From Hydrogenivirga caldilitoris (GTDB lineage: Bacteria; Aquificota; Aquificia; Aquificales; Aquificaceae), in assembly GCF_003664005.1 (NCBI RefSeq), contig NZ_RCCJ01000001.1:1054001-1118000 (forward strand): a stretch of DNA of 64,000 bases, written 5' to 3'. The notes under the pieces were generated by a model. The model had not been told where the DNA came from. It saw nothing but the letters and a program-made list of their open reading frames with translations, and ran no database searches. The position numbers were made by a program, and so were the translations under genes. Positions 1 through 64,000 of this stretch are shown piece after piece. The first letter of the stretch is position 1, and each line of letters opens with the position of its first letter.

Positions 1-180
1 CCCGGCTTTGGGTTCAAGGTCGTGGACGCTCTCATAACCAACTTTCACCTTCCGAGGTCCTCTCTCCTCTTCCTCGTCTGCGCCTTCGGAGGTAAGGATT
101 TCGTTTTAAGAGCGTACCGCGAAGCGGTCTCTAAGAGATACAGATTTTACAGCTACGGGGACGGGATGCTTATACTTTGA
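1..180 (+). CDS. queA: QueA, C-terminal fragment (tRNA preQ1 ribosyltransferase-isomerase)
   Basis: The frame is open from base 1 to a TGA at 178-180 and gives 59 residues; the start lies outside the window. The fragment carries two stretches typical of the QueA C-terminus, [13 protein letters not shown] and [10 protein letters not shown]. QueA moves the ribosyl part of S-adenosylmethionine onto preQ1 at position 34 of tRNA, making epoxyqueuosine in the cytoplasm. efp begins 14 bases downstream on the same strand. The identification is secure for a C-terminal fragment; nothing can be said about the missing part. Confidence 0.9.
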
Positions 181-194
181 TAAAATATCTTCCC

Positions 195-764
195 ATGGCA
201 GAGAAGATTGATATAAACAGGATAACGAGGGACATATTCATTGAGCACAAAGGAGAACCGTACAGGGTTCTGGATTACGAACACGTGAAGCCGGGAAAGG
301 GTCAGGCTTTTGTAAGGGTCAGGGCAAAGAACATGCTCACGGGTAACGTGATAGAGATCACCTACAAATCCTCCGATACCATACCCCTCGCAGACTTTGA
401 ACAGTTTTTTGCCGAGTACTCCTACTCCGACGGAGAGAACTACTACTTTATGAACACACAGACCTATGAGATGGTGGCTATTCCAAAGGAAAAGATAGAG
501 GAAGAAGCTAAGTTTTTGAAAGAGGGCATGCAGGTGGTCGTTTTCTTCTATCAGGGACAGCCGGTGGGTATAGAGCTCCCCAAGCACGTGGAGCTGAAGG
601 TTGTTGAAACCGAACCTGCCTTCAAAGGTGACACGGCGGCAGGAGGAACGAAGCCTGCAAAGCTGGAAACGGGAGCTGTTGTCCAGGTTCCTTTCTTCGT
701 TGCTGAGGGTGATTTAGTGAAGGTAGATACAAGAACAGGAACGTACATAGAAAGGGTGAAATGA
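195..764 (+). CDS. efp: Elongation factor P
   Basis: The 189-residue product has the full three-domain length of EF-P, which binds between the P and E sites and rescues ribosomes stalled on polyproline. The N-terminal domain (about 1-65) contains the loop PGKGQAF, with Lys35 at the tip that is modified in many bacteria; no modification enzyme is encoded in this window. The C-terminal OB domain ends with the family pattern GDLVKVDTRTGTYIERV. I chose the ATG at 195 rather than the in-frame TTG at 177, because EF-P normally begins just before this point. No Shine-Dalgarno is visible; a TAAAAT box ends 8 bases before the ATG, so the message may be leaderless. The stop overlaps the accB start by 4 bases. 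Confidence 0.95.
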   Translation: MAEKIDINRITRDIFIEHKGEPYRVLDYEHVKPGKGQAFVRVRAKNMLTGNVIEITYKSSDTIPLADFEQFFAEYSYSDGENYYFMNTQTYEMVAIPKEKIEEEAKFLKEGMQVVVFFYQGQPVGIELPKHVELKVVETEPAFKGDTAAGGTKPAKLETGAVVQVPFFVAEGDLVKVDTRTGTYIERVK

Positions 765-1222
765 TGGACAGGGACTTTATAAGAGAACTTATAGAGCTCG
801 TCAAGAACTCAAACATAAGGACCTTAAAGATTGAAAATCAGGAAGGAAAAATCGTAATAGAAACCCATCGGGGCGAGGATGTACAGCCGAAGGTAGAGAA
901 GAAGCCAAGGCTTACCGATGAATACAGACACCAGGAACTTCTACCTCCTTCTGAAGACATAAGCGAGGAGGAGAAGAAGTACCACGTTATAAAGAGCCCT
1001 CTTGTTGGAACCTTCTACAGGTCTCCCGCTCCAGGGGCACCTCCCTTTATTGAAGTTGGAGACATAGTCTCTCCGGGTCAGGTTCTCTGCATCATAGAGG
1101 CTCTAAAGGTAATGAACGAGATAGAGAGCGATGTGAGGGGAAGGGTGGAAAAGATTTTGGTGGAGAACGGGGAGACCGTTGAGTACGGTCAGCCCCTATT
1201 TTTGATAGATACGGAGATTTAA
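761..1222 (+). CDS. accB: Biotin carboxyl carrier protein of acetyl-CoA carboxylase
   Basis: This is the biotin carrier that swings carboxybiotin between biotin carboxylase and the carboxyltransferase, making malonyl-CoA for fatty acid synthesis. At 153 residues it has the usual AccB length: an N-terminal region for assembly, a charged and proline-bearing linker (about 45-75), then a biotinyl domain of about 80 residues. The biotinylation motif reads EALKVMNEIE, a variant of EAMKLMNEIE, with the modified Lys in the middle. Two tandem ATG codons (761 and 764) overlap the efp stop, so the two genes are translationally coupled. accC is not in the window. The biotin gene bioW lies at 48164-48895. 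Confidence 0.95.
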   Translation: MMDRDFIRELIELVKNSNIRTLKIENQEGKIVIETHRGEDVQPKVEKKPRLTDEYRHQELLPPSEDISEEEKKYHVIKSPLVGTFYRSPAPGAPPFIEVGDIVSPGQVLCIIEALKVMNEIESDVRGRVEKILVENGETVEYGQPLFLIDTEI

Positions 1223-2481
1223 GGGTTGTTTATACTCGCTGTCACATACTCCATCCCATCTATTGCGGTTCCGTCAAAGTAAAGGTTTAAGAGGTCTACG
1301 GTAGTCTTGTTGGAGGTGTATGCCACGAGGTCTCCCTTGCCTGCAGAGGAAGGATTGTCCGGGTACCAGTTATCGTCCCAGCCTGTAAGGGAACTTAAGT
1401 TGGGGAACGTGTAAGTGTAAGATGAGTTGTTCCCCAACCAGCCTATTGTCCAGTGTATGTACCAGTAATAGCTCCCTCCGAACATATACTCATTAAGCTT
1501 GTAAACCTGAGTCTGGTGCCCATTAAGCCCACTTGAGTAAGCGTTCCAACTTACCTGTATCCTCTCGGTGGAAAGGTTAGCGTCAACCACGGTAAAGGTG
1601 GCACCCTGTGTCATGTGGGGTGGAAAACCCTGACAGTTATAGTTACTTGGCTGGTCGTGAAACTCTTGAAAGCTTGTGGTAGCGCTGCCAGATGTGGCTG
1701 TTGATGCGTAGTTCCAGAAATCACCGTTTTGGAATAAGGAGCTCGGGATTAAAGGTTGATATGAACTACCTCCTATGTTGTAGATAGTAGTTCCACCGGC
1801 ACTTAGGAAGCTTACACGGTGGCTATTTGTATTCGTATTACCACAGCTCCAGGTGTAAGATGTTGAATCAGCTGTGGGAGCATTTGTAAAGTCTACGTTG
1901 TGAACGGTGTTTGTAGTAACAGATACGTTTCTATCTATTACAACGTGAGAGTTTAGTATGTCCAGATTACCATCGTTTGAATTACCATCTTCAAGTATTG
2001 TTATGATATCATGGGTTCCCGGGGGGACACCAGGCGTGTTAAAAGCATAACTCCCAGACTGGGTAGTCTGCCAATACTGTGTGCTCCAATACACAAACTT
2101 ATCTACACCAACATATTGTGGATTAAAAGACCCCGATAACGTGTACGTTGGCGTTCCACAATCAACGTATAATCTATTCCTCTCCGAAATCAGACCATGG
2201 AAAAGGTTGCCATTCATGTTTGAAGTGCAGAAAACGACAGCTCCGTATTTTCCTGACGCATCCGTAACGTTAAATTGGTAAGTATATTTGTATCCAGATA
2301 TCGTCGGAGAAGCAGTCTGCCAAGCTCCAGCGCCGTCCTGATAGGCAAAGAAGACCTGACTTCCTCCATTATTGGCTACCTCAACGGTAACCACTCCGGC
2401 AGGTGAGTTGCCTCCACCTCCTCCACATCCTGATATAAAAGCTACTGCTAAAGCTGTTGGAATTAGAAAAATTTTTTTCAT
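1219..2481 (-). CDS. Putative surface lipoprotein of unknown function
   Basis: The 420-residue product starts with a lipoprotein signal peptide (MKKIFLIPTALAVAF) and a lipobox ending SGC, followed by a poly-glycine run (GGGGG) that would act as a flexible tether. The rest is rich in Ser, Thr, Asn, Tyr and Trp and low in charged residues, as in extracytoplasmic beta-rich proteins. I recognise no family and no catalytic motif. The ATG at 2481 is chosen because AGGAGGG sits 6 bases upstream; an upstream in-frame start at 2499 would break the signal peptide. The stop overlaps the accB stop by 4 bases (convergent). An outer-membrane or cell-surface location is an inference from the lipobox. Confidence 0.75.
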   Translation of the reverse strand: MKKIFLIPTALAVAFISGCGGGGGNSPAGVVTVEVANNGGSQVFFAYQDGAGAWQTASPTISGYKYTYQFNVTDASGKYGAVVFCTSNMNGNLFHGLISERNRLYVDCGTPTYTLSGSFNPQYVGVDKFVYWSTQYWQTTQSGSYAFNTPGVPPGTHDIITILEDGNSNDGNLDILNSHVVIDRNVSVTTNTVHNVDFTNAPTADSTSYTWSCGNTNTNSHRVSFLSAGGTTIYNIGGSSYQPLIPSSLFQNGDFWNYASTATSGSATTSFQEFHDQPSNYNCQGFPPHMTQGATFTVVDANLSTERIQVSWNAYSSGLNGHQTQVYKLNEYMFGGSYYWYIHWTIGWLGNNSSYTYTFPNLSSLTGWDDNWYPDNPSSAGKGDLVAYTSNKTTVDLLNLYFDGTAIDGMEYVTASINNP

Positions 2482-2549
2482 ACATTTACCCTCCTGCATA
2501 TATGTTAAGTTTCTTTACACTCTTTTATATGGTATTTTTCACAAAAGGA

Positions 2550-3317
2550 TTAACTCACAGTATGTCTTATAAAGAGGATACTTCCGACGACCATTATAAA
2601 ACCTAAGAAAGATAAAAGGGAAAGTCTTGAAGGTTTTAAGCCTTTAACCAGATTTAAGTGAATAACAATAGCGTAATAAATCCACATCATCAGGGTCAGA
2701 ATCAGTTTGGGGTCGTTTATCCAGTGTTTACCGAGGTAGTTTTTTGCCCATATACTTCCGAAAATAAGCGTTAAAGTTAAAAAGATAAAACCGAGGTTTA
2801 ATAAAACCCTTTCCATCTTTCTCAAAAGATTGACTGGAACCATGAATCCTTCTATGTGTTTGGCTTTGAGCTTTCTCTCAACTATGAACTTTACGCCCGA
2901 AGATATACCTGCGAGTATAAGGGAGGCGTAAGCTACTCCAGCGGAGAGTATGTGATAGACATAAAAGGGGTTCTTGTAGCCGACCTTCTGAGCCGGTAGT
3001 CCTACGAGGGTCGTGAGAAAGCCTATGAAAGCAACTATGAGCCCGAAGTCCGCCACGTTCTTTCTGAGTACAAGGTCAAGGGCTATAAAAATCAGCGTGA
3101 GTAAATTCCCCATCAGCGAGACCATACCGTAAACGTCCCCCACCGGAAAGCGTCCCGTAGAGTGGTAAACCCCGAAGAAGTGCAATATATAGAGTATTAG
3201 GGCAAGCAGCAGACCAAAGGTAGGAAGGTTCTTTAGATTTACACCGAAGAAGGTCCTCAGAAGGAAAAGGACACCGCTCAGGAGGTATATAATGACCGAC
3301 AGGAGCAGTAAAAGCAT
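2550..3317 (-). CDS. CcsA/HemX-type membrane protein (cytochrome c assembly family)
   Basis: The 255-residue product is almost entirely hydrophobic, with about eight membrane segments. It resembles the CcsA/CcmC/HemX family, whose members handle haem at the outer face of the membrane during cytochrome c maturation. The haem-handling WWD-type segment is present but degenerate: WAKNYLGKHWINDPK in place of the tryptophan-rich consensus ending SWDPKET. A conserved-looking His pair flanks it (HILSAG earlier, HWINDP here). The family is a moderately firm call; whether it works as CcsA or as the less understood HemX is open. It follows the frameshifted transporter by 4 bases. Confidence 0.7.
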   Translation of the reverse strand: MLLLLLSVIIYLLSGVLFLLRTFFGVNLKNLPTFGLLLALILYILHFFGVYHSTGRFPVGDVYGMVSLMGNLLTLIFIALDLVLRKNVADFGLIVAFIGFLTTLVGLPAQKVGYKNPFYVYHILSAGVAYASLILAGISSGVKFIVERKLKAKHIEGFMVPVNLLRKMERVLLNLGFIFLTLTLIFGSIWAKNYLGKHWINDPKLILTLMMWIYYAIVIHLNLVKGLKPSRLSLLSFLGFIMVVGSILFIRHTVS

Positions 3318-3321
3318 AGGT

Positions 3322-4804
3322 TTATTTTATATGAGAAGGGATACCGGCTCTCCTGCTCGTTAAAAAGAGAAAGAAGAGTGTGAGCATTATGCTGAGGAGA
3401 CTTATGTAGGAGGCTATTTTGAGTGCATCCTGAACGGCGTAGATACCGGCAAGGGTGTTCTGAAGTCTCGCCAGCATGAGTTTGAACTTGAGGGAGAAAT
3501 CAGCGATGTCCTGACCGGAAAGGAAGGCTCTCAGGGCGTTTATTTCATCGTAATGAAAAGCTCTTCCGGTCTCAAACTGGTAGGTTGCTATTGATGTGGC
3601 AAAGGAAGCTCCCATGAGTCTTGCGTAGTTATAGACTGCAGAGCCGATGGGAATCTGAAGGGGCTTTAAGCTCTTAAAGGCAAGGGCTGTGAGGGGAGAA
3701 AAGAAGAAGCCCATGGCAAAACCGAGGAGACATAGGTAAAGGAATATCTTGGCTTTCGGTGTTTCGTAATCAAGGTGGGAGAGGAAGAAGAAGAGGGCTA
3801 TAAATAGTGTGCTCTGGGATACGAGAAGGAGGAGCTTTGGTTCCATCCTGTCGCTCAGCCTTCCACCTACGAGGGCAAAGAGGGCTAAAAAGAAGGCAAA
3901 ACCCACAAACTGCAAGCCCGTCTGAAAGGTGGGTACGTCCCTGAGCCTCTCAAAGTATATGGGTATTAGGTATATAGTCTGGAAGAACACAAACCCGTAA
4001 ACCAGCACAAAGGTTATAAAGGCATACAGGTAGTTGGGTTCTTTGAAGATGCTGTAATCAATAAGCTTTCTTTCGCTGATAAGCTCGGACACCATGAAAA
4101 GAAGAAAGGTAAGCAGGGCTATATAAAAAACGTAAAAAGTCTTGTCCGAATAAAACCAACCCCAGCTCTCGCCCTTTGAGAGAAAGACTATGAAGCTTAC
4201 GGAGGAAACCGAGAGGAGCGTGTAACTGAGCAAGTTAAAGGGAACGGGTTTCCTTTCCCCTATATCGGGAAGGAAGAAGTATGCAACGGGTATCAGCAGC
4301 ACTATGACGGGCAGGTTCATGTAGAATATCCACCTCCAGGAGAAGTACTCTACGAAGTAACCCCTACGGCGGGTCCAAGACCGGGTGCAAAAGCTACAGC
4401 CATGGCGTAAAAGCCCATAGCCGTTCCCCTACTCTCAGGGGGGAAGAGGCTGAAGAGTATGGATTGGGAGGAGGGTATCAGGAGACCTTCCCTATTCCCT
4501 GCAAAAAGCGGGAGGCTATCATGAACTCCAGACTTCCCGCCTGACCGGAAAGAGCGCTGCCAAGTCCGAACAGAGAGAGTCCGAGGACGTAGGTGTTCTT
4601 GAGTCCTATCCTTGAGCTGAGAGCACTGAAGGCGAGTATTGTTATGGCGGTTGCGGTTATGTAACTTATAGCGACCCATTCTATACCGTATATATCCGTC
4701 TGGAGAGGAGCTATCATCTTGGGTATGGCTACGTTGGTGCTGGTTATCCCCAGGACGGCAAGAAAGGTTCCGAGAACTATCAGGAATGTATAGAACCAGA
4801 CCAT
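3322..4804 (-). pseudogene. DHA2-family MFS drug exporter with two single-base frameshifts
   Basis: Three reading frames together encode one multidrug exporter of the EmrB/QacA type. The N-terminal piece starts at the ATG at 4804 and runs through RFLQGIG. The middle piece, from GLLIPSSQS to GPAVG, is in another frame. The C-terminal piece from MNLPVIV onward is in a third. The frames are restored by adding one G in the run at about 4490-4492 and one G in the run at 4361-4364 (both G on the minus strand). With these two bases the length becomes 1485, exactly 495 codons, with about 14 membrane segments, as the DHA2 family has. Both losses fall in homopolymers, so sequencing error is as likely as true decay. 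It lies 3 bases after nadA. Confidence 0.8.
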
Positions 4805-4807
4805 TCC

Positions 4808-5776
4808 TCAGCTGAGTTCTAACATCCTCTCTATCGGTCTCCTCGCTCTCTCTATAATATCCTCAGGGAGCTCCACCTCGTTTATCTCGTTCTTTATGGT
4901 CTCATAGACCTTTGGCAGGGTTATCCCCTTCATTGTGCAGCAGTAGACGGTTCCGCAGTAGTTCATTGACTCGGGGAATATGTACTCCTTGTTGGGGTTC
5001 TTCTTCATGAGGGTGTACTTGAGACCCACCTCTGTAATGACTATGACCCTCTTTGCGTCCACGCTCGTTGCGTACTTGATTATCTGGGAGGTAGAACCCA
5101 CGAAGTCGGCGAGCTCTATGACCTTGGGATGGCACTCAGGGTGAACGGCAACCTTGGCGTCGGGATACTTCTCTTTCAGCTTCATGACCTCCCTCGCGGT
5201 GAACTCAAAGTGGGGAGGGCAGAAACCCTTCCATATTATGAACTCCTTTTCGGGAACCTGCTTCGCTACCCACTGACCGAGAGCCTGGTCGGGTAGAAAG
5301 ACTATCTTCTTAGCTTCCAGCTTCTTTATTATCTTCGGGGCGTTGGCGGAGGTCACACATATATCTACCTCAGCCTTCACGTCGGCGGTGGTGTTTATGT
5401 AAGCCACGAACTCCGCATCGGGATGTTCTTCCCTTAACTTCCTAACCTGCTCGGCGGTTACCATGTCCGCCATGGGACAGCCGGATTCGGGGTTAGGGTG
5501 GAGAACCTTCTTCTGGGGGCTGAGAATCTTCGCGGTCTCGCACATGAACCTGACACCGCAGAAGACTATTATGTCCGCATCGGTATTCGCAGCCTTACGG
5601 GAGAGTTCTAAGGAATCTCCCACGAAGTCCGCTATATCCTGAACCTCCGGTCTCTGGTAGTAGTGGGCTAAGATTATTGCGTTCTTCTCCTGGGCTAACC
5701 TCCTCACCTCCTTCTGGAGCTCCTTTATCTCCTCGGCTGTGAGTTCCCTTTCCTGTATCTCAAATCCTACATTCAT
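4808..5776 (-). CDS. nadA: Quinolinate synthase A
   Basis: NadA condenses iminoaspartate with dihydroxyacetone phosphate to quinolinate in NAD synthesis and needs a [4Fe-4S] cluster. The 322-residue product has the family's usual length. It shows the expected blocks: AHYYQRPEVQD near the N-terminus, VFCGVRFMCETAKIL, HPNPESGCPMAD, FCPPHFEF, HPECHP and a Cys-rich YCGTVYCCTMKGI near the end, which carry the cluster cysteines. The ATG at 5776 is preceded by AGGAGGAAGG, and a TATAAAT box lies further upstream, so this gene has an ordinary leader. It heads a minus-strand run that continues into the transporter at 4804. Confidence 0.96.
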   Translation of the reverse strand: MNVGFEIQERELTAEEIKELQKEVRRLAQEKNAIILAHYYQRPEVQDIADFVGDSLELSRKAANTDADIIVFCGVRFMCETAKILSPQKKVLHPNPESGCPMADMVTAEQVRKLREEHPDAEFVAYINTTADVKAEVDICVTSANAPKIIKKLEAKKIVFLPDQALGQWVAKQVPEKEFIIWKGFCPPHFEFTAREVMKLKEKYPDAKVAVHPECHPKVIELADFVGSTSQIIKYATSVDAKRVIVITEVGLKYTLMKKNPNKEYIFPESMNYCGTVYCCTMKGITLPKVYETIKNEINEVELPEDIIERARRPIERMLELS

Positions 5777-5835
5777 ATCCTTCCTCCTGTGTTGGTAAAT
5801 TTATAATTTAACGCCTGTGATATGAGGTTCAAGCC

Positions 5836-6393
5836 ATGGGAAGAGTAGTGCTCGCTTCAGCCTCACCGAGGAGGAGGGAGATACTTTCCCTGTTGGGAAT
5901 AGAGTTTGAAGTCGTCCCTTCCGGGATAGAGGAGCATACCCATGGGGACCCCATAACGACGGCGAGGAGGCTGTCCTACGAAAAGGCTCTGGACGTCTGG
6001 AAGAGTAATAAGGACGCTCTCGTGATAGGGGCGGATACCCTTGTCTTCGTTGGCAAGGAGATAATAGGAAAACCAAGGGACGAGGAGGAAGCCTTTCAGA
6101 CCCTCTCTTTCCTTTCGGGGAGGTGGCACAGGGTGGTGACGGCGGTCTCCTTTGTCTCTAAAGGTTTCAGAAAAACGGTCCACGACGTTGCGAGGGTTAA
6201 GTTCAGAAAGCTGTCCGGGGAGGAGATAAGGTTTTACATATCCACCGGTGAGCCGATGGACAAGGCTGGAGCTTATGGGGTTCAGGGCTTTGGAGCCACA
6301 ATAGTTGAGAGGATAGAGGGGAACTTTTACACGGTCATGGGTCTTCCCATCCACAAGGTCTATGAGGTTTTGAGGAAACTCACCATGTCATAG
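5836..6393 (+). CDS. maf: Maf-like nucleoside triphosphate pyrophosphatase
   Basis: Maf proteins hydrolyse non-canonical or specific nucleoside triphosphates (dTTP, UTP or modified forms) to monophosphates and pyrophosphate, and act as house-cleaning enzymes. The 185-residue product matches the family length. It has the N-terminal nucleotide/phosphate motif VLASASPRRREIL, the conserved GADTLVF with the presumed catalytic Asp, and the C-terminal KAGAYGVQGFGA. It is divergent from nadA, 59 bases away. Which subgroup it belongs to (YhdE or YceF type) cannot be settled by eye. Confidence 0.93.
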   Translation: MGRVVLASASPRRREILSLLGIEFEVVPSGIEEHTHGDPITTARRLSYEKALDVWKSNKDALVIGADTLVFVGKEIIGKPRDEEEAFQTLSFLSGRWHRVVTAVSFVSKGFRKTVHDVARVKFRKLSGEEIRFYISTGEPMDKAGAYGVQGFGATIVERIEGNFYTVMGLPIHKVYEVLRKLTMS

Positions 6394-6416
6394 AAAAGCC
6401 TTATTTTTTACCTGAG

Positions 6417-7184
6417 ATGGAAGAAGAGAAAGACCTGGGGAATGCGTGGGAGTACAGAGGATGCATAATCCCGAAAGAGCTTTACTACTATATAGACCTA
6501 CAGGTCTGGGTAAAGGTGAATGAGGACGGCACCGTATCTTTGGGAATTACAGAGGTTGGACAGACCAGAGCCGGGAAAATACTCCACATCCGGGTTAAAC
6601 CTGAAGGTAAGGAGGTCAGTAAGGGAAAACCCGTTGCTACCCTGGAGAGCGGAAAGTGGGCTGGACCTATCCCTGCTTTGGTTGAAGGCAAGATAGTAGA
6701 TGTGAACGAGAAGGTTCTTGATTCTCCCGAAATTTTAAATTTGGACCCTTACGGAGAGTGGATAGTGAAGCTAAAACCTTTGAGTGAGGAAACCCTTAAG
6801 AGAGACTTAAGCGAGCTGGTGAGCGGCGAAAAAGCGTATGAGGAGATGAAAAACTACATAGGAGAGTGGGATATCATATGTATGAAGTGTGTAGAGGAGG
6901 AGCTTTACAAGAGAAAACCTGAGAAGTCACTTAGACCTCAAGACAGGCACGTAATACTCTTAACAGCAACGTGGTGTTCGGCAAGTCAAGAAGCGGACGC
7001 CATGTGGAGGAGGTTTAAGGAAGAACTTGGGTTTAAGTATGAAGCCTTAGATGTTGAAACGCCAGAGGGAAGATTTTGGGTCACGAAATTCCTAATAAAG
7101 AGTGTCCCTACCACTATCGTTGATAGAAACATCGCTTTTGTGGGCGTTCCGAAAGAAGAAGAGATAAGAGAGCTCATAACCTAA
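6417..7184 (+). CDS. GcvH-like lipoyl domain fused to a one-cysteine thioredoxin-like domain
   Basis: Residues about 20-140 align with the H protein of glycine cleavage: WVKVNEDGTVSLGITEVGQ, then ESGKWAGPIPA where the Lys matches the lipoylated Lys of GcvH, then EGKIVDVNE, LDSPEILN and DPYGEWIVKL. Such GcvH relatives include LbpA of the sulfur-oxidising sHdr pathway. A linker holds CMKC. Residues about 175-255 look like a thioredoxin fold: VILLTATWCSASQEA sits where WCxxC should be but keeps only the first Cys, and VPTTIV supplies the cis-Pro turn. No glycine-cleavage or hdr genes are in the window. No Shine-Dalgarno is clear before the ATG. A DUF488 gene follows 12 bases on. Function is unknown; redox or sulfur transfer is an inference. 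Confidence 0.8.
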   Translation: MEEEKDLGNAWEYRGCIIPKELYYYIDLQVWVKVNEDGTVSLGITEVGQTRAGKILHIRVKPEGKEVSKGKPVATLESGKWAGPIPALVEGKIVDVNEKVLDSPEILNLDPYGEWIVKLKPLSEETLKRDLSELVSGEKAYEEMKNYIGEWDIICMKCVEEELYKRKPEKSLRPQDRHVILLTATWCSASQEADAMWRRFKEELGFKYEALDVETPEGRFWVTKFLIKSVPTTIVDRNIAFVGVPKEEEIRELIT

Positions 7185-7196
7185 GGAGGATGTGGG

Positions 7197-7550
7197 TTGA
7201 TTAAAGTCAAAAGAATCTATGAAAAACCGTCAGAAGAAGACGGACTCCGCATATTGGTAGACAGGCTGTGGCCAAGAGGGATAAAAAGAGAAGACGCAAG
7301 GGTTGACCTCTGGTTAAAGGAAATAGCACCCTCAGATGAGCTAAGGAGATGGTTTTCCCACAGGAGCGAGAGATGGGAAGGATTTAAAAGAAAGTACAAA
7401 GAGGAACTAAAGGGGAAAAAGGAATTAATAGAGCGGATAAAAGAGCTTGAAAGCAAGCATGGAACCGTAACGCTCCTGTTCTCAGCCAGGGATACTGAAC
7501 ACAATAACGCCGTTGTTTTAATGGAGGTGATAGAGGAAGGGAGCTGGTGA
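7197..7550 (+). CDS. DUF488 (YeaO-like) protein
   Basis: The 117-residue product belongs to the DUF488 family, recognised by RILVDRLWPRGI near the N-terminus, WLKEIAPSDELRRWFSH in the middle and TLLFSARDTEHNNA near the end. The biochemical role of this family is not established; it has been linked loosely to oxidative and metal stress. The start is TTG at 7197, supported by AAGGAGG seven bases upstream; the ATG at 7190 reads into an immediate stop. The short gap to the lipoyl/thioredoxin fusion suggests co-transcription. Confidence 0.88.
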   Translation: MIKVKRIYEKPSEEDGLRILVDRLWPRGIKREDARVDLWLKEIAPSDELRRWFSHRSERWEGFKRKYKEELKGKKELIERIKELESKHGTVTLLFSARDTEHNNAVVLMEVIEEGSW

Positions 7551-7560
7551 ACCCTCAATT

Positions 7561-8055
7561 TCACCGCAGGAGTGTTTCAAAGAGCATCTCATTTCCCTCA
7601 ACGGAAACCTTTATCCTGTCGGGTAGTCCATCGTACGTATTAAACTCCCTGTCCCTCTCATAGACCCTTATACTGAAGTCGTGGAAGGTGGCAACCCTCT
7701 GAAGCTTATCCTCCTCTATCTCGTCTATCGCTCCGTAAGGATAAGGGAACTCGTAGTAGTAGAGCCTCCCGTCTTTGAATATGTAAGCGCACTTGACCAC
7801 CCCCCGATAGATGGTTCCTCCGCTCGTTATCATATAGAGGTTGTTGTTCTCTACCCTTATCCTCTTAGCTCCAGTTATCTTCCTCTGTATGTCCCAGAAG
7901 AGGGAAGCCTTAAGCTTCAGCCTTTCCGATTCCTCCGTTATACCAAGGCTTGAGTCTATGCCCCTTGAGAAGACCAGGAGGAGGGCGGAGAAGGTCAGTC
8001 CGAGGAGGGTGAGGACTACGAGAACCTCTATTAGGGTGAAAGCTCTAACCTTCAT
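7561..8055 (-). CDS. Type II secretion/type IV pilus-like pseudopilin (GspJ-like)
   Basis: The product begins MKVRAFTLIEVLVVLTLL, a short leader followed directly by the prepilin-peptidase and methylation site with Glu5, then one membrane helix and a soluble domain of about 130 residues. The length (164) and beta-rich C-terminal part suit a minor pseudopilin such as GspJ or GspH rather than the major one. It starts inside the last codons of the GGDEF-EAL gene (11-base overlap), and is the last gene of the run leuS beta, gspG, gspI-like, GGDEF-EAL, gspJ-like. Its leader would be cut by the prepilin peptidase at 14641-15393. Confidence 0.82.
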   Translation of the reverse strand: MKVRAFTLIEVLVVLTLLGLTFSALLLVFSRGIDSSLGITEESERLKLKASLFWDIQRKITGAKRIRVENNNLYMITSGGTIYRGVVKCAYIFKDGRLYYYEFPYPYGAIDEIEEDKLQRVATFHDFSIRVYERDREFNTYDGLPDRIKVSVEGNEMLFETLLR

Positions 8056-11000
8056 CTCTCAGGAGTTCCTCCACCTTTTCCTCCGGCATGGGTCTGGCAA
8101 GGTAAAAGCCCTGTGCGTAGGTGCATCCCATTTCCTTTAGTATCCTGAGCTGTTCTTCGGTCTCAACCCCCTCGGCTAAACTCTCCATCCCTATCCTGCC
8201 TGCGAACTCAACTATAACCTCCACAAGCGCCCTGTCCCTCTCACTCTCCATCATCCCCCGTATAAAGCCCATGTCTATCTTGACTATGTCCACGGGTAGT
8301 TCCTTCAGATAGGCGAGGGATGAGTATCCCGTCCCGAAGTCATCAACGGCGACCTTTGCGAACTCTCTTATCCTGCTTAGAATCCTCTTCGTCCTTTCAA
8401 CATCTTCAACGAGAAGCCTCTCCGTTATCTCCACAACGAGCTTGCCGGGGAAGTCTTCAGCAAGACCGAAAAGCTTATCCATGAACTCATCGTTCCTGAA
8501 ACTCCTCGCCGACACGTTCAGGGAGATGGGAACTCTGAACTTCTCAAGGAGTCTCCGAAGCTCTTCCAGGGAGGAGTTCTCAAAATCTCTCAGGAACCTG
8601 CTGTTTTCAAGGTAGTCTATGAACTCGGAGGGATAGTGAAGGGTTCCGTCCCTCTCCCTTATCCTTAGGAGGGCTTCCAGACCCGCCACCCCCATGTCCT
8701 TGAGCCTGAAGTAGGGCTGAAACTCAAAGACAAAGAGTCTTTCCCTTACGGCTTTTTCTAAAAGGCTCTCCGCCCTCACGAAACCTTCAGCTTTCCTCTC
8801 CATCTCCTCATCGTAAAACCTCACCTCGTTCTCTCCTTCCGATTTAGCCGCATGAAGAGCCACAGAAGCCTTCTCGTAAAGTTCGTGGAAGGTTCTACCG
8901 TCCGAGGGGAAGATGCTGACCCCCGCGTTCATGCCGAGGGTTAACCTCATGTTTTCAATTTCAACGGGCTGAGCGAGAACCTCCTTTAACTTCTCCGCAA
9001 CTATGAGAGCGTCTTCCCTCTTTCTCATAGGGTATATAAAGAGGGCGAACTCATCCCCTCCTACCTTCGCGACAAGGTCGTAGTCCCTGAAGGTGTTTCT
9101 TAACCTGTTTGCCACTTCCTTCAGAACGGCGTCCCCTACCCTGAAGCCGTAGTTCTTGTTTATGAAAGCCATGTTGTAAAGGTCAAGGACTATGAGGGCT
9201 CCCGCTTTCTCTCCCTTCTTAAGGGTTTCGGAAACCTTCAGGGCGAGGTTGCTCAGGTTGAGCAGTCCCGTGAGGGCATCGTAAAACTTGAGCTTCTCAA
9301 TCTCTTCCGACATCTCCAGCTCGCGGGTTATGTCCCTTCCGACGGAAACGAACCTTTTCTCACCTCCCGGCAGTTCCACGGGGGCGATGGTCTGTTCAAT
9401 ATGGAACAGCTCCCCGTCCTTCTTCCTGTTTACGAAGACCGCATGAAAGCTCTTTCCCGAGAGTATGGTCTCCCAGAGCTTCTTGTAGAAAGCCTCATCG
9501 TGTAAGCCCGACTTGAAAACCCTCGGATTTTTACCTATCAGCTCCTCCCTCTCGTACCCGCTTATCCTGCATACGGCGTCGTTCACATAGAGAATATTTC
9601 CGTTCCTGTCGGTAACGAGAACCCAGTCGTTGGTCAGCTCAAGAGCTTTAGAAATTATAAGAGCATTCCTGAACTCCCTCATCCTGCTGAGACCGAACTC
9701 AATATCTCCTTTCAGCTCCTCCAGAACTTCCCTGTTCTCCTCCTCAAAGAAGTAAGGTTCGGAAGCGTAGAGGTTCAGAACGTAAACCGTCTCACCCTCA
9801 ACCTGAATGGGTACGGCACAGGAGGAGAGGTAGCCGCGCTTTAGCATCTCCTCCCTCCAGGGTCCCATCGCCGGGTTGCTCTTCGTGTCGGGGTTTATAA
9901 CTATCCTCCCTTCCCTGAGGGCTGTTCCCGTGGGTCCTCTTCCCTCCGGCACTTCCGGGTTTACGGATATTCTGACCTTCTCAAGGTATCCCTCTTCGTG
10001 CCCGCACCTGACCACAGGTCTCACCCACCCATTTTCATCGGGCTTCCCCACCCAGACGAACCTCAGCCCCATCTTCTCGGTCAGGGCTCTGCATATCCTC
10101 TCAAAAAGCTCCTCCTCTAAAAGGGATTGGGTTATGGCTTGATTTACCTCTCTGATGAGCTTATAAAGTCCTTCAAGTCTCTTCCTCTTGGTTATGTCTA
10201 TAACCACCACAAAGCCCGCATACTTCCCCTCGTAGAGTATGGTGCTGGAGAAGACGGAGGTCCAGACCTCTGAGCCGTCCTTCTTCCTGAACTTCAGTTC
10301 CCTATGAGTAAAGGTAAACTTCTCACCCGAAAGCCTCTTCCTTATGACCTCCCGTATTCTCTCCCTCTCCTCCTCCGCGACAACTATCTCCGCCGGCTTT
10401 CCTAAGAGCTCCTCTCTCTCATAGCCCAGAAGCTCACAGAGGTAGTTGTTCACATAAACAATCCCTTCCTGATATATGAGGATTCCCACCGCCGGGGCGT
10501 TCAGGACAGCCATCGCTATATCGTACTCCTCCCATCTTTTGAGAAGCTTCTCAAAGCGTTTCTCAAGCTCAAAAACCTTTTTAATATCCTCCTCGCCGGC
10601 GGGAACCACCTTCGGTAGTCTCAGAAGCTTATCCCTGATATCCACGACCCTTTCCCCTTTAACCATAAAGAGGTGGGAGGTTCCTAAGTTAATCCTTTCA
10701 ATAACCTTCAGCTCTCTTCCTTTCCAGCTCTCAAGGTTCTCCTCATAGACTATCCCGTAATCGGCAACTCCGCTATCTACGAGCTGAAGGGTCTCCTCAT
10801 GGCTCTCCGTATAGAGAACTCTGATTTTACCGAGGTCTATCCTTTCAAAGGCAAGGAGTCCGTACTTTACCGCTTTAAGGTCGGCGAGGGCTACCGTGTA
10901 CTCCTCCTTTGGAGGTTCTTTTCCCACGAGGAGGAGCGAATCCTCCTGTTCCCTTATCTTCGCAGCGGGCATGTAGCCCTTCTTATACAGCTCTGCGGCA

Positions 11001-11182
11001 ATACTCGGGCTTGCGTAGTATATGTCAAAGCTTTCCTCAAGCCTCTCCCTCTCCTCCCGGAAGGAGCTAAAGGTTATAAGCTTGACCTCTGATTCTGCTA
11101 ACTTGCCGAGCTCACGGGTAAACTTTATCCACTTTGCAACACCCTTGTATGTATCGTGGGGGCAGACGGCGAATTCAAGCAT
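8045..11182 (-). CDS. Soluble sensor GGDEF-EAL protein (c-di-GMP turnover) with binding-protein-like, PAS and GAF domains
   Basis: About 1045 residues without signal peptide or membrane helix. Order: a periplasmic-binding-protein-like module (PhnD-like, about 1-205), PAS (225-335), GAF (345-505, with GPTGTALREGR), PAS (515-635), GGDEF (640-800), EAL (810-1045). The cyclase site is KVGGDEFALF, and RDYD lies five residues before it, a canonical inhibitory I-site; the segment usually read DxLTGLxNR is DALTGLLNLSN here, so substrate binding may be weakened. The EAL domain keeps EALLR, LNVSARS, VEITER, DDFGTGYSSLAYL, AEGVETEEQL and AQGFYLARPM, so phosphodiesterase activity is expected. ATG 11182 overlaps the upstream stop by one base (a GTG at 11185 is also possible). 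Its place between pseudopilin genes suggests control of that machine. Confidence 0.92.
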   Translation of the reverse strand: MLEFAVCPHDTYKGVAKWIKFTRELGKLAESEVKLITFSSFREERERLEESFDIYYASPSIAAELYKKGYMPAAKIREQEDSLLLVGKEPPKEEYTVALADLKAVKYGLLAFERIDLGKIRVLYTESHEETLQLVDSGVADYGIVYEENLESWKGRELKVIERINLGTSHLFMVKGERVVDIRDKLLRLPKVVPAGEEDIKKVFELEKRFEKLLKRWEEYDIAMAVLNAPAVGILIYQEGIVYVNNYLCELLGYEREELLGKPAEIVVAEEERERIREVIRKRLSGEKFTFTHRELKFRKKDGSEVWTSVFSSTILYEGKYAGFVVVIDITKRKRLEGLYKLIREVNQAITQSLLEEELFERICRALTEKMGLRFVWVGKPDENGWVRPVVRCGHEEGYLEKVRISVNPEVPEGRGPTGTALREGRIVINPDTKSNPAMGPWREEMLKRGYLSSCAVPIQVEGETVYVLNLYASEPYFFEEENREVLEELKGDIEFGLSRMREFRNALIISKALELTNDWVLVTDRNGNILYVNDAVCRISGYEREELIGKNPRVFKSGLHDEAFYKKLWETILSGKSFHAVFVNRKKDGELFHIEQTIAPVELPGGEKRFVSVGRDITRELEMSEEIEKLKFYDALTGLLNLSNLALKVSETLKKGEKAGALIVLDLYNMAFINKNYGFRVGDAVLKEVANRLRNTFRDYDLVAKVGGDEFALFIYPMRKREDALIVAEKLKEVLAQPVEIENMRLTLGMNAGVSIFPSDGRTFHELYEKASVALHAAKSEGENEVRFYDEEMERKAEGFVRAESLLEKAVRERLFVFEFQPYFRLKDMGVAGLEALLRIRERDGTLHYPSEFIDYLENSRFLRDFENSSLEELRRLLEKFRVPISLNVSARSFRNDEFMDKLFGLAEDFPGKLVVEITERLLVEDVERTKRILSRIREFAKVAVDDFGTGYSSLAYLKELPVDIVKIDMGFIRGMMESERDRALVEVIVEFAGRIGMESLAEGVETEEQLRILKEMGCTYAQGFYLARPMPEEKVEELLRDEG

Positions 11183-11466
11183 CACCTAACTTTATATCGG
11201 ACGAAGAACACGTCCCTGTAAGTGTAGGTCGTCTCTATTATCCGGGGGAAGTCGGGGAGTTTCTCCTCCCTTACCTCCAGACCCTGGTAGTCGTTCCTCT
11301 TTATCTTCCCGTCAAGGTAAAGGAAGTCCCTGAAGGTCTCCTCCGCTTCGGCGAGTCTGCTCCTTGCTACCGAAACGAGCTCTATCAGTGTAGTGAAACC
11401 CACGGCTATTATCGTGAGGGCAATTACAACCTCAAGGAGGGTAAACCCCTTAGAGGTTCCAGACAT
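11182..11466 (-). CDS. Small pseudopilin (GspI-like)
   Basis: The 94-residue product starts with a short leader (MSGTSKG) and the processing/methylation site FTLLEVVIAL, with Glu5 of the mature protein, then a short soluble part. Size and sequence fit minor pseudopilins of the GspI type, which sit at the tip of the type II secretion pseudopilus. Its start lies 17 bases inside the end of gspG and its TGA touches the next ATG, so translation is coupled in both directions. The assignment to GspI rather than GspH rests only on size and position. Confidence 0.8.
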   Translation of the reverse strand: MSGTSKGFTLLEVVIALTIIAVGFTTLIELVSVARSRLAEAEETFRDFLYLDGKIKRNDYQGLEVREEKLPDFPRIIETTYTYRDVFFVRYKVR

Positions 11467-12016
11467 CTATGTCGTCCTCCGTTCCCTCCTCTCCGTCCGG
11501 ACCCTTAGACCTGAGCTCGTAGGGGTGGTTCACTCCGGGGGATATGTAGATGAAGTCCCTGTCCCAGCCGTCCTTAGGAACCTTATCTAAGTACTTCCTC
11601 CACCTCGGAGGTTCGGGAGGAGTGGTGGGCTTTTCAACGAGGGCTTTGAGTCCCTGCTCGGTGGTTGGATACATGCCGTTGTCTAACTTGTACTGTTCTA
11701 AGGCGTCCTTGATAGCTTTGAGCTGTATCTTCGTTGTCTCTATCTTCGCCTCGTCCACTCTTCCCGTTATCCTCGGAACTATTATGGCGGCGATGAGACC
11801 TAAGATTATGAGGACTACGAGAACCTCTATGAGGGTAAAGCCCTTTTGCTTGTATTTATCTTCAAGGCTCTTCTCTATCCTTTTAGCAAACTTGTTGTAA
11901 ACCGCCTGGGACACCAAGACCACTATAACCAGAAAAGGAATACCTATAAGTGCTGCAAGTATCAGAACCTTTAACAACCACAGTATCCATGCCCACAGGG
12001 TTATGTCCTGTTCCAT
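11450..12016 (-). CDS. gspG: Major pseudopilin GspG with an unusual membrane-anchored N-terminal extension
   Basis: Residues 59-188 are a standard GspG: the cleavage site KG/FTLIEVLVVL (Gly59, Glu64), then DNGMYPTTEQGLKAL, and the calcium-binding end GPDGEEGTEDDIDVWNL. What is odd is the first 58 residues: a tryptophan-rich hydrophobic segment (about 6-38) and a basic linker precede the cleavage site, whereas GspG leaders are normally under 15 residues. The start is well supported by AAAGGAGG 5 bases before the ATG at 12016; an internal GTG further in lacks comparable support. The gene lies 11 bases after leuS beta and heads the pseudopilin genes. Confidence 0.92.
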   Translation of the reverse strand: MEQDITLWAWILWLLKVLILAALIGIPFLVIVVLVSQAVYNKFAKRIEKSLEDKYKQKGFTLIEVLVVLIILGLIAAIIVPRITGRVDEAKIETTKIQLKAIKDALEQYKLDNGMYPTTEQGLKALVEKPTTPPEPPRWRKYLDKVPKDGWDRDFIYISPGVNHPYELRSKGPDGEEGTEDDIDVWNL

Positions 12017-12027
12017 AACCGCCTCCT

Positions 12028-13633
<1,606 letters not shown>

Positions 13634-13675
13634 AAGCAACAGACAATTGGATTATCAACACCTTTACAGGTATCT

Positions 13676-13689
13676 ATGATAGTAATCAT
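13676..13689. promoter_or_regulatory. Candidate FNR/DNR-family operator (ATGAT-N4-ATCAT)
   Basis: A perfect inverted repeat with 5-base arms and a 4-base spacer matches the geometry of FNR/DNR sites (TTGAT-N4-ATCAA) with one changed base per arm. Its centre is at 13682.5. A TATATA/TATAAA box at 13713-13720 would place the transcript start near 13724-13727, so the site would sit near -41 to -45, as in activated class II FNR promoters. The genes downstream look like a nitrosative-stress set. No experimental or comparative support is available here. Confidence 0.45.
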
Positions 13690-13730
13690 TTACATATCTA
13701 CGGAGGGGTTTTTATATAAAATTATCTGAG

Positions 13731-14129
13731 ATGAACCCGCTGACGAAATTGAACTTGCTCCTGAGTTTTCTGTACCTGCTTATAGGAAGCTCTCTGGGTC
13801 TTATGCTCGGCTTTGAACCCGCACGAAACTTTCTATACTCGTTGAAAGGCATTCCATCTTACGCCCACGCTCATATACAGCTTGTTGGGTTCGTTACCCA
13901 GATGATAGTTGGAGTTACATACCATATAATCCCGATGTTAACCAGGGGAAAAGTTTACAGCTTCAGGCTGGGTTACTTACATACAGCTCTGCTGAATGTC
14001 GGTCTTGCGCTCCAAATTTACGGGTTTCTGTCCGGTAATCCCTACTTCAAAGCCCTGGGTTCCCTGATTTTGTTCTTGGCAATTTTAATGTATATCTTCA
14101 ACATCTTAAAAAGCGGAGTCTGGAGGTGA
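13731..14129 (+). CDS. Small four-helix membrane protein, haem-copper-oxidase/NnrS-like
   Basis: The 132-residue product has four membrane helices. The second carries HAHIQLVGFVTQMIVGVTYH, a His pattern like that of haem-binding helices in NorB, cbb3 oxidase subunit I and NnrS-type proteins, so haem binding is plausible. I cannot name it. It starts a tight cluster with a cupin (3-base gap) and a ScdA N-terminal-domain protein, which suggests a role in nitric oxide response. There is no Shine-Dalgarno before the ATG; the promoter region with an FNR-like site lies immediately upstream. Confidence 0.65.
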   Translation: MNPLTKLNLLLSFLYLLIGSSLGLMLGFEPARNFLYSLKGIPSYAHAHIQLVGFVTQMIVGVTYHIIPMLTRGKVYSFRLGYLHTALLNVGLALQIYGFLSGNPYFKALGSLILFLAILMYIFNILKSGVWR

Positions 14130-14132
14130 ATC

Positions 14133-14435
14133 ATGAAACATAGCCTTTCAAGCTTTTTTCCCACATCCTCTCAGTTAAAGAAGGCTCTCCTGGTAGATTC
14201 CAAGGAGGCAAGGGTTATAGTGTTCTCTATGCCTGCAGGCAGTGAGATACCGGCTCACACAAGTCCTGCCAGAGTGCTTCTATACTGTGCCAAGGGAAGC
14301 GGTAAGTTTCTCAAAGGTGAGGAATGGATAGAGGTAGAGGAGGGAGACCTCGTCCCCTGTGAACCGCTGGAGCCTCACGGAATGAAAGCCGACAAGGACA
14401 TGGTGGTCATGGCGGTGATAGCACCTGCACCTTGA
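14133..14435 (+). CDS. Single-domain cupin protein
   Basis: The 100-residue product is a small cupin barrel: PAHTSPARVLLYCAKGSGKF gives the first cupin motif with one His, and GDLVPCEPLEPHGMKA the second, again with a His. Metal binding is therefore possible but the full His-His-Glu-His set is not present. Function is unknown. It lies between the haem-type membrane protein and the ScdA-domain protein, 3 and 13 bases away. Confidence 0.75.
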   Translation: MKHSLSSFFPTSSQLKKALLVDSKEARVIVFSMPAGSEIPAHTSPARVLLYCAKGSGKFLKGEEWIEVEEGDLVPCEPLEPHGMKADKDMVVMAVIAPAP

Positions 14436-14448
14436 AAGGAGGTGGAAT

Positions 14449-14646
14449 ATGATAGACAGGAACATGACCGTTAACGAGCTTTTAAGGAAGTTTCCCCAGG
14501 TGCAGTCTGTGCTTGACAGGTACTACATAGATTACTGCTGTGGAGGACACAGAACTCTGGAGGAAGCTGCCAAGGAACACAACTTCAATCTTGATGAGTT
14601 CATTAAAGAGGTTGAAGGCAAGATAGAGGAAAGCGGCAGTTCATAA
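14449..14646 (+). CDS. ScdA/RIC N-terminal domain protein (DUF542)
   Basis: The 65-residue product matches the N-terminal domain of ScdA/YtfE (repair of iron centres), with YYIDYCCGGHRTLEEA as the signature Cys-Cys region. In ScdA this domain precedes a di-iron hemerythrin-like domain that helps repair Fe-S clusters damaged by nitric oxide or oxidant; here the domain stands alone. AAAGGAGG stands just upstream of the ATG at 14449. The end overlaps the convergent pilD stop by 6 bases. A part in nitrosative stress is inferred from the domain and its neighbours. Confidence 0.85.
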   Translation: MIDRNMTVNELLRKFPQVQSVLDRYYIDYCCGGHRTLEEAAKEHNFNLDEFIKEVEGKIEESGSS

Positions 14647-15393
14647 GGGTAATAGGAAGCTCATAATCTCGCTTTTAAAAAGGACTCCTACGAAACACCC
14701 TAAGGAGAGAAAGGGTCCAAAGGGTATAACAAACTGAACGTTTTTGTTCCTCACTATGGAAGGCAGTGCAAATAGAAGACCAAATAAACTCCCAAGGAAC
14801 AGAGCTGAGAACACTCCGTAAACCCCAGTTACAGAGCCTATCAAGGTGAGAAGCTTCACATCCCCGAAACCAAGCCCCTCCATCTTCCTTACTTTTACGT
14901 AGTAAAGGTATACAAATGCGGGTATAAGGAAACCAACTATCGCACCCAAAAAGCTCTGGGATACGGTTATGTCGGAACGAAAGAAGGAGCTGCCAAGACC
15001 AAGGACTATACCCGGCAGAGTGATAAGGTCTGGAATTATGAAAAATTTTAAGTCAATAAGGGAAGCCACCATGAGAGCTGAGAAGAAGGCAAAATATACC
15101 AGGGCATCAAGGCTCAAGCCCCACTTGAAGTAAGAATAAAGAGCGAGGAGTCCTGAGGAGAGCTCAACGAGAGGGTACTGGAGGGATATCCTTGCACCAC
15201 AGCTTCTGCATTTTCCCCTCAAAAGCAGAAAGGAGATGAGGGGTATGTTGTCGTACCACCTTATCCTCTCCTTACACTCAGGGCAATGAGAAGAGGGAAA
15301 GACAACGGAGACATTTCTGGGAAGCCTGTAAATAAGCACGTTGTAAAAGCTCCCCAGGGTTATACCGAAAAGGAATACAACCAGATAGTCCAT
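14641..15393 (-). CDS. pilD: Prepilin peptidase / N-methyltransferase
   Basis: This membrane aspartyl protease cuts and methylates type IV pilin-like proteins at the inner face of the membrane. The 250-residue product has the four-cysteine zinc motif CPEC...CRSC of complete PilD, the first active Asp in DLKFFIIPD, the second in GFGDVKL, and about eight membrane segments, GSFYNVLIYRLP being the opening signature. Its substrates should include the pseudopilins at 7561-12016. Its ATG overlaps the secF stop by one base. Confidence 0.95.
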   Translation of the reverse strand: MDYLVVFLFGITLGSFYNVLIYRLPRNVSVVFPSSHCPECKERIRWYDNIPLISFLLLRGKCRSCGARISLQYPLVELSSGLLALYSYFKWGLSLDALVYFAFFSALMVASLIDLKFFIIPDLITLPGIVLGLGSSFFRSDITVSQSFLGAIVGFLIPAFVYLYYVKVRKMEGLGFGDVKLLTLIGSVTGVYGVFSALFLGSLFGLLFALPSIVRNKNVQFVIPFGPFLSLGCFVGVLFKSEIMSFLLPL

Positions 15394-16274
15394 CAGGCTG
15401 TCTCTTCCTGAGATTCCTCTCTCCTGAGCCTTATAAATCTACCCATATCAAGAACAAAGGAGCTTGCCACAAACACCGATGAGAAAGTTCCAACCACGAC
15501 ACCTACAACAAAGGCAAACATTATGTTGGAAAGAGCGTATCCTCCGAGTATGAATAGGGTAAAGGCTGTGACGAAGGTTGTAAGCGAGGTCATTATCGTC
15601 CTGGAAAGGGTCTGGTTAATGGATATATCCATGACCTCCTCAAGGGGCAGGGTCTTCCTGAGACGAAGGTTTTCCCTTATCCTGTCAAATATCACAACTG
15701 TATCGGCAACGGAGTACCCCGCTACTATGAGCAAAGCCGAAACCACCTCAAGGTTAACCTCTCTGTACGTCAGGGAGTAAGCTCCCAGGACTATAAGAAC
15801 GTCATGGACCAGAGCGAGGAGTGCACCGACCCCCCACACAGGTTGAAAACGGAAGGCAAGGTAAAGCAATATACCGCCCAGGGCGGTGAGTATGGCAAGG
15901 ACGGCTTTTTCACGGAGTTCCTCGCTTATTACACCTCCTATCCTTTCCTCCCTCACCAGTTCGTATTTCCCAAACTTCTTTACCGCATCCTTTACAGCCT
16001 GGTAACTCTCTCCCTCCCTGACCTTTACTATGTAAGTTCCCTCCTTTGTCTCCTGAACAAGGAAGGACTCAATCCCGGCTTCCTTTATAGCCCTTCTGAG
16101 ATCACCCGTCCCAGGCTTTTTCTCAAACCTCAGCTCAATAACCCTTCCACCGGTGAAATCAAGTCCAAGGTTTAACCCTTTGTAATAAAGAAGGAAAAGA
16201 CTCCCAAGAACCAACAGGAGTGAAACAAAGTAAGATATGAAACGGTAGCGGAGAAACCTGAACCTGTACTCCAT
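15393..16274 (-). CDS. secF: Protein translocase subunit SecF
   Basis: SecF, with SecD, uses the proton gradient to pull exported proteins through SecYEG. The 293-residue product has six membrane helices, the first followed by [16 protein letters not shown], a periplasmic P1-like domain, then [17 protein letters not shown] and the ending typical of SecF. secD is not adjacent: hpf lies upstream, so secD must be elsewhere or further away. It sits in a long minus-strand run from tonB to pilD. Confidence 0.95.
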
Positions 16275-16282
16275 ACCCTTTC

Positions 16283-16885
16283 CTATGAGAACTTACACTT
16301 AGTGTTTATAAGCCCGAAGTTGCCTCCTTTCTTCCTGTAGACGATCCTGAGGTTCCCGGTTTCTATATCAAGGAACGGGAGGAAAAAGGCATGGCTCTGC
16401 TCAAGTTCAAACAGCGCGTCTTCAACACTCATGGGTTTATCAAGTACAAGCTCTTCCTCCACTATAAGAGGCTTCTCCCTTTCCTCAGGTGCTATTGGCT
16501 CGGGAGCATGCATCTGCTCCTTTATCTTCGCAGACACTCGCCTCTGTTCAAGCCTTCTCTGCTTGAGTTTTATAAGCTGCCTTTCTATCTCGTCAAGAAC
16601 CTGATCAAGGGCTGTAAATACGTCTATATCCTCCTCCCAGGCATGAATTGAGCCATGGGGGATATTCTTCAGGTACATATGCATATCAACCCTGTAAACA
16701 ATGGGTTTGCTGTCCCCTGCAAAATCCTTATGTCTTGAACGTACAGCAGAAATGGAGACTATTATCTCTACCTGGTCTTCTCCCGCTTCCTTCAGGTACC
16801 TGTCAAAACGCTTAAGCTTGCCCTCAATAAAACTTTTCATCGCGTCCGTTATCTGGACGTCAACGCCTCTGAACTCAATGTTCAT
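16283..16885 (-). CDS. hpf: Ribosome hibernation promoting factor, long form
   Basis: The 200-residue product has the N-terminal S30AE domain (about 1-110), which occupies the mRNA/tRNA channel of the 30S subunit, then a linker and the C-terminal domain found only in long HPF ([19 protein letters not shown] through [10 protein letters not shown]), which dimerises ribosomes into 100S particles. GGAGG stands upstream of the ATG at 16885. It follows the molybdopterin-oxidoreductase-like gene by 26 bases. Confidence 0.94.
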
Positions 16886-16911
16886 ACCTTTACCTCCGTG
16901 TTTTTATTATT

Positions 16912-18510
16912 TTAACCGTACTCTTCTATTCTAAAAGCAGGGTTCTTCAAAAGTTTACCAGGTCTGGTTCCCGGATTGAAGGGCTGGCTTTCCTCATAGG
17001 AGTTGGGCACGAATATCACATCATCGGCTATGTTGCTGTTCTTCTTCACCTTCAGTTTTGTCCCTCTTATCTCTATCTCTTCCTTAACCCCTAACCTTTC
17101 CATGGTTTTACTGTTCATATAAGCTAACTGCTGACTCTCCATATCATGAGTCCATACGTTCCAGTGCCCAATTTCATCAACAAGCGTGTTATCACATAGC
17201 ACGTAAATGCCTCTGTCCTCAACCTCATACAAGTTAAACTCCCCTTCCCACTCCTCTATGTAGGGTATATCTACGTCCGCTCCACCTTCTGCCTCTCTCA
17301 CCTCCTCTAACCCTAACCCAAGCTCATTAAGAAATTCCTCTATGTCCCTTCCATTACCAAGGAGTTCGTGCGGGGCAAAGGAATTCTCAATGGAGGGGAG
17401 AACCTGAGGAGAGTAGGCAACCAAGCCGAAACCGTTTTTATAAGGGAAGAACTCTCTCTCTGCAAAGAGTTTAACAGGTATAACGAGGTCTACATTGTTT
17501 GCCGTAAGGTTAGGGAAGAGGGTAAGGTGGACGGTTCTCTTTTCCTTAAGCTTGTTTAGGAGGGTTTCATCCATGAACATTGCAGGGTTACCTGTAAGGA
17601 GCAGGCTATCAAAGTCTGTGAATTCTTTTAAAAACTCCTCAAGACCTTTAGCTTTGAGGGGAGACACGTTCCCAACTATACTGTAGTTAACCCTTACCTT
17701 ATCTCTTATTCTCTTCAGAGCGCTTAGTACGTTGCCTCTCCATCTACTTCTTAATAGGGTTTCTCCTATGAGGATAAGGCTCTCCTTTACCAGGGATATA
17801 GATTTTGCGAGTCTTTCAATCTCCTCTTTGAACATCAGCTCCTTGTCCTTTCCCTCTATGTAGTCTGCCAGTTCCTCAATGAACCTTACCACAAGGGAAG
17901 GTTTTACAAGAATTCTCCTGCTTGCCTTTGCAGAGGTTGTACCGTATCTGGAAGAAACAGCTACTATATAGGAGGAGCGCTCAAAGGCGTCAACAAGCCA
18001 GCGGGTTGCCATTACCTCTGTGAACACCGTCTCACATTCAAGGGCAAGTATAACCCTCTGCTCCCTCCACTCCTGCGGTCTGAGGGTTGTAGCCCTGAAA
18101 GGTAAATAAAGGGAATCCGTATAGACGTGCTCGGTAAAGCCAACCGCTGAAACGTAATCCTTGAGGTCGGAAAATCTATCCAAGAATACAGCGACCCTTC
18201 CCTTTAAATTTCTATTTAGCCATTCAAGGGCGTCCTTTTGATCTATCTCCTTGTAGTTTCCTCCGTCTCTTAGGATAGCTTTCCTCAGCCTGAGTGGGTT
18301 CTTGGGTGTCTCCTGAATCAGGGTTAAACCCTTTGTACAGAAACTCCCTATACCGTTAGGGTCATGGGGATGCCCGTAAAGGTCAACGAGGTCTTCCCCT
18401 TTAAGGTAAGCTATGTATCCGCAAGCGCATCCACACCCGGCGCACACACCACAACGCTCGCAGTCAAAATCCTTTACCGTAAGGGGTACGTTTGTTGGTT
18501 TCAGGCTCAC
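16912..18510 (-). CDS. Short molybdopterin-oxidoreductase-like iron-sulfur protein
   Basis: The 532-residue product has the N-terminal cluster motif of the DMSO-reductase superfamily: C23-x2-C26-x3-C30-x27-C58, followed by TKG and NPLRLRKAI. Three more cysteines (17, 20, 28) crowd the same region. A C-terminal stretch (LAYMNSKTMERLGVKEEIEI through FVPN) resembles the molybdopterin-dinucleotide-binding domain. Yet it is much shorter than typical formate dehydrogenase or nitrate reductase catalytic subunits, and I see no clear catalytic Sec, Cys or Ser motif; FwdB or NuoG-like relatives are alternatives. It starts with GTG overlapping the fabI stop by 4 bases. Substrate unknown. Confidence 0.7.
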   Translation of the reverse strand: MSLKPTNVPLTVKDFDCERCGVCAGCGCACGYIAYLKGEDLVDLYGHPHDPNGIGSFCTKGLTLIQETPKNPLRLRKAILRDGGNYKEIDQKDALEWLNRNLKGRVAVFLDRFSDLKDYVSAVGFTEHVYTDSLYLPFRATTLRPQEWREQRVILALECETVFTEVMATRWLVDAFERSSYIVAVSSRYGTTSAKASRRILVKPSLVVRFIEELADYIEGKDKELMFKEEIERLAKSISLVKESLILIGETLLRSRWRGNVLSALKRIRDKVRVNYSIVGNVSPLKAKGLEEFLKEFTDFDSLLLTGNPAMFMDETLLNKLKEKRTVHLTLFPNLTANNVDLVIPVKLFAEREFFPYKNGFGLVAYSPQVLPSIENSFAPHELLGNGRDIEEFLNELGLGLEEVREAEGGADVDIPYIEEWEGEFNLYEVEDRGIYVLCDNTLVDEIGHWNVWTHDMESQQLAYMNSKTMERLGVKEEIEIRGTKLKVKKNSNIADDVIFVPNSYEESQPFNPGTRPGKLLKNPAFRIEEYG

Positions 18511-19319
18511 TTCTTGAAGACCCCTTCCTTTATCTCTTCCTCCCTTCCAAAGACTCCCATTATATGGTAGCCGTTGTCAACGTGTATTACCTCACCTGTA
18601 ACACCTCTTGACCAATCACTGCACAGGTAAACCGCGGTGTCACCCACGTCTTCTATGGTTATGGGTTTACCGAAGGGATTAACCTTGGTGGTGTGCTCCA
18701 TGAGAAGGTGGAAGCCGGTTATACTGTATGCAGCAAGGGTTTTCACAGGCCCAGCAGATATCGCGTTTATCCTGTGTCCATACTTAGCTATATCGTAAGC
18801 GAGATACCTGACCGTGCTCTCAAGGGCAGCCTTCGCTATACCCATAACGTTGTAATGAGGAACCACCTTCTCAGCTCCGTAATAGGATAAGGTCACTATT
18901 GACCCTTTCCTACCTTCCATAAGGGGTAGAAGTTCCCTTGTCATGGCTATCAGTGAGTACACGGATATATCCATGGCTACCTTGAAGCCATCCCTGCTTG
19001 TGTCTATAACCCCACCCTTAAACTCTTCCTTCGGAGCGTAAGCTATAGAGTGCACTATTATGTCAAGCTCCCCCCAATTCTCCTTTAAAAACTTCCTAAG
19101 GTTGGTTATGTCCTCATCAAGGGAAACGTCACACTTCACGGTAAGCTTGCTCCCGAACTCCTTTGCAACCTCCTCTACCCTCTTTTTGAGCTTATCGTTT
19201 GCGTATGTGAAGGCAAGTTCGGCTCCCTCCCTATGGAAAGACTCGGCTATTCCGTATGCTATGCTCTTTTCGTTAGCTATTCCTGTAATCAAAGCCTTCT
19301 TTCCTTCCAGAAGTCCCAT
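18507..19319 (-). CDS. fabI: Enoyl-[acyl-carrier-protein] reductase (NADH)
   Basis: FabI makes the last reduction in each cycle of fatty acid elongation. The 270-residue product shows KKALITGIANEKSIAYGIA, the FabI-type dinucleotide site; HSIAYAPKEE; LSYYGAEKVVPHYNVMGIAKAALE with the active Tyr and Lys spaced Y-x6-K; and GPVKTLAA. AGGAGG stands 6 bases before the ATG. It shares the run with tonB, the aldolase and the Mo-enzyme-like gene. Confidence 0.96.
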   Translation of the reverse strand: MGLLEGKKALITGIANEKSIAYGIAESFHREGAELAFTYANDKLKKRVEEVAKEFGSKLTVKCDVSLDEDITNLRKFLKENWGELDIIVHSIAYAPKEEFKGGVIDTSRDGFKVAMDISVYSLIAMTRELLPLMEGRKGSIVTLSYYGAEKVVPHYNVMGIAKAALESTVRYLAYDIAKYGHRINAISAGPVKTLAAYSITGFHLLMEHTTKVNPFGKPITIEDVGDTAVYLCSDWSRGVTGEVIHVDNGYHIMGVFGREEEIKEGVFKK

Positions 19320-19358
19320 TTAATACCTCCTAAAAAAACTTAATTGATACAAGGATAT

Positions 19359-20165
19359 CTATGTTTGAGTTTGACCCAATATTTCCAAAGCCTCCTCAAC
19401 ACTACCACCTTCGTGGACTATCTTTGCCATAGCGCGAACCATAAGACCTGGGTCCTTAGCCTGAAATATATTCCTCCCTATAGAAAGACCAGAGGCTCCA
19501 GCCCTTATCGCGCCGTGAACCATCTCAAGAACGTCCCTTTCGGACTTCATCTTGGGTCCTCCCGCTATAACCACAGGTATGGGGGAGCCTTCGGTTGCAA
19601 GCCTGAAGCTTTCAGGGTCTCCCGAATAGGGAACCTTTACTATGTCTGCACCCAGTTCGGCTCCTATCCTTGCACAATGGGCGACAACCTTTGGATCGTA
19701 CTGATTCTCAATCTTTGGACCTCTTCCATAGACCATAGCAAGAAGAGGCATCTGCCATTCTTCACAGGCTCTGGAGATAATACCGAAATCCCTGAGCATG
19801 TCTCTTTCCATATCTGCACCGATGTTTACGTGGATTGAGACGGCATCTGCACCCAGTCTTATCGCCTCTTCAACGGAACAAACCAAAACCTTATCATTCT
19901 TTGAAGGAGATAGGTCTGTGGAAGCGGAGAGGTGTACTATCAAACCTATATCCTTTCCTCCACCTCTGTGTCCAGCCCTGACCATTCCCTTGTGAAGAAC
20001 AACCGCATTGGCTCCTCCCTCGGCAACCTTATCCACGGCGACTTTTATATCCTTTATCCCCTCTATGGGTCCAGAGCTTACACCGTGGTCCATCGGAACG
20101 ATTATCGTCCTTCTTGTATTTCTGTTCATTATCCTCTCAAGCCTGACCACCTTACCTATGTTCAT
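19359..20165 (-). CDS. DhnA-type class I aldolase (fructose-bisphosphate aldolase or ADTH synthase)
   Basis: The 268-residue TIM-barrel product belongs to the archaeal-type class I aldolase family: [12 protein letters not shown] near the start, [27 protein letters not shown] with the likely Schiff-base Lys, and VIAGGPK plus GRNIFQ binding phosphate at the end. Members are either fructose-1,6-bisphosphate aldolase or 2-amino-3,7-dideoxy-heptulosonate synthase of the alternative aromatic pathway. Sequence alone does not tell which; in an autotroph, a gluconeogenic aldolase is the simpler guess. AGGAGG precedes the ATG. It follows tonB by 4 bases. Confidence 0.88.
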
Positions 20166-20169
20166 ACGA

Positions 20170-20865
20170 TTAACCTCCTCGGAAGCTGAAGGTTATTTCT
20201 CCCACTTGAACTTCTTCATCTTCAACCTTCTCAAACCTAATCCCTCTAACGTAAGTTAGCAGAGTATTATCTATATTAACATTTCCGCTCCTCTGAAGTA
20301 AGAGGGCTTTAACCACCCTCCCCTCCGGGGAGACCCATATTCTGACTCTGACAGCACTGGGGAACTCTGTTGATATAAGTTCCGGAGCCGGAGGCGTGTA
20401 AACTATACTCCTTGAACCTCCTTTTATCCTGACCTCCTTTCCCGTAAGCACAGCCGATAGAGAACCAACCTCCTTCTTTTTTGTTTCCCGTTTTTTTAGC
20501 CGACTTTCTATCTTTTTCTCCAGGGCTGAGAGTACAGAAACGTCTTCCTCCCTCTGAACCGGTACCTTGACGTCTCCTTTCTCGTGGGCTTTTGTAACTG
20601 TAGCTCCAACTTTCCTCTCTTTACCTACACCTTTCTTTTCCCTGGATATAGTCTTCCTCGCTTCCGACTTTGCCTCCACAACAGAGCGCTGCTTACGAGG
20701 CTTAGCGACCTCAACCTCCTTTATGTCAACCACTCTCAGAGGGTATATCTCAGGCACCTCTTTAACTTTAACGATAAAGACTGTGGTCAAAAGGGAAAGC
20801 AGGAGCAGGTTTATCAGTATTGATATAATCCAGTAAAGAGCTTCCTCCACCGCAGTCTTTAACAT
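20170..20865 (-). CDS. tonB: TonB-family energy transducer
   Basis: The 231-residue product has one N-terminal membrane helix (about 10-32), a long Lys/Arg/Glu-rich periplasmic spacer instead of the usual Pro-rich one (about 50-150), and a C-terminal TonB-like domain: [23 protein letters not shown] and VRGIRFEKV. TonB passes proton-motive energy from ExbB/ExbD to outer membrane receptors; an ExbB/ExbD pair lies at 40046-41077. The spacer is basic and unusual. The upstream region has a TATACT box and no Shine-Dalgarno. Confidence 0.85.
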
Positions 20866-20893
20866 ATTTGTTCAAATAGTATAATCCTAAGAC
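20866..20893. promoter_or_regulatory. Divergent promoter region between tonB and gpsA
   Basis: This 28-base gap holds TATAAT at 20880-20885, ending 8 bases before the gpsA ATG, and TATACT on the other strand facing tonB. A small inverted repeat ATTTG-TT-CAAAT (20866-20877) lies next to the tonB start. Neither gene shows a Shine-Dalgarno. The layout predicts a leaderless gpsA transcript. Confidence 0.5.
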
Positions 20894-21874
20894 ATGAGGT
20901 TTGCTGTCATAGGAGGTGGACGCTGGGGGACAGCCTTGGGAGTGCACCTTGGGCGCAACGGAAATGAAGCCCTAATCTACGACATAAACGAGGAAACGGT
21001 GGGAAAGATAAATCAGGGAATACACCCCTATACGGAGGGGGTAAGAATACCAGAAGGTGTCAGAGCAACAACCTCAATACACAATGTGGAAGATTATGAG
21101 AATCTCGTGTGCGCCCTTCCAACCCAAACTGTGAGAAGCGTATTCTCCCAGATAAATCTCAAAGGCAAGAGGGTAATAAATGCTTCAAAGGGACTTGAGC
21201 TTAAAACTTTTAAGAGGGTTTCCCAGATAATAAAGGAGATAGAACAGGAGTGTAACGTTTTCGCTCTGTCGGGTCCGTCCTTTGCCGAAGAAGTGTCCAA
21301 GGGGTTGCCCACGGCGGTAGTCTTGGCTTACGAGCAAGATGAAGAGGGGGCTCATCAGCTCCAAAGGGCTATAAACAGTGAAAACTTCAGGGTTTACCTG
21401 AATCCGGACATAGTGGGTGTGGAGCTGGGAGGAGCTCTGAAAAATGTTATCGCCATCGCCTGTGGTATCTCCGATGGGTTGGGATTTGGTTACAATGCCC
21501 GTGCTGCTCTAATCACCAGAGGCTTAGTTGAGATGACCAGGATAGGCGTGAGGCTCGGAGCAAAGAAGGAAACCTTTTTTGGTCTGTCCGGGGCTGGGGA
21601 CCTTATACTTACATCAACCTCAGACCTCTCAAGGAACAGAACCTTTGGTTTTTTACTCGGTAAAGGGTTAAGCCCTGAAAAAGCCCTCAAGGAAATCGGT
21701 CAGGTTGTGGAGGGCGTAAAGACAGCCGAGGCTTTAAAAGAGCTTACAGACAGGGAGGGTATATACGCACCTATAACCGAGGCAGTTTACAGGGTAATCA
21801 TTCGTCGTGAGGAGTTGAAGGGGGTTCTTCGGGAGATGCTTCTCCGTTCTCCTGGGGAGGAGTTTTCTCTATAA
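20894..21874 (+). CDS. gpsA: Glycerol-3-phosphate dehydrogenase [NAD(P)+]
   Basis: GpsA reduces dihydroxyacetone phosphate to sn-glycerol-3-phosphate, the backbone for phospholipids. The 326-residue product starts with the dinucleotide fold [13 protein letters not shown], then [23 protein letters not shown] with substrate contacts, [18 protein letters not shown] with the catalytic Lys, and SGAGDLILT. Its last 77 bases overlap a zinc-ribbon gene on the other strand. Confidence 0.96.
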
Positions 21875-21980
21875 GCTCTCCGTAGTAAAAGTACTCCCCA
21901 CACCCATCACACCTCCAGATACCTCCACCGCAGCATTCCACTATCTCAAGGGGGTATCCACATAAAGGACAGCACTCCAT
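21798..21980 (-). CDS. Small zinc-ribbon protein overlapping the end of gpsA
   Basis: The 60-residue product carries two CxxC pairs, CPLC and CDGC, spaced like a zinc ribbon, plus a Cys-Cys-rich CCGGG between them, and an acidic Pro/Glu-rich tail. The ribbon itself lies outside gpsA; only the tail (from about residue 36) is antisense to it. The Cys spacing is unlikely by chance, so I take it as real. TTATAT stands 4-9 bases before the ATG and there is no Shine-Dalgarno. Function unknown. Confidence 0.55.
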
Positions 21981-22011
21981 GCCGATATAAGAGAATATAG
22001 GTTAGTTAAAG

Positions 22012-22707
22012 ATGCTTGGGAATACAACAGGTCACACCATATTGATTGGTCTGGACAGAAGTAGCTTCGCCATGGTAGAAACCCTTCAGAGTTTCGGTGA
22101 GAGTGTGGTAGCCATAGAAACAGATGAGGAGAAGATTAAAGTCTTTAAAGAGTTCTTCCCTCATGTTCCAATTATAAAGGGAAGTCCAAAAGGGGAAGAA
22201 ATCCTTGAACGTGCAGGAATAAGGGGTGCTAAAAGACTTCTTGTAAACACACCTTCGGATGAGGACAATGCTATCATCACAGCAATAGCAAGGACTATGA
22301 ACCCGAGTATATTTATATCTTCACGAGTTATAAAACGGGAAAGCGAAGGTAAGCTCAGGGAAGCAGGGGCAAACCAAACCTATAGCCTTGAAGATATGAG
22401 CGGTAGAGCCGCGGTATTATCCACTGTGAAACCAGACATATCAAGGTTTATATCCGAGATATTGCTCTCTGAGAATACACCTTACATGATAGATTCCTTT
22501 GAGATAGGAAAGCACTCTCCAGTGGTTGGGAGGAGGCTTGAAGAATTCTATAATGCGGAAGTCTTTGGTATTCTGTTGGCTGTTGTAAAAGGGAACCGCT
22601 TACTGGTAAACCCTCCCAGAAGGACGGAGTTGCTGGTAGGTGACAGACTGATAGTCCTGGGTAGTCTTGAGCAGATAGAGAACCTGCTTAGTACAATAGG
22701 AGCTTAG
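22012..22707 (+). CDS. RCK (TrkA-N/TrkA-C) potassium channel or transporter regulator
   Basis: The 231-residue product has an N-terminal Rossmann-like RCK domain (HTILIGLDRSSFAMVETL, DEEKIKVF, NTPSDEDNAIITAIAR) and a C-terminal TrkA-C domain (about 145-231; NPPRRTELLVGDRLIVLG). Such proteins gate K+ channels or Trk/Ktr transporters in response to nucleotides. No channel gene is adjacent, and no membrane helix is present here. Its end overlaps the HDOD gene by 4 bases, convergently. Confidence 0.85.
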   Translation: MLGNTTGHTILIGLDRSSFAMVETLQSFGESVVAIETDEEKIKVFKEFFPHVPIIKGSPKGEEILERAGIRGAKRLLVNTPSDEDNAIITAIARTMNPSIFISSRVIKRESEGKLREAGANQTYSLEDMSGRAAVLSTVKPDISRFISEILLSENTPYMIDSFEIGKHSPVVGRRLEEFYNAEVFGILLAVVKGNRLLVNPPRRTELLVGDRLIVLGSLEQIENLLSTIGA

Positions 22708-23870
22708 GCAAGAAAGGTTTTTACACTTTCCTGGGCGTAATTGATATGCTCCTCAAGCTCCTCCTTGTCTATCCCTAAGGTCTTTGCAAACTCATAAACC
22801 TCTCCTCCGTCCATGAGGTCTATCAGCTTCAGATAAGGTTCAAGTCTCTTGTCTCCGTAAAGGTTCTTGATCTCTTCAGGAAGCTGCATGGAGTTGAAAA
22901 AGACCTCCGGTCTTACACCAAAGGCTGAAGGCATTTTGTAGAAGAGTCCCACAAAGAAGAGTTCATCCTTTGGTATACCTTGCAGATTTTTAGAAAAGCT
23001 TTCCAGTAAAAAGGCGTTGCTCAACATCTTCCTTATAAATTCTATGAAGCTTGGATCTTGTCCAAAAAACTGGGACATCCAGACCGCTATTAGGAATTTT
23101 TTCAAATTTTCAAGCCCAAGGTAGTTTATGGCGTTCTTTATAGACTCTATCTCCTTCCTGTGAGGGAAAAGTGGAGAGTTAACGTACTGAAGTAGCTTGG
23201 TTACAAGAGCCGGGTCTCCCTTTATAGTTTGAGTCAGAGAGTCAACGGAAGCTTCCTCTGAAAGCATAGATATAAGTCTTGACACAGCTCCCTGCATGTG
23301 TTTTAGAGAATTTATAATGAGAACATCCTCATACTCGCCTTCACAGAAGAAGTCAAAGCCCTCAACGTCTAAGCTCTCAGAGCATCCTATGGTGAGCTTA
23401 CCTTCCAAGTGCACAGGCTCATCTTCAGAATATACGTAGGTTATATACTCAGAAAAGGTGTTGAATACCTCCCTGTTGCTTGAAAGCAACCTCTTATGTA
23501 TAGAGAACAAAAATCCATTGTCCTGATAGTAGCCGAATAACTCTTTGAGGGCATTCAGGTGCTTTGAAGTCAAAGCCTTTCTGGGAAGTGTCAGATTGAG
23601 TATGAACTTTGTACCGTTAAGAACGTCTATTACGGACTTTGATACGAGCATATCCACGGGAATATCCACCAGCCCCCTTCTGCTCCCGAGCAGCTTCTCC
23701 TCAACCTCAGGAGAATAATTGGCAACGAGATGGAGTATAAGGCTATTTACGTCTACGGGCTCTCTTTCCTCTTCCCACTTGTCAATCCATACCTTATAGA
23801 AGGATATATCTCCAGCACTGTCTCTTATATTCTGCCTCTTAAATATAAAAGAACTAAGCTTTACCTCCAT
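22704..23870 (-). CDS. Degenerate EAL plus HDOD domain protein (YuxH-like)
   Basis: About 388 residues. The N-terminal half (1-190) resembles the EAL-like domain of YuxH proteins (FIFKRQNIRD, then FILNLTLPRKAL) but lacks the EAL, DDF and metal-binding residues, so no phosphodiesterase activity is expected. The C-terminal half is an HDOD domain: LTQTIKGDPALVTKLLQYVNSPLF, SIKNAINYLGLENLKKFL and ELFFVGLFY. HDOD proteins are signalling adaptors without known catalysis. I start it at the ATG at 23870; the TTG two codons earlier is also possible. Confidence 0.82.
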   Translation of the reverse strand: MEVKLSSFIFKRQNIRDSAGDISFYKVWIDKWEEEREPVDVNSLILHLVANYSPEVEEKLLGSRRGLVDIPVDMLVSKSVIDVLNGTKFILNLTLPRKALTSKHLNALKELFGYYQDNGFLFSIHKRLLSSNREVFNTFSEYITYVYSEDEPVHLEGKLTIGCSESLDVEGFDFFCEGEYEDVLIINSLKHMQGAVSRLISMLSEEASVDSLTQTIKGDPALVTKLLQYVNSPLFPHRKEIESIKNAINYLGLENLKKFLIAVWMSQFFGQDPSFIEFIRKMLSNAFLLESFSKNLQGIPKDELFFVGLFYKMPSAFGVRPEVFFNSMQLPEEIKNLYGDKRLEPYLKLIDLMDGGEVYEFAKTLGIDKEELEEHINYAQESVKTFLA

Positions 23871-23889
23871 TTCCAACCCCTTCTAAAAT

Positions 23890-24777
23890 TTAACCGCATA
23901 TCTCACTCAGCTCTTCCAGGTATTCCCTGAGCATCTTCAGGTAGCTTTTATATCTTTCGCAACTTATCTCACCCTTTTTAACAGCCTCTTTGACCCCACA
24001 TCCCGGTTCTTTAACGTGAAGACAGTCTGGATACCTGCACTCGTACCTTAGAAACTCTCTAAAGTAATTCTTTACACTCTTTCGGCTTACAAACTGCAAA
24101 ACCTCAACCCGAGAGAAGCCCGGTGTGTCCCCGATAAAGGAGTTTTTCCCAAAAGGTATAAGCTTCACGCCCGTAGTGGTATGCTTTCCTCTCTGGGTTT
24201 TCTCGCTTATCTCTCCTATCCTGAGCTCTTCACCTGTAAGGTACTTAAGTATGGTGCTCTTGCCCACACCGGATGGTCCAGCAAGTATGCAGATATCACC
24301 TTCAACAAGTTCAACAACTTCCTCAATACCCTTTCCAGTTTTAGCACTGACATGAACGACCTCATACCCAGCCTTGGAGTATAGCTCGCTCCACCTTTCA
24401 AGCTCTCCTCTGCCCTCCTCATCAAGGAGGTCAGTCTTGTTGAATACCACAACAGGCTCACAACCCACATGGTCATACACAACGAGCAAGCTGTCAAGAA
24501 GGTAGTTATCAAACTCTGGTTTCTGAATTGTCATTACACATATAACCCTGTCCACATTGGCGATAGGGGGTCTTATGAGAATGTTTTTTCTCTCTTCCAC
24601 TTCCTCTATCGCAAAGGTTTCGGCATCAACTATATTTCCCAGAACTCTATCCCCTGCATATATTTTGGTCCTCTTCAGGAGCTTTCCCCTGGGGATTCCT
24701 TTAAAGGTCTTCCCCACAGATGGAACGTAAACTCCTATCAGCTGGGCGACTCTCTCTATGACTAAGCCTTTTTCCAC
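23890..24777 (-). CDS. rsgA: Small ribosomal subunit biogenesis GTPase RsgA
   Basis: RsgA tests maturation of the 30S decoding centre. The product is a circularly permuted GTPase: OB domain (1-65), then G4 NKTD, G5 VSAKTGKG, G1 GPSGVGKS, G3 DTPGF, and a C-terminal zinc knuckle CRYPDCLHVKEPGC. Start choice is uncertain: GTG at 24777 gives 295 residues, close to the family length; a TTG at 24822 would add 15 residues of unlikely sequence. A divergent small gene starts 56 bases away. Confidence 0.92.
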   Translation of the reverse strand: MEKGLVIERVAQLIGVYVPSVGKTFKGIPRGKLLKRTKIYAGDRVLGNIVDAETFAIEEVEERKNILIRPPIANVDRVICVMTIQKPEFDNYLLDSLLVVYDHVGCEPVVVFNKTDLLDEEGRGELERWSELYSKAGYEVVHVSAKTGKGIEEVVELVEGDICILAGPSGVGKSTILKYLTGEELRIGEISEKTQRGKHTTTGVKLIPFGKNSFIGDTPGFSRVEVLQFVSRKSVKNYFREFLRYECRYPDCLHVKEPGCGVKEAVKKGEISCERYKSYLKMLREYLEELSEICG

Positions 24778-24832
24778 CTCAGTTTTTATTCTATACTTGA
24801 CTGGAAAAGACCCTTTGCACAAGATACTTTTG

Positions 24833-25159
24833 ATGCTTGATAAGTCAGAACTGGATGAGGAACTCCTCAGGGAAATAGCAAGTGTAAGCGGTGGTTATGG
24901 AGCCAAGATAGAGAAGTGTATGAAGGAGATGGAGAGGATAGAGAGGGCGGTACGTTATCTCAAAAAGAGGATAGAGAGAACCAGCGGGACTCCTGTCTTC
25001 TCAATAAAACTATCGGTTAGATTGAGAAAGAAGTTTTTCAAGCTGAAGGAAGAGGCTCTTGAGCAAAGAAGGTATCTAATCATATACAGGGAAGCTCTGG
25101 GGCTTTTAAAACACAGGGAAGTCTTTGAGATATACAACTTAGAGAGGTTTAAACTCTGA
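24833..25159 (+). CDS. Small charged helical protein of unknown function
   Basis: The 108-residue product is rich in Lys, Arg and Glu with heptad-like spacing (about 20-105), so it is probably helical and partly coiled-coil. It has no signal peptide, membrane helix or motif I know. I start it at ATG 24833; the open frame reaches back to 24758 but that part is antisense to rsgA. It ends inside the trpG stop (11-base convergent overlap). That the frame is a gene rests on its position between two starts and its clean composition. Confidence 0.5.
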   Translation: MLDKSELDEELLREIASVSGGYGAKIEKCMKEMERIERAVRYLKKRIERTSGTPVFSIKLSVRLRKKFFKLKEEALEQRRYLIIYREALGLLKHREVFEIYNLERFKL

Positions 25160-25730
25160 CGGTGCAAACTTCAAGGAAATTCCTGAGTATGTCCATTCCG
25201 TGCTCTGAAAGAACAGACTCTGGATGGAATTGAACTCCAAACACCGGATACTCAACGTGCTGGATTCCCATAACCTCTTCATCCTCAGACCAGGCTGTAA
25301 CTTTTAAAACTTCAGGAATACTGTTTCTGTCTATAACCAGGGAGTGATACCTTACGGCTGTGAACGGGCTTGGGATACCTTTGAATACGCCTTCACCCGT
25401 ATGGTAAATCTTAGATACTTTACCATGCATAAGTCTCTTCGCTCTTACGATACTACCTCCGAAAGCTACCCCTATTGATTGATGTCCAAGGCATACACCC
25501 AAGATAGGCAGTTTCCTATAGAAGCTCTTTACAAGCTCAACGGATATACCAGCTTCAGCCGGTGTACACGGACCTGGAGATATAAGGATACCTTCCGGAT
25601 GTATATCCTCCACCTCCTGCAGGGTTATCTGATCGTTTCTCTTTACCACAGTTTCAGCCCCCAGTGAGCCAAGGTACTGCACAAGGTTGTAGGTAAAGGA
25701 ATCGTAGTTGTCTATTACAAGTATCCTCAT
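25149..25730 (-). CDS. trpG: Anthranilate/aminodeoxychorismate synthase glutaminase subunit
   Basis: This class I glutamine amidotransferase supplies ammonia to TrpE or PabB. The 193-residue product shows IDNYDSFTYNLVQYL, ISPGPCTPAEAG, the nucleophile elbow GVCLGHQSIG and the His-Glu pair in FHPES, the full catalytic triad. Neither trpE nor pabB lies in the window, so the pathway (tryptophan, folate or both) is undecided. It follows radA by 16 bases. Confidence 0.93.
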   Translation of the reverse strand: MRILVIDNYDSFTYNLVQYLGSLGAETVVKRNDQITLQEVEDIHPEGILISPGPCTPAEAGISVELVKSFYRKLPILGVCLGHQSIGVAFGGSIVRAKRLMHGKVSKIYHTGEGVFKGIPSPFTAVRYHSLVIDRNSIPEVLKVTAWSEDEEVMGIQHVEYPVFGVQFHPESVLSEHGMDILRNFLEVCTVRV

Positions 25731-25746
25731 ATGAAATTAATATAGC

Positions 25747-27081
25747 TCAAAGAAGGGCTTCAATAGCTTCCCTGAGATTGGTAACGGGGATTACCTCCAT
25801 ATCCTCAACTTCCATATGTAAGCTTGCAGGTATAACTGCCTTTTTGAAGCCAAACTTCTTCGCCTCTTTAAGCCTCAAATCTCCAAAATGGACAGCTCTA
25901 ACTTCCCCCGATAGACCAAGCTCGCCAAATATCACCGTATCTTCGGGCACGGTCTTATCCTTCTTGGAGGAAGCTATCGCAAGCGCTACCGCAAGGTCCG
26001 CAGCCGGTTCCCTAACTGATAAACCGCCGGCAACGTTCACAAAGACGTCCGAATCCCTCGTAAATATGTTTGCCTCCTTCTCAAGGATAGCAAGGAGAAG
26101 GGAAAGCCTGTTCACGTCAAAACCCTGGGTCTTCCTCTGAGGGGTGGTGTAGAGCGCAGGAAGAACCAGAGCTTGCACTTCAAGGAGTATGGGTTTACTA
26201 CCTTCAGTGTGGGGAAATATGACGCTGCCGGGGGAGTTTACCCTTTCACCTATAAAGAAAGCGGATGGCTCTAAAACCTCTTCTAAACCGTGATCTCCCA
26301 TCTTGAATACTGCAACCTCTCCTGTTGAGCCGAATCTGTTCTTAACTACCTTTACGACTCTATAGAAGTTAAAGCGTTCCCCTTCAAATTGGAGAACAGT
26401 ATCAACTATGTGTTCCAGAACCTTTGGACCTGCTATCGCTCCCTCTTTTGTAATCTGTCCCACTACAAAGCAGGGAATTCCCTTTTCCTTACACAGCTCT
26501 GCGAGTCTGAAGGTAACCTCCCTGACCTGGGAGACAGAGCCTGCGGAGGATTCCAATCTTTCAGAGTAAAGGGTTTGGATAGAGTCCACAACCAATAGAT
26601 TTGGTTCTTCTTGCTGCAGTACATCTACCACATTCTCAAATGATGTTTCAGGATAAAGCAACAATCTGTCGCTGGAAATTCCAAGCCTCCTCCCTCTGAG
26701 AGCTATCTGGGAACCTGATTCCTCACCAGACACGTAGAGAACCTTTCCGTACCTGGTGTATCTATCCGAAACCTGAAGGAGAAGGGTTGACTTCCCGATT
26801 CCTGGCTCTCCGGCTATGAGGACAACCTGTCCGGGGACTAATCCACCACCAAGAGCCAGGTCAAGGTTACAAAAGCCGGTACTCGTCCGCTCACCAGAGT
26901 CCTCTTCCCAGCTATTAATGGATAGCACCTTTACCTGACTGGGAATTTTGAAAACCTTACCCTTCTCTACAAGCTCTTCAACAAGGGTATTCCATTCTCC
27001 ACAGGACGGACATCTACCCATCCACTTTACCGAGTAGTATCCGCAGGACTGACAGACATACCTAACACTTTGCTTGGCCAT
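25747..27081 (-). CDS. radA: DNA repair protein RadA
   Basis: RadA (Sms) is a RecA-like hexameric helicase that drives branch migration in recombination. The 444-residue product has the N-terminal zinc finger CQSCG...CPSCGEW, a Walker A GEPGIGKSTLL, Walker B LLVVDSIQTLY, the RadA motif KNRFGSTGE, and a C-terminal Lon-like domain (GGLSVREPAADLAVALAIASS). Its start lies 20 bases inside the frdB 3' end, so the two are probably co-transcribed. Confidence 0.96.
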   Translation of the reverse strand: MAKQSVRYVCQSCGYYSVKWMGRCPSCGEWNTLVEELVEKGKVFKIPSQVKVLSINSWEEDSGERTSTGFCNLDLALGGGLVPGQVVLIAGEPGIGKSTLLLQVSDRYTRYGKVLYVSGEESGSQIALRGRRLGISSDRLLLYPETSFENVVDVLQQEEPNLLVVDSIQTLYSERLESSAGSVSQVREVTFRLAELCKEKGIPCFVVGQITKEGAIAGPKVLEHIVDTVLQFEGERFNFYRVVKVVKNRFGSTGEVAVFKMGDHGLEEVLEPSAFFIGERVNSPGSVIFPHTEGSKPILLEVQALVLPALYTTPQRKTQGFDVNRLSLLLAILEKEANIFTRDSDVFVNVAGGLSVREPAADLAVALAIASSKKDKTVPEDTVIFGELGLSGEVRAVHFGDLRLKEAKKFGFKKAVIPASLHMEVEDMEVIPVTNLREAIEALL

Positions 27082-27766
27082 GCTCTTTAATATAAGTCAT
27101 GAGCTCCCTTATAAGGGTTGCAGGCTCTACCTCCTTTGGACAGGTGCTGTTGCACTTGTCGCAGGAGAGACAGTGGTAGAGATGACCCTCCACGACAGCC
27201 TCCTTAAATCTGTATTCTTTATCCCTATCCCTCGGGTCTTCTAAAAACCTGTAAAACTTGGCGAAGAAGAGAGGACCCGCATACTCAGTCTCTAAGACTT
27301 GAGGGCAGTAAGATTGACAGGCAGAGCACAGGATACAGTCAGCCGCCTTCTCTATCCTTTTACTCACCTGTGGGGGTATCCTGACCTCTCCCTCATACTC
27401 CTTAATCCAGGTGTGAAATTTCTTCATCCTTTCTATAACATCCTCGTGGTTCACGGCAAGGTCTCTTATAATGGGAAACTTATCCAATGGCTCAACGATT
27501 ATCTCCTCTTGTGTAAGTATATAAGGGAGAACCTGCTCTTTACAGGCGAGCTTGGGAAAGCCGTTTATGAAAACGGTGCAGGTTCCACATATCCCAGCCC
27601 TGCAGAAATGCCTGAAGGTAAGGCTTGGGTCAACATTTTCCTTTATCCTGTGGAAGGCTGTAAGGAACGTCATTCCTTCTTCGTATTCAACCTCAAAGGT
27701 ATCAAAACCCTGCCTACCGTTGGCGGGGTCGTATCTGAAAACTTTCAAACGGAGTTTTAGTTCCAT
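27062..27766 (-). CDS. frdB: Fumarate reductase/succinate dehydrogenase iron-sulfur subunit
   Basis: The 234-residue product has the [2Fe-2S] motif CRAGICGTC...C, then CILCSACQSYCP, then CLSCDKCNSTCP. The last motif differs from the usual SdhB/FrdB, which has a non-Cys residue at the second position and a [3Fe-4S] cluster; four Cys here suggest two [4Fe-4S] clusters, as in thiol:fumarate-type or other non-classical enzymes. No flavoprotein or anchor subunit is adjacent. A role in the reductive TCA cycle is likely in this lineage. ATG 27766 gives the normal opening MELKLRLKVFRYDP; the frame extends upstream to 27877 but without support. Confidence 0.88.
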   Translation of the reverse strand: MELKLRLKVFRYDPANGRQGFDTFEVEYEEGMTFLTAFHRIKENVDPSLTFRHFCRAGICGTCTVFINGFPKLACKEQVLPYILTQEEIIVEPLDKFPIIRDLAVNHEDVIERMKKFHTWIKEYEGEVRIPPQVSKRIEKAADCILCSACQSYCPQVLETEYAGPLFFAKFYRFLEDPRDRDKEYRFKEAVVEGHLYHCLSCDKCNSTCPKEVEPATLIRELMTYIKEHGQAKC

Positions 27767-27929
27767 GGGGGAATAATATAGCCTGCAAGGTAGAAAATTC
27801 AAAGGGGAGACACTATGTCTGATATCCCACGCTATTGACACTTTATATCTTCCAGATTCAAAGGGTTTTGCTTTCAATTTAATTGAGCTATTCCGAGTTT
27901 GTAGGTGAAATTTACCTTAAAATTTCCTT
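27767..27929. promoter_or_regulatory. Divergent intergenic region frdB/argH
   Basis: This 163-base gap holds the promoters of frdB (minus) and argH (plus). On the plus strand TAAAAT (27918-27923) ends 6 bases before the argH ATG, again without a Shine-Dalgarno. TTGACA occurs at 27836-27841 but has no matching -10 at a normal distance. I see no gene, RNA or clear operator in it. Confidence 0.4.
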
Positions 27930-29306
27930 ATGGAAAAACCATGGTCTGGAAGGTTCTCGGAAGAGACAGATGAGTTTGTAGAGGAGTTCACCGAGTCGGT
28001 CAGTTTTGACAGGGAGCTTGCCCTTGAGGACATAAGGCAGGACATAGCCCACGTGAGAACCCTCCAGAAAGCCGGCATCCTCAGTGAAGAGGAAACAAAG
28101 AAGATAATAGAGGGACTAAAAGGTATAGAAAAGGACATAAGGGAGGGGAAGTTTGAGTGGAAGAGAGAGCTGGAAGACGTTCATATGAACATTGAGGCGG
28201 AGCTTATCAAGAGGGTAGGAGATGTAGGCGGCAAGCTCCACACCGGAAGGTCAAGAAACGACCAGGTGGCAACAGACGAAAGGCTATTCTTAAAAAAAGA
28301 AACCGAGGAGATAATAAACCTCCTCAAGGAATTGAGGAAAGCCCTCGTAATAACCGCTCGGAACAGCATAGATTTAATTCTTCCCGCATACACCCATCTC
28401 CAGAGGGCACAGCCTATCAGGCTCGCCCATTACTTCTTAGCCTTTAGGGAAATGTTTTTGAAGGATACGGAGAGGTTCTTGGACTGTTACAGAAGGATTG
28501 ACGAACTCCCCTTAGGCAGCGGTGCTGTTGCCGGTGTGGACTTTCCTATTGACAGACACTACACGGCGGAGCTTCTGGGGTTCAATAAAATTGTCAGAAA
28601 CTCTATATACGCTACTGCAGACAGGGACTTTATAGCGGAGTTCTTATTCGTGTGTGCTCTGACGGGCATGCATCTATCAAGGCTTGCCGAGGATTTGATA
28701 ATCTGGTCTTCCGAGGAATTCAGTTACGTTGACCTTCCAGACAAGCTCTGTACGGGTAGCTCCATAATGCCCCAGAAGAAAAACCCTGACGTTTTGGAAC
28801 TCATAAGGGGGAAGACAGGCAGGTTATACGGAAATCTCCTATCCCTTTTAACCGTGCTCAAGGGTATCCCTACAGCATACAACAGAGATTTACAGGAGGA
28901 TAAGGAGCCTCTCTTTGACAGCGTTAAGACTTTAAAGGGTTCACTTATCGGTATAAGAAAGGTTATAGAGGGCTTGAGCTTTAAAGAGCATAAGATGTAC
29001 CCAAATGCAGGAAATTTCGTTCTAATAACAGATGTAGCCAACTACCTAGCTCTGAAAGGCATACCCTTCAGGAAAGCCCACCACATAGCCGGAAGCATAG
29101 TTGCCTACCTTATTGAAAAAGGTAAAAGGCTTGAAGACATTACCCTTGAGGAGTTAAGGAGCTTTTCGGAGCTCTTTGAGGAAGATGTGTTTAACCTCTT
29201 CAAACCTGAAAACGTTGCGGATAGGAGAAAAACTTACGGAGGGACAGCAAGAGAACAGATTACAAAACTGATAGAGGTAGCCTTAAGGGAAGAGGGATTA
29301 AAGTAG
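27930..29306 (+). CDS. argH: Argininosuccinate lyase
   Basis: ArgH splits argininosuccinate into arginine and fumarate. The 458-residue product matches the family length and shows KPWSGRFSE at the start, DVHMNIE, HTGRSRNDQVATD, YTHLQRAQPIRLAHY with a catalytic His, and the signature loop GSSIMPQKKNPDVLEL with the catalytic Ser. The end overlaps the stop of the convergent membrane protein by 9 bases. Confidence 0.97.
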   Translation: MEKPWSGRFSEETDEFVEEFTESVSFDRELALEDIRQDIAHVRTLQKAGILSEEETKKIIEGLKGIEKDIREGKFEWKRELEDVHMNIEAELIKRVGDVGGKLHTGRSRNDQVATDERLFLKKETEEIINLLKELRKALVITARNSIDLILPAYTHLQRAQPIRLAHYFLAFREMFLKDTERFLDCYRRIDELPLGSGAVAGVDFPIDRHYTAELLGFNKIVRNSIYATADRDFIAEFLFVCALTGMHLSRLAEDLIIWSSEEFSYVDLPDKLCTGSSIMPQKKNPDVLELIRGKTGRLYGNLLSLLTVLKGIPTAYNRDLQEDKEPLFDSVKTLKGSLIGIRKVIEGLSFKEHKMYPNAGNFVLITDVANYLALKGIPFRKAHHIAGSIVAYLIEKGKRLEDITLEELRSFSELFEEDVFNLFKPENVADRRKTYGGTAREQITKLIEVALREEGLK

Positions 29307-30245
29307 GATTATAGTCTTTGCCCTGTGTCTGAGTATTGAAACGGCTACAACCAGTGATACGTAGGTCATCATAAAAGTCAGACCCAAAAAGGAAACGAGC
29401 TTGGCATAAGAAAAGAGAGGGTCTATATAACGTATCAGTAATCCGCTCACGTTATCAAGGAGGGCAAAAATCAAAGTAGAAGAACTTATAAGAACCTTAT
29501 TTCTAACATTTGTAAAGAAAACAAAGTGAATTAGCGCGAAAAGGTAAACACCCATGGTTATAAAGTGGGGGTTTACGACCTTCAGAATACCTTCTAAGGT
29601 TTTTGGCTTCAAAAACTTCTCCGGTGCTCCGAGGTAGTACTCAGCTACGTGATGGGGGGCAAAGCCCAGTTTAACCAGGAACAGGAAGAAATTCAAGGTT
29701 GTAAAAAACAGCGTGAATAGGGAAAATATAAAAACCAAAGTATACAGGATTGAGCGTTCAGGGGGCTCTTCTTTCTCTTTAGAGAGATAAAGCTTGAGGG
29801 TAAGGAAGAGCATAGCCCCTGTGATTATCTGAAAGGAATAAAAGAAGAAGATTTTCAAATATATAAACAGGGGTGATACATAGTAAACCCCGAACGCTGA
29901 CAACGGCTCAAGTATGCCAGCCAGAAAGGAGGAAGCTATCAACGTATACTTAATCCAATCCCTAACGCACTTATGTATGAATATTGAAGATAGGACTAAG
30001 ATAAAAGTAACAGACATAAAGAGCTGTATATGTATATCCTCAAGGAGTTGACCTAAAGGCAGCCTTTCGGGAAAGCGGGGGTCCGTGAAGAAGTAAGCGT
30101 ACATACGCTCGTAGGTAAGTCCAAACTTGAAATGGTAAAAAAACCAACTGACAACCCAGTAAAGTAGAGATGAAAGCAGGAATAAGAGCACGGTAACATA
30201 GAGAGGAGCGTTGCTCTTTATATTTGAAGATATAAAAAACCGCAT
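29298..30245 (-). CDS. Polytopic membrane protein paired with an FMN-binding protein
   Basis: The 315-residue product has about eight membrane helices and no family I recognise. Several His lie in or next to helices (EDIHIQLFMSVTF; NPHFITMGVYLFALIHFVFF; APHHVAEYY), which would allow b-type haem binding, though this is inference. Its ATG overlaps the stop of the FMN-binding-protein gene by one base, so the two should be made together. An electron-carrying membrane partner for an extracytoplasmic flavin is the likeliest role. Confidence 0.65.
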   Translation of the reverse strand: MRFFISSNIKSNAPLYVTVLLFLLSSLLYWVVSWFFYHFKFGLTYERMYAYFFTDPRFPERLPLGQLLEDIHIQLFMSVTFILVLSSIFIHKCVRDWIKYTLIASSFLAGILEPLSAFGVYYVSPLFIYLKIFFFYSFQIITGAMLFLTLKLYLSKEKEEPPERSILYTLVFIFSLFTLFFTTLNFFLFLVKLGFAPHHVAEYYLGAPEKFLKPKTLEGILKVVNPHFITMGVYLFALIHFVFFTNVRNKVLISSSTLIFALLDNVSGLLIRYIDPLFSYAKLVSFLGLTFMMTYVSLVVAVSILRHRAKTIILL

Positions 30246-30781
30246 CAGTTCTTACCCTCAAAGAGAACCTTCCATATAGCGAGGGCTCTCCGGGCAGCGT
30301 TAGTTAAAGCCCTTGCCGTAAGTGTTGCTCCTGTCATATTTGGTATGTCCCTTTTCAACTTCACAGAGTCTTTACCCAGAGTTTTACCCTTAAAAAGGGC
30401 AAGCCAGTTTTCGTCAGCCATATACTCAAGAGGCTCATTAAAAGACATAACCTCAACGAGCTCTATCTCACCGGCGGTGTTTATTACAAAGAGCACGCTT
30501 TCAGTATGGGTTCTCACCCTGTGGGTATCCACATAACCGTACGCTATCACCTTTCCCCCTTTGTGTACCAGATACACAGATATTAATCGGGTATCAAGGG
30601 GAACTTTTGCAATCTCCTCTACACGTCTCCTCTGCTCCTCGCTCAGGACTATATTCTCAACCTTTACCGTTGCTCCGGGAAAAAACGAGCTGAGAGCCTT
30701 TTCCGGGGTGTTGAACTCCCTTTCTTCAGAAAAGCTCACGAAGCTAAGGGCAGCCGCGATAAGAAGTATGAAAAGTCTCAT
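30245..30781 (-). CDS. Exported FMN-binding-domain protein (RnfG/NosR-like, probably flavinylated)
   Basis: The 178-residue product starts with a signal peptide (MRLFILLIAAALSFVSF). The rest is an FMN_bind domain: the motif MTGATLTARAL near the C-terminus contains TGAT, where ApbE attaches FMN to the first Thr in RnfG, NqrC and NosR; GYVDTHRVRTHTES lies earlier. Periplasmic electron transfer through covalent FMN is expected. No apbE is in the window. Its promoter is unusually clear: TTGAGA (30815-30820), 18-base spacer, TATAAT (30791-30796), then 9 bases to the ATG. The ORF can be extended 13 codons but this would bury the promoter. Confidence 0.82.
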   Translation of the reverse strand: MRLFILLIAAALSFVSFSEEREFNTPEKALSSFFPGATVKVENIVLSEEQRRRVEEIAKVPLDTRLISVYLVHKGGKVIAYGYVDTHRVRTHTESVLFVINTAGEIELVEVMSFNEPLEYMADENWLALFKGKTLGKDSVKLKRDIPNMTGATLTARALTNAARRALAIWKVLFEGKN

Positions 30782-30906
30782 GGTAATGAAATTATAATAA
30801 AAACTTACATTCAATCTCAATTTTAAAACCTCCGGTCTTTATTAGCATATTAGAATTTACTTATAGACACTGGTTGTTCAACGGGTGGGATATAATTACT
30901 CATTGA
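30782..30906. promoter_or_regulatory. Divergent promoters of the FMN operon and tRNA-Leu
   Basis: On the minus strand TTGAGA-N18-TATAAT (30820 to 30791) fires toward the FMN-binding gene. On the plus strand TATAAT at 30891-30896 lies 10 bases before the tRNA; its -35 is not clear. The rest is AT-rich with no coding sign. Confidence 0.55.
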
Positions 30907-30990
30907 GCCGGAGTGGCGGAACTGGCAGACGCGGGGGACTCAAAATCCTCTGCCCGCGAGGGCGTGCGGGTTCGACTCCCGCCTCCGGCA
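30907..30990 (+). tRNA. tRNA-Leu (anticodon CAA)
   Basis: The 84 bases fold as a class II tRNA. The acceptor arms are GCCGGAG (30907-30913) and CTCCGGC (30983-30989) with discriminator A at 30990. The D-arm carries GGC...GGCAGAC; the anticodon loop is CTCAAAA, giving anticodon CAA for the codon UUG. A long variable arm (about CCCGCGAGGGCG) marks it as Leu. The T-arm is GCGGGTTCGACTCCCGC. The 3' CCA is not encoded. The gene at 31005 follows after only 14 bases. Confidence 0.96.
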
Positions 30991-31004
30991 TTGAGGTAAA
31001 AGAT

Positions 31005-31787
31005 ATGCACGTTCTACTTATAGGTCTTGGCAATATGGGCATGAAGTATCTGGCAAAGTTAGAAGAACTTCAGGAGTTGCCTGTCCTATGCGATGTTGAC
31101 CCCTACAAAAATATAGAAAGGTACCCGTTCTATTGTCACTTTGGCGAGGTTAAAGAGGAAATAAAGAGGGTGATAGTTGCCGTGAACCCTGAGCAGCACG
31201 TAGCCATAGCCAGGGAATTTCTCAGTAGGGATATACCGGTACTCCTTGAAAAGCCTCCAGCCAGAAAAAGTTCAGAGTTCAGGGAAATAGCCGAAAACAA
31301 GAACCTTGAGATTTCTGAAATAGAGCTGTACTCCTATCCTGTAAAGAACTTCCCCAGGGGAGTTGAGGTTAGAGAGATTCTTGTTGAACGGTTAAACAAG
31401 GGCAGAGGGTACATAAACCCCTTATGGGACCTAGCTTGGCACGATATGTACATTCTCCAGTACCTCTTTGGAGAGTTAAAACTTGAAGACTTTAAAGAAG
31501 GCAAGGTATGGGAGCTTACCGGGACCGCAGGAGGGATACCCTTCAGGATAAGGGTAGCCTGGGAATATGAGGGCAACGTTGTAAGGAGATGGGTATTGAA
31601 AACTTCCAAAGGGGATATCCTTATGGACCTTTTGAAGGAGGAGATAGCCTACGACGGAAAGGTTCTCCGTAAGAACCAGGGGGATAAGCTAAGGGAGATG
31701 GTGGAGGACTTTCTGAAAGGTATGAGAAGGGAAGGCTCTGCAGAAAGGGCACTTAAAAACCTTGAGCTTTTAGAGTCTCTAACCTAA
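31005..31787 (+). CDS. Gfo/Idh/MocA-like NAD(P)-binding oxidoreductase
   Basis: The 260-residue product starts with a Rossmann fold (VLLIGLGNMGMKYLAKL, then VLCDVDPYKN) and has VLLEKPPARKSSEFREIA, the EKP motif of the Gfo/Idh/MocA family, with WDLAWHDMYILQYLFG in the second domain. Members oxidise or reduce sugars and related compounds; the substrate cannot be told. GAGGT precedes ATG 31005. An open frame extends back through the tRNA but this is not a start. It probably shares a transcript with tRNA-Leu. Confidence 0.72.
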   Translation: MHVLLIGLGNMGMKYLAKLEELQELPVLCDVDPYKNIERYPFYCHFGEVKEEIKRVIVAVNPEQHVAIAREFLSRDIPVLLEKPPARKSSEFREIAENKNLEISEIELYSYPVKNFPRGVEVREILVERLNKGRGYINPLWDLAWHDMYILQYLFGELKLEDFKEGKVWELTGTAGGIPFRIRVAWEYEGNVVRRWVLKTSKGDILMDLLKEEIAYDGKVLRKNQGDKLREMVEDFLKGMRREGSAERALKNLELLESLT

Positions 31788-32524
31788 TCGTACCTTTCTG
31801 TCTTTATCTGTTTCCTGTCAACACCGAGTTCCAGAAGAAGCGCCTTCATGTCATCAACGAATAAGGGGGGACCACAGATGTAATAAAGGTTTGCGGGGAT
31901 ATCCTCAACCTCGTTGGTTATCTTGTTTGCATCTATCCTTCCCTTCAGTCCGTCCCAGTGGTCGGGAGCGCTCCTTGTAAGGGTAACTCTTACCTTTATG
32001 TTTGAATGCCTGCTTAAGTCCTGGAGCTCCTTCCTGTAGATTATCTCCTCGTAGGAGGTGTAAGAAACAAGGAGTGTAGCTCTGACGTTTTTGAGCTCTT
32101 TATCCCTTATATATCTAAGTATGCTCATGAGGGGAACTATGCCGCTCCCAGCACCGATAAGGACTATACGCGTAGAGAGTTCCTCAGTCCAGTAAAACCT
32201 TCCGTAGGGTCCCTTTATGTAAAACCGGTCTCCTTCTTTAACTTCAGTGGTTAAAAATACAGAGGCTTTACCTCCTTCCTTTCTCTTGACCGTTAGCTCC
32301 AGCCTGTCTTTCTTGAGTGGACTTGAAGCGATAGAGTAGGCCCTCTTGAGCTCTTCACCGGTTGGTGGGTAGGGAACTTTAAGCATAACGTACTGTCCTG
32401 GGTAAAAATCAAATTCCTGCCCCCTCAGGTCAAAGACGAGGGTTTTCGTTGTAGGTGTTTCCTCTATAACCTCTACAACAGGGGCAACAAATTCCACAAG
32501 GGGCTTCCTTTCAAGTTCGGTCAC
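31784..32524 (-). CDS. FAD/NAD(P)H ferredoxin-reductase-type oxidoreductase
   Basis: The 246-residue product has an FAD-binding barrel (PGQYVMLKVPYP, then RAYSIASSP as the RxYS FAD motif) and a NAD(P) domain (VLIGAGSGIVPLMSILR, YICGPP). It lacks any Fe-S domain. Such enzymes move electrons between NAD(P)H and a carrier. Its ATG overlaps the stop of the protein disulfide oxidoreductase gene by 4 bases, which suggests the disulfide protein may be its partner; that is inference. Confidence 0.85.
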   Translation of the reverse strand: MTELERKPLVEFVAPVVEVIEETPTTKTLVFDLRGQEFDFYPGQYVMLKVPYPPTGEELKRAYSIASSPLKKDRLELTVKRKEGGKASVFLTTEVKEGDRFYIKGPYGRFYWTEELSTRIVLIGAGSGIVPLMSILRYIRDKELKNVRATLLVSYTSYEEIIYRKELQDLSRHSNIKVRVTLTRSAPDHWDGLKGRIDANKITNEVEDIPANLYYICGPPLFVDDMKALLLELGVDRKQIKTERYD

Positions 32525-33195
32525 TGCTCCCTTTCCTTCTTAAGTTTCTCGTAGGTCGCTATTATATACCCTAAAAAGGCATTCTCAGGCTGGGCTCCAA
32601 CAAACTCGGCAACGCCGTTATTTATAACTATCTTGGGGACACCAACAACCTGGAACCTTTCTGCCAGGTCCGGGTTTTCTGAGGCATCCACAACCTTTGC
32701 GGTTATGTAGTCACTGGCAAGGGCAAAGTTGTAAGCCATAACAGCAGCTGCAGGGCAGTATCCACAAGAGGTCGTGACAAAGACCATAAGCTCAAGAGGT
32801 ATGTCCACCTGCCTCACCATTTCAAGGGTTTTCTCCGACAGGTTAGGCTCTCTCTTTGACACTTGGAGTATCCCTTGAATGAGAGTGCTAAACTCCAGAC
32901 CGGCCGGCAATCCCACGTACCTTATGCCGTAATCCTTATCTCCTTCAATAACTATCGTAGGTATCCTGTCAACACCGTATTTCTGAGCAAGCTCCTGCTC
33001 CAAGACAGGAGTGTGAACCTCGTACTTCAGTCTGTCCTCTCCAACCACGCTAACAAGCTCCTGCAGGAGCTCTTCAACTGTCTGACAGCTATCACATCCT
33101 ATCGCCTGGGAGAAAACTTTTAAAGTAACAGGCTCCTTAAACTCCTTCTCAAAGATGTCCTTTATCTGAGTTCTAACATCCAAGCCTAAGAGCAT
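32521..33195 (-). CDS. Protein disulfide oxidoreductase (two thioredoxin-like domains)
   Basis: The 224-residue product has two thioredoxin folds in tandem, with active sites CDSC (about residue 34) and CGYC (about residue 145), each followed by a cis-Pro turn (RIPTIVIE; GVPKIVIN). This is the PDO of thermophilic archaea and Aquifex, thought to form or reduce disulfides in cytoplasmic proteins, where disulfides stabilise proteins at high temperature. AAAGGAGG stands before the ATG. The downstream flavoprotein gene overlaps its stop. Confidence 0.93.
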   Translation of the reverse strand: MLLGLDVRTQIKDIFEKEFKEPVTLKVFSQAIGCDSCQTVEELLQELVSVVGEDRLKYEVHTPVLEQELAQKYGVDRIPTIVIEGDKDYGIRYVGLPAGLEFSTLIQGILQVSKREPNLSEKTLEMVRQVDIPLELMVFVTTSCGYCPAAAVMAYNFALASDYITAKVVDASENPDLAERFQVVGVPKIVINNGVAEFVGAQPENAFLGYIIATYEKLKKEREQ

Positions 33196-33237
33196 CTTTA
33201 CACCTCCTTTTCAGGATATAAATATATTCTAATTTTC

Positions 33238-33936
33238 TTAAGTTGCACCGAAAAGGCTTCTCCTTCTAACCTGCTGAAGTAAGTTATGGGCAAGTCTAGT
33301 CGGTTCGGGTATGCGATACCTTGATGTTTCCAGAACCAAGTTTATAGCAGTTTTAAGACTTATCCTATGACCCACAGATACGAAGATAGGTGCGGTTTTG
33401 TCCTTCGTTCTGACCACAGCTCCCACCACTCTTTCTCCATGTTTGAGGTATGAATAAGCCCCTCTCCTCTCTTCGGGTTCTTTGTAGTGCCCAAAGAGTC
33501 TGGTTTTTGCAACTCCAACACTAACCTCTCCCGTTTCAACTCCAAAGTGGGAAGCTATTCCGCATCCACGGGGGTGTGCTGTCCCCTGCCCATCTATAAA
33601 ATATACATCCGGTTTAACCTCGGTTTTCTCATATAGCTTTAGAAGTAAAGGCATCTCACGAAAAGCCAGAAAAGTTGGGATGTAAGGGAAGCTCACCATA
33701 TCCTCTACCACCAAGCTGTATATGGGTTTTAAGGTTCTTATATCAATGACTACAAGGCTCGCCCAGGCTCTGGTTGGGTTCTCCTTCACGCTTTCAAAGG
33801 TAAGGTCCATACCGCCTACAGTTTGGAGCTTTTCAAAGTCGTCCCTGCCGATTACTCTCCTTGCACACTCAAGCTGAATTTTCTTAAGCTCTTCTATCCG
33901 CAGTTCAGAGCTTCTATCTTCCTGACTTCTCCCCAC
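33238..33936 (-). CDS. nfi: Endonuclease V
   Basis: Nfi nicks DNA next to deaminated bases such as inosine, important at high temperature. The 232-residue product shows the family blocks: [10 protein letters not shown] with a catalytic Asp, [13 protein letters not shown], and [21 protein letters not shown]. The start is GTG at 33936 with GAGGAGG upstream. Its first 43 bases overlap the end of the AMMECR1 gene. Confidence 0.94.
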
Positions 33937-34496
33937 GGTTCAACCTCCTCAAATATCTCGCTTTCAAATCTGAAGACCCTGGTATCCGGGTCCTTCCAGC
34001 AATCTCTGTCAAGACCGGCTTTTAGACAAGTATTCTCAAGGAAATCTATAGGTTCCCACCCGTACCTGGGTGCTACCTGTGGTAGGAGTAATCCCCTGAT
34101 ACCATGCAAATCAACTATGAGCCCGTCTCTACCCACACATATACTATCAAGTAACAGTTCTTTTGGTACCTCTTCCGGCTCTGTAAGTATTGAAAGCTCC
34201 CAGACGATCTCCCCTAACTCCTCCTCCCTTAGGGGTGGAAAACGGGGGTCTTTAAAGGCTGCACTGACAGAGGAGTAAATCACAGCATACCATAAGGGGT
34301 ACTGAGGGTAGGGAACCCCTATGCAGCCTCTCAAGTTTTTTTCCGGGTAGGTGAGCAGGGTGGTAAACACTCCCCTCTTGTAGGGGTATCTTTCCTTGAT
34401 GGGTTCAGGGACTATTAACTTCCCTCCCCTAAAAACGCTTAAAACCGCATTTCTACCGAGGTGGATTAACTCCTTAGCCTCTTCTGAGTTCAGCAT
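33894..34496 (-). CDS. AMMECR1-domain protein
   Basis: The 200-residue product has the AMMECR1 core: [19 protein letters not shown] (the conserved LRGCIG motif), FKDPRFPPL and [24 protein letters not shown]. The family is widespread but its molecular role is unknown, with suggested links to nucleic acid metabolism. ATG 34496 is 23 bases inside the ybeY end; longer starts would be fully antisense-like to ybeY. Confidence 0.88.
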
Positions 34497-34902
34497 TAAC
34501 TTTCTCCTCAAGGGCTTTGAACTTCCTCTCTTCCTCACCTCCCAGCTCATGGTCGTAACCGAGCAGGTGTATGATTCCATGAGCCAGAAGCCTTTCAACC
34601 TCCTCATCAAGACCGCATCCCCACTCTAAAGCTTGCCTGTTAGCTGTATCAAGGGAGATAACCACGTCCCCTAATATGAGTCTGTCCCCCACTTTCTCTC
34701 CTATAGGAAAGGAGAGAACGTCCGTAGGCTCGTCCTTCCCCCTGTACGCTTTGTTTAATTCCCTAATCTCTTCATCGGTCGTTATCAGGATACTCAGCTC
34801 AGAGTCTTTAACCCCTAAGATGTCCAGGATAAGCTCAGCTCTCTCCTTCAGCCACCTCTTCCTGAGCTTTCTTCTCTTCAACTTTATCGCTATCTCGTTC
34901 AT
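34474..34902 (-). CDS. ybeY: Endoribonuclease YbeY
   Basis: YbeY is a metal-dependent RNase needed for 16S rRNA 3' maturation and ribosome quality control. The 142-residue product has EPTDVLSFPIGE and the zinc site HGIIHLLGYDHE. I start it at ATG 34902 (GAGG five bases before); an ATG at 34911 is possible. It overlaps the phoH end by 68 bases or more, which is long but needed for a full-length N-terminus. PhoH and YbeY are commonly linked in bacteria. Confidence 0.92.
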   Translation of the reverse strand: MNEIAIKLKRRKLRKRWLKERAELILDILGVKDSELSILITTDEEIRELNKAYRGKDEPTDVLSFPIGEKVGDRLILGDVVISLDTANRQALEWGCGLDEEVERLLAHGIIHLLGYDHELGGEEERKFKALEEKVNAELRRG

Positions 34903-35881
34903 GAGCCTCATAAGCCTCTATTATCCTGGCTACTATAGGGTGCCTGACTACGTCTTCCTGAGAGAACCAGACGAAATCTATCCCTGGAACACCCTTTAAT
35001 ACCCTTAAAGCTTCCACAAGCCCGGAATGCTCTTTCTTGGGAAGATCTATCTGGGTTATGTCACCGGTAACAACCACCTTTGAACCAAAACCTATACGGG
35101 TCAGGAACATCTTCATCTGTTCCTTGGTTGCGTTCTGGGCTTCGTCAAGGATTATGAAGGAGTCATTCAGCGTTCTACCTCTCATGAATGCGAGGGGCGC
35201 TATCTCTATTATGTTTCTCTCAAGCATATACATAGCCTTATCGTAATCAACCATGTCATAGAGGGCGTCGTACAGGGGTCTCAGGTAGGGGTCTACCTTC
35301 TCGGCTATGGTTCCCGGCAAAAATCCAAGCTTTTCACCCGCCTCTACGGCAGGTCTTGTAAGTATTATCTTGTTAACCTTTTGTTCCTTAAGGTGGGCAA
35401 GTGCCATAGCCATTGCCAGATAAGTTTTACCTGTCCCCGCGGGTCCAACTCCGAAGACCACGTCGTTGCTCTTTATTGCCTGTACGTACCTTCTCTGGGT
35501 AGGGGTTTTTGGTGCTATCGCCCTTCTTCTATGGGTTACAAGGATTATCTCCCCTTCCTCCTCAGGGATATTCTCGTGTCCCTCCGCCTTCTCAAGGAAG
35601 TCCTTGGCATACTCCCTAACTTCCTTTGATGTAAGCCTTTCCCTGTCAAGCCTCAGCATCGTGGCTTTCAGGAAGGCAGTGAACCTCCTCACCTTGTCGT
35701 CTTCACCCTTGATTATAAGCTCGGTGCCTCTTGGAATGATACGAACATCAAAGGGCTTTGAGAAGTATTTTATGTTCTCATCGCCCCTACCAACTATGGC
35801 GTAGAACCTCTCGTCGTACCTTCCGAGGTCTATCTTCTCTTCTAAGGCAACTCTACTCGTCATTTCCTCTTGACTTCTCAA
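34835..35881 (-). CDS. phoH: PhoH-family ATPase
   Basis: The 348-residue product has an N-terminal KH/RNA-contact region (about 15-110) and a P-loop ATPase: VFGVGPAGTGKTYLA (Walker A), DSFIILDEAQNAT (Walker B) and VVTGDITQIDLP. It belongs to the PhoL/YbeZ type that partners YbeY in rRNA processing. AGAGG precedes ATG 35881. It is divergent from htpX. Confidence 0.95.
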   Translation of the reverse strand: MRSQEEMTSRVALEEKIDLGRYDERFYAIVGRGDENIKYFSKPFDVRIIPRGTELIIKGEDDKVRRFTAFLKATMLRLDRERLTSKEVREYAKDFLEKAEGHENIPEEEGEIILVTHRRRAIAPKTPTQRRYVQAIKSNDVVFGVGPAGTGKTYLAMAMALAHLKEQKVNKIILTRPAVEAGEKLGFLPGTIAEKVDPYLRPLYDALYDMVDYDKAMYMLERNIIEIAPLAFMRGRTLNDSFIILDEAQNATKEQMKMFLTRIGFGSKVVVTGDITQIDLPKKEHSGLVEALRVLKGVPGIDFVWFSQEDVVRHPIVARIIEAYEAHERDSDKVEEKKAQEEVAEGES

Positions 35882-35946
35882 TAGCCGTAGAATAAATATA
35901 AATCCCCGTAAAGGGAATTACAACCACAGGAAGGAGGTTTATAAAC

Positions 35947-36813
35947 ATGGGATACATGCTGAGGACAGTGTTGCTCCTCGGACTACTTACCGGCATACTG
36001 CTCTTTATAGGAAACCTGATAGGAGGGCAGACCGGCGTAATAGTGGCTTTCTTGATAGCCGCTGTCATGAACTTTATGGCTTACTGGTTCTCGGACAGGA
36101 TAGTTTTATCAATGTACGGAGCTAAGGAGATAAGCTACGAGGAGGCACCGTGGCTGCACAGGATAGTGGAGGAGCTTGCAAGGAGAGCTAACATTCCCAA
36201 ACCCCCTATATACCTTGTTCCTATGGAACAGCCTAACGCTTTCGCCACTGGAAGAGGACCGGGACACGCAGCGGTGGCTGTAACCAGAGGTATCCTTGAC
36301 ATACTTGATGAGGAGGAGTTAAAGGGTGTTCTTGCCCATGAGCTTGCCCACATAAAGAATAGAGACGTTCTTGTAGCTTCAATAGCAGCTACCATAGCAG
36401 GCGCAATATCCATGATAGTTCACTGGCTTCAGTGGGCTCTGATATTCGGCTGGGGAAGGGACGAGGAGAACAATAATCCACTCTCAATAGTAGGTAGCAT
36501 ACTAATGATAATAATTACGCCTATAATAGCCGCCTTAATACAGATGGCTATATCCCGTTCAAGGGAATACCTTGCCGATGAGACAGGAGCCTACATATGT
36601 GGGTGCCCGTTGTCCCTTGCAAAAGCCCTTGAAAAGATACACAACTATGTGACACGGGTTCCTGCTCCTGTCAACGAAGGGACAGCCCATCTGTTTATAG
36701 AGAATCCTCTCAAGGGAGAGGGAATAATGGAGCTATTCTCAACTCATCCCTCCACCGAGAAGAGGATCGCAAAACTCGTGGAAATCGCAAGGAAGATGGG
36801 TCAGGTTAGCTAA
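35947..36813 (+). CDS. htpX: Membrane zinc protease HtpX
   Basis: HtpX is an inner membrane metalloprotease of protein quality control with FtsH. The 288-residue product has two N-terminal helices, the zinc motif HELAHIKNRD, two central helices and the third zinc ligand in SREYLADETGA. AGGAAGGAGG stands 9 bases before the ATG and a TATAAAT box further up, so this gene has an ordinary leader. A hairpin follows it. Confidence 0.95.
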   Translation: MGYMLRTVLLLGLLTGILLFIGNLIGGQTGVIVAFLIAAVMNFMAYWFSDRIVLSMYGAKEISYEEAPWLHRIVEELARRANIPKPPIYLVPMEQPNAFATGRGPGHAAVAVTRGILDILDEEELKGVLAHELAHIKNRDVLVASIAATIAGAISMIVHWLQWALIFGWGRDEENNNPLSIVGSILMIIITPIIAALIQMAISRSREYLADETGAYICGCPLSLAKALEKIHNYVTRVPAPVNEGTAHLFIENPLKGEGIMELFSTHPSTEKRIAKLVEIARKMGQVS

Positions 36814-36819
36814 GCAGTT

Positions 36820-36840
36820 GGGAGGGCAAGAAGCCCTCCC
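36820..36840 (+). terminator. Hairpin after htpX
   Basis: A perfect 8-base stem, GGGAGGGC and GCCCTCCC, with loop AAGAA, begins 6 bases after the htpX stop. It is GC-rich as expected for a terminator in a thermophile but has no T-run after it, so it may be Rho-assisted or a boundary hairpin. Confidence 0.55.
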
Positions 36841-36880
36841 TTGCCATTCCTGACTTCTGATAAAATATAAACCCTGACGA

Positions 36881-37516
36881 ATGCTGAAACTCATAATAGC
36901 AAGGCACGCTGAGAGCCAATGGAACCCCGTAGGACGTTATCAGGGTCTCCTTGACCCCGAACTTACGGAAAGAGGAAAGGCTCAGGCAGAAGCTCTCGCA
37001 TATGAGTTCCAGAAGGAGAAAGTTTCTCGGATATATTCGTCCCCCCTCAAGAGGACCTTCCAAACTGCCAAGATAATATCCGACAAGCTTGCAGTACCCC
37101 TGCACAGGGAGGATAGGGTGATAGAGATAGACCACGGGAACTGGTCAGGCATGCTAGTTGATGAGGTGAAGGAGAAGTATCCCAGAGAATTTGAGATGTG
37201 GCTTAAAGAACCCCACAGGGTGAAGTTTGAAGGCGGAGAAAGCCTTGAAGATGTCTTCAGAAGGGTAAAGGACTTCTTAGAATACGTTAGGAAGGAACAT
37301 GAAGATGAAACAGTGATCGTGGTTTCCCACACTGTACCGATAAGGTGTATGTACTGTGCACTTCTGGACATAGACCTTTCCAAGTTCTGGAGCTTTGGCT
37401 GTGACAACGCTTCATACTCTGTTGTTATTATGGAAGATGAAAGGAACGTTTTACAGAAGCTGAACATAACTTGTCATCTGGGGGAGTTGTATGTACAAGC
37501 CCATAAAGCTCTTTAG
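36881..37516 (+). CDS. pspA: Phosphoserine phosphatase PspA (phosphoglycerate-mutase fold, metal-independent)
   Basis: The 211-residue product has the histidine-phosphatase fold: RHAES with the nucleophilic His, YSSPLKRT, EIDHGNWSG, and VVSHTVPIRCMY. The match with the metal-independent phosphoserine phosphatase of Hydrogenobacter thermophilus runs along the entire chain (WNPVGRYQGLLDP, KFWSFGCDNASYSV, LNITCHLGE, AHKAL). It makes serine from phosphoserine. TATAAA (36866-36871) ends 9 bases before the ATG, with TTGCCA upstream. It overlaps the TPR gene by 26 bases. Confidence 0.9.
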   Translation: MLKLIIARHAESQWNPVGRYQGLLDPELTERGKAQAEALAYEFQKEKVSRIYSSPLKRTFQTAKIISDKLAVPLHREDRVIEIDHGNWSGMLVDEVKEKYPREFEMWLKEPHRVKFEGGESLEDVFRRVKDFLEYVRKEHEDETVIVVSHTVPIRCMYCALLDIDLSKFWSFGCDNASYSVVIMEDERNVLQKLNITCHLGELYVQAHKAL

Positions 37517-40046
37517 TTTTATACTTCTGGTGGCCTCCTTATCCCTTGGCTCAAACTTGAGTGAAAGTATAAGCCTGAAGGTGAAGGTTATAGGGAGGGT
37601 CGCTGAGGAAAAGCCACGTTTGATGCCTCCGGATACGGTCTCCCTTAAAGGGGACATACCACCCCTTGACCTCTCTGGAGAGTTGCTTGAACCACCAAAG
37701 ACGATAGAGGAGCCGCCCATAGATATACCTAAGGAGGGAGGCGGGTGTGGAGAACCTAAGGATAAAACCTACTACATAGCCGGACTAAAACACTACGTTG
37801 AGGGGAACCTAAAGAGGGCGGAAAGTAGATTCCTGGATGTTCTATCCCTCCAGAGTTCTGCCTTTGTTCCCCAATCAGAGTACATGCTTGGGCTTATATA
37901 CTCCAAAACCAACAGGGAGGAGGAAGCCCTAAAGTTCTTCCAAAGCTCCTGCTCAGCACAACATCCCTTTAAACAGGCAGCCTGCGAGTCTATGTACGCT
38001 CTTGAGTTCAAGTTGAAAGGAGAACCGGTTGAAACCGAAGAGCCGGAGCTATGGGGCAGGGTTTACGAGATAAAAACCTCCTCAGGCATAAAAGCCCCAT
38101 ACTGTGAGGGTGTCGTGTTCGTAAATTACTGCAGGTACGTTCAGGACTTTGCGGAAGGGAGGGTAAACGAAGACTACAGGGAAAGCACGGAGTTGAGGAA
38201 AGCTATAGTGCTTATGAATTCAGGAGACCTCGGTGGGGCTAAGAGCATACTCAGGAGATACAGCAAACCTCTGAGTCCTTACAGGGAGGAGGCTCTATAC
38301 TATCTTGGGGTGATAGCCCTCAAGGAAGGCAGGAAAGAAGAGGCGTACAAGCTCGCCTCTCTTCTTGAGGTATCAAACAGTAACTACGCTCAGCATCTGT
38401 TTCTGATGCTCTCCCAGGAAGACGTCCTCTTTTCCAAGGTCGCCTATGAGGTAACGGGTTCAAAGGAAGCTCTCAGGAGCGCAGGAGTTCACTCCTACAA
38501 CAGGGGAGATTACAGATTAGCCTATGCCGAGTTAACAAAGGCTGGGGAGTATCTAATTGCTGCTTACGCAGCCATCAAGGAGGGAGATTATCAGAGAGCC
38601 TATGAGTCTCTTCAAAAAGTGGAGAAAAGGGATCAAGGCTACTACACATGGCTACTGGAAACCCTTTACTGGCTTGGGAAGGACGGGGAGATGGAGAAAG
38701 TCCTGTCCGAGATAAAGGACAAATATCCCAAACTTTACAAGGAGTATAAAGGGTGGCTCGCCTTCAGGAAAGAGAACTGGATGGAAGCTTACAGACTTTT
38801 TGACGACCCCTATCACAGGGCTTTAGCCCTCTTCAACGCGGGCAAGTATCCGGAAGTTCTAAAGGTCATAAGTGAAGCTAAAGACCTAAAGAGCAGGCTT
38901 TTAAAGGCAAAGGCTGCCATCTCTTTAGGGAACGGGTCTCTTGCAAGGGAGTTTCTCACAGACCAGAGCGGTGAGGAGATATACCTTACGGGGATGAGCT
39001 TCTTCATTGAGGGGAAGTATCAGGAGGCTATAAACTACTTCAACAAACTCCTTGAAAACAAAGAATACAAGAGCAGGGCACTCCTGAGAATTGCAGACTC
39101 CTACTATAACCTCGGTGAATATGAAAGGGCAAAGGAGCTTTATAAGGAGATACTTACCTTTTACGCGGACTCCCCTGAAGCCTTAGATGCAACCCTCGCC
39201 TTAGCCCAAATAGAGCTACAGAAACCAACCAAAGACCTTGAAAGGCTCGTAAGGGACTTTGAAAGTAAGTTTCCTGGTTCCCCAATGATAACCGACCTCA
39301 AGTACCAGCTTGCGGGCATGTATATAAAGGAGAACAGAAGGGAAGAAGCCAGAAGTATACTTGAAGAACTACTTGAGAAAGAAAACTACAGAGCCAAGGC
39401 TCTTATAAGATTAGCTCAGATAGAGGAGGACCCCAAAAAGAAGGAGGACCTCCTGAAGGAAGCGATTCTGAAGGGAAGAGGTGAGGACAAAGAGAAAGCC
39501 ACAGGCATGCTTATGAGCCTGTATCTTGAAAAGAAGGAGTTTGAAAAGCTCGCAGATTTTCTGAGTACCGGAGACTTTGATGACAGAAAGAAAGCCCTAT
39601 CCATATACCTATCCGAGAATATAGAGAAGGCGATAAAGCTCTTTGATGAGCTGATCAAGGAAAATCCGTCTGATCAGGAGCTTAGAGATAAGGCTATGGA
39701 GCTTTACAATAAAACCAAGGGCAGAAAGTACCTGACGATAGCGAAAGATAGCCAGAACCCGAAGGTGAGAGCAAGGGCACTCTATCTGCTTGGACTCATT
39801 CAAAAGAAGACGGATAAGAATAAAGCCCTTGAGTATTTCGTTGAGGTCGTTCTCTCCGCAGAGGGAATTCAACCTTACTACAACAGAAGTATCCTTGAGG
39901 CGGTGGATATACTTCTATCAATGAACGCCCGTAAGGATGCATCGTGCCTACTGGCTAAGCTGGACTCCCGCTACCTTACCAAGAAGGACATAAAAAAGGT
40001 TAATATATTGAAGAATAAGTTACCCAAGTGTGAGGTGAAGAAGTGA
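37491..40046 (+). CDS. Exported TPR-repeat protein of an ExbB/ExbD operon
   Basis: The 851-residue product starts with a signal peptide (MYKPIKLFSFILLVASLSLG) and is otherwise helical repeats of the TPR type from about 95 to the end, for example SRALLRIADSYYNLGEYERAKELYKEIL and several similar blocks. Such periplasmic scaffolds bind partners rather than catalyse. Its stop touches the exbB start, so it is made with the ExbB/ExbD motor. A role coupling proton-motive energy to outer membrane or peptidoglycan work is inferred from this. Confidence 0.82.
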   Translation: MYKPIKLFSFILLVASLSLGSNLSESISLKVKVIGRVAEEKPRLMPPDTVSLKGDIPPLDLSGELLEPPKTIEEPPIDIPKEGGGCGEPKDKTYYIAGLKHYVEGNLKRAESRFLDVLSLQSSAFVPQSEYMLGLIYSKTNREEEALKFFQSSCSAQHPFKQAACESMYALEFKLKGEPVETEEPELWGRVYEIKTSSGIKAPYCEGVVFVNYCRYVQDFAEGRVNEDYRESTELRKAIVLMNSGDLGGAKSILRRYSKPLSPYREEALYYLGVIALKEGRKEEAYKLASLLEVSNSNYAQHLFLMLSQEDVLFSKVAYEVTGSKEALRSAGVHSYNRGDYRLAYAELTKAGEYLIAAYAAIKEGDYQRAYESLQKVEKRDQGYYTWLLETLYWLGKDGEMEKVLSEIKDKYPKLYKEYKGWLAFRKENWMEAYRLFDDPYHRALALFNAGKYPEVLKVISEAKDLKSRLLKAKAAISLGNGSLAREFLTDQSGEEIYLTGMSFFIEGKYQEAINYFNKLLENKEYKSRALLRIADSYYNLGEYERAKELYKEILTFYADSPEALDATLALAQIELQKPTKDLERLVRDFESKFPGSPMITDLKYQLAGMYIKENRREEARSILEELLEKENYRAKALIRLAQIEEDPKKKEDLLKEAILKGRGEDKEKATGMLMSLYLEKKEFEKLADFLSTGDFDDRKKALSIYLSENIEKAIKLFDELIKENPSDQELRDKAMELYNKTKGRKYLTIAKDSQNPKVRARALYLLGLIQKKTDKNKALEYFVEVVLSAEGIQPYYNRSILEAVDILLSMNARKDASCLLAKLDSRYLTKKDIKKVNILKNKLPKCEVKK

Positions 40047-40672
40047 TGGAGGGAGCTTTAGGACAGGTGTTTGAGCTCATAAGGAAGGGTGGTATAGTTA
40101 TGTACCCCCTGATCATACTCTCGGTGCTATCGTGGGTTTACATAATTGAGAGGGTAATAAACTTAAGGGTGGGCTCTTTCTTACCCTCTAACCTGAATGA
40201 GGTTAAGCTTCTTCTCCAGAAGATGGATGTTGACGGAGCCTACAAGGTGCTTTCCCTTAACAGGGACATATTCTCAAGAGCTTTAAAAACGACCCTTGAA
40301 GAGTACCTGAAGGGAAACAGAAGAAAACCTGAACTCACGGCAATCGCCGAAAGGGAGCTCTCGGCTGTAGTTCCGGCAGTTGAGAAGAACCTTATGCTTC
40401 TTTCCGCAATAGCCTCCATAGCTCCCCTGTTGGGTCTGTTCGGAACTATAACGGGTCTTATAAAGGTGTTTTCAGCTTACGCCTCCGTTCAAACGGAAGA
40501 AGCACTTAGGCTTTTGGCATCAGGGATAGGGGAAGCACTCACAGCTGCAGCCACAGGATTGATAGTGGCTATACCTGCCCTATTCGCCTACTGGATATTT
40601 AGAAATCTCGGAAGCGACATAATTGAAAAGGTTGAGAAGGAAGCTCGTGAGATATTAGACCTGTTGGAGTAA
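40046..40672 (+). CDS. exbB: ExbB/TolQ/MotA-family proton channel subunit
   Basis: The 208-residue product has one N-terminal helix (GGIVMYPLIILSVLSWVYIIER) and two later helices (LLSAIASIAPLLGLFGTITGLIKVF; ALTAAATGLIVAIPALFAYWIF), as ExbB and TolQ do. It forms the proton-driven stator with the ExbD-like protein 3 bases downstream. A GTG at 40043 is an alternative start. Whether it serves TonB (20170-20865) or a Tol-Pal-like system is open. Confidence 0.92.
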   Translation: MEGALGQVFELIRKGGIVMYPLIILSVLSWVYIIERVINLRVGSFLPSNLNEVKLLLQKMDVDGAYKVLSLNRDIFSRALKTTLEEYLKGNRRKPELTAIAERELSAVVPAVEKNLMLLSAIASIAPLLGLFGTITGLIKVFSAYASVQTEEALRLLASGIGEALTAAATGLIVAIPALFAYWIFRNLGSDIIEKVEKEAREILDLLE

Positions 40673-40675
40673 CTT

Positions 40676-41077
40676 ATGAACCTGAGAAAGAGAGCCCGCT
40701 TTGGCGCTGATGAGAGAGCCTATATAGACGTTGTCCCTCTCGTTGATACTCTTCTTGCGGTGTTCTTGTTCCTTGCTGTCCTTGCCTTCCAATCACCCTT
40801 AACTTTCATAGCCGTTAAACTCCCTGAGGCTGAAAAGGGTGAAACCCAGAGGATAAGAGCAGCAAGGGTTCAGGTTACCCAGAAGGGAGCCCTGCTTTTA
40901 GAAGGGAAACCCACAGATATAAAAACCATAGAGCGGTTCCTGAGCGATAAGAAGCCCCAATATCTGATAATTGAAGCCGATGAAGACACAAAACACAAAT
41001 TTGTCGTTTACGTAATGGACACCGCCAAGAAAGCTGGTGTGGAGAATGTGATAATAGCTGTCCGTAAGAAACGTTAG
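40676..41077 (+). CDS. exbD: ExbD/TolR-family protein
   Basis: The 133-residue product has one N-terminal helix containing the key Asp (IDVVPLVDTLLAVFLFLAVL), then a periplasmic domain (KLPEAEKG, VQVTQKGALLLEGK) of ExbD/TolR type. It works with the upstream ExbB. Together with the TPR protein and the DUF218 protein it forms an operon with gaps of 2-3 bases. Confidence 0.92.
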   Translation: MNLRKRARFGADERAYIDVVPLVDTLLAVFLFLAVLAFQSPLTFIAVKLPEAEKGETQRIRAARVQVTQKGALLLEGKPTDIKTIERFLSDKKPQYLIIEADEDTKHKFVVYVMDTAKKAGVENVIIAVRKKR

Positions 41078-41079
41078 AC

Positions 41080-41799
41080 ATGTTCTTCTTAAAGAAATTC
41101 ATCTCTTACCTGATACTTCCACCCGGTATATTCATAGCTCTATTCCTTTTCATAGCCGTTTTAAGTCGCAAGAGAAAGATTGTCTACATACCTGCTCTGG
41201 CTGGAGCCCTATCCCTTTACCTGCTCTCCATAGAACCTTTTAAAGACCTGCTCCTATACCCGTTGGAAAGCCCCTTTAAGACCCCAAAGGTTGTAAGGGG
41301 AGATGCTATAGTAGTCCTCGGAGGGGGAGCCTACAACTCAGGTTATCTGAAGGCGAGCTCTTACAAGAGGCTCATTACCGGTTTCCTCCTCCATAAGAAA
41401 ACAGGCAAGCCTATTATCCTCTCCGGAGGAGCGGCTATAGGTGTTATCCCAGAGGCAAAGGTTATGAAAGAGCTCCTTATGGAGTTCGGTGTGGAGGAGA
41501 AGGATATATACGCAGACCTGGAAAGTAGGGACACCTTTGAAAATGCCAAGTACGTCCTGGGTATATGTAAAAGAATTGGTTGCAGGAGTTTAATTTTGGT
41601 TACTTCAGCCTTTCACATGAGGAGGGCTCTCTCTGTGTTTGAGAAAACAGGACTTGAGATACAACCCTACCCCACCGACTTTAAGTTTGAGGGAAAGTAC
41701 AACCTATACAGTATGTTTCCTAAGTACAGCGTTTTCTATGATTCCTCAATAGCCGTGAGGGAGTACATAGGTCTCGTGTTTTACAGCCTATACTATTGA
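41080..41799 (+). CDS. YdcF/ElyC-like DUF218 membrane protein
   Basis: The 239-residue product has two N-terminal membrane helices and then the DUF218 domain: DAIVVLGGGAYNSG, GKPIILSGGA, ESRDTFENAKYV and LVTSAFHMRRAL. ElyC and SanA of this family affect envelope integrity and peptidoglycan/O-antigen precursor supply. It is the last gene of the TPR-ExbB-ExbD run and ends 7 bases inside proB. Confidence 0.85.
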   Translation: MFFLKKFISYLILPPGIFIALFLFIAVLSRKRKIVYIPALAGALSLYLLSIEPFKDLLLYPLESPFKTPKVVRGDAIVVLGGGAYNSGYLKASSYKRLITGFLLHKKTGKPIILSGGAAIGVIPEAKVMKELLMEFGVEEKDIYADLESRDTFENAKYVLGICKRIGCRSLILVTSAFHMRRALSVFEKTGLEIQPYPTDFKFEGKYNLYSMFPKYSVFYDSSIAVREYIGLVFYSLYY

Positions 41800-42863
41800 A
41801 AAACTACCAGATGGTCCCTGTGTATAACCTCCTCCTTCTGAGTTTTTAAAAGTTTTTTTACCTCTGCTCCTTTCAGCCCCTTAACCTTTTCAATCTCATC
41901 CTTAGAGAAGTTCACTCTGCCCTTTCCTATGACGATACCTTCAGAGTTCATAACGCTAACCACATCACCTGCTGAGAAGCTCCCCTCAGCCCTTATAACA
42001 CCAGCCGGTAGTAAGCTCATACCCTTCCTCAACGCCTCAACAGCTCCGTCATCTATCACGATGGCACCCTTAGGTTCCTCTATCATGGCGATGGATTTAA
42101 GTCTCCCCCTGAGCCTCCTCTGAACCGGTCTGAAGAGGGTCCCAGCGGTTTTTAACTCCCTTACCTCAACGAGGTTGTCCTCCTTCCCCGTTATGATAAC
42201 GGGTATGCCTATTGATACAGCAAGCCTTGTAGCTTCAAGCTTACTTCTCATTCCCCCACTTCCAAACTTGCTTCCGGTCCCCTTCACAAACCTGAAGGCT
42301 TCTTCCATATCCCTTACCTCTTGCACCAAGTTGCCCTCCTCATCAAGTAGCCCTCCGGCACTGGACAGAATCACAAGGAGGTCAGCTTTAAGCATATAGC
42401 TCACGTATACTGACAGGAAGTCATTATCTCCAAAAACAAGCTCACTCACCGCCACCGTATCGTTCTCGTTCACAACTGGAATTACTCCAAGTTCAAGAAG
42501 CTTCTCAAGGGTATTCTGGGCGTTGGCAAACCTGTCTTCATTCTCCTTGCGAAAAATATCGTTGGTGAGCAGGACCTGAGCTACAGTTAGTCCGTAGTTG
42601 GAGAAAACCGTATCATACAGGTGCATAAGGTACGCCTGACCTATACCGGCAAGAGCTTGCCTCAGTGTAAGCTCATTAGGCTTCTCTCCGTATCCGAGTT
42701 TCTTTGCCCCGCACAGGACAGCTCCTGAGGATACGAGGAGCAACTGGTCTCCCTTTTCCCTGAGCTCTTTGAAGGACTCTGCGAGTTTCGCTATAAATTT
42801 AAGGTCAATATCGTTCCTCTCCGTTTGAAGGAGGTTTGAACCCACCTTAAAAACTATCCTCAT
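41793..42863 (-). CDS. proB: Glutamate 5-kinase
   Basis: ProB phosphorylates glutamate in the first step of proline synthesis. The 356-residue product has the kinase domain (VFKVGSNLL, VSSGAVLCGAKKLG, NENDTVAVSELVFGDNDFLS, GTGSKFGSGGMRSKLEA) and a C-terminal PUA domain (about 270-350). It overlaps the M20 peptidase gene by 4 bases. Confidence 0.96.
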   Translation of the reverse strand: MRIVFKVGSNLLQTERNDIDLKFIAKLAESFKELREKGDQLLLVSSGAVLCGAKKLGYGEKPNELTLRQALAGIGQAYLMHLYDTVFSNYGLTVAQVLLTNDIFRKENEDRFANAQNTLEKLLELGVIPVVNENDTVAVSELVFGDNDFLSVYVSYMLKADLLVILSSAGGLLDEEGNLVQEVRDMEEAFRFVKGTGSKFGSGGMRSKLEATRLAVSIGIPVIITGKEDNLVEVRELKTAGTLFRPVQRRLRGRLKSIAMIEEPKGAIVIDDGAVEALRKGMSLLPAGVIRAEGSFSAGDVVSVMNSEGIVIGKGRVNFSKDEIEKVKGLKGAEVKKLLKTQKEEVIHRDHLVVFQ

Positions 42864-43927
42864 CTGAGCACCTCAAAGAGTTCCAAAAAGAGGAGAGTCA
42901 TGTTTTCAAGTTCATCTATGGCTATGCTCTCCCTGGCAGTATGACTGTCTTTCAAACTTCCAAATCCAAATACCACACAACGATATCCAGCTCTGTGAAA
43001 GTTAGCTCCGTCGGTCCAGGAGGGCATGGTTCCCAACTCAGGCTTTTTATTCAGAGCTCTCTCGTAAGCAAGGCTCAGCTTGTCAAGCAATCCTTCATAG
43101 TTAAACTCCAAGAAGTCTTCGGCATCCTCCAAAGTGTAATGCACCCTGCAGGTGGTTCTGACCTCCTTTATAGCCTCCCTTATCCTTTCTTCAACTTCCC
43201 TCCAGCTTTCTCCAGCCCATAGCTTTACCTCAAGCAGAGCCTCACAACTCTTCGGGACAAGGTAATTACCGTCGCCTCCATGAAGCATAAGCACGTTTAC
43301 TGGCTTAGAAAGCCTGTTCTCTATGGTGTATATGAGCTCCATACAAACCCTTATAGGGTTTTCAACCTTCTCAAATTCAGCGCCATGGGCACTTTCCCCC
43401 TCAACCCTAAGAGAGAACTCAACCGCTCCGTTCTGAGCCGTGCAGAGAGCCCCGTAAGTCGGTTCAAGGACGAGGCAAAGCCTATCCTTACCAAGGACAT
43501 CAACGACCTTCTGAGAACCTATAGCTGAGTTTGTCTCCTCATCAACCACAAAGGCAAGAGAAACAGGAAGTTCCTTTTCCTGGTTCTTTTCCTTAAAGAG
43601 CTCAACAGCCGTGAGGAGGGCAGAGAGAGCTCCTTTGACATCGCTTGCTCCTCTTCCGTATATCCGACCGTCCGTTTCTTTAGGCTCAAAAGCACCATCC
43701 ATGTCAATAGGTGGAACCGTATCAACGTGGCAGGATATCACGTAGGGTGAGTCATTTAAATACACAAGGTTGAACCTGTCCTTATCAACCGCCTGCCTTT
43801 TAAGCTTAATCCCCACCCTGTTCAAACGGTTTTCTATGAATTCCTGTATCTCCCTTTCTTCTCCCGATACGCTCCTTATACTTATAAGTTCCTTCAAGAG
43901 GTTTTTTACCCTTTCCCTGACTTCCAT
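42860..43927 (-). CDS. M20-family deacylase (ArgE/DapE/LysK-like)
   Basis: The 355-residue product is a di-zinc M20 enzyme: SCHVDTVPP with the first His and Asp, IYGRGASDVKGAL with the bridging Asp, VVDEETNS with the catalytic Glu, LVLEPTYG, and SHTARESI near the end. It probably deacylates an amino acid such as N-acetylornithine, N-succinyl-diaminopimelate or a LysW-linked intermediate; the substrate is undecided. The proB overlap favours amino acid synthesis. TAAACT ends 7 bases before the ATG, with no Shine-Dalgarno. Confidence 0.85.
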   Translation of the reverse strand: MEVRERVKNLLKELISIRSVSGEEREIQEFIENRLNRVGIKLKRQAVDKDRFNLVYLNDSPYVISCHVDTVPPIDMDGAFEPKETDGRIYGRGASDVKGALSALLTAVELFKEKNQEKELPVSLAFVVDEETNSAIGSQKVVDVLGKDRLCLVLEPTYGALCTAQNGAVEFSLRVEGESAHGAEFEKVENPIRVCMELIYTIENRLSKPVNVLMLHGGDGNYLVPKSCEALLEVKLWAGESWREVEERIREAIKEVRTTCRVHYTLEDAEDFLEFNYEGLLDKLSLAYERALNKKPELGTMPSWTDGANFHRAGYRCVVFGFGSLKDSHTARESIAIDELENMTLLFLELFEVLR

Positions 43928-43983
43928 AAGGAATAGTTTATCCCCTGTTCAAGGATACGATAGTATGGTTTATTTTAATTTTA

Positions 43984-46056
43984 GTGCTTTACAGGTTGTT
44001 AGCTTTCTTTCTTGTGGGAGGGGTTTTGGCTCTTATTTATGTCCTAAAACCTGCCCTCATAGAGCGTGTCTCTTTGAGGATTGAAGACACTAAGTTTTAC
44101 GTGAGGAAGTCCCTTGGGCAGAGTCCAAAACCAACAGACAAGGTTGTAGTTGTTGCCATTGACGAGAAAAGTGTAAACAAGCTTGGGAGATGGCCCTGGA
44201 GCAGAAAGGTTATAGCCAAGCTCATAAGCGAGTTGTCCGTTGCAAAGGTAACAGCCCTTGACATCGTTTTTTCCGAGCCTGAGAATGAAGAGAGTGATAG
44301 GGAGCTTGCAAGGAGTATAGCTCAGGCTGGAAACGTGGTATTAGGTTTTTTCTTTCGGTTAAACTCAACCCAAAAGGAAGACCCTTACGCATTGAACCTC
44401 CTACGGGAAAGCGAGTTCCTGAGGTACACACTGAAGACCAAGAAAGTCGGGCTTTTAGATATACCCTATGTGGAGTTGAGTTTGCCGGAGTTTATGTCTG
44501 GTGCGCTGAGTGCAGGATACCTGAATGCGGAGCCGGACGTTGACGCCATATACAGAAAGTATACCCTCGCCCACCTATTTAGGGGGAGTGTATATCTTCC
44601 CCTTGCCCTTCAAGCATTACGCTTTTACGAAGGGAAGGACATACACATGGAACTTTCCGAAGGAGGTATAGATAAACTCCTCTTCAAAGGGGAAGAGGTC
44701 CCAATTTACGAAGGGAGATTTCACAGAATAAACTTCTATGACCCAGACGAGCTCAAGGTTGTATCAGCCGTTGACATAATTGAGGGGAGGGTTCCGAGAG
44801 AGAAGATTGAAGGAAAAGCGGTCTTTGTAGGTGCTACTGAGATAGGTATATATGATGTAAGACCCACACCGCTTGACCCGGTTATGCCAGGGGTTTTTCT
44901 ACATGCGTTCGCATTCTCAAACTTTGAGGAGTTCCACTTCATAAAGCAAAGCCCCTACCTGGACTTATCCATCATATACCTAATGGCAGGTATTCCCTTT
45001 CTGTTAATTACGATAAGGAAGTTTGCTCACAGATTTTTCTTCTACACCACGCTGCTGGTTTGCTACCCAACCGTGTCTTACGGACTCTTCTCCCTTGGGA
45101 GTTATGACCTCAACCTATCCTATCCTCTTCTTGCCCTAATCCTTTCTCTTATATCTCAAGAGGGGCTTAAGATAATCACCGCTGAGAGGAACATACGGGA
45201 GCTTAGAAAGGCTTTTAGCAGCTATGTATCTCCCCAGCTCCTTGAGATAATAACGAGAAATCCAGACAAGCTGCGTCTTGGAGGTGAAAAGAGGGAGATA
45301 ACCGTTCTGTTCTCAGATATCAGGGGGTTCACCTCACTCTCTGAGAATCTTAAACCAGAAGAGCTCGTAAACCTGTTGAATGAGTTTCTCACACCCATGA
45401 CGGACATAATCCTGTCCCAAGGAGGGACACTTGATAAGTACATAGGTGATGCAATAATGGCTATATTCAACGCTCCTGTAGATGTTGATAGGCACGCGGA
45501 CAGAGCCTGTAAGTCAGCTCTTGAGATGGTCAAAGCTCTCAAGGGTATTAATCACACCTTTAAAGAGACCTTCGGTGTTACCCTTGATATAGGTATAGGT
45601 ATAAATACGGGGGAAGCCGTGGTTGGGAACATGGGTTCCAAACAGAGGTTTGATTACACAGCGATAGGTGATACGGTTAACCTCGCTTCCAGATTGGAAA
45701 GCCTGAACAAGCTATACGGTACGAGAATAATCATCAGCGAATACACGAAAGAAAAACTTGTAGATAACTTCCTGACGAGAGCACTTGATAAGGTAGTGGT
45801 AAAGGGAAGAAGGGAAGCCGTGAAAATATATGAGCTCCTTGAGGATACGGAAGAGAACAGGGAAAAGGCAGAAAGGTTTGAAAAAGCCCTTGAGCAGTAC
45901 TTTGCCGGAAACTTTGAAAGTGCCATGTTGCTATTTGAGGAGGTAAGTATGAGGTTCGGTGATAAACCAAGTTTCGTGCTCCTAAAAAGGTGCAGAGAGA
46001 TGATTGAAAAGCCTCCAAAGAACTGGAAAGGCATATACGTCGCAAGGGAAAAGTGA
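43984..46056 (+). CDS. CHASE2-sensor class III adenylate cyclase
   Basis: The 690-residue product begins with a membrane helix, then an extracytoplasmic CHASE2 domain (about 25-320; VVVVAIDEKSVNKLGRWPW, ALDIVFSEP), three helices (325-400), a cyclase domain (430-615) and a TPR-like tail. Catalytic residues are complete: FSDIRGFTS and GDAIMAIF give the metal Asp pair, LDKYIGD gives the adenine-selecting Lys, and DYTAIGDTVNLASRLE has Thr where many cyclases have Asp, plus the Asn and Arg. Lys with Thr marks class IIIb, known for bicarbonate activation. The start is GTG. Its end overlaps the phosphodiesterase gene by one base. Confidence 0.93.
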   Translation: MLYRLLAFFLVGGVLALIYVLKPALIERVSLRIEDTKFYVRKSLGQSPKPTDKVVVVAIDEKSVNKLGRWPWSRKVIAKLISELSVAKVTALDIVFSEPENEESDRELARSIAQAGNVVLGFFFRLNSTQKEDPYALNLLRESEFLRYTLKTKKVGLLDIPYVELSLPEFMSGALSAGYLNAEPDVDAIYRKYTLAHLFRGSVYLPLALQALRFYEGKDIHMELSEGGIDKLLFKGEEVPIYEGRFHRINFYDPDELKVVSAVDIIEGRVPREKIEGKAVFVGATEIGIYDVRPTPLDPVMPGVFLHAFAFSNFEEFHFIKQSPYLDLSIIYLMAGIPFLLITIRKFAHRFFFYTTLLVCYPTVSYGLFSLGSYDLNLSYPLLALILSLISQEGLKIITAERNIRELRKAFSSYVSPQLLEIITRNPDKLRLGGEKREITVLFSDIRGFTSLSENLKPEELVNLLNEFLTPMTDIILSQGGTLDKYIGDAIMAIFNAPVDVDRHADRACKSALEMVKALKGINHTFKETFGVTLDIGIGINTGEAVVGNMGSKQRFDYTAIGDTVNLASRLESLNKLYGTRIIISEYTKEKLVDNFLTRALDKVVVKGRREAVKIYELLEDTEENREKAERFEKALEQYFAGNFESAMLLFEEVSMRFGDKPSFVLLKRCREMIEKPPKNWKGIYVAREK

Positions 46057-46820
46057 TGAAGGTCAAAATTCTGGGTGCTTACGGAGGTCGCTTTGGAGAC
46101 CTCGGAACTACCTGTATCCAGATTTCTGAGGATACGTTGATAGACGCTGGAAACATAATGCGCTCCCTGGGAGAAAGGTGTATACAGGTGAACAACATAT
46201 TCCTCACCCACGCACACCTTGACCATATAGTGGACATACCCTTCATGATAGATTACACGTTCCGGTTCAGGGAGCAACCCCTCAACATCTACGGGCACAG
46301 AGAGACCATAGAGGCGGTCAAGGATTACATTATGAACTGGAATATCTGGCCGGAGTTCAGCTCCATAAGACTTATAAACTCTGGAGACTACGCCGTGAAT
46401 TACTACGAGCTTCTGCCAGAAACGAGCTTTCACACGAACGGCTTTGACATATACGTGTTCCTGAGCAACCACACTGTTCCTACCCTGAGCTATGTGGTGA
46501 AGCAAAATGGTGTAGGCTTCCTTTTCACGGGTGATACATACCGCAACCCGGCTGTATGGGAGATACTGAACAGGGATAGGGAGATAAAGGTCCTCATCAC
46601 AGAGGTTTCGTTTCCGAGTTATATGCATAACCTCGCCGAGGTGAGCAAACACCATACACCCAAAACTCTGAGGGAAGAGTTAAAATACCTTGAAAGGGAT
46701 GACCTGGAAATTTACATAATGCACTTGAAACCTAACTCCTTGGAGGAGCTGAGGGAGGAGATAAGAGCTACGCTTCCCACTGTAAAAATCCTTGATGATG
46801 GCGATGAAATTATAATATAG
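46056..46820 (+). CDS. Metallo-beta-lactamase-fold cyclic nucleotide phosphodiesterase (class II-like)
   Basis: The 254-residue product has the metal motif THAHLDHIVD, further His and Asp in SNHTVP and FTGDTYRNP, and a late HHTPKTLREE. Sequence layout resembles class II cAMP phosphodiesterases (yeast PDE1 type) and RNase Z relatives. Placed between the cyclase and the CRP-like gene (touching the first, 14 bases from the second), it most likely breaks down cAMP. A GTG at 46053 is an alternative start. The cNMP activity is inferred from context plus fold. Confidence 0.8.
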   Translation: MKVKILGAYGGRFGDLGTTCIQISEDTLIDAGNIMRSLGERCIQVNNIFLTHAHLDHIVDIPFMIDYTFRFREQPLNIYGHRETIEAVKDYIMNWNIWPEFSSIRLINSGDYAVNYYELLPETSFHTNGFDIYVFLSNHTVPTLSYVVKQNGVGFLFTGDTYRNPAVWEILNRDREIKVLITEVSFPSYMHNLAEVSKHHTPKTLREELKYLERDDLEIYIMHLKPNSLEELREEIRATLPTVKILDDGDEIII

Positions 46821-46834
46821 AAAGGAGGGGAATT

Positions 46835-47551
46835 ATGGAACCCACAAAGCTTACCGAAGAGCTTGTCAACCTTCTCAAAAACAGAGGAAAGGAAGAGACC
46901 TACAACCTCGGTGACATACTCATAGAGGAAGGGAAGGAGTCGGACAGGATATTTATAATTGAGAAGGGTTACGTGAACGTGACCAAAAAAGACCCTATGG
47001 GGAACGACGTCCTTATCGGAACAGCAGGACCAGGTTCAATAATCGGCGAAATGGGAGTTTTTATGGGAGTTGAGAGGACGGCAACCGTCAGAGCAGTATC
47101 AGACCTCAAGGTTATAAGCTTTGGGAAGGAAGAGTTCTTTGAGGTCATAAGCAGTATCCCCGAGGTCTCCTCCTACCTAATCGGGATTCTTACAAAGAGG
47201 CTCTATAACCTAAACAGGAGGCTAATAAACGCGATAAACTCAAAACTCATGATAGTTATGGGTAATTACATAATTGACAAGATAAGGGAAGGGAACGTTC
47301 AGGAAAGTTTTGGAGAGAACGCCAAAATCAGCTTTGACCTCTCAACGGCTGCTTTAGAAACGGGACTTGATATAGAAAAGGTGATAACAGCCCTGAACAA
47401 CCTGGCGAAAGCGGGTGTACTGCAAGACTACAAGCTTATTGAAGAAGTAAGAGAAGGTGGGGGTGAAGGTGAAGAAAAGAGAACAGTGACAGAGCTTATA
47501 GCTGACCCCCAGCAGATAAAGTCTTACCTGAAAACTATCTCCTATATCTAA
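46835..47551 (+). CDS. CRP/FNR-family cyclic-nucleotide-binding regulator
   Basis: The 238-residue product has a cyclic-nucleotide-binding domain (about 10-130) with the phosphate-binding cassette GEMGVFMGVERTATVRA, which keeps the Glu and the Arg that contact cAMP. A long helix follows (about 130-160), then a winged-helix-like end (DLSTAALETGLDIEKVITAL, NNLAKAGVLQ) weaker than in E. coli CRP. It is probably a cAMP-controlled transcription factor; a non-DNA-binding effector is possible. AAGGAGG precedes the ATG. The end overlaps the convergent DUF1461 gene by 17 bases. Confidence 0.85.
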   Translation: MEPTKLTEELVNLLKNRGKEETYNLGDILIEEGKESDRIFIIEKGYVNVTKKDPMGNDVLIGTAGPGSIIGEMGVFMGVERTATVRAVSDLKVISFGKEEFFEVISSIPEVSSYLIGILTKRLYNLNRRLINAINSKLMIVMGNYIIDKIREGNVQESFGENAKISFDLSTAALETGLDIEKVITALNNLAKAGVLQDYKLIEEVREGGGEGEEKRTVTELIADPQQIKSYLKTISYI

Positions 47552-48209
47552 GAAGTAAAAAGCCGAGCAGTAGTGAAAACAGGCACAACATTCCCGCCGA
47601 TGCAAGTACGAAGAGAGTTCCGTCATACCAGAACTTCATGGGATATATCCTCAGCAGTGTGTCCGTGTAATTGAATTTCCAGGAGTATGGGTCAAAAACA
47701 TAATTGTGGAAAAGCTCAAAGGCAAGCTCGTAATTCGTTACTGAGAAGCCTCCAATCAAAAGGGTAAGGCACAGGGTAAAGAGGGAGGAGAGTGCAAGGG
47801 TTTTTCCAACCATTCTGAAATCCCTCAGATAAATCAGGCAAAGAAGGGAAAGGAAGGAAGATATGTAAACCAGAGGGAAAAAGAAACCAAGGAAGTTCTT
47901 AACATCTTCCATATGCCTTATCTCTTTTTCCCTGAAAGCTCTCCTACCGTCTGGAAGCTTCGCCCTTTTAAAGTCCTCCATACCCTCATCGGAGAGTACC
48001 GCTCTCAGTCCCAGCTTTGCAAGATACTTTCTGTATTCATCTTCCATACCGTATCTGTCCTTAGGAAAGCTCACCTTTGAGTACTCCCAATCTATAAACC
48101 ATTCGTTGAAGGCAAGTCTGGTGGGAATACCGATGAAAATTATCGGACTAAGGAGAATGACTATTAAGGAGGCAAGCAATCTATCAACAGGGGTTTTCCT
48201 TCCAGACAT
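47535..48209 (-). CDS. DUF1461 (TIGR01906-type) membrane protein
   Basis: The 224-residue product has four to five membrane helices, with a charged loop after the first (about 35-100), and the family signature YPMKFWYDGTLFVLAS near the end. Function of this family is unknown. It overlaps bioW by 46 bases and is the last gene of the apgM-mtnA-bioW run. Confidence 0.8.
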   Translation of the reverse strand: MSGRKTPVDRLLASLIVILLSPIIFIGIPTRLAFNEWFIDWEYSKVSFPKDRYGMEDEYRKYLAKLGLRAVLSDEGMEDFKRAKLPDGRRAFREKEIRHMEDVKNFLGFFFPLVYISSFLSLLCLIYLRDFRMVGKTLALSSLFTLCLTLLIGGFSVTNYELAFELFHNYVFDPYSWKFNYTDTLLRIYPMKFWYDGTLFVLASAGMLCLFSLLLGFLLLRYRR

Positions 48210-48895
48210 CTTATCAGGTCTCCCACCCCTTCTCTCCTGATAAAGTATATCCTACCTCCGAAAGGGTCACCTTCTTCTTTGAGGGGTGTTATTCTCACAT
48301 AGCCGTACTTAGAGGAGGCAACGTAGCCCGTGATGTAGTCTGGGTCGTCACTCCAGCATAGCTCAGCAACAACACCGCAATAAACGTTCTTCGTAGCTAT
48401 TGCAAGGGCATCAAGGGTTCTCTCGGTAAAGCCCTGCCTCCTCAAATGCTCCATAACCTTGAAGCGGTCTCTCCAATCAACCCTAACTGTTCTTACACCC
48501 CTTTCGGGGTCAGGCTCAAGCCTTTCACCGGTTTCTATGTCCATGAGAACAGCACCTCTCGTATTTCCACCTCTTGGGTTCGGTCCCTCCGATAAAAGCT
48601 GAATCCCCCTTCTGACCGTGCTCTCCGGGACTCCGATCTCCACAAGTTTTTCAAGGGCAAACTTACGAGCTTCTTCAACCGAAGCAAATTCAAAGGAACT
48701 CACTGCAAGAGAGTATTCAAGAACCTCAACCTCACCTATTCTCTCCAGGGTAAGTTTCAAGAAATCGTGCTCCCTGGGTCTTTTTAGGAGCTCACATAAA
48801 GCTTCAGGTATCGCTTCTTCCGTGATTATTCTCTCTCCCCCGGATACGTGTTTTCCTTTTAAAGAAGCCCTCATACGGAGGCTTAGGAGAGACAT
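48164..48895 (-). CDS. bioW: 6-carboxyhexanoate-CoA ligase (pimeloyl-CoA synthetase)
   Basis: BioW activates pimelate to pimeloyl-CoA at the start of biotin synthesis. The 243-residue product has the typical blocks [49 protein letters not shown] and ALAIATKN. It shows that this organism uses the pimelate route, not BioC/BioH. No other bio genes are nearby. It overlaps mtnA by 13 bases. The accB carrier that consumes biotin is at 761-1222. Confidence 0.94.
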
Positions 48896-49866
48896 CTTTG
48901 TATACTCTCTTCGTTCACAGGTTTTATTATTCCTCTCTCCGTAATTATTGCCGTTATATTCTCTGCTGGGGTTACATCAAAAGCCAAGTGGAGGGCAGGA
49001 GTATCTCCAGGAGCTATCGCAGCACCAAAACAGTTCTTAACTTCTTCTTCGCCCCTCTCTTCAATCGGTATATCCTCACCACTCCGTGTAGATAGGTCAA
49101 AGGTTGAGGAAGGTGCAGCAACATAAAAGGGAACTCCGTGCTCTTTGGCAAGAACCGATAGGGAATAGGTACCTATCTTGTTGGCAACATCTCCGACCGC
49201 TGTAATCCTGTCAGCACCAACTATCACAAGGTCAACCAACCCTTTCTTCATAAGGAAACCCGCCGTTGAGTCTGTAATGAGTTTGTGGGGTACGCCTTCC
49301 TTGAGAAGTTCCCAGGCTGTAAGTCTTGCCCCTTGAAGGTATGGGCGGGTTTCATCAACCCATACACTTATACCCTTGCCTGAGTAATGGGCTGTCCTTA
49401 TAACCCCCAGAGCTGTCCCCCAGCCTGCTGTAGCCAAAGCTCCCGTATTACAGTGAGTCAGCAGCCTTGCCCCTTCCGGGATAAGCTCATTTCCAAGCTC
49501 TCCTATCCTTTTGTTGGCTTCGTAATCTTCCCTTTCTATGAGCTGTGCCTCCTGCTCTATGTCCTTTCCAGAGCTGAGAGCTGAGAGCATCCTATCCAAC
49601 GCCCAGAAGAGGTTATAAGCGGTGGGTCTGGTGCTCTTTAGAACCTCATAAACCTCCCTTGGATCAACACCCCTTTTAACTCCAAGAACGAATCCGTAAG
49701 CGGCAACACAACCTATGGCGGGTGCACCCCTGACAGACATGTTTATTATTGCTTGAGCTACCTGAATATGGTCTCTGAGTTCAAGCCAAACCTCTTCCTG
49801 TGGCAGTTTCCTCTGGTCAAGGAGGAGAAGGTAGTCTCCCTTCCAGTAGAAGGCTTTAACTTCCAT
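48883..49866 (-). CDS. mtnA: Methylthioribose-1-phosphate isomerase
   Basis: MtnA converts methylthioribose-1-phosphate to the ribulose form in methionine salvage. The 327-residue product has [35 protein letters not shown] with the active Cys, [20 protein letters not shown] and [19 protein letters not shown] with the active Asp. It lies 2 bases after apgM. metK at 62857-63984 makes the SAM whose by-product enters this pathway. Confidence 0.95.
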
Positions 49867-49868
49867 TC

Positions 49869-51092
49869 TCAGGCTCCGTACTTCTTCAGCCTGTGAGAGT
49901 TAGCCAGCAGTAAGTTCATAATTTTTTCGGCTGGTAATATCCCAAGCTCTCCTTTAAGGCACTCGCGCTCTGTGAGTCTATCCGAAGTCCCTCCCAGAAC
50001 ATAAGGTGAGTGTATAAGCAGTGGAACCGGATGCCAGGAATGTCCCTTTATTTTGGAAGGGGTTGAGTGATCTCCCGTTATGGCAAGGACGTCGGGCTTC
50101 AGTTCAAGGAATTGAGGTAAATGTTTGTCAAAGTCCTCTATGACGGAAATCTTACCTTCCCAGTTTCCATCCTCTCCGTAGGAATCCGTTTTTTTTATGT
50201 GAAGGAAGAAGAACTCATAACCTTCCCAAACCTTTTTCAAGGTATCTATCTCAGATTGAATTGTAGTCCCTTCAAACTCAACTATCTCCATACCCACGAG
50301 ACTTGCAAGCCCCTTATACATCGGATACACAGCTATGCAGCAAGATTTAACTCCGAAGCGCTCTTCCATCGTGGGTATGTTCGGTTTCTGGGCAAAACCC
50401 CTAAGGAGAAGGTAATTGGCTTTAGGCTCGTCTCTCAAAATCTCCGCTACCTTCCCGATGAACTTCTTAACAACCTGGGCTACCTTTTGAGCATTTGGAT
50501 TCCCTCCAACAGGCTCCAGAGGTTCCTTGCCTACCTCCTGGGGATCGGTATCGTTTATCTCATCACTTCCCTCCGGTAAAGGTTCTGGAAACCTAAGCAC
50601 TATCGCTGTTCTATGCTCCATTCCCGGAGCAATTATCACCTGGACGCCATCTATCTCCTTTAAGTTCTCCTGTATCTTCTTAGTTATCCTCCTGTTCTCC
50701 TCGGTGGGTATCCTCCCAGCCCTTCTATCCTTAACTACAGGCTTACCGTCCACATACTCAACCGTAGCATAGTTTCCTCTTATAGCCACATCCGTATGCC
50801 TTACTTCAAGACCAAGACCAAGGGCTTCTAAAATCCCTCTCCCTATCTGGTACTTTAGAGGGTCATAACCGAATATGCCGAGGTGTCCTGGTCCACTACC
50901 GGGTGTTATACCGTAATCAACAGGTATATGCATTCCCAAGGCTGAGCTTTTGGCAAGTTTATCAAGGTTTGGAGTCCTGGCAAGTTCAAGCTCTGTTTTA
51001 CCATCTTTTACGGGGAGCCCGCCGAGCCCATCAAGGACGACCATAAGTATCTTTGAGTTGCTCTTCTCCAAGAGACCTTTCAGGATGTCCAT
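49869..51092 (-). CDS. apgM: 2,3-bisphosphoglycerate-independent phosphoglycerate mutase, archaeal type
   Basis: ApgM interconverts 3- and 2-phosphoglycerate. The 407-residue product has [10 protein letters not shown] at the start with the metal Asp, [18 protein letters not shown] with the nucleophilic Ser, HRTAIVLRF, and a late [20 protein letters not shown] metal cluster. This archaeal-type enzyme replaces GpmI/GpmA in several deep-branching bacteria. It begins a minus run continuing into mtnA. A 67-base gap separates it from the divergent FadL gene. Confidence 0.94.
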
Positions 51093-51159
51093 AAATTTAG
51101 TATGCCACAGCTATTCCTTGTTTAAAATGTTCGTGATAGATCCCAAGGAGGGTACTGAG

Positions 51160-52410
51160 ATGAAAAAAGTGCTTACAGGAGTATTCGCTATTTCCTTGGC
51201 TTCAGAAATCGCCCTGGCGGGCGGTTACAAGATACCTGAGCAGTCCCTTCGCTCAACGGGAACAGCGGGAGCCTACTTCTCCTCTGCAAATGCACCAGAC
51301 GCGGCTTACTTCAACCCGGCGAACATGTCCTTTATGAAGGACGGATGGGGCTTAGAGGTCGGTATGAGATATATAGTGCTCCCGAGTATAGACTTCAGCG
51401 GAAGAACTTTAGACCCTGCAACAACATCATTTACAGCCAATCAAAACTTTTCCTCTGAAAAGGAGTCTTTTCTCGCCCCCTACTTTCACTATGTAAGTCC
51501 AAAGGTAGGTAAATTAAGGTTTGGTTTATCCTTCACCACACCAGGAGGGCTTTCAAAGAAGTGGGAAGGAAATATAGCTCAGGCATACGCCAAGAACTTT
51601 CATCTGGAAGTTTACGAGGCGAGCCTATCCGCTTCCTATGAAATAACGGAGTCTATATCTGTAGGTGGTGGACTCAGGGGGGTTTACTCCAGGGGAGAAG
51701 TAGAGTTCGCACATCCTGGGGGAGGATACAGTATATCAATGGACGGGGATACGGCCATAAAACCAGGTTTGTTTATCTCTGCTTCCGTAAAACCTACAAA
51801 GGAGTTAACCATTTCTACACTATACAGATCCAAAGTTGATCTGAAGATAAAGGGTGACGCGAGCGGGTACTTTGTTACCAATCCCGGACCCCCACCTACG
51901 ATATACTCCTTTGATACTTCCGGAAATGTAAAAATACCCCTCCCCGCTGAGTGGAGACTGGGAGCTTCTTACAAGTGGAACAAAACCACCTTTGAGCTAA
52001 CCTACGAGAGAACCTTCTGGTCAGACTATGAAAAGCTGGACTTTAACTTTGGTGACCCTAACGTTGAAGGAAGCAGTTTTGGTGAAGCTAAACCCAAAGA
52101 TTGGAAAGATACCAACACCTACCGCTTTGCGGTCCTTCACGAGTTCAACGACAAACTCACCGGTATGGCGGGCATAGCCTACGACGAAACACCTGTTCCC
52201 GAAAGGACGCTTGGATTTGAACTCCCTGACTCAGACGGATGGATACTCTCCGCCGGAGGCATTTACAAACCTGAGCCCAAGGTGGAGATAGGTGTGGCTT
52301 ACCTGTATTTCATGAAGAAGGACAGAAGCGTAAACAACGATAGGATACAGGGAAAATTCAAAGACATCTCCGCTCATATGCTCACCCTTTCCATAGGATA
52401 CTCCTTCTGA
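51160..52410 (+). CDS. FadL-family outer membrane transport protein
   Basis: The 416-residue product has a signal peptide ending ALA, then the FadL-type opening GGYKIPEQSLRSTGTAGAYF, SANAPDAAYFNPANMSFM (the NPA motif of FadL), and alternating beta-strands to a C-terminal aromatic residue (SIGYSF), as outer membrane barrels have. FadL proteins let long-chain fatty acids or hydrocarbons through. The start is fixed by AAGGAGGG seven bases upstream; the open frame runs back to 50950. An acyl-CoA ligase gene follows 10 bases on. Confidence 0.9.
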   Translation: MKKVLTGVFAISLASEIALAGGYKIPEQSLRSTGTAGAYFSSANAPDAAYFNPANMSFMKDGWGLEVGMRYIVLPSIDFSGRTLDPATTSFTANQNFSSEKESFLAPYFHYVSPKVGKLRFGLSFTTPGGLSKKWEGNIAQAYAKNFHLEVYEASLSASYEITESISVGGGLRGVYSRGEVEFAHPGGGYSISMDGDTAIKPGLFISASVKPTKELTISTLYRSKVDLKIKGDASGYFVTNPGPPPTIYSFDTSGNVKIPLPAEWRLGASYKWNKTTFELTYERTFWSDYEKLDFNFGDPNVEGSSFGEAKPKDWKDTNTYRFAVLHEFNDKLTGMAGIAYDETPVPERTLGFELPDSDGWILSAGGIYKPEPKVEIGVAYLYFMKKDRSVNNDRIQGKFKDISAHMLTLSIGYSF

Positions 52411-52420
52411 GGGTGAAGCC

Positions 52421-53992
52421 ATGCCCTACAGGTTTAGAAACTTCTATGAGGTTATAGAAGAGAACACGAAGCGCTTTCCCAAGAAACCTATAATCTTCGA
52501 AGAGAAGTTAAAGATACGCTGGAAGGAACTTAAACACTACGTTGATTCCTTCGCAAGGTATTTAGAGCTTGTAGGTGTGAGGAAGGGGGACAACGTTGCT
52601 CTCTTGATGTCCAACTCCAAGGAGTTCGTTATAGCCTTCCTTGCCATAGGTAAGCTGGGAGCCGTTCCCGTCCCCCTCAACACCTTCCTGAAGAGAGCGG
52701 AGCTTGAGTACATACTCAACGACTGTGAAGCGAAGCTCGTTATAACTCAGGGAAAGTTCGCAGAGCTACTTGAGGGAATTGGAGGAAGCACCAGAGTTGA
52801 AAAACTTATATGGGCAGAAAACCCACCGCGTCTGGACGAGAAAAACCTGAGCTTTGAAGAGGGTCTCACGATAGAGGATTACGAGCACATAACACCTCAG
52901 GCAGAGCTTGAAGACCTTGCGGTTATGCTCTACACCTCTGGAACAACAGGAAAACCCAAGGGGGTTATGCTGACCTACAGGAACATCTTTTCCAACATAG
53001 AGAACATAGTCAAGGTTTTCGATATAAAACCCAAGGACAGGTTCATCGTTTACCTTCCCATGTTCCACGCCTTTACCCTCATCGCCACGGTTCTTCTTCC
53101 CCTATACACCGCGAGCCCGATAGTTATAGTGAAGTCCATAATGCCCTTCTCCAACGTGATAAAGCAGACCTTGTTAAAGAGGGTTACCGTATTCATGGGT
53201 GTCCCGGAGGTCTTCAACGCCCTCTCCAAGGCAAAGCTTCCCTGGTACTTCATGTGGTTCAACAGGATAAGGTACTTCGTCTCCGGAGGTGCACCTTTGC
53301 CTTTAGGCACCCTGGAGAGGATGAGGAAGAAGTTCAAGAGGGCTGTTCTTTTAGAAGGATACGGACTGAGCGAGTGCTCTCCTGTCGTTTCCGTAAACCT
53401 TCCGCACAAACAGAAGCCCCTTTCGGTGGGACCTCCTCTGCCTGACTACGAGGTCAAGATAGTTGATGACGAGCTCGTGGAACTCCCTGTAGGTCAAGTT
53501 GGGGAGATAATCGTTAAAGGGGATTGTGTGATGAGGGGTTACTACAAGAACCCTTATGAGACGGAGAACACTATAGTAAACGGTTGGCTCAGGACGGGAG
53601 ATCTCGGTTACGTGGACGAGGAGGGTTTTATCTATATAGTGGACAGGAAGAAGGACCTTATCATATGCAAGGGTATGAACATATACCCGAGGGAGGTGGA
53701 GGAGGTTCTCATGTTACATCCTAAGGTGGAGCTCTGTGCTGTGGTAGGAAAGAAAGACGCCCACCACGGGGAGATACCGGTAGCTTTCATAAAACCTGCG
53801 GAGGGCGAGAGTATCACAGAAACCGAGTTGAGGAACTTCTTGAAGGAGAAGCTTGCCAACTACAAGATACCGAGACAGTTCATCTTTGTGGAGGAACTTC
53901 CTAAGAACGCCACAGGAAAGGTCTTGAAGAGAGTTATTAAAGAAAAATTGAACAAGGGGGAATTTGAACACGAGTTTACGAAAGGTAATTAA
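52421..53992 (+). CDS. AMP-forming acyl-CoA ligase (long-chain type)
   Basis: The 523-residue product is an adenylate-forming enzyme: YTSGTTGKPKGVMLTY (P-loop), YLPMFHAF, EGYGLSECSPV, GWLRTGDLGYVDEEGF, DRKKDLIICKGMNIYPREVE and the late catalytic Lys in PKNATGKVLKR. With the FadL gene directly upstream, it should activate imported fatty acids to CoA esters, for lipid use or degradation. Chain length is not decidable. A palindrome and the thrC promoter follow the gene. Confidence 0.92.
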   Translation: MPYRFRNFYEVIEENTKRFPKKPIIFEEKLKIRWKELKHYVDSFARYLELVGVRKGDNVALLMSNSKEFVIAFLAIGKLGAVPVPLNTFLKRAELEYILNDCEAKLVITQGKFAELLEGIGGSTRVEKLIWAENPPRLDEKNLSFEEGLTIEDYEHITPQAELEDLAVMLYTSGTTGKPKGVMLTYRNIFSNIENIVKVFDIKPKDRFIVYLPMFHAFTLIATVLLPLYTASPIVIVKSIMPFSNVIKQTLLKRVTVFMGVPEVFNALSKAKLPWYFMWFNRIRYFVSGGAPLPLGTLERMRKKFKRAVLLEGYGLSECSPVVSVNLPHKQKPLSVGPPLPDYEVKIVDDELVELPVGQVGEIIVKGDCVMRGYYKNPYETENTIVNGWLRTGDLGYVDEEGFIYIVDRKKDLIICKGMNIYPREVEEVLMLHPKVELCAVVGKKDAHHGEIPVAFIKPAEGESITETELRNFLKEKLANYKIPRQFIFVEELPKNATGKVLKRVIKEKLNKGEFEHEFTKGN

Positions 53993-54005
53993 CCCTGAAG
54001 CTACC

Positions 54006-54028
54006 TTTACATTGGCTTATAATGTAAA
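54006..54028. promoter_or_regulatory. Perfect inverted repeat over the thrC promoter
   Basis: TTTACATT and AATGTAAA form perfect 8-base arms around a 7-base spacer. TATAAT (54018-54023) lies inside the repeat, so a bound protein would cover the -10 box. The repeat has no T-run after it and is AT-rich, which argues against a terminator. The thrC start with its Shine-Dalgarno lies about 27 bases further on. The binding factor is unknown. Confidence 0.5.
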
Positions 54029-54054
54029 ATATCCATTTTCCCGGAGGAGGACAG

Positions 54055-55284
54055 TTGGCAAAGGTCAAAGGGCTCAGGTGTAGAGAGTGTGGCAGGGATT
54101 ACCCCGTAGAGCCTATACATGTATGCGAGTTTTGCTTTGGACCCCTTGAGGTCGTGTACGATTATGAAGAAATAAGAAAAAGAGTATCAAGAGAAAAGAT
54201 AGAAAACGGTCCAAAGAGCCTATGGCGATACGTTGACCTTCTGCCTGTAGAGAACCCGACCGTAGGTTTAACGGCTGGTTTTACACCCCTAAAGAAAGCT
54301 GAAAAACTCGGTGAAGTGCTTGGGTTAAGAAACCTATACATAAAGGACGATTCCGTGAATCATCCCACCCTATCCTTCAAGGATAGGGTTGTTTCAGTGG
54401 CTATATCTAAAGCCCGAGAGTTCGGTTTTGACACCGCAGCCTGCGCCTCAACAGGAAACCTCGCCAATTCGGTAGCTGCCCACTGTGCACAGGCAGGACT
54501 TAACTGTTTTGTGTTTATACCCGCTAACCTTGAAACGCAAAAAATATACGGGAGTTTGGTTTTCAATCCTACAGTTGTTGCCGTTGAAGGGACTTACGAT
54601 GACGTTAACAGGCTCTGCTCAGAGATAGCCAACGACCTTGGCTGGGCTTTCGTGAACATAAACATAAGACCCTATTACGCTGAAGGCTCAAAAACGTTAG
54701 CTTACGAGGTTGTGGAGCAGCTCGGATGGAAAGCTCCGGATGCGGTCGTTGCACCGGCAGCATCAGGCTCTCTCTACACAAAGATATGGAAAGGCTTGAA
54801 GGAAATGAAGGAAGTCGGTCTAATAGATTCTGTTAATACGAGGATGTACGGGGCTCAGGCTGAGGGTTGTTCTCCGATAGCTCAGGCATGGAGGGAAGGC
54901 AGGGACTTTATAAAACCTGTCAAGCCAGACACCATAGCTAAGTCAATAGCCATAGGAAATCCAGCGGATGGTATATACGCTCTGCAAACTACTAAGGAGA
55001 GCAATGGAGACTGGGAGACAGCAACAGATAGAGAGATAATTGAAGCGATGAAACTACTTGCCCAGACAGAAGGCATCTTCACCGAGACCGCCGGAGGTAC
55101 AACCATAGCAGTGTTGAAGAAGCTAGCCCAGAAAGGTGCCTTTGACCCAGACGAGGTGGTAGTTGCCTACATAACTGGCAACGGATACAAGACCCTGGAA
55201 GTCCTTGATGGTCATCTCTCCGAGCCTGTTAGAATCCAGGCAACCCTTAGAGATTTTAAGGAAAAGGTTCTTGCTAAAGTTTGA
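54055..55284 (+). CDS. thrC: Threonine synthase
   Basis: This PLP enzyme turns phosphohomoserine into threonine. The 409-residue product has an N-terminal zinc ribbon (CRECG...CEFCFG), then GFTPLKKAEKL, HPTLSFKDRVVSVA with the PLP Lys, CASTGNLANSVAAHCAQAG, and the phosphate loop AAGS-like APAASGSLY. The start is TTG, with GGAGGAGG upstream. A ubiquitin-like sulfur carrier follows 14 bases later, so a sulfur-using synthase in place of threonine synthase is an alternative. Confidence 0.88.
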   Translation: MAKVKGLRCRECGRDYPVEPIHVCEFCFGPLEVVYDYEEIRKRVSREKIENGPKSLWRYVDLLPVENPTVGLTAGFTPLKKAEKLGEVLGLRNLYIKDDSVNHPTLSFKDRVVSVAISKAREFGFDTAACASTGNLANSVAAHCAQAGLNCFVFIPANLETQKIYGSLVFNPTVVAVEGTYDDVNRLCSEIANDLGWAFVNINIRPYYAEGSKTLAYEVVEQLGWKAPDAVVAPAASGSLYTKIWKGLKEMKEVGLIDSVNTRMYGAQAEGCSPIAQAWREGRDFIKPVKPDTIAKSIAIGNPADGIYALQTTKESNGDWETATDREIIEAMKLLAQTEGIFTETAGGTTIAVLKKLAQKGAFDPDEVVVAYITGNGYKTLEVLDGHLSEPVRIQATLRDFKEKVLAKV

Positions 55285-55298
55285 GGAGGTAAGAAAAG

Positions 55299-55577
55299 AT
55301 GGCGATAACTGTTAGAGTACCCACCCCTCTCAGAAGACTCACCGACGGGCAAGGGGAAGTTGAGGTTGAAGCAAAAACCGTCAGGGAAGCTGTAGAGAAG
55401 CTTGAAGAGCTCTACCCAGGCTTTAAGGAGAGAATACTTGATGAGAACGGTGAACTCAGAAGGTTTGTAAACCTGTACCTGAATGACGAGGATATAAGAT
55501 TCCTTAAGGGAGTGGATACAGAATTAAAGGATGGAGATGTTCTCTCCATAGTGCCGGCAATTGCGGGAGGAAGATAA
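55299..55577 (+). CDS. MoaD/ThiS-like ubiquitin-fold sulfur carrier
   Basis: The 92-residue product has the beta-grasp pattern (ITVRVPTPLRRLTDG; FVNLYLNDEDIRFL; LKDGDVLSIVPAIAGGR) of MoaD, ThiS and CysO. The usual C-terminal Gly-Gly is followed by one extra Arg, so the tail would need trimming before thiocarboxylation, as reported for some carriers with short extensions. GAGG precedes the ATG. Placement after thrC recalls the CysO-CysM pairing in other bacteria, where a carrier gives sulfur to an amino acid synthase. Confidence 0.86.
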   Translation: MAITVRVPTPLRRLTDGQGEVEVEAKTVREAVEKLEELYPGFKERILDENGELRRFVNLYLNDEDIRFLKGVDTELKDGDVLSIVPAIAGGR

Positions 55578-56316
55578 AGTCTACTTTTTAGGATGCTCCG
55601 GTTACTTTTACTGGGGCTGGAAGGGTAAATTCTACCCACAGGAGCTTCAGCCAAAAGAGTGGTTATCTTACTACGCCAGGCTTTTTAACACAGTTGAGAT
55701 AAACTCCACCTTTTACAACTTTCCCAAGGTTTCCAACCTGAGGAGGTTTTACAAGGAAACACCCAGAGGATTCTTATTCTCTGTAAAGATGAACAGAACG
55801 ATAACACACGTTAGGAAATTAAGAGACGTGGCAGATATGATAAGAGACTTTTACGGTGTGGTAAGGGAGGGACTTAGGGAGAAGCTTGGGTGTATCCTCT
55901 TCCAGCTACCTCCCTCCTATAAGTATTCAGAACAGAACCTTGAAAGAGTCCTGTGCCAGCTAGACTCTGATTTCAAAAACGTAATTGAGTTCAGACACGA
56001 AAGCTGGTGGAGGGATGAGGTTTATAAGGCTCTCAGAGACAGGGATATCACCTTCTGCTCTGTCAGCTCACCTAAGTTTCCTGAGGTTCTGATCCAAACC
56101 TCCGACACAGTCTACATCCGCTTCCACGGGAAAGAGGGCTGGTACAGATATAACTACTCGGAAGAGGAGTTGAAGGAGTGGGCAGAGAGAATAAGGAACT
56201 CTTCGGCGAGGGAAGTTTTCGCCTACTTTAACAACGACTACAACGCTTACGCTCCCCATAATTGCCTAAAGCTAGCGGAACTCTTGGATATCAAGCCATA
56301 CCGGGAGGTATCCTGA
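55561..56316 (+). CDS. DUF72 (YecE-like) protein
   Basis: The 251-residue TIM-barrel product shows the DUF72 blocks FLGCSGYFYWGWKGKFYP, FNTVEINSTFYNFP, FSVKMNRTITH, LFQLPPSYKYS, EFRHESWW, VYIRFHGKEGWY and AYFNNDYNAYAPHNC. Function of the family is unknown. The start appears to be TTG at 55561, inside the end of the sulfur-carrier gene; there is no Shine-Dalgarno and no better codon. Its end overlaps the convergent methyltransferase by 26 bases. Confidence 0.88.
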   Translation: MREEDKVYFLGCSGYFYWGWKGKFYPQELQPKEWLSYYARLFNTVEINSTFYNFPKVSNLRRFYKETPRGFLFSVKMNRTITHVRKLRDVADMIRDFYGVVREGLREKLGCILFQLPPSYKYSEQNLERVLCQLDSDFKNVIEFRHESWWRDEVYKALRDRDITFCSVSSPKFPEVLIQTSDTVYIRFHGKEGWYRYNYSEEELKEWAERIRNSSAREVFAYFNNDYNAYAPHNCLKLAELLDIKPYREVS

Positions 56317-56923
56317 AGGGAACGTTCATAAGGGGATTTTCCTCTTCCTGGGGGAAAACAGCATAAACACCAAAGCAGTATTTACCTATCTCAACCACCC
56401 TACCAACTTTGACCCCCGAATCATCTAAGATAAGCCCTATCTCCCATTCGGAGAGAACCTCTTCTGGGGGAGGTCCTTTATCCCTCTCTTCCTTCTTCCA
56501 GTCTATTACAGCCAGGTAGGCAAAGGGTTTTGCTACCCGCTTTAGCTCTTCCACAAAGGCTTTAGGGTCTTCCAGCTCGTGAAAGGTAAAAGCCATAAAG
56601 ATAAAATCAACGGAGTTGTCGGGCAGAGGTATCCTGGTCTCCTCCGACTTAAGAACTTCTACGTTCTTTAAACCATCTCTTTCCACCCTCTCCTTAGCTC
56701 TCTTTATCATCTCTTCCTGAACATCTATCGCATAGACTTTGCCCTTATCTCCCACGAGCTTAGACAGGTAAGGAAGATAAAATCCTGGTCCGGTACCAAC
56801 GTCAAGTACAACTAACCCTTCTCTTATACCGAACTCCTTTAAAACCTTCTCTGGGTCAAAGAGCTCAAGCCTTGAAGGGTCCTCAAGTTTATGCACGTTT
56901 TCGGGGTTGAATTTGTGAGCCAT
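56291..56923 (-). CDS. Class I SAM-dependent methyltransferase
   Basis: The 210-residue product has the SAM-binding motif VVLDVGTGPGFYLPYL, VYAIDVQEEMI, LKSEETRIPLPDNSVDFIFMAFTFHEL and a UbiE/COQ5-like layout. The substrate is not evident. It ends with a Pro-rich tail. It is the last gene in the run that begins at 60986, 37 bases after scpA. Confidence 0.82.
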   Translation of the reverse strand: MAHKFNPENVHKLEDPSRLELFDPEKVLKEFGIREGLVVLDVGTGPGFYLPYLSKLVGDKGKVYAIDVQEEMIKRAKERVERDGLKNVEVLKSEETRIPLPDNSVDFIFMAFTFHELEDPKAFVEELKRVAKPFAYLAVIDWKKEERDKGPPPEEVLSEWEIGLILDDSGVKVGRVVEIGKYCFGVYAVFPQEEENPLMNVPFRIPPGMA

Positions 56924-56960
56924 CTAAACCTCCTGAGATAGAAGGATAGCACCTCTACGC

Positions 56961-57578
56961 TCAGGCTTCTCTGACCTCAACCATAATATCACCGTAAGGC
57001 TCCTCCTGATAGAGTTCCACCTTTCCCTCGTAGTAGAGGTACATGAGAGCCATGAATTGAGGAACGAAGTTCACCCTGTCCAGAAAGGTGAAAAACTCTA
57101 TCCTCTTACCAACATCCATGTTGCTGAAGAACTCCCACATATCCTTCAGTACATCTTCAAACCTTGATATGTGAAGGGGTATTATCCTTCCCCTCTTCCT
57201 CTTTCCGCCACCATTCTTAGAACTCTTCTTAAAGGCTTTCCTGACCTTTTCAAGGTTATCAGCAAGGTTTTCCTCAACCTCCTTGCTCTCCTCTTCAAAC
57301 ATCTCAACTATTTCTTCCAGGGTGTAATCTTTTCTCTCCCTCGGCTTCCTTTCGGGTTTTGGGAAGATAACCTCAACCTTCTTTCTCAGGAGAAAGGAAG
57401 CCGCAACGACAGCCCTCGCAGGAACTCTAAGGTCAAGGGTCTCCCTCTTCCTGAGCTCCTCTATGTAAAGGTTGGCAAGTTCAACTATGTCAACCTTCCA
57501 TGGGTCAAGCTTTCCCTCTTCTATCAACGGAACCACAAGTGCGAAAGGATGGTCCTCTTCAAATACTAAACTCCCCAT
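56961..57578 (-). CDS. scpA: Segregation and condensation protein A
   Basis: ScpA is the kleisin subunit that bridges SMC heads in chromosome condensation. The 205-residue product has the N-terminal helical domain (HPFALVVPLIEEGKLDPWKVDIVELANLYIEEL), an acidic middle, a basic insert (about 115-130) and a winged-helix end (FLDRVNFVPQFMALMYLYYEGKVEL). scpB and smc are not in the window. It follows galT by 17 bases. Confidence 0.92.
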   Translation of the reverse strand: MGSLVFEEDHPFALVVPLIEEGKLDPWKVDIVELANLYIEELRKRETLDLRVPARAVVAASFLLRKKVEVIFPKPERKPRERKDYTLEEIVEMFEEESKEVEENLADNLEKVRKAFKKSSKNGGGKRKRGRIIPLHISRFEDVLKDMWEFFSNMDVGKRIEFFTFLDRVNFVPQFMALMYLYYEGKVELYQEEPYGDIMVEVREA

Positions 57579-57595
57579 CTCTACCTCCAGATATT

Positions 57596-58504
57596 TTATT
57601 CGGTTTTCTGGGCATACTTTACAGTTCTGAGCTCCATAACTGCCTCCTCTGGCGCAACGCTCACTATCACGTTTTCCGTTTCAAGCTCAAAACCCCCGAA
57701 GACGGAAACACGCGGGAGTATCCTTATGTAGTATCGGTAATCCATGTCCCACGGTGGGGCAGACTGAAGGGTAAGGTTGTAAGGAAAGCTCTCCCCAAAA
57801 AAACTTTTTAAGAGCTTTACCGTTTCTCTGACCACTGAGGCTAACTCTTCAAATCTATTCTCAAATACAAAGGAGCTTATCCTCTCTTTGGGAACTATCC
57901 ATATCTCGTAAGGTGTAATGGGAGCATAGGACATAAGGACGGCGAAGTGCTCTGAAACAAAAAGAACCCTTTCTTGAAGCTGGAGTTCCCTGACAAGAAA
58001 ATCCCCAAGTATGTCCCTATTCTCCTTCTCGTACTTAGCCTTCTCCTTTAAAAAGCGAGCCGGATAAAAGGGGGTAGCCAGTATCTGAGAGTGAGGGTGG
58101 GGTATGGAAGCACCCGCGCTTTTTCCCCTGTTTCGGAACACGGCAACATACTTAACACCCTCTCTGTTGTAATAGTGGACAAGCCTTTCCCTGTAAGCCC
58201 ACAGGAGTTTATCAAGGTGCCCGATACTGTCCAGGTCATCATCGTGTCCTGGAGAATCAACGACCACATCATGCATATGGGGTATAGCGGGGAACTTGTT
58301 AGGAATAACCCTCACAAGCCACCCGGATTCACCTTTAACCAGGTAAAGCTCCTTAGGGGTGAGCGACTCGTTCCCAGGGCAGAAGGGACATTGAAAAGGC
58401 TCCTCCTCAACAACTTCCTTTATAAAATGGGGTCTCCTGCTTCTGACGGAGGCTATAATCCTTCTATCACCTGTAAGGGGGTCTTCTCTGATAAAAAAAC
58501 TCAT
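57596..58504 (-). CDS. galT: Galactose-1-phosphate uridylyltransferase
   Basis: The 302-residue product is a GalT-type histidine-triad enzyme: CPFCPGNESLTP with zinc-type cysteines, RVIPNKFPA, and the nucleophile motif ASIPHPHSQILATP. It swaps UMP between UDP-glucose and hexose-1-phosphate. In an autotroph without nearby galactose genes it may act on a different sugar-1-phosphate or serve envelope sugar synthesis. It lies 9 bases after cdsA. Confidence 0.92.
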   Translation of the reverse strand: MSFFIREDPLTGDRRIIASVRSRRPHFIKEVVEEEPFQCPFCPGNESLTPKELYLVKGESGWLVRVIPNKFPAIPHMHDVVVDSPGHDDDLDSIGHLDKLLWAYRERLVHYYNREGVKYVAVFRNRGKSAGASIPHPHSQILATPFYPARFLKEKAKYEKENRDILGDFLVRELQLQERVLFVSEHFAVLMSYAPITPYEIWIVPKERISSFVFENRFEELASVVRETVKLLKSFFGESFPYNLTLQSAPPWDMDYRYYIRILPRVSVFGGFELETENVIVSVAPEEAVMELRTVKYAQKTE

Positions 58505-58513
58505 AGCTATATT

Positions 58514-59230
58514 CTATAATCGGTACGTAAGCCAGTAGAAAACAGGCGCTGCGAAGATAACTGCGTCAAACCTGTCAGTAAAGCCACCGTGACCGCCAAG
58601 CACATGGGAGAAATCTTTTATTCCCAACTGGCGTTTTATAAAGCTCTTGAAGTAGTCTCCAGCGACCCCTGCCAGGAGAAACAGCACAGCTATAAGGAGC
58701 GATTTCAAGAGCGGAAAGGGGGAAAGTAGGGCAAACGCTAAGGCACCTGCGGCTATGCCTCCCAGAAACCCTTCCACTGTCTTTTTTGGAGAAAGCTTAG
58801 GAAGAAGGTGTGCCTTTCCGTATCTCTTGCCGATGTAATAGGCAAAGACATCGTTAGCCCAAACGCTCAGTACAAAGGCAAGTATCGTAGTGAAACCCAT
58901 CTCCCTGATATGGACAAGGTATGAAGTAAAGAACCCAGTGTAAAACAGGATAAAAACTGACCTGAGAAAACTGTCAAGATTCCAAGTCCTGTAGCCATAA
59001 GCCAGAGCTATCAATCCGACGTAAATGCCTCCCAACGCAGGATCAATCACGAATAGAAGCGAAGAAAAGAACGTAGCTGGAAAAACGCTTTCAACCCCCA
59101 AGGCAAAGGATAGCTCCCTGCCTATAAGGAGGGCAAGAAACGCAACAACAAGTGTGAATATAGAGATGGGGAGAGCCAGGGCAAGTAGAGTAAGAGCCCC
59201 TATCAGTGCTCCGTAGAGTTCTCTATTCAT
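58514..59230 (-). CDS. cdsA: Phosphatidate cytidylyltransferase
   Basis: CdsA makes CDP-diacylglycerol for phospholipid synthesis. The 238-residue product has about eight membrane helices, WANDVFAYYIGKRYGKAHL, SPKKTVEGFLGG and the signature KDFSHVLGGHGGFTDRFDA, a close variant of the family pattern. I start it at ATG 59230; longer frames overlap uppS. It overlaps the uppS end by 8 bases, as these two genes often adjoin. Confidence 0.94.
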   Translation of the reverse strand: MNRELYGALIGALTLLALALPISIFTLVVAFLALLIGRELSFALGVESVFPATFFSSLLFVIDPALGGIYVGLIALAYGYRTWNLDSFLRSVFILFYTGFFTSYLVHIREMGFTTILAFVLSVWANDVFAYYIGKRYGKAHLLPKLSPKKTVEGFLGGIAAGALAFALLSPFPLLKSLLIAVLFLLAGVAGDYFKSFIKRQLGIKDFSHVLGGHGGFTDRFDAVIFAAPVFYWLTYRL

Positions 59231-59912
59231 CCAAGACTCTTCCAAACTTTCTCTTTCTTCCAGAAAAATCCTCAATAGCTTTGTGAAGTTCCTCAGGGGT
59301 GAAATCGGGCCAGTATGTCTCGGTGAAGTAGAGTTCTGTGTAAGCTATGTTCCAGAGTAGGAAATTTGATACCCTTTTCTCCCCTGCCGTTCTTATGAGA
59401 AGGTCTGGATCAGGTACGTCTCCAAGGTCAAGGAAATGAGAGAAAGTCTCCTCATCAATATAGTCAAATTCAAGCCTTATGAGTTTATTGACAGCTCTGA
59501 GTATATCATCCCTTCCACCGTAATCTACGGCAAGTATGACGTTTATCTTGCTGTTCCTTTCGGTATCCCTCTCAAGCCTTTCCATAAGAAGCCTCAGGTC
59601 CTTTCCTATCCTGTCCCTCCTTCCTATGAACCTGAGTCTTACCCCGAGCTCTATAAGCTCCTCTCTCTTCTCCTTCAGATAGTTCCTCAAAAGCTCAAAG
59701 AGGAGCTGAATCTCTTCTTCAGGTCTGTTCCAGTTCTCTGTTGAAAAAGCAAAAAGGGTCAGATACTCAACACCAAGCTCAATGCAAGCTTTGGTTATCT
59801 CTTCGGCTGCTTGAGCTCCTTTGTAGTGCCCCATTATACGGGGTAATCCCTGCTTTCTTGCCCAACGACCGTTACCATCCATTATTATCGCTATGTGTCT
59901 GGGAATATTCAT
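59223..59912 (-). CDS. uppS: Undecaprenyl diphosphate synthase
   Basis: UppS builds the C55 lipid carrier for peptidoglycan and lipopolysaccharide. The 229-residue product begins HIAIIMDGNGRWARKQGLPR with the active Asp, then GHYKGAQAA, LTLFAFSTENWNRP, NVILAVDYGGRDDIL, DPDLLIRTAGEKRVSNFLLWNIAYTEL. ATG 59912 gives the normal N-terminus; the open frame runs back to 59963. It lies 4 bases after cpoB. Confidence 0.96.
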   Translation of the reverse strand: MNIPRHIAIIMDGNGRWARKQGLPRIMGHYKGAQAAEEITKACIELGVEYLTLFAFSTENWNRPEEEIQLLFELLRNYLKEKREELIELGVRLRFIGRRDRIGKDLRLLMERLERDTERNSKINVILAVDYGGRDDILRAVNKLIRLEFDYIDEETFSHFLDLGDVPDPDLLIRTAGEKRVSNFLLWNIAYTELYFTETYWPDFTPEELHKAIEDFSGRKRKFGRVLDE

Positions 59913-59916
59913 AGGG

Positions 59917-60684
59917 CTATTCTCCCAGAAGGAGTTTTTGCTCCCTTGCTCTAACCGCAGCATCAGACGTTGGGAAGCGTTCTATCAGTGTAGAGTAATA
60001 CTTGTTTGCTTCAGCGACGTTCCCTCTATCTATGTATATCCTCATCAACTGAAAGTATGCATCAGGAAGCTTGTTGCATTCGGGTAATTTTCCCTTCTCA
60101 CACTTGTCCACCAAACTCTTGTATATCTCTTCCGCCCTCTGGGTATCCCCCAGCTCCTGGTATATCTTTCCGATCCAGAAGAAGGCGTTGTCCGTGTACT
60201 TGTTCTCAGGAAACTTCTTTATAAAATCTAAGAAGGCATCCCTCGCTTCATAGAGTTTTTTCACACTGTAAAGCTCTATAGCTTTTTTGTATGCAGTTTC
60301 AGCGTCCTCAACAGCCTGCTGCTCCTGCTGGGGTTGGACAGGGGCTTCCCCTCCTGTCTCCGAAGGAACAGGTACCTTCTCCGGAGAGAGTCTTGCTTGT
60401 GTGTCCATCGTTGAGGTTTCCTTTGGAGGTGCTTGTCCTGTCTCCCCTGTGCCCGTCAGCAATCTGAGCTTTAGCCTCTCTATCTCAAGCCTGAGCTCAG
60501 AGATAAGTTCCGTAAGCTTGTCTATCCTTTCGTTGGTTTTCTCAATGTCCTTCTCAATGTCCGCCTGCTTCTGTTCAAGGCGAGTGAGCTTTATCTCAAC
60601 CTCGGAAACCCTTTCGGGTTGTTGGGATACAGGAGCACATCCTGCGAGAAGCGCTCCCGCCACAAAGAATGGAAGTATCCTCAT
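59917..60684 (-). CDS. cpoB: CpoB/YbgF-like lipoprotein with coiled coil and TPRs
   Basis: The 255-residue product has a lipobox (GALLAGC) after a short signal peptide, a coiled coil (about 25-75, many Glu/Lys/Leu heptads), a Pro/Gly/Thr/Gln-rich linker (80-125) and three TPR units (AETAYKKAIELYSVKKLYEARDAF, then two more). CpoB links peptidoglycan synthesis to the Tol machinery. CpoB normally lacks a lipid anchor in E. coli, so the lipobox is a difference. The ATG overlaps the stop of the upstream gene by 4 bases. Confidence 0.86.
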   Translation of the reverse strand: MRILPFFVAGALLAGCAPVSQQPERVSEVEIKLTRLEQKQADIEKDIEKTNERIDKLTELISELRLEIERLKLRLLTGTGETGQAPPKETSTMDTQARLSPEKVPVPSETGGEAPVQPQQEQQAVEDAETAYKKAIELYSVKKLYEARDAFLDFIKKFPENKYTDNAFFWIGKIYQELGDTQRAEEIYKSLVDKCEKGKLPECNKLPDAYFQLMRIYIDRGNVAEANKYYSTLIERFPTSDAAVRAREQKLLLGE

Positions 60685-60986
60685 GCCTCCTCTTCCTCCT
60701 TATAAAAATAATACTCTCTGTAAGGTATCCTGTGCTTGAAGTAATAGAAGTAATAAAGCTTCCCCGTTTCCTTATCCTTGGTTACCCTTACAAGTATCCC
60801 GTAGTTATCGCTCACCTGCTGGACATAATTGAATTCCTGGTCTGTCTTCTTGAAGTGTTCTTTTATAAGCTCCCTGATATCTCGCTTTATATCCTGAACG
60901 ATACTGTAAAGTTTAACCTCCCTCTTCAGTTCCTCCTCGGTGAAGAACTTCCCCTTAAGCTTCTCTATCTGATGCTCGTGTATCAT
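60681..60986 (-). CDS. Small charged protein of unknown function
   Basis: The 101-residue product is rich in Lys, Glu and Tyr, with a helical first half (about 5-50) and a Tyr/Phe-rich second half (LYYFYYFKHRIPYREYYFY). It has no signal peptide and no motif I know. GGGAGGGAAGG precedes ATG 60986, and the gene leads the cpoB-uppS-cdsA run with a 4-base overlap to cpoB, so it is likely real. Confidence 0.7.
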   Translation of the reverse strand: MIHEHQIEKLKGKFFTEEELKREVKLYSIVQDIKRDIRELIKEHFKKTDQEFNYVQQVSDNYGILVRVTKDKETGKLYYFYYFKHRIPYREYYFYKEEEEA

Positions 60987-61014
60987 CCTTCCCTCCCGAA
61001 GGTCTCGGAATTAG

Positions 61015-61836
<822 letters not shown>

Positions 61837-61859
61837 AAAAGTTTATATTGAAATCTCAT

Positions 61860-62666
61860 ATGGGAAACTTTAGTTTACCCTTTAACTTTGTGGACGTAGT
61901 TGATACCATTGAAGTTAGCAAGGAAGGGTGGGAGAGGCTTCTGTCAAGTCCAAGGGAATTCAAGATATACCTGGACAAATACCTCTGGCTTGCAGGAAGA
62001 ACTCGCCGTGAAAGATTGATTCTTTCAGGTATAAGGTTGATGCCCTTCGGTCTGGGTAGAGAACCTATACTCATATCCCTGTGGAGAAGTGAATACCTGG
62101 GTTTCTATGAGGTGGAAGACCTGCTTAGAAAGGAAGGACCAAGAGCTCTCCTCAAAGTTGTAGAGGACCTACCCGAAAAAGTTGAGTTTGGACAGAGGGA
62201 GTTCAGGTACCTGTTAGTTCCCCCAGCGGAGGAGTTCACCAGGCTTACCTCATGGGTATTTAAACTCGGTAGAAAGGCTCCGGATATATTCGGCTGGCCT
62301 GAGGTAAAACACCCACCTCCCCAACAGGTGGAGAGAATCATAAAGAAAATGGAACTTGAAGGCATAAGACAACCTGAGAAGTATAAACCCCATCCCTCCT
62401 ACAGACCTACAAACCTATCCTTCTTCCTGAAACTCTTCATCGTGGTATGGAGGAACGCCTTTCTTAAAGCCTACGGTCTGTCTATAAAGAAGGAAGGGGA
62501 AAGACTTATATATCTTGCGAGCCCTTATGAGGCAGAGGACTTACCCTTACCAACGCCCCTGAAGGAGATAGAGGGCATTGAGTTTACGAGCATAGGAAGT
62601 GGGGGTGTTGATAGGACTCTGGAGGAGGAAGCTACCGACCTCCTCTTTAACCTTGGCATCTGGTGA
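61860..62666 (+). CDS. Protein of unknown function between kdsA and metK
   Basis: The 268-residue product has no signal peptide and no family I recognise. It is mixed alpha/beta with many charged residues; a Pro-rich stretch (about 145-185, KHPPPQQ and KPHPSYRP) separates two halves, and a moderately hydrophobic stretch (FFLKLFIVVW) follows it. I start it at ATG 61860, with TATATT ending 10 bases upstream and no Shine-Dalgarno; a TTG at 61848 is also in frame. Clean composition and length make it a real gene. Confidence 0.75.
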   Translation: MGNFSLPFNFVDVVDTIEVSKEGWERLLSSPREFKIYLDKYLWLAGRTRRERLILSGIRLMPFGLGREPILISLWRSEYLGFYEVEDLLRKEGPRALLKVVEDLPEKVEFGQREFRYLLVPPAEEFTRLTSWVFKLGRKAPDIFGWPEVKHPPPQQVERIIKKMELEGIRQPEKYKPHPSYRPTNLSFFLKLFIVVWRNAFLKAYGLSIKKEGERLIYLASPYEAEDLPLPTPLKEIEGIEFTSIGSGGVDRTLEEEATDLLFNLGIW

Positions 62667-62697
62667 CTATATTAAGAAAGGAAAGGAGGGTTTAGCT

Positions 62698-62838
62698 ATG
62701 GAAGAGAAACCCAAGATAGAACCTACCGTTCCCGTTGAGCCTATAGACCCGGACGTGCATCCCGAATGGGAGCCAAGAAGACTCTGCCCTGACCAGAAGA
62801 TAGACCATACAGTTCCAGATGAACCTACGGAGCCCTAA
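62698..62838 (+). CDS. 46-residue proline- and acid-rich small protein
   Basis: The frame starts with ATG at 62698 behind a strong AAAGGAGG and ends at TAA 62836-62838. The 46 residues are rich in Pro, Glu and Asp with repeated PTVPVEP / HTVPDEPTEP blocks, a WEP and one Cys. No family is recognised, and no helix or fold is obvious. The strong ribosome site and the space between two genes support a real small protein. The frame runs back to 62599 but that part is antisense or out of frame with the upstream gene. Confidence 0.6.
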   Translation: MEEKPKIEPTVPVEPIDPDVHPEWEPRRLCPDQKIDHTVPDEPTEP

Positions 62839-62856
62839 TACTTTAAAATATTAAGC

Positions 62857-63984
62857 ATGTACTCCCTCAGAATGGCAGAGTCGGTGACGGAAGGTCACCC
62901 TGACAAGATAGCCGACCAGATAGCGGACACTTTACTTGATGAGTTCCTCAAAAAGGACCCATACAGCAAGGTATCCCTTGAAATACTGGTCACCACAGGG
63001 CTCGTTATGGTAGGAGGCGAGCTCTCTACAGAAAGCTTTGTGGATATACCTAAGGTGGTCAGAGGTGTCGTAAAGGATATAGGTTACACAAAACCCGAGC
63101 TTGGTTTTGATGCGGACACATGCGCAGTAATAACATCTATAGATGAGCAGAGTCCAGAGATAGCCCTGGGTGTGTCTGGTGAGGGTGCAGGAGATACAGC
63201 CATAGTTGTTGGTTATGCAGTGAAGGAAGCTCCTAACCTTATGCCATGGGCTATAACCATTGCTCACAGGATAACCCGGAAGATATCAGAGCTTAGAAAA
63301 ACTGGTAAGTGCCCATTTCTTAGACCTGACGGGAAGGTTCTGGTAAGCATGATATACGAAGACGGCAAACCCCAGTTCATCAAAGATATAGTAGCCTATG
63401 TGCACCATGACCCAGATATATCAATCCAGAATCTGCGAGAGCTTGTGATTGAAGAGGTTATAAGGAAGGAAGTTCCTTCTGAGCTCCTTGGGAACAGAAC
63501 TAACATAAGGGTAAATCCAACGGGAAGATTCGTTATAGGAGGACCCGTTGCTGATACAGGACTGACAGGAAGGAAGATAGTTTCTGACGCATACGGGGAT
63601 ATAGGTTTTTCTGGAGGGAGTGCCTTTTCTGGCAAGGATCCCACAAAGACAGACAGGTCTGGCTCTTACATGGCAAGGATGATAGCCAAGCATATCGTCG
63701 CGGCGGGTTTGGCGGACAAATGTGTTGTTCAGATAGGGTACGCCTTTGGACTCACCGAGCCTGTGGCTTTTGATATAGAAACCTTTGGAACTGAGAAGGT
63801 GGATAAGGAGAGGATAGAGGATGCTGTTCTAAAGCTGTTCCCTTTGAAACCTTGCGACATAATAGAGCTCCTAGACCTAAGAAGACCTATATACAGGGAC
63901 ACTGCCTGTTATGGGCATTTCGGAAGGGAGAAGTTCCCCTGGGAGAGGCTTGATTACTTAGACAAGCTTAAGGAACTCCTCTAA
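62857..63984 (+). CDS. metK: S-adenosylmethionine synthase
   Basis: MetK makes SAM from methionine and ATP. The 375-residue product has ESVTEGHPDKIADQIADTLLDE at the start, GEGAGDTAIVVGYAV, RVNPTGRFVIGGPVADTGLTGRKI, GGSAFSGKDPTKTDRSGSYMAR (the GGGAFSGKDPTKVDRSG signature with one change) and YAFGLTEPVAF. TAAAAT (62844-62849) ends 7 bases before the ATG and there is no Shine-Dalgarno. It ends 16 bases before the window edge. Confidence 0.96.
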   Translation: MYSLRMAESVTEGHPDKIADQIADTLLDEFLKKDPYSKVSLEILVTTGLVMVGGELSTESFVDIPKVVRGVVKDIGYTKPELGFDADTCAVITSIDEQSPEIALGVSGEGAGDTAIVVGYAVKEAPNLMPWAITIAHRITRKISELRKTGKCPFLRPDGKVLVSMIYEDGKPQFIKDIVAYVHHDPDISIQNLRELVIEEVIRKEVPSELLGNRTNIRVNPTGRFVIGGPVADTGLTGRKIVSDAYGDIGFSGGSAFSGKDPTKTDRSGSYMARMIAKHIVAAGLADKCVVQIGYAFGLTEPVAFDIETFGTEKVDKERIEDAVLKLFPLKPCDIIELLDLRRPIYRDTACYGHFGREKFPWERLDYLDKLKELL

Positions 63985-64000
63985 GCTCACAAGGTAGTAG

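Follow-up and report, generated by a model that had tools for sequence, protein, structure and literature searches.

The window, a stretch of 64,000 nucleotides from Hydrogenivirga caldilitoris (contig NZ_RCCJ01000001.1, positions 1,054,001 to 1,118,000), contains an ATG-initiated ORF, free of internal stop codons, that encodes a single chain in which a GcvH/LbpA-type lipoyl domain is joined to a thioredoxin fold with one cysteine (Table 1). Structural modelling, Pfam and Foldseek were concordant on this organization. The N-terminal half matched the GCV_H family and the C-terminal half (residues 182-254) matched Thioredoxin_3, both above the curated Pfam cut-offs. The cysteines of the protein are C16, C155, C158 and C187, the last of these being the only one in the thioredoxin (Trx) half, with a serine at the position of the resolving cysteine. 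Lys80, in an ESGKWAG motif, was in register with the lipoyl-lysine of solved H-proteins and with the lysine of every aligned LbpA row, and would be expected to be lipoylated. The AlphaFold model, based on an input alignment of 34 rows, had a mean pLDDT of 87 and a pTM of 0.60. It consisted of a GcvH fold (residues 1-150), a disordered stretch (157-167) and a beta-alpha-beta-alpha-beta-beta-alpha unit (178-254) corresponding to a complete thioredoxin fold, the placement of the lipoyl domain relative to the Trx domain being uncertain in the model. In a Foldseek search of the PDB with the fused protein, H-proteins were the top matches (E ~1e-12), followed by thioredoxins (E ~1e-4). The initial annotation had described a lipoyl domain with its lysine at the lipoylation position and a C-terminal thioredoxin-like fold with a single cysteine, and would have been abandoned had the lysine lain elsewhere or the predicted C-terminal structure not resembled thioredoxin; neither was encountered, and both domains are as described.

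Table 1. Features of the fused gene and its surroundings (positions in the window).
Feature	Position	Strand	Basis
lbpA1-trx fusion gene, 255 aa	6417..7184	+	Pfam, AlphaFold, Foldseek; sole fused copy among 136 Aquificota genomes
Cys16, N-terminal, LbpA mark, not in GcvH	6462..6464	+	Invariant in aligned LbpA rows; LbpA hallmark per PMC6067878
GCV_H/LbpA lipoyl domain, residues 24-145	6486..6851	+	PF01597 E=7e-38; Foldseek to 1onl, 3ab9
Lys80, expected lipoylation site	6654..6656	+	Aligned to H-protein lipoyl-Lys; invariant in LbpA1
C155-M-K-C158, the conserved LbpA1 C-terminal CMRC motif	6879..6890	+	CMRC at end of every Trx-paired LbpA1; also on Acidithiobacillus plasmid
Linker, residues 159-176, mostly disordered, no in-frame ATG/GTG/TTG	6891..6944	+	pLDDT <50 at 157-167; sequence
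AGGAGGAG, possible ribosome-binding-site remnant of formerly separate trx	6895..6902	+	Inferred from sequence
Thioredoxin-fold domain, residues 177-255	6945..7181	+	Thioredoxin_3 E=3.7e-7; 56-60% identity to separate Trx proteins; fold
WCSAS active-site stretch, Cys187 retained, resolving Cys replaced by Ser190	6972..6986	+	WC[PA]TC in all separate homologues
Pro231, thioredoxin cis-Pro position, retained	7107..7109	+	Invariant column
DUF488 gene, co-inserted, 12 bases 3' of fusion, probably same operon	7197..7550	+	Pfam PF22752/PF04343
Inserted block (fusion and DUF488), bounded by maf (5836-6393) and the convergently oriented gspH-like gene (7561-8055)	6394..7560		maf and gspH-like genes adjoining in seven block-less relatives

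The fused protein is derived from a conserved lbpA1-trx gene pair, which is a more general finding than the fusion itself. We searched 61 related genomes, and a Trx profile was used to search 136 Aquificota genomes; it matched 56 of the 136, all from Aquificaceae, two of these matches being contig-end fragments. Everywhere but in the window, the Trx stood alone (roughly 85-95 aa in most genomes). The trx gene lay directly downstream of lbpA1 in every locus read with both genes complete, and all but one of the 24 junctions read had a TGATG overlap or a spacing of 0-1 base, suggesting translational coupling of the two genes. All the separate Trx proteins read were small dithiol thioredoxins that kept WC[PA]TC (within WC[PA]TCP), indicating that the dithiol form is ancestral. 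Likewise, every Trx-paired LbpA1 read terminated in CMRC plus one residue, and CMKC, initially annotated as the linker, is therefore the native LbpA1 tail, the true linker following it. No other fused frame was found among the 136 genomes, but the design stands less on its own than initially thought, its two halves being encoded by separate, coupled genes in every relative examined. The origin in a gene pair, the ancestral dithiol form and the status of the fusion as a fast-evolving singleton had been missed.

LbpA proteins are essential for sHdr sulfur oxidation in Hyphomicrobium, and bacterial sHdr clusters contain no apparent dihydrolipoamide dehydrogenase gene (PMC6067878). Judging from match spacing, an lbpA1-trx-lbpA2 block lies within the sHdr cluster in seven genera (g2, g3, g5, g6, g9, g10 and g11). 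In two genomes (G031 and G018), the gene order was HdrB2 - lbpA1 - trx - DsrE - lbpA2, with a LipS-type radical SAM gene after lbpA2 in G031. The pair was sited outside the sHdr cluster in g1 (the window genome), g4 (G019) and g8. The window genome has a complete separate lbpA1-trx pair at 1,640 kb and, elsewhere, a complete sHdr cluster with TusA, DsrE, HdrC1-B1-A-C2-B2, LbpA2 and LipS1, in addition to LplA-type ligases and lipoamide dehydrogenase. No sulfur genes were found among the window neighbours of the fused gene. The initially proposed tie to sulfur oxidation is thus indirect but real: it holds for the un-fused pair in the sHdr clusters of the seven genera, and not for the surroundings of the fused gene.

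Several other features were recorded. A third LbpA type, with the tail CGEE..ISKKFY, is encoded away from the sHdr cluster, beside an aldolase-like gene, in the window genome (L032:9757-10239) and in G019 (L037:9334-9825). A gene in a formate-dehydrogenase neighbourhood (L034:8619-9152, strand -; G000, about 1,271,618) encodes a GcvH-like protein, possibly an exported one of the lipoyl type, which has an N-terminus of the Tat type (RRDFIKA) and a conserved lysine (VEAGKRIA). Within the window, an MFS-type transporter appears to be split into pieces in different frames at 3322-4804, strand - (4478-4804, 4350-4679 and 3322-4320), and is likely a frameshifted gene. A short COX1-like membrane protein gene is followed by a cupin gene at 13731-14435; in g4 and g8, too, cupin genes are found near the separate lbpA1-trx pair (L036, L038).

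The LbpA half of the fused protein is under purifying selection. Of 68 invariant sites, 59 were retained in it, and the substitutions at the other nine were conservative in all but one case; among four control LbpA copies, three retained every invariant site and one, of the Aquifex type, had lost a single site, with one divergent genus set apart. Differences from the nearest LbpA1 at the three codon positions were 19, 10 and 56%. dS between the fused gene and its relatives was saturated, and no dN/dS ratio was therefore obtained. The Trx half has been fast-evolving, through either remodelling or relaxation. It retained 26 of 42 invariant sites, and five of the losses (V183T, S184A, T189A, C190S and P191Q) lie at the active site, raising the possibility that redox function has been lost. 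The active-site stretch was not significantly more eroded than the remainder of this half (4/9 versus 22/33 sites kept, P=0.27). The exchange of Cys187 with the lipoyl dithiol of the same chain, as initially proposed, is plausible. The strongest rival to such lipoyl-Trx exchange sees the Trx half as a degenerating or redox-dead adaptor: after duplication or transfer followed by fusion, thiol-disulfide activity would have been lost, and the lipoyl half alone would be used, as a spare LbpA1. This would fit the great length of the Trx branch (4.46 changes per column versus a median end branch of 0.037), the disappearance of 16 of the 42 invariant sites, C190 and P191 included, and the presence of a complete separate pair elsewhere in the genome. 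We nevertheless consider it somewhat unlikely, given that W186, C187 and cis-P231 are retained, that the Trx half differs far less at second codon positions (16-19%) than at third ones (51-65%), and that the frame is intact, the chance of no stop being about 0.1 per half under a neutral substitution model.

Beyond Aquificota, the plasmid collection contained one close set, on plasmids of Acidithiobacillus ferrooxidans (NZ_AP025161.1 and NZ_CP040512.1; L100/L101). These plasmids encode an LbpA that ends in CMRC and shares 47% identity with the Aquifex-type LbpA1, and a Trx with WCPVCP (44% identical; the only Trx matches in the collection), indicating that the pairing is not confined to Aquificaceae. 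The cluster also encodes a globin, an FAD/2Fe-2S reductase, hemerythrins, DUF2249, HdrB-like and DUF488 proteins, a CMD-family (AhpD-like) protein with CAFC, Crp/Fnr, Hcp and NnrS. In tblastn searches, none of the plasmid or phage records spanned both domains, and the matches of the fused protein in a contig scan were limited to ordinary GcvH of two archaeal MAGs. The plasmid context suggests nitric oxide rather than sulfur, hinting at a role for LbpA beyond sulfur oxidation. LbpA1-Trx might thus serve in nitrosative or oxidative stress (denitrosylation, or repair of peroxide or NO damage) rather than in sulfur oxidation, with the fusion being an accessory stress gene together with DUF488. Besides the NO-type plasmid genes, two observations would accord with such a role: in g1 and g8, the separate pair adjoins a membrane protein with weak similarity to NnrS, and thioredoxin and lipoic acid both denitrosate S-nitrosothiols, according to a passage of PMC9598160 citing Stoyanovsky (2005). 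This role is distinctly unlikely, however, because seven Aquificaceae genera have the pair within the sHdr cluster and because the similarity of the g1/g8 protein to NnrS is too weak to serve as proof: the match scores below the Pfam cut-off, and the protein does not align with the plasmid NnrS. The window and plasmid DUF488 proteins also belong to different subclades: Pfam assigns the former to the inactive N3 subclade (PF22752), and the latter mainly matches the general DUF488 model.

A kinship with LbpA, suggested at the outset, was supported by both cysteines and phylogeny. LbpA proteins carry two cysteines that GcvH lacks (PMC6067878), and the invariant Cys16 and Cys155 of the fused protein, which has a GcvH-type lipoyl domain with the lipoylation lysine, match this N- and C-terminal pair. 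In the phylogenetic tree, the LbpA half was placed with LbpA1, inside the Aquifex-like group (support 98/87), on a long end branch (0.38). The hdr-like cluster context of LbpA genes is lacking, the window neighbours being maf, DUF488 and gsp genes, and the protein is therefore classified as a relocated LbpA1-derived protein rather than a proven sHdr component. LbpA proteins are lipoylated by sLpl(AB), LipS1 and LipS2 and not by the GcvH machinery, and the window genome encodes LipS1 and ligases. The Trx half has a thioredoxin fold with a cis-Pro, but no CxxC dithiol, C187 alone being left, and is thus a thioredoxin-fold CxxS domain rather than a classical thioredoxin. That the fused protein is an ordinary H protein of glycine cleavage with an irrelevant tail is highly improbable: GcvH models were the best general ones, the broader subfamily model PRK01202 was passed (122.9 versus 117) and H-proteins were the top structural matches, but the score for the gcvH equivalog TIGR00527 fell below the cut-off (74.8 versus 115.85 bits), both LbpA cysteines are present, the lipoyl half clusters with Trx-paired LbpA1 and there is no gcvP or gcvT gene near the fused gene in the window. 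Other LbpA proteins are reportedly unable to complement a gcvH deletion.

The fused copy is an extra one, present besides the separate pair in the same genome. The nesting of its LbpA half within Aquifex-like LbpA1 and the three-residue insertion SEETLKRDLSEL common to both make an Aquifex-like donor likely, although the exact position in the tree is uncertain, given the long branch. The fusion and the DUF488 gene form a lineage-specific insertion: in seven genomes of the same genus, the maf and gspH-like genes abut or lie close together, with no gene between them. The DUF488 gene is absent from the 16 other genomes of the genus and present in nine of the 136 genomes of the phylum. The fusion junction reads TGT-GTA-GAGGAGGAG-CTT-TAC-AAG, with an apparent ribosome-binding remnant, and the fusion could be explained by loss of one TG from TGTGTGTAG together with loss of the start codon. 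With no usable start codon between the LbpA1 tail and the Trx core, the Trx half would hardly be made alone. A sequencing or assembly artefact joining two genes is barely credible, for although two extra bases at 6888-6891 (TGTG to TGTGTG) would place a stop right after CMKC-V, no in-frame ATG, GTG or TTG precedes the Trx core, a split Trx would lack a start codon, and the genome is in a single contig.

We tentatively favour, at close to an even chance, the interpretation that LbpA1 is the redox partner of Trx and that Cys187 of the fusion forms an adduct which is resolved within the same chain, by the lipoyl dithiol or CMKC. Dihydrolipoamide dehydrogenase and NAD(H) would keep the lipoyl group, presumably carried by Lys80, in its reduced or oxidised state, and the lipoyl dithiol would act as the redox partner of thioredoxin. 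In the separate pair, the dithiol Trx would exchange electrons or sulfane sulfur with LbpA1, by way of either its lipoyl group or its CMRC tail. In the fused protein, Cys187 would attack the substrate at a disulfide, a persulfide or another thiol adduct, with resolution in cis by the lipoyl dithiol or CMKC rather than by a second Trx cysteine. Tethered thiols standing in as the resolver would explain the loss of that cysteine. The partnership is supported by the coupling of the genes and the occurrence of the Trx in Aquificaceae, by the siting of the pair in sHdr clusters, where it is flanked by HdrB2 on one side and on the other by a DsrE gene, itself adjoining LbpA2, and by the independent co-localisation of CMRC-LbpA and a related Trx on Acidithiobacillus plasmids. 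Also in favour are the retention of K80, C16, C155, C158, C187 and P231, and of most LbpA sites, and the sHdr cluster, LipS1, LplA-type ligases and lipoamide dehydrogenase of the window genome. Against the scheme, sulfur genes are lacking around the fused gene, which is a single copy in one species and has an eroded Trx half; the relative domain placement in the model is uncertain, and the Acidithiobacillus cluster points to nitric oxide. A broader proposal is rather doubtful. It regards the fusion as a single-chain machine for redox chemistry or sulfur transfer, the work of one Trx active site being divided among a lipoyl swinging arm, a CxxC tail and a one-cysteine Trx: Cys187 would capture the substrate, and the lipoyl dithiol or CMKC of that chain would resolve it. 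The fusion would then exemplify an undescribed lipoyl-Trx partnership, between a CMRC-tailed LbpA and a dedicated Trx, common to Aquificota and Acidithiobacillia. Term counts found no mention of thioredoxin in the two main LbpA papers. The gene pair and its natural fusion provide the LbpA lipoyl group with a candidate specific partner, bearing on how, in the sHdr pathway, substrate is loaded onto this group and how the group is oxidised or reduced again. In this heat-loving Aquificaceae bacterium, the joining of two neighbouring genes into one protein with a single active Trx cysteine left points to a direct lipoyl-thioredoxin partnership, and the natural CxxS fusion would be a ready-made trap for a partner or substrate.

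Among the closest known counterparts is GcvH3 of Aquifex aeolicus (aq_944, O67080; assigned by mass, 18.1 kDa computed versus 18.1 kDa in PMC10052474) with its downstream thioredoxin: the lipoyl half is 74-77% identical within the genus, with the same SEETLKRDLSEL insertion, a CMRC tail and the same gene order, but the genes are separate, with a TGATG overlap, and the thioredoxin has a dithiol WCPTC. The sHdr LbpA proteins described by Cao et al. 2018 (PMC6067878) likewise have a GcvH-like fold, a lipoyl lysine and one N-terminal and one C-terminal conserved cysteine; they are single-domain proteins, whereas the window protein has a second tail cysteine (C158) and a fused Trx domain. Small thioredoxins of the Thioredoxin_3 or MJ0307 type share the fold, the W-C nucleophile and the cis-Pro with the Trx half, which differs in having CxxS rather than CxxC and in being tethered to a lipoyl domain. 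The Acidithiobacillus ferrooxidans plasmids have CMRC-LbpA, Trx and DUF488 in one cluster, as near the window fusion, but there LbpA and Trx come from separate genes on either side of a hemerythrin gene, in nitric-oxide-type surroundings. Finally, a precedent comes from the actinobacterial Lpd-SucB-AhpD chain, where NADH, Lpd and lipoylated SucB together reduce a dithiol reductase of the AhpD type (PMC10460364). There, too, a lipoyl protein reduces a thioredoxin-like dithiol protein; the chain involves another lipoyl protein and an AhpD-type reductase, its partners are unfused and the dithiol is required.
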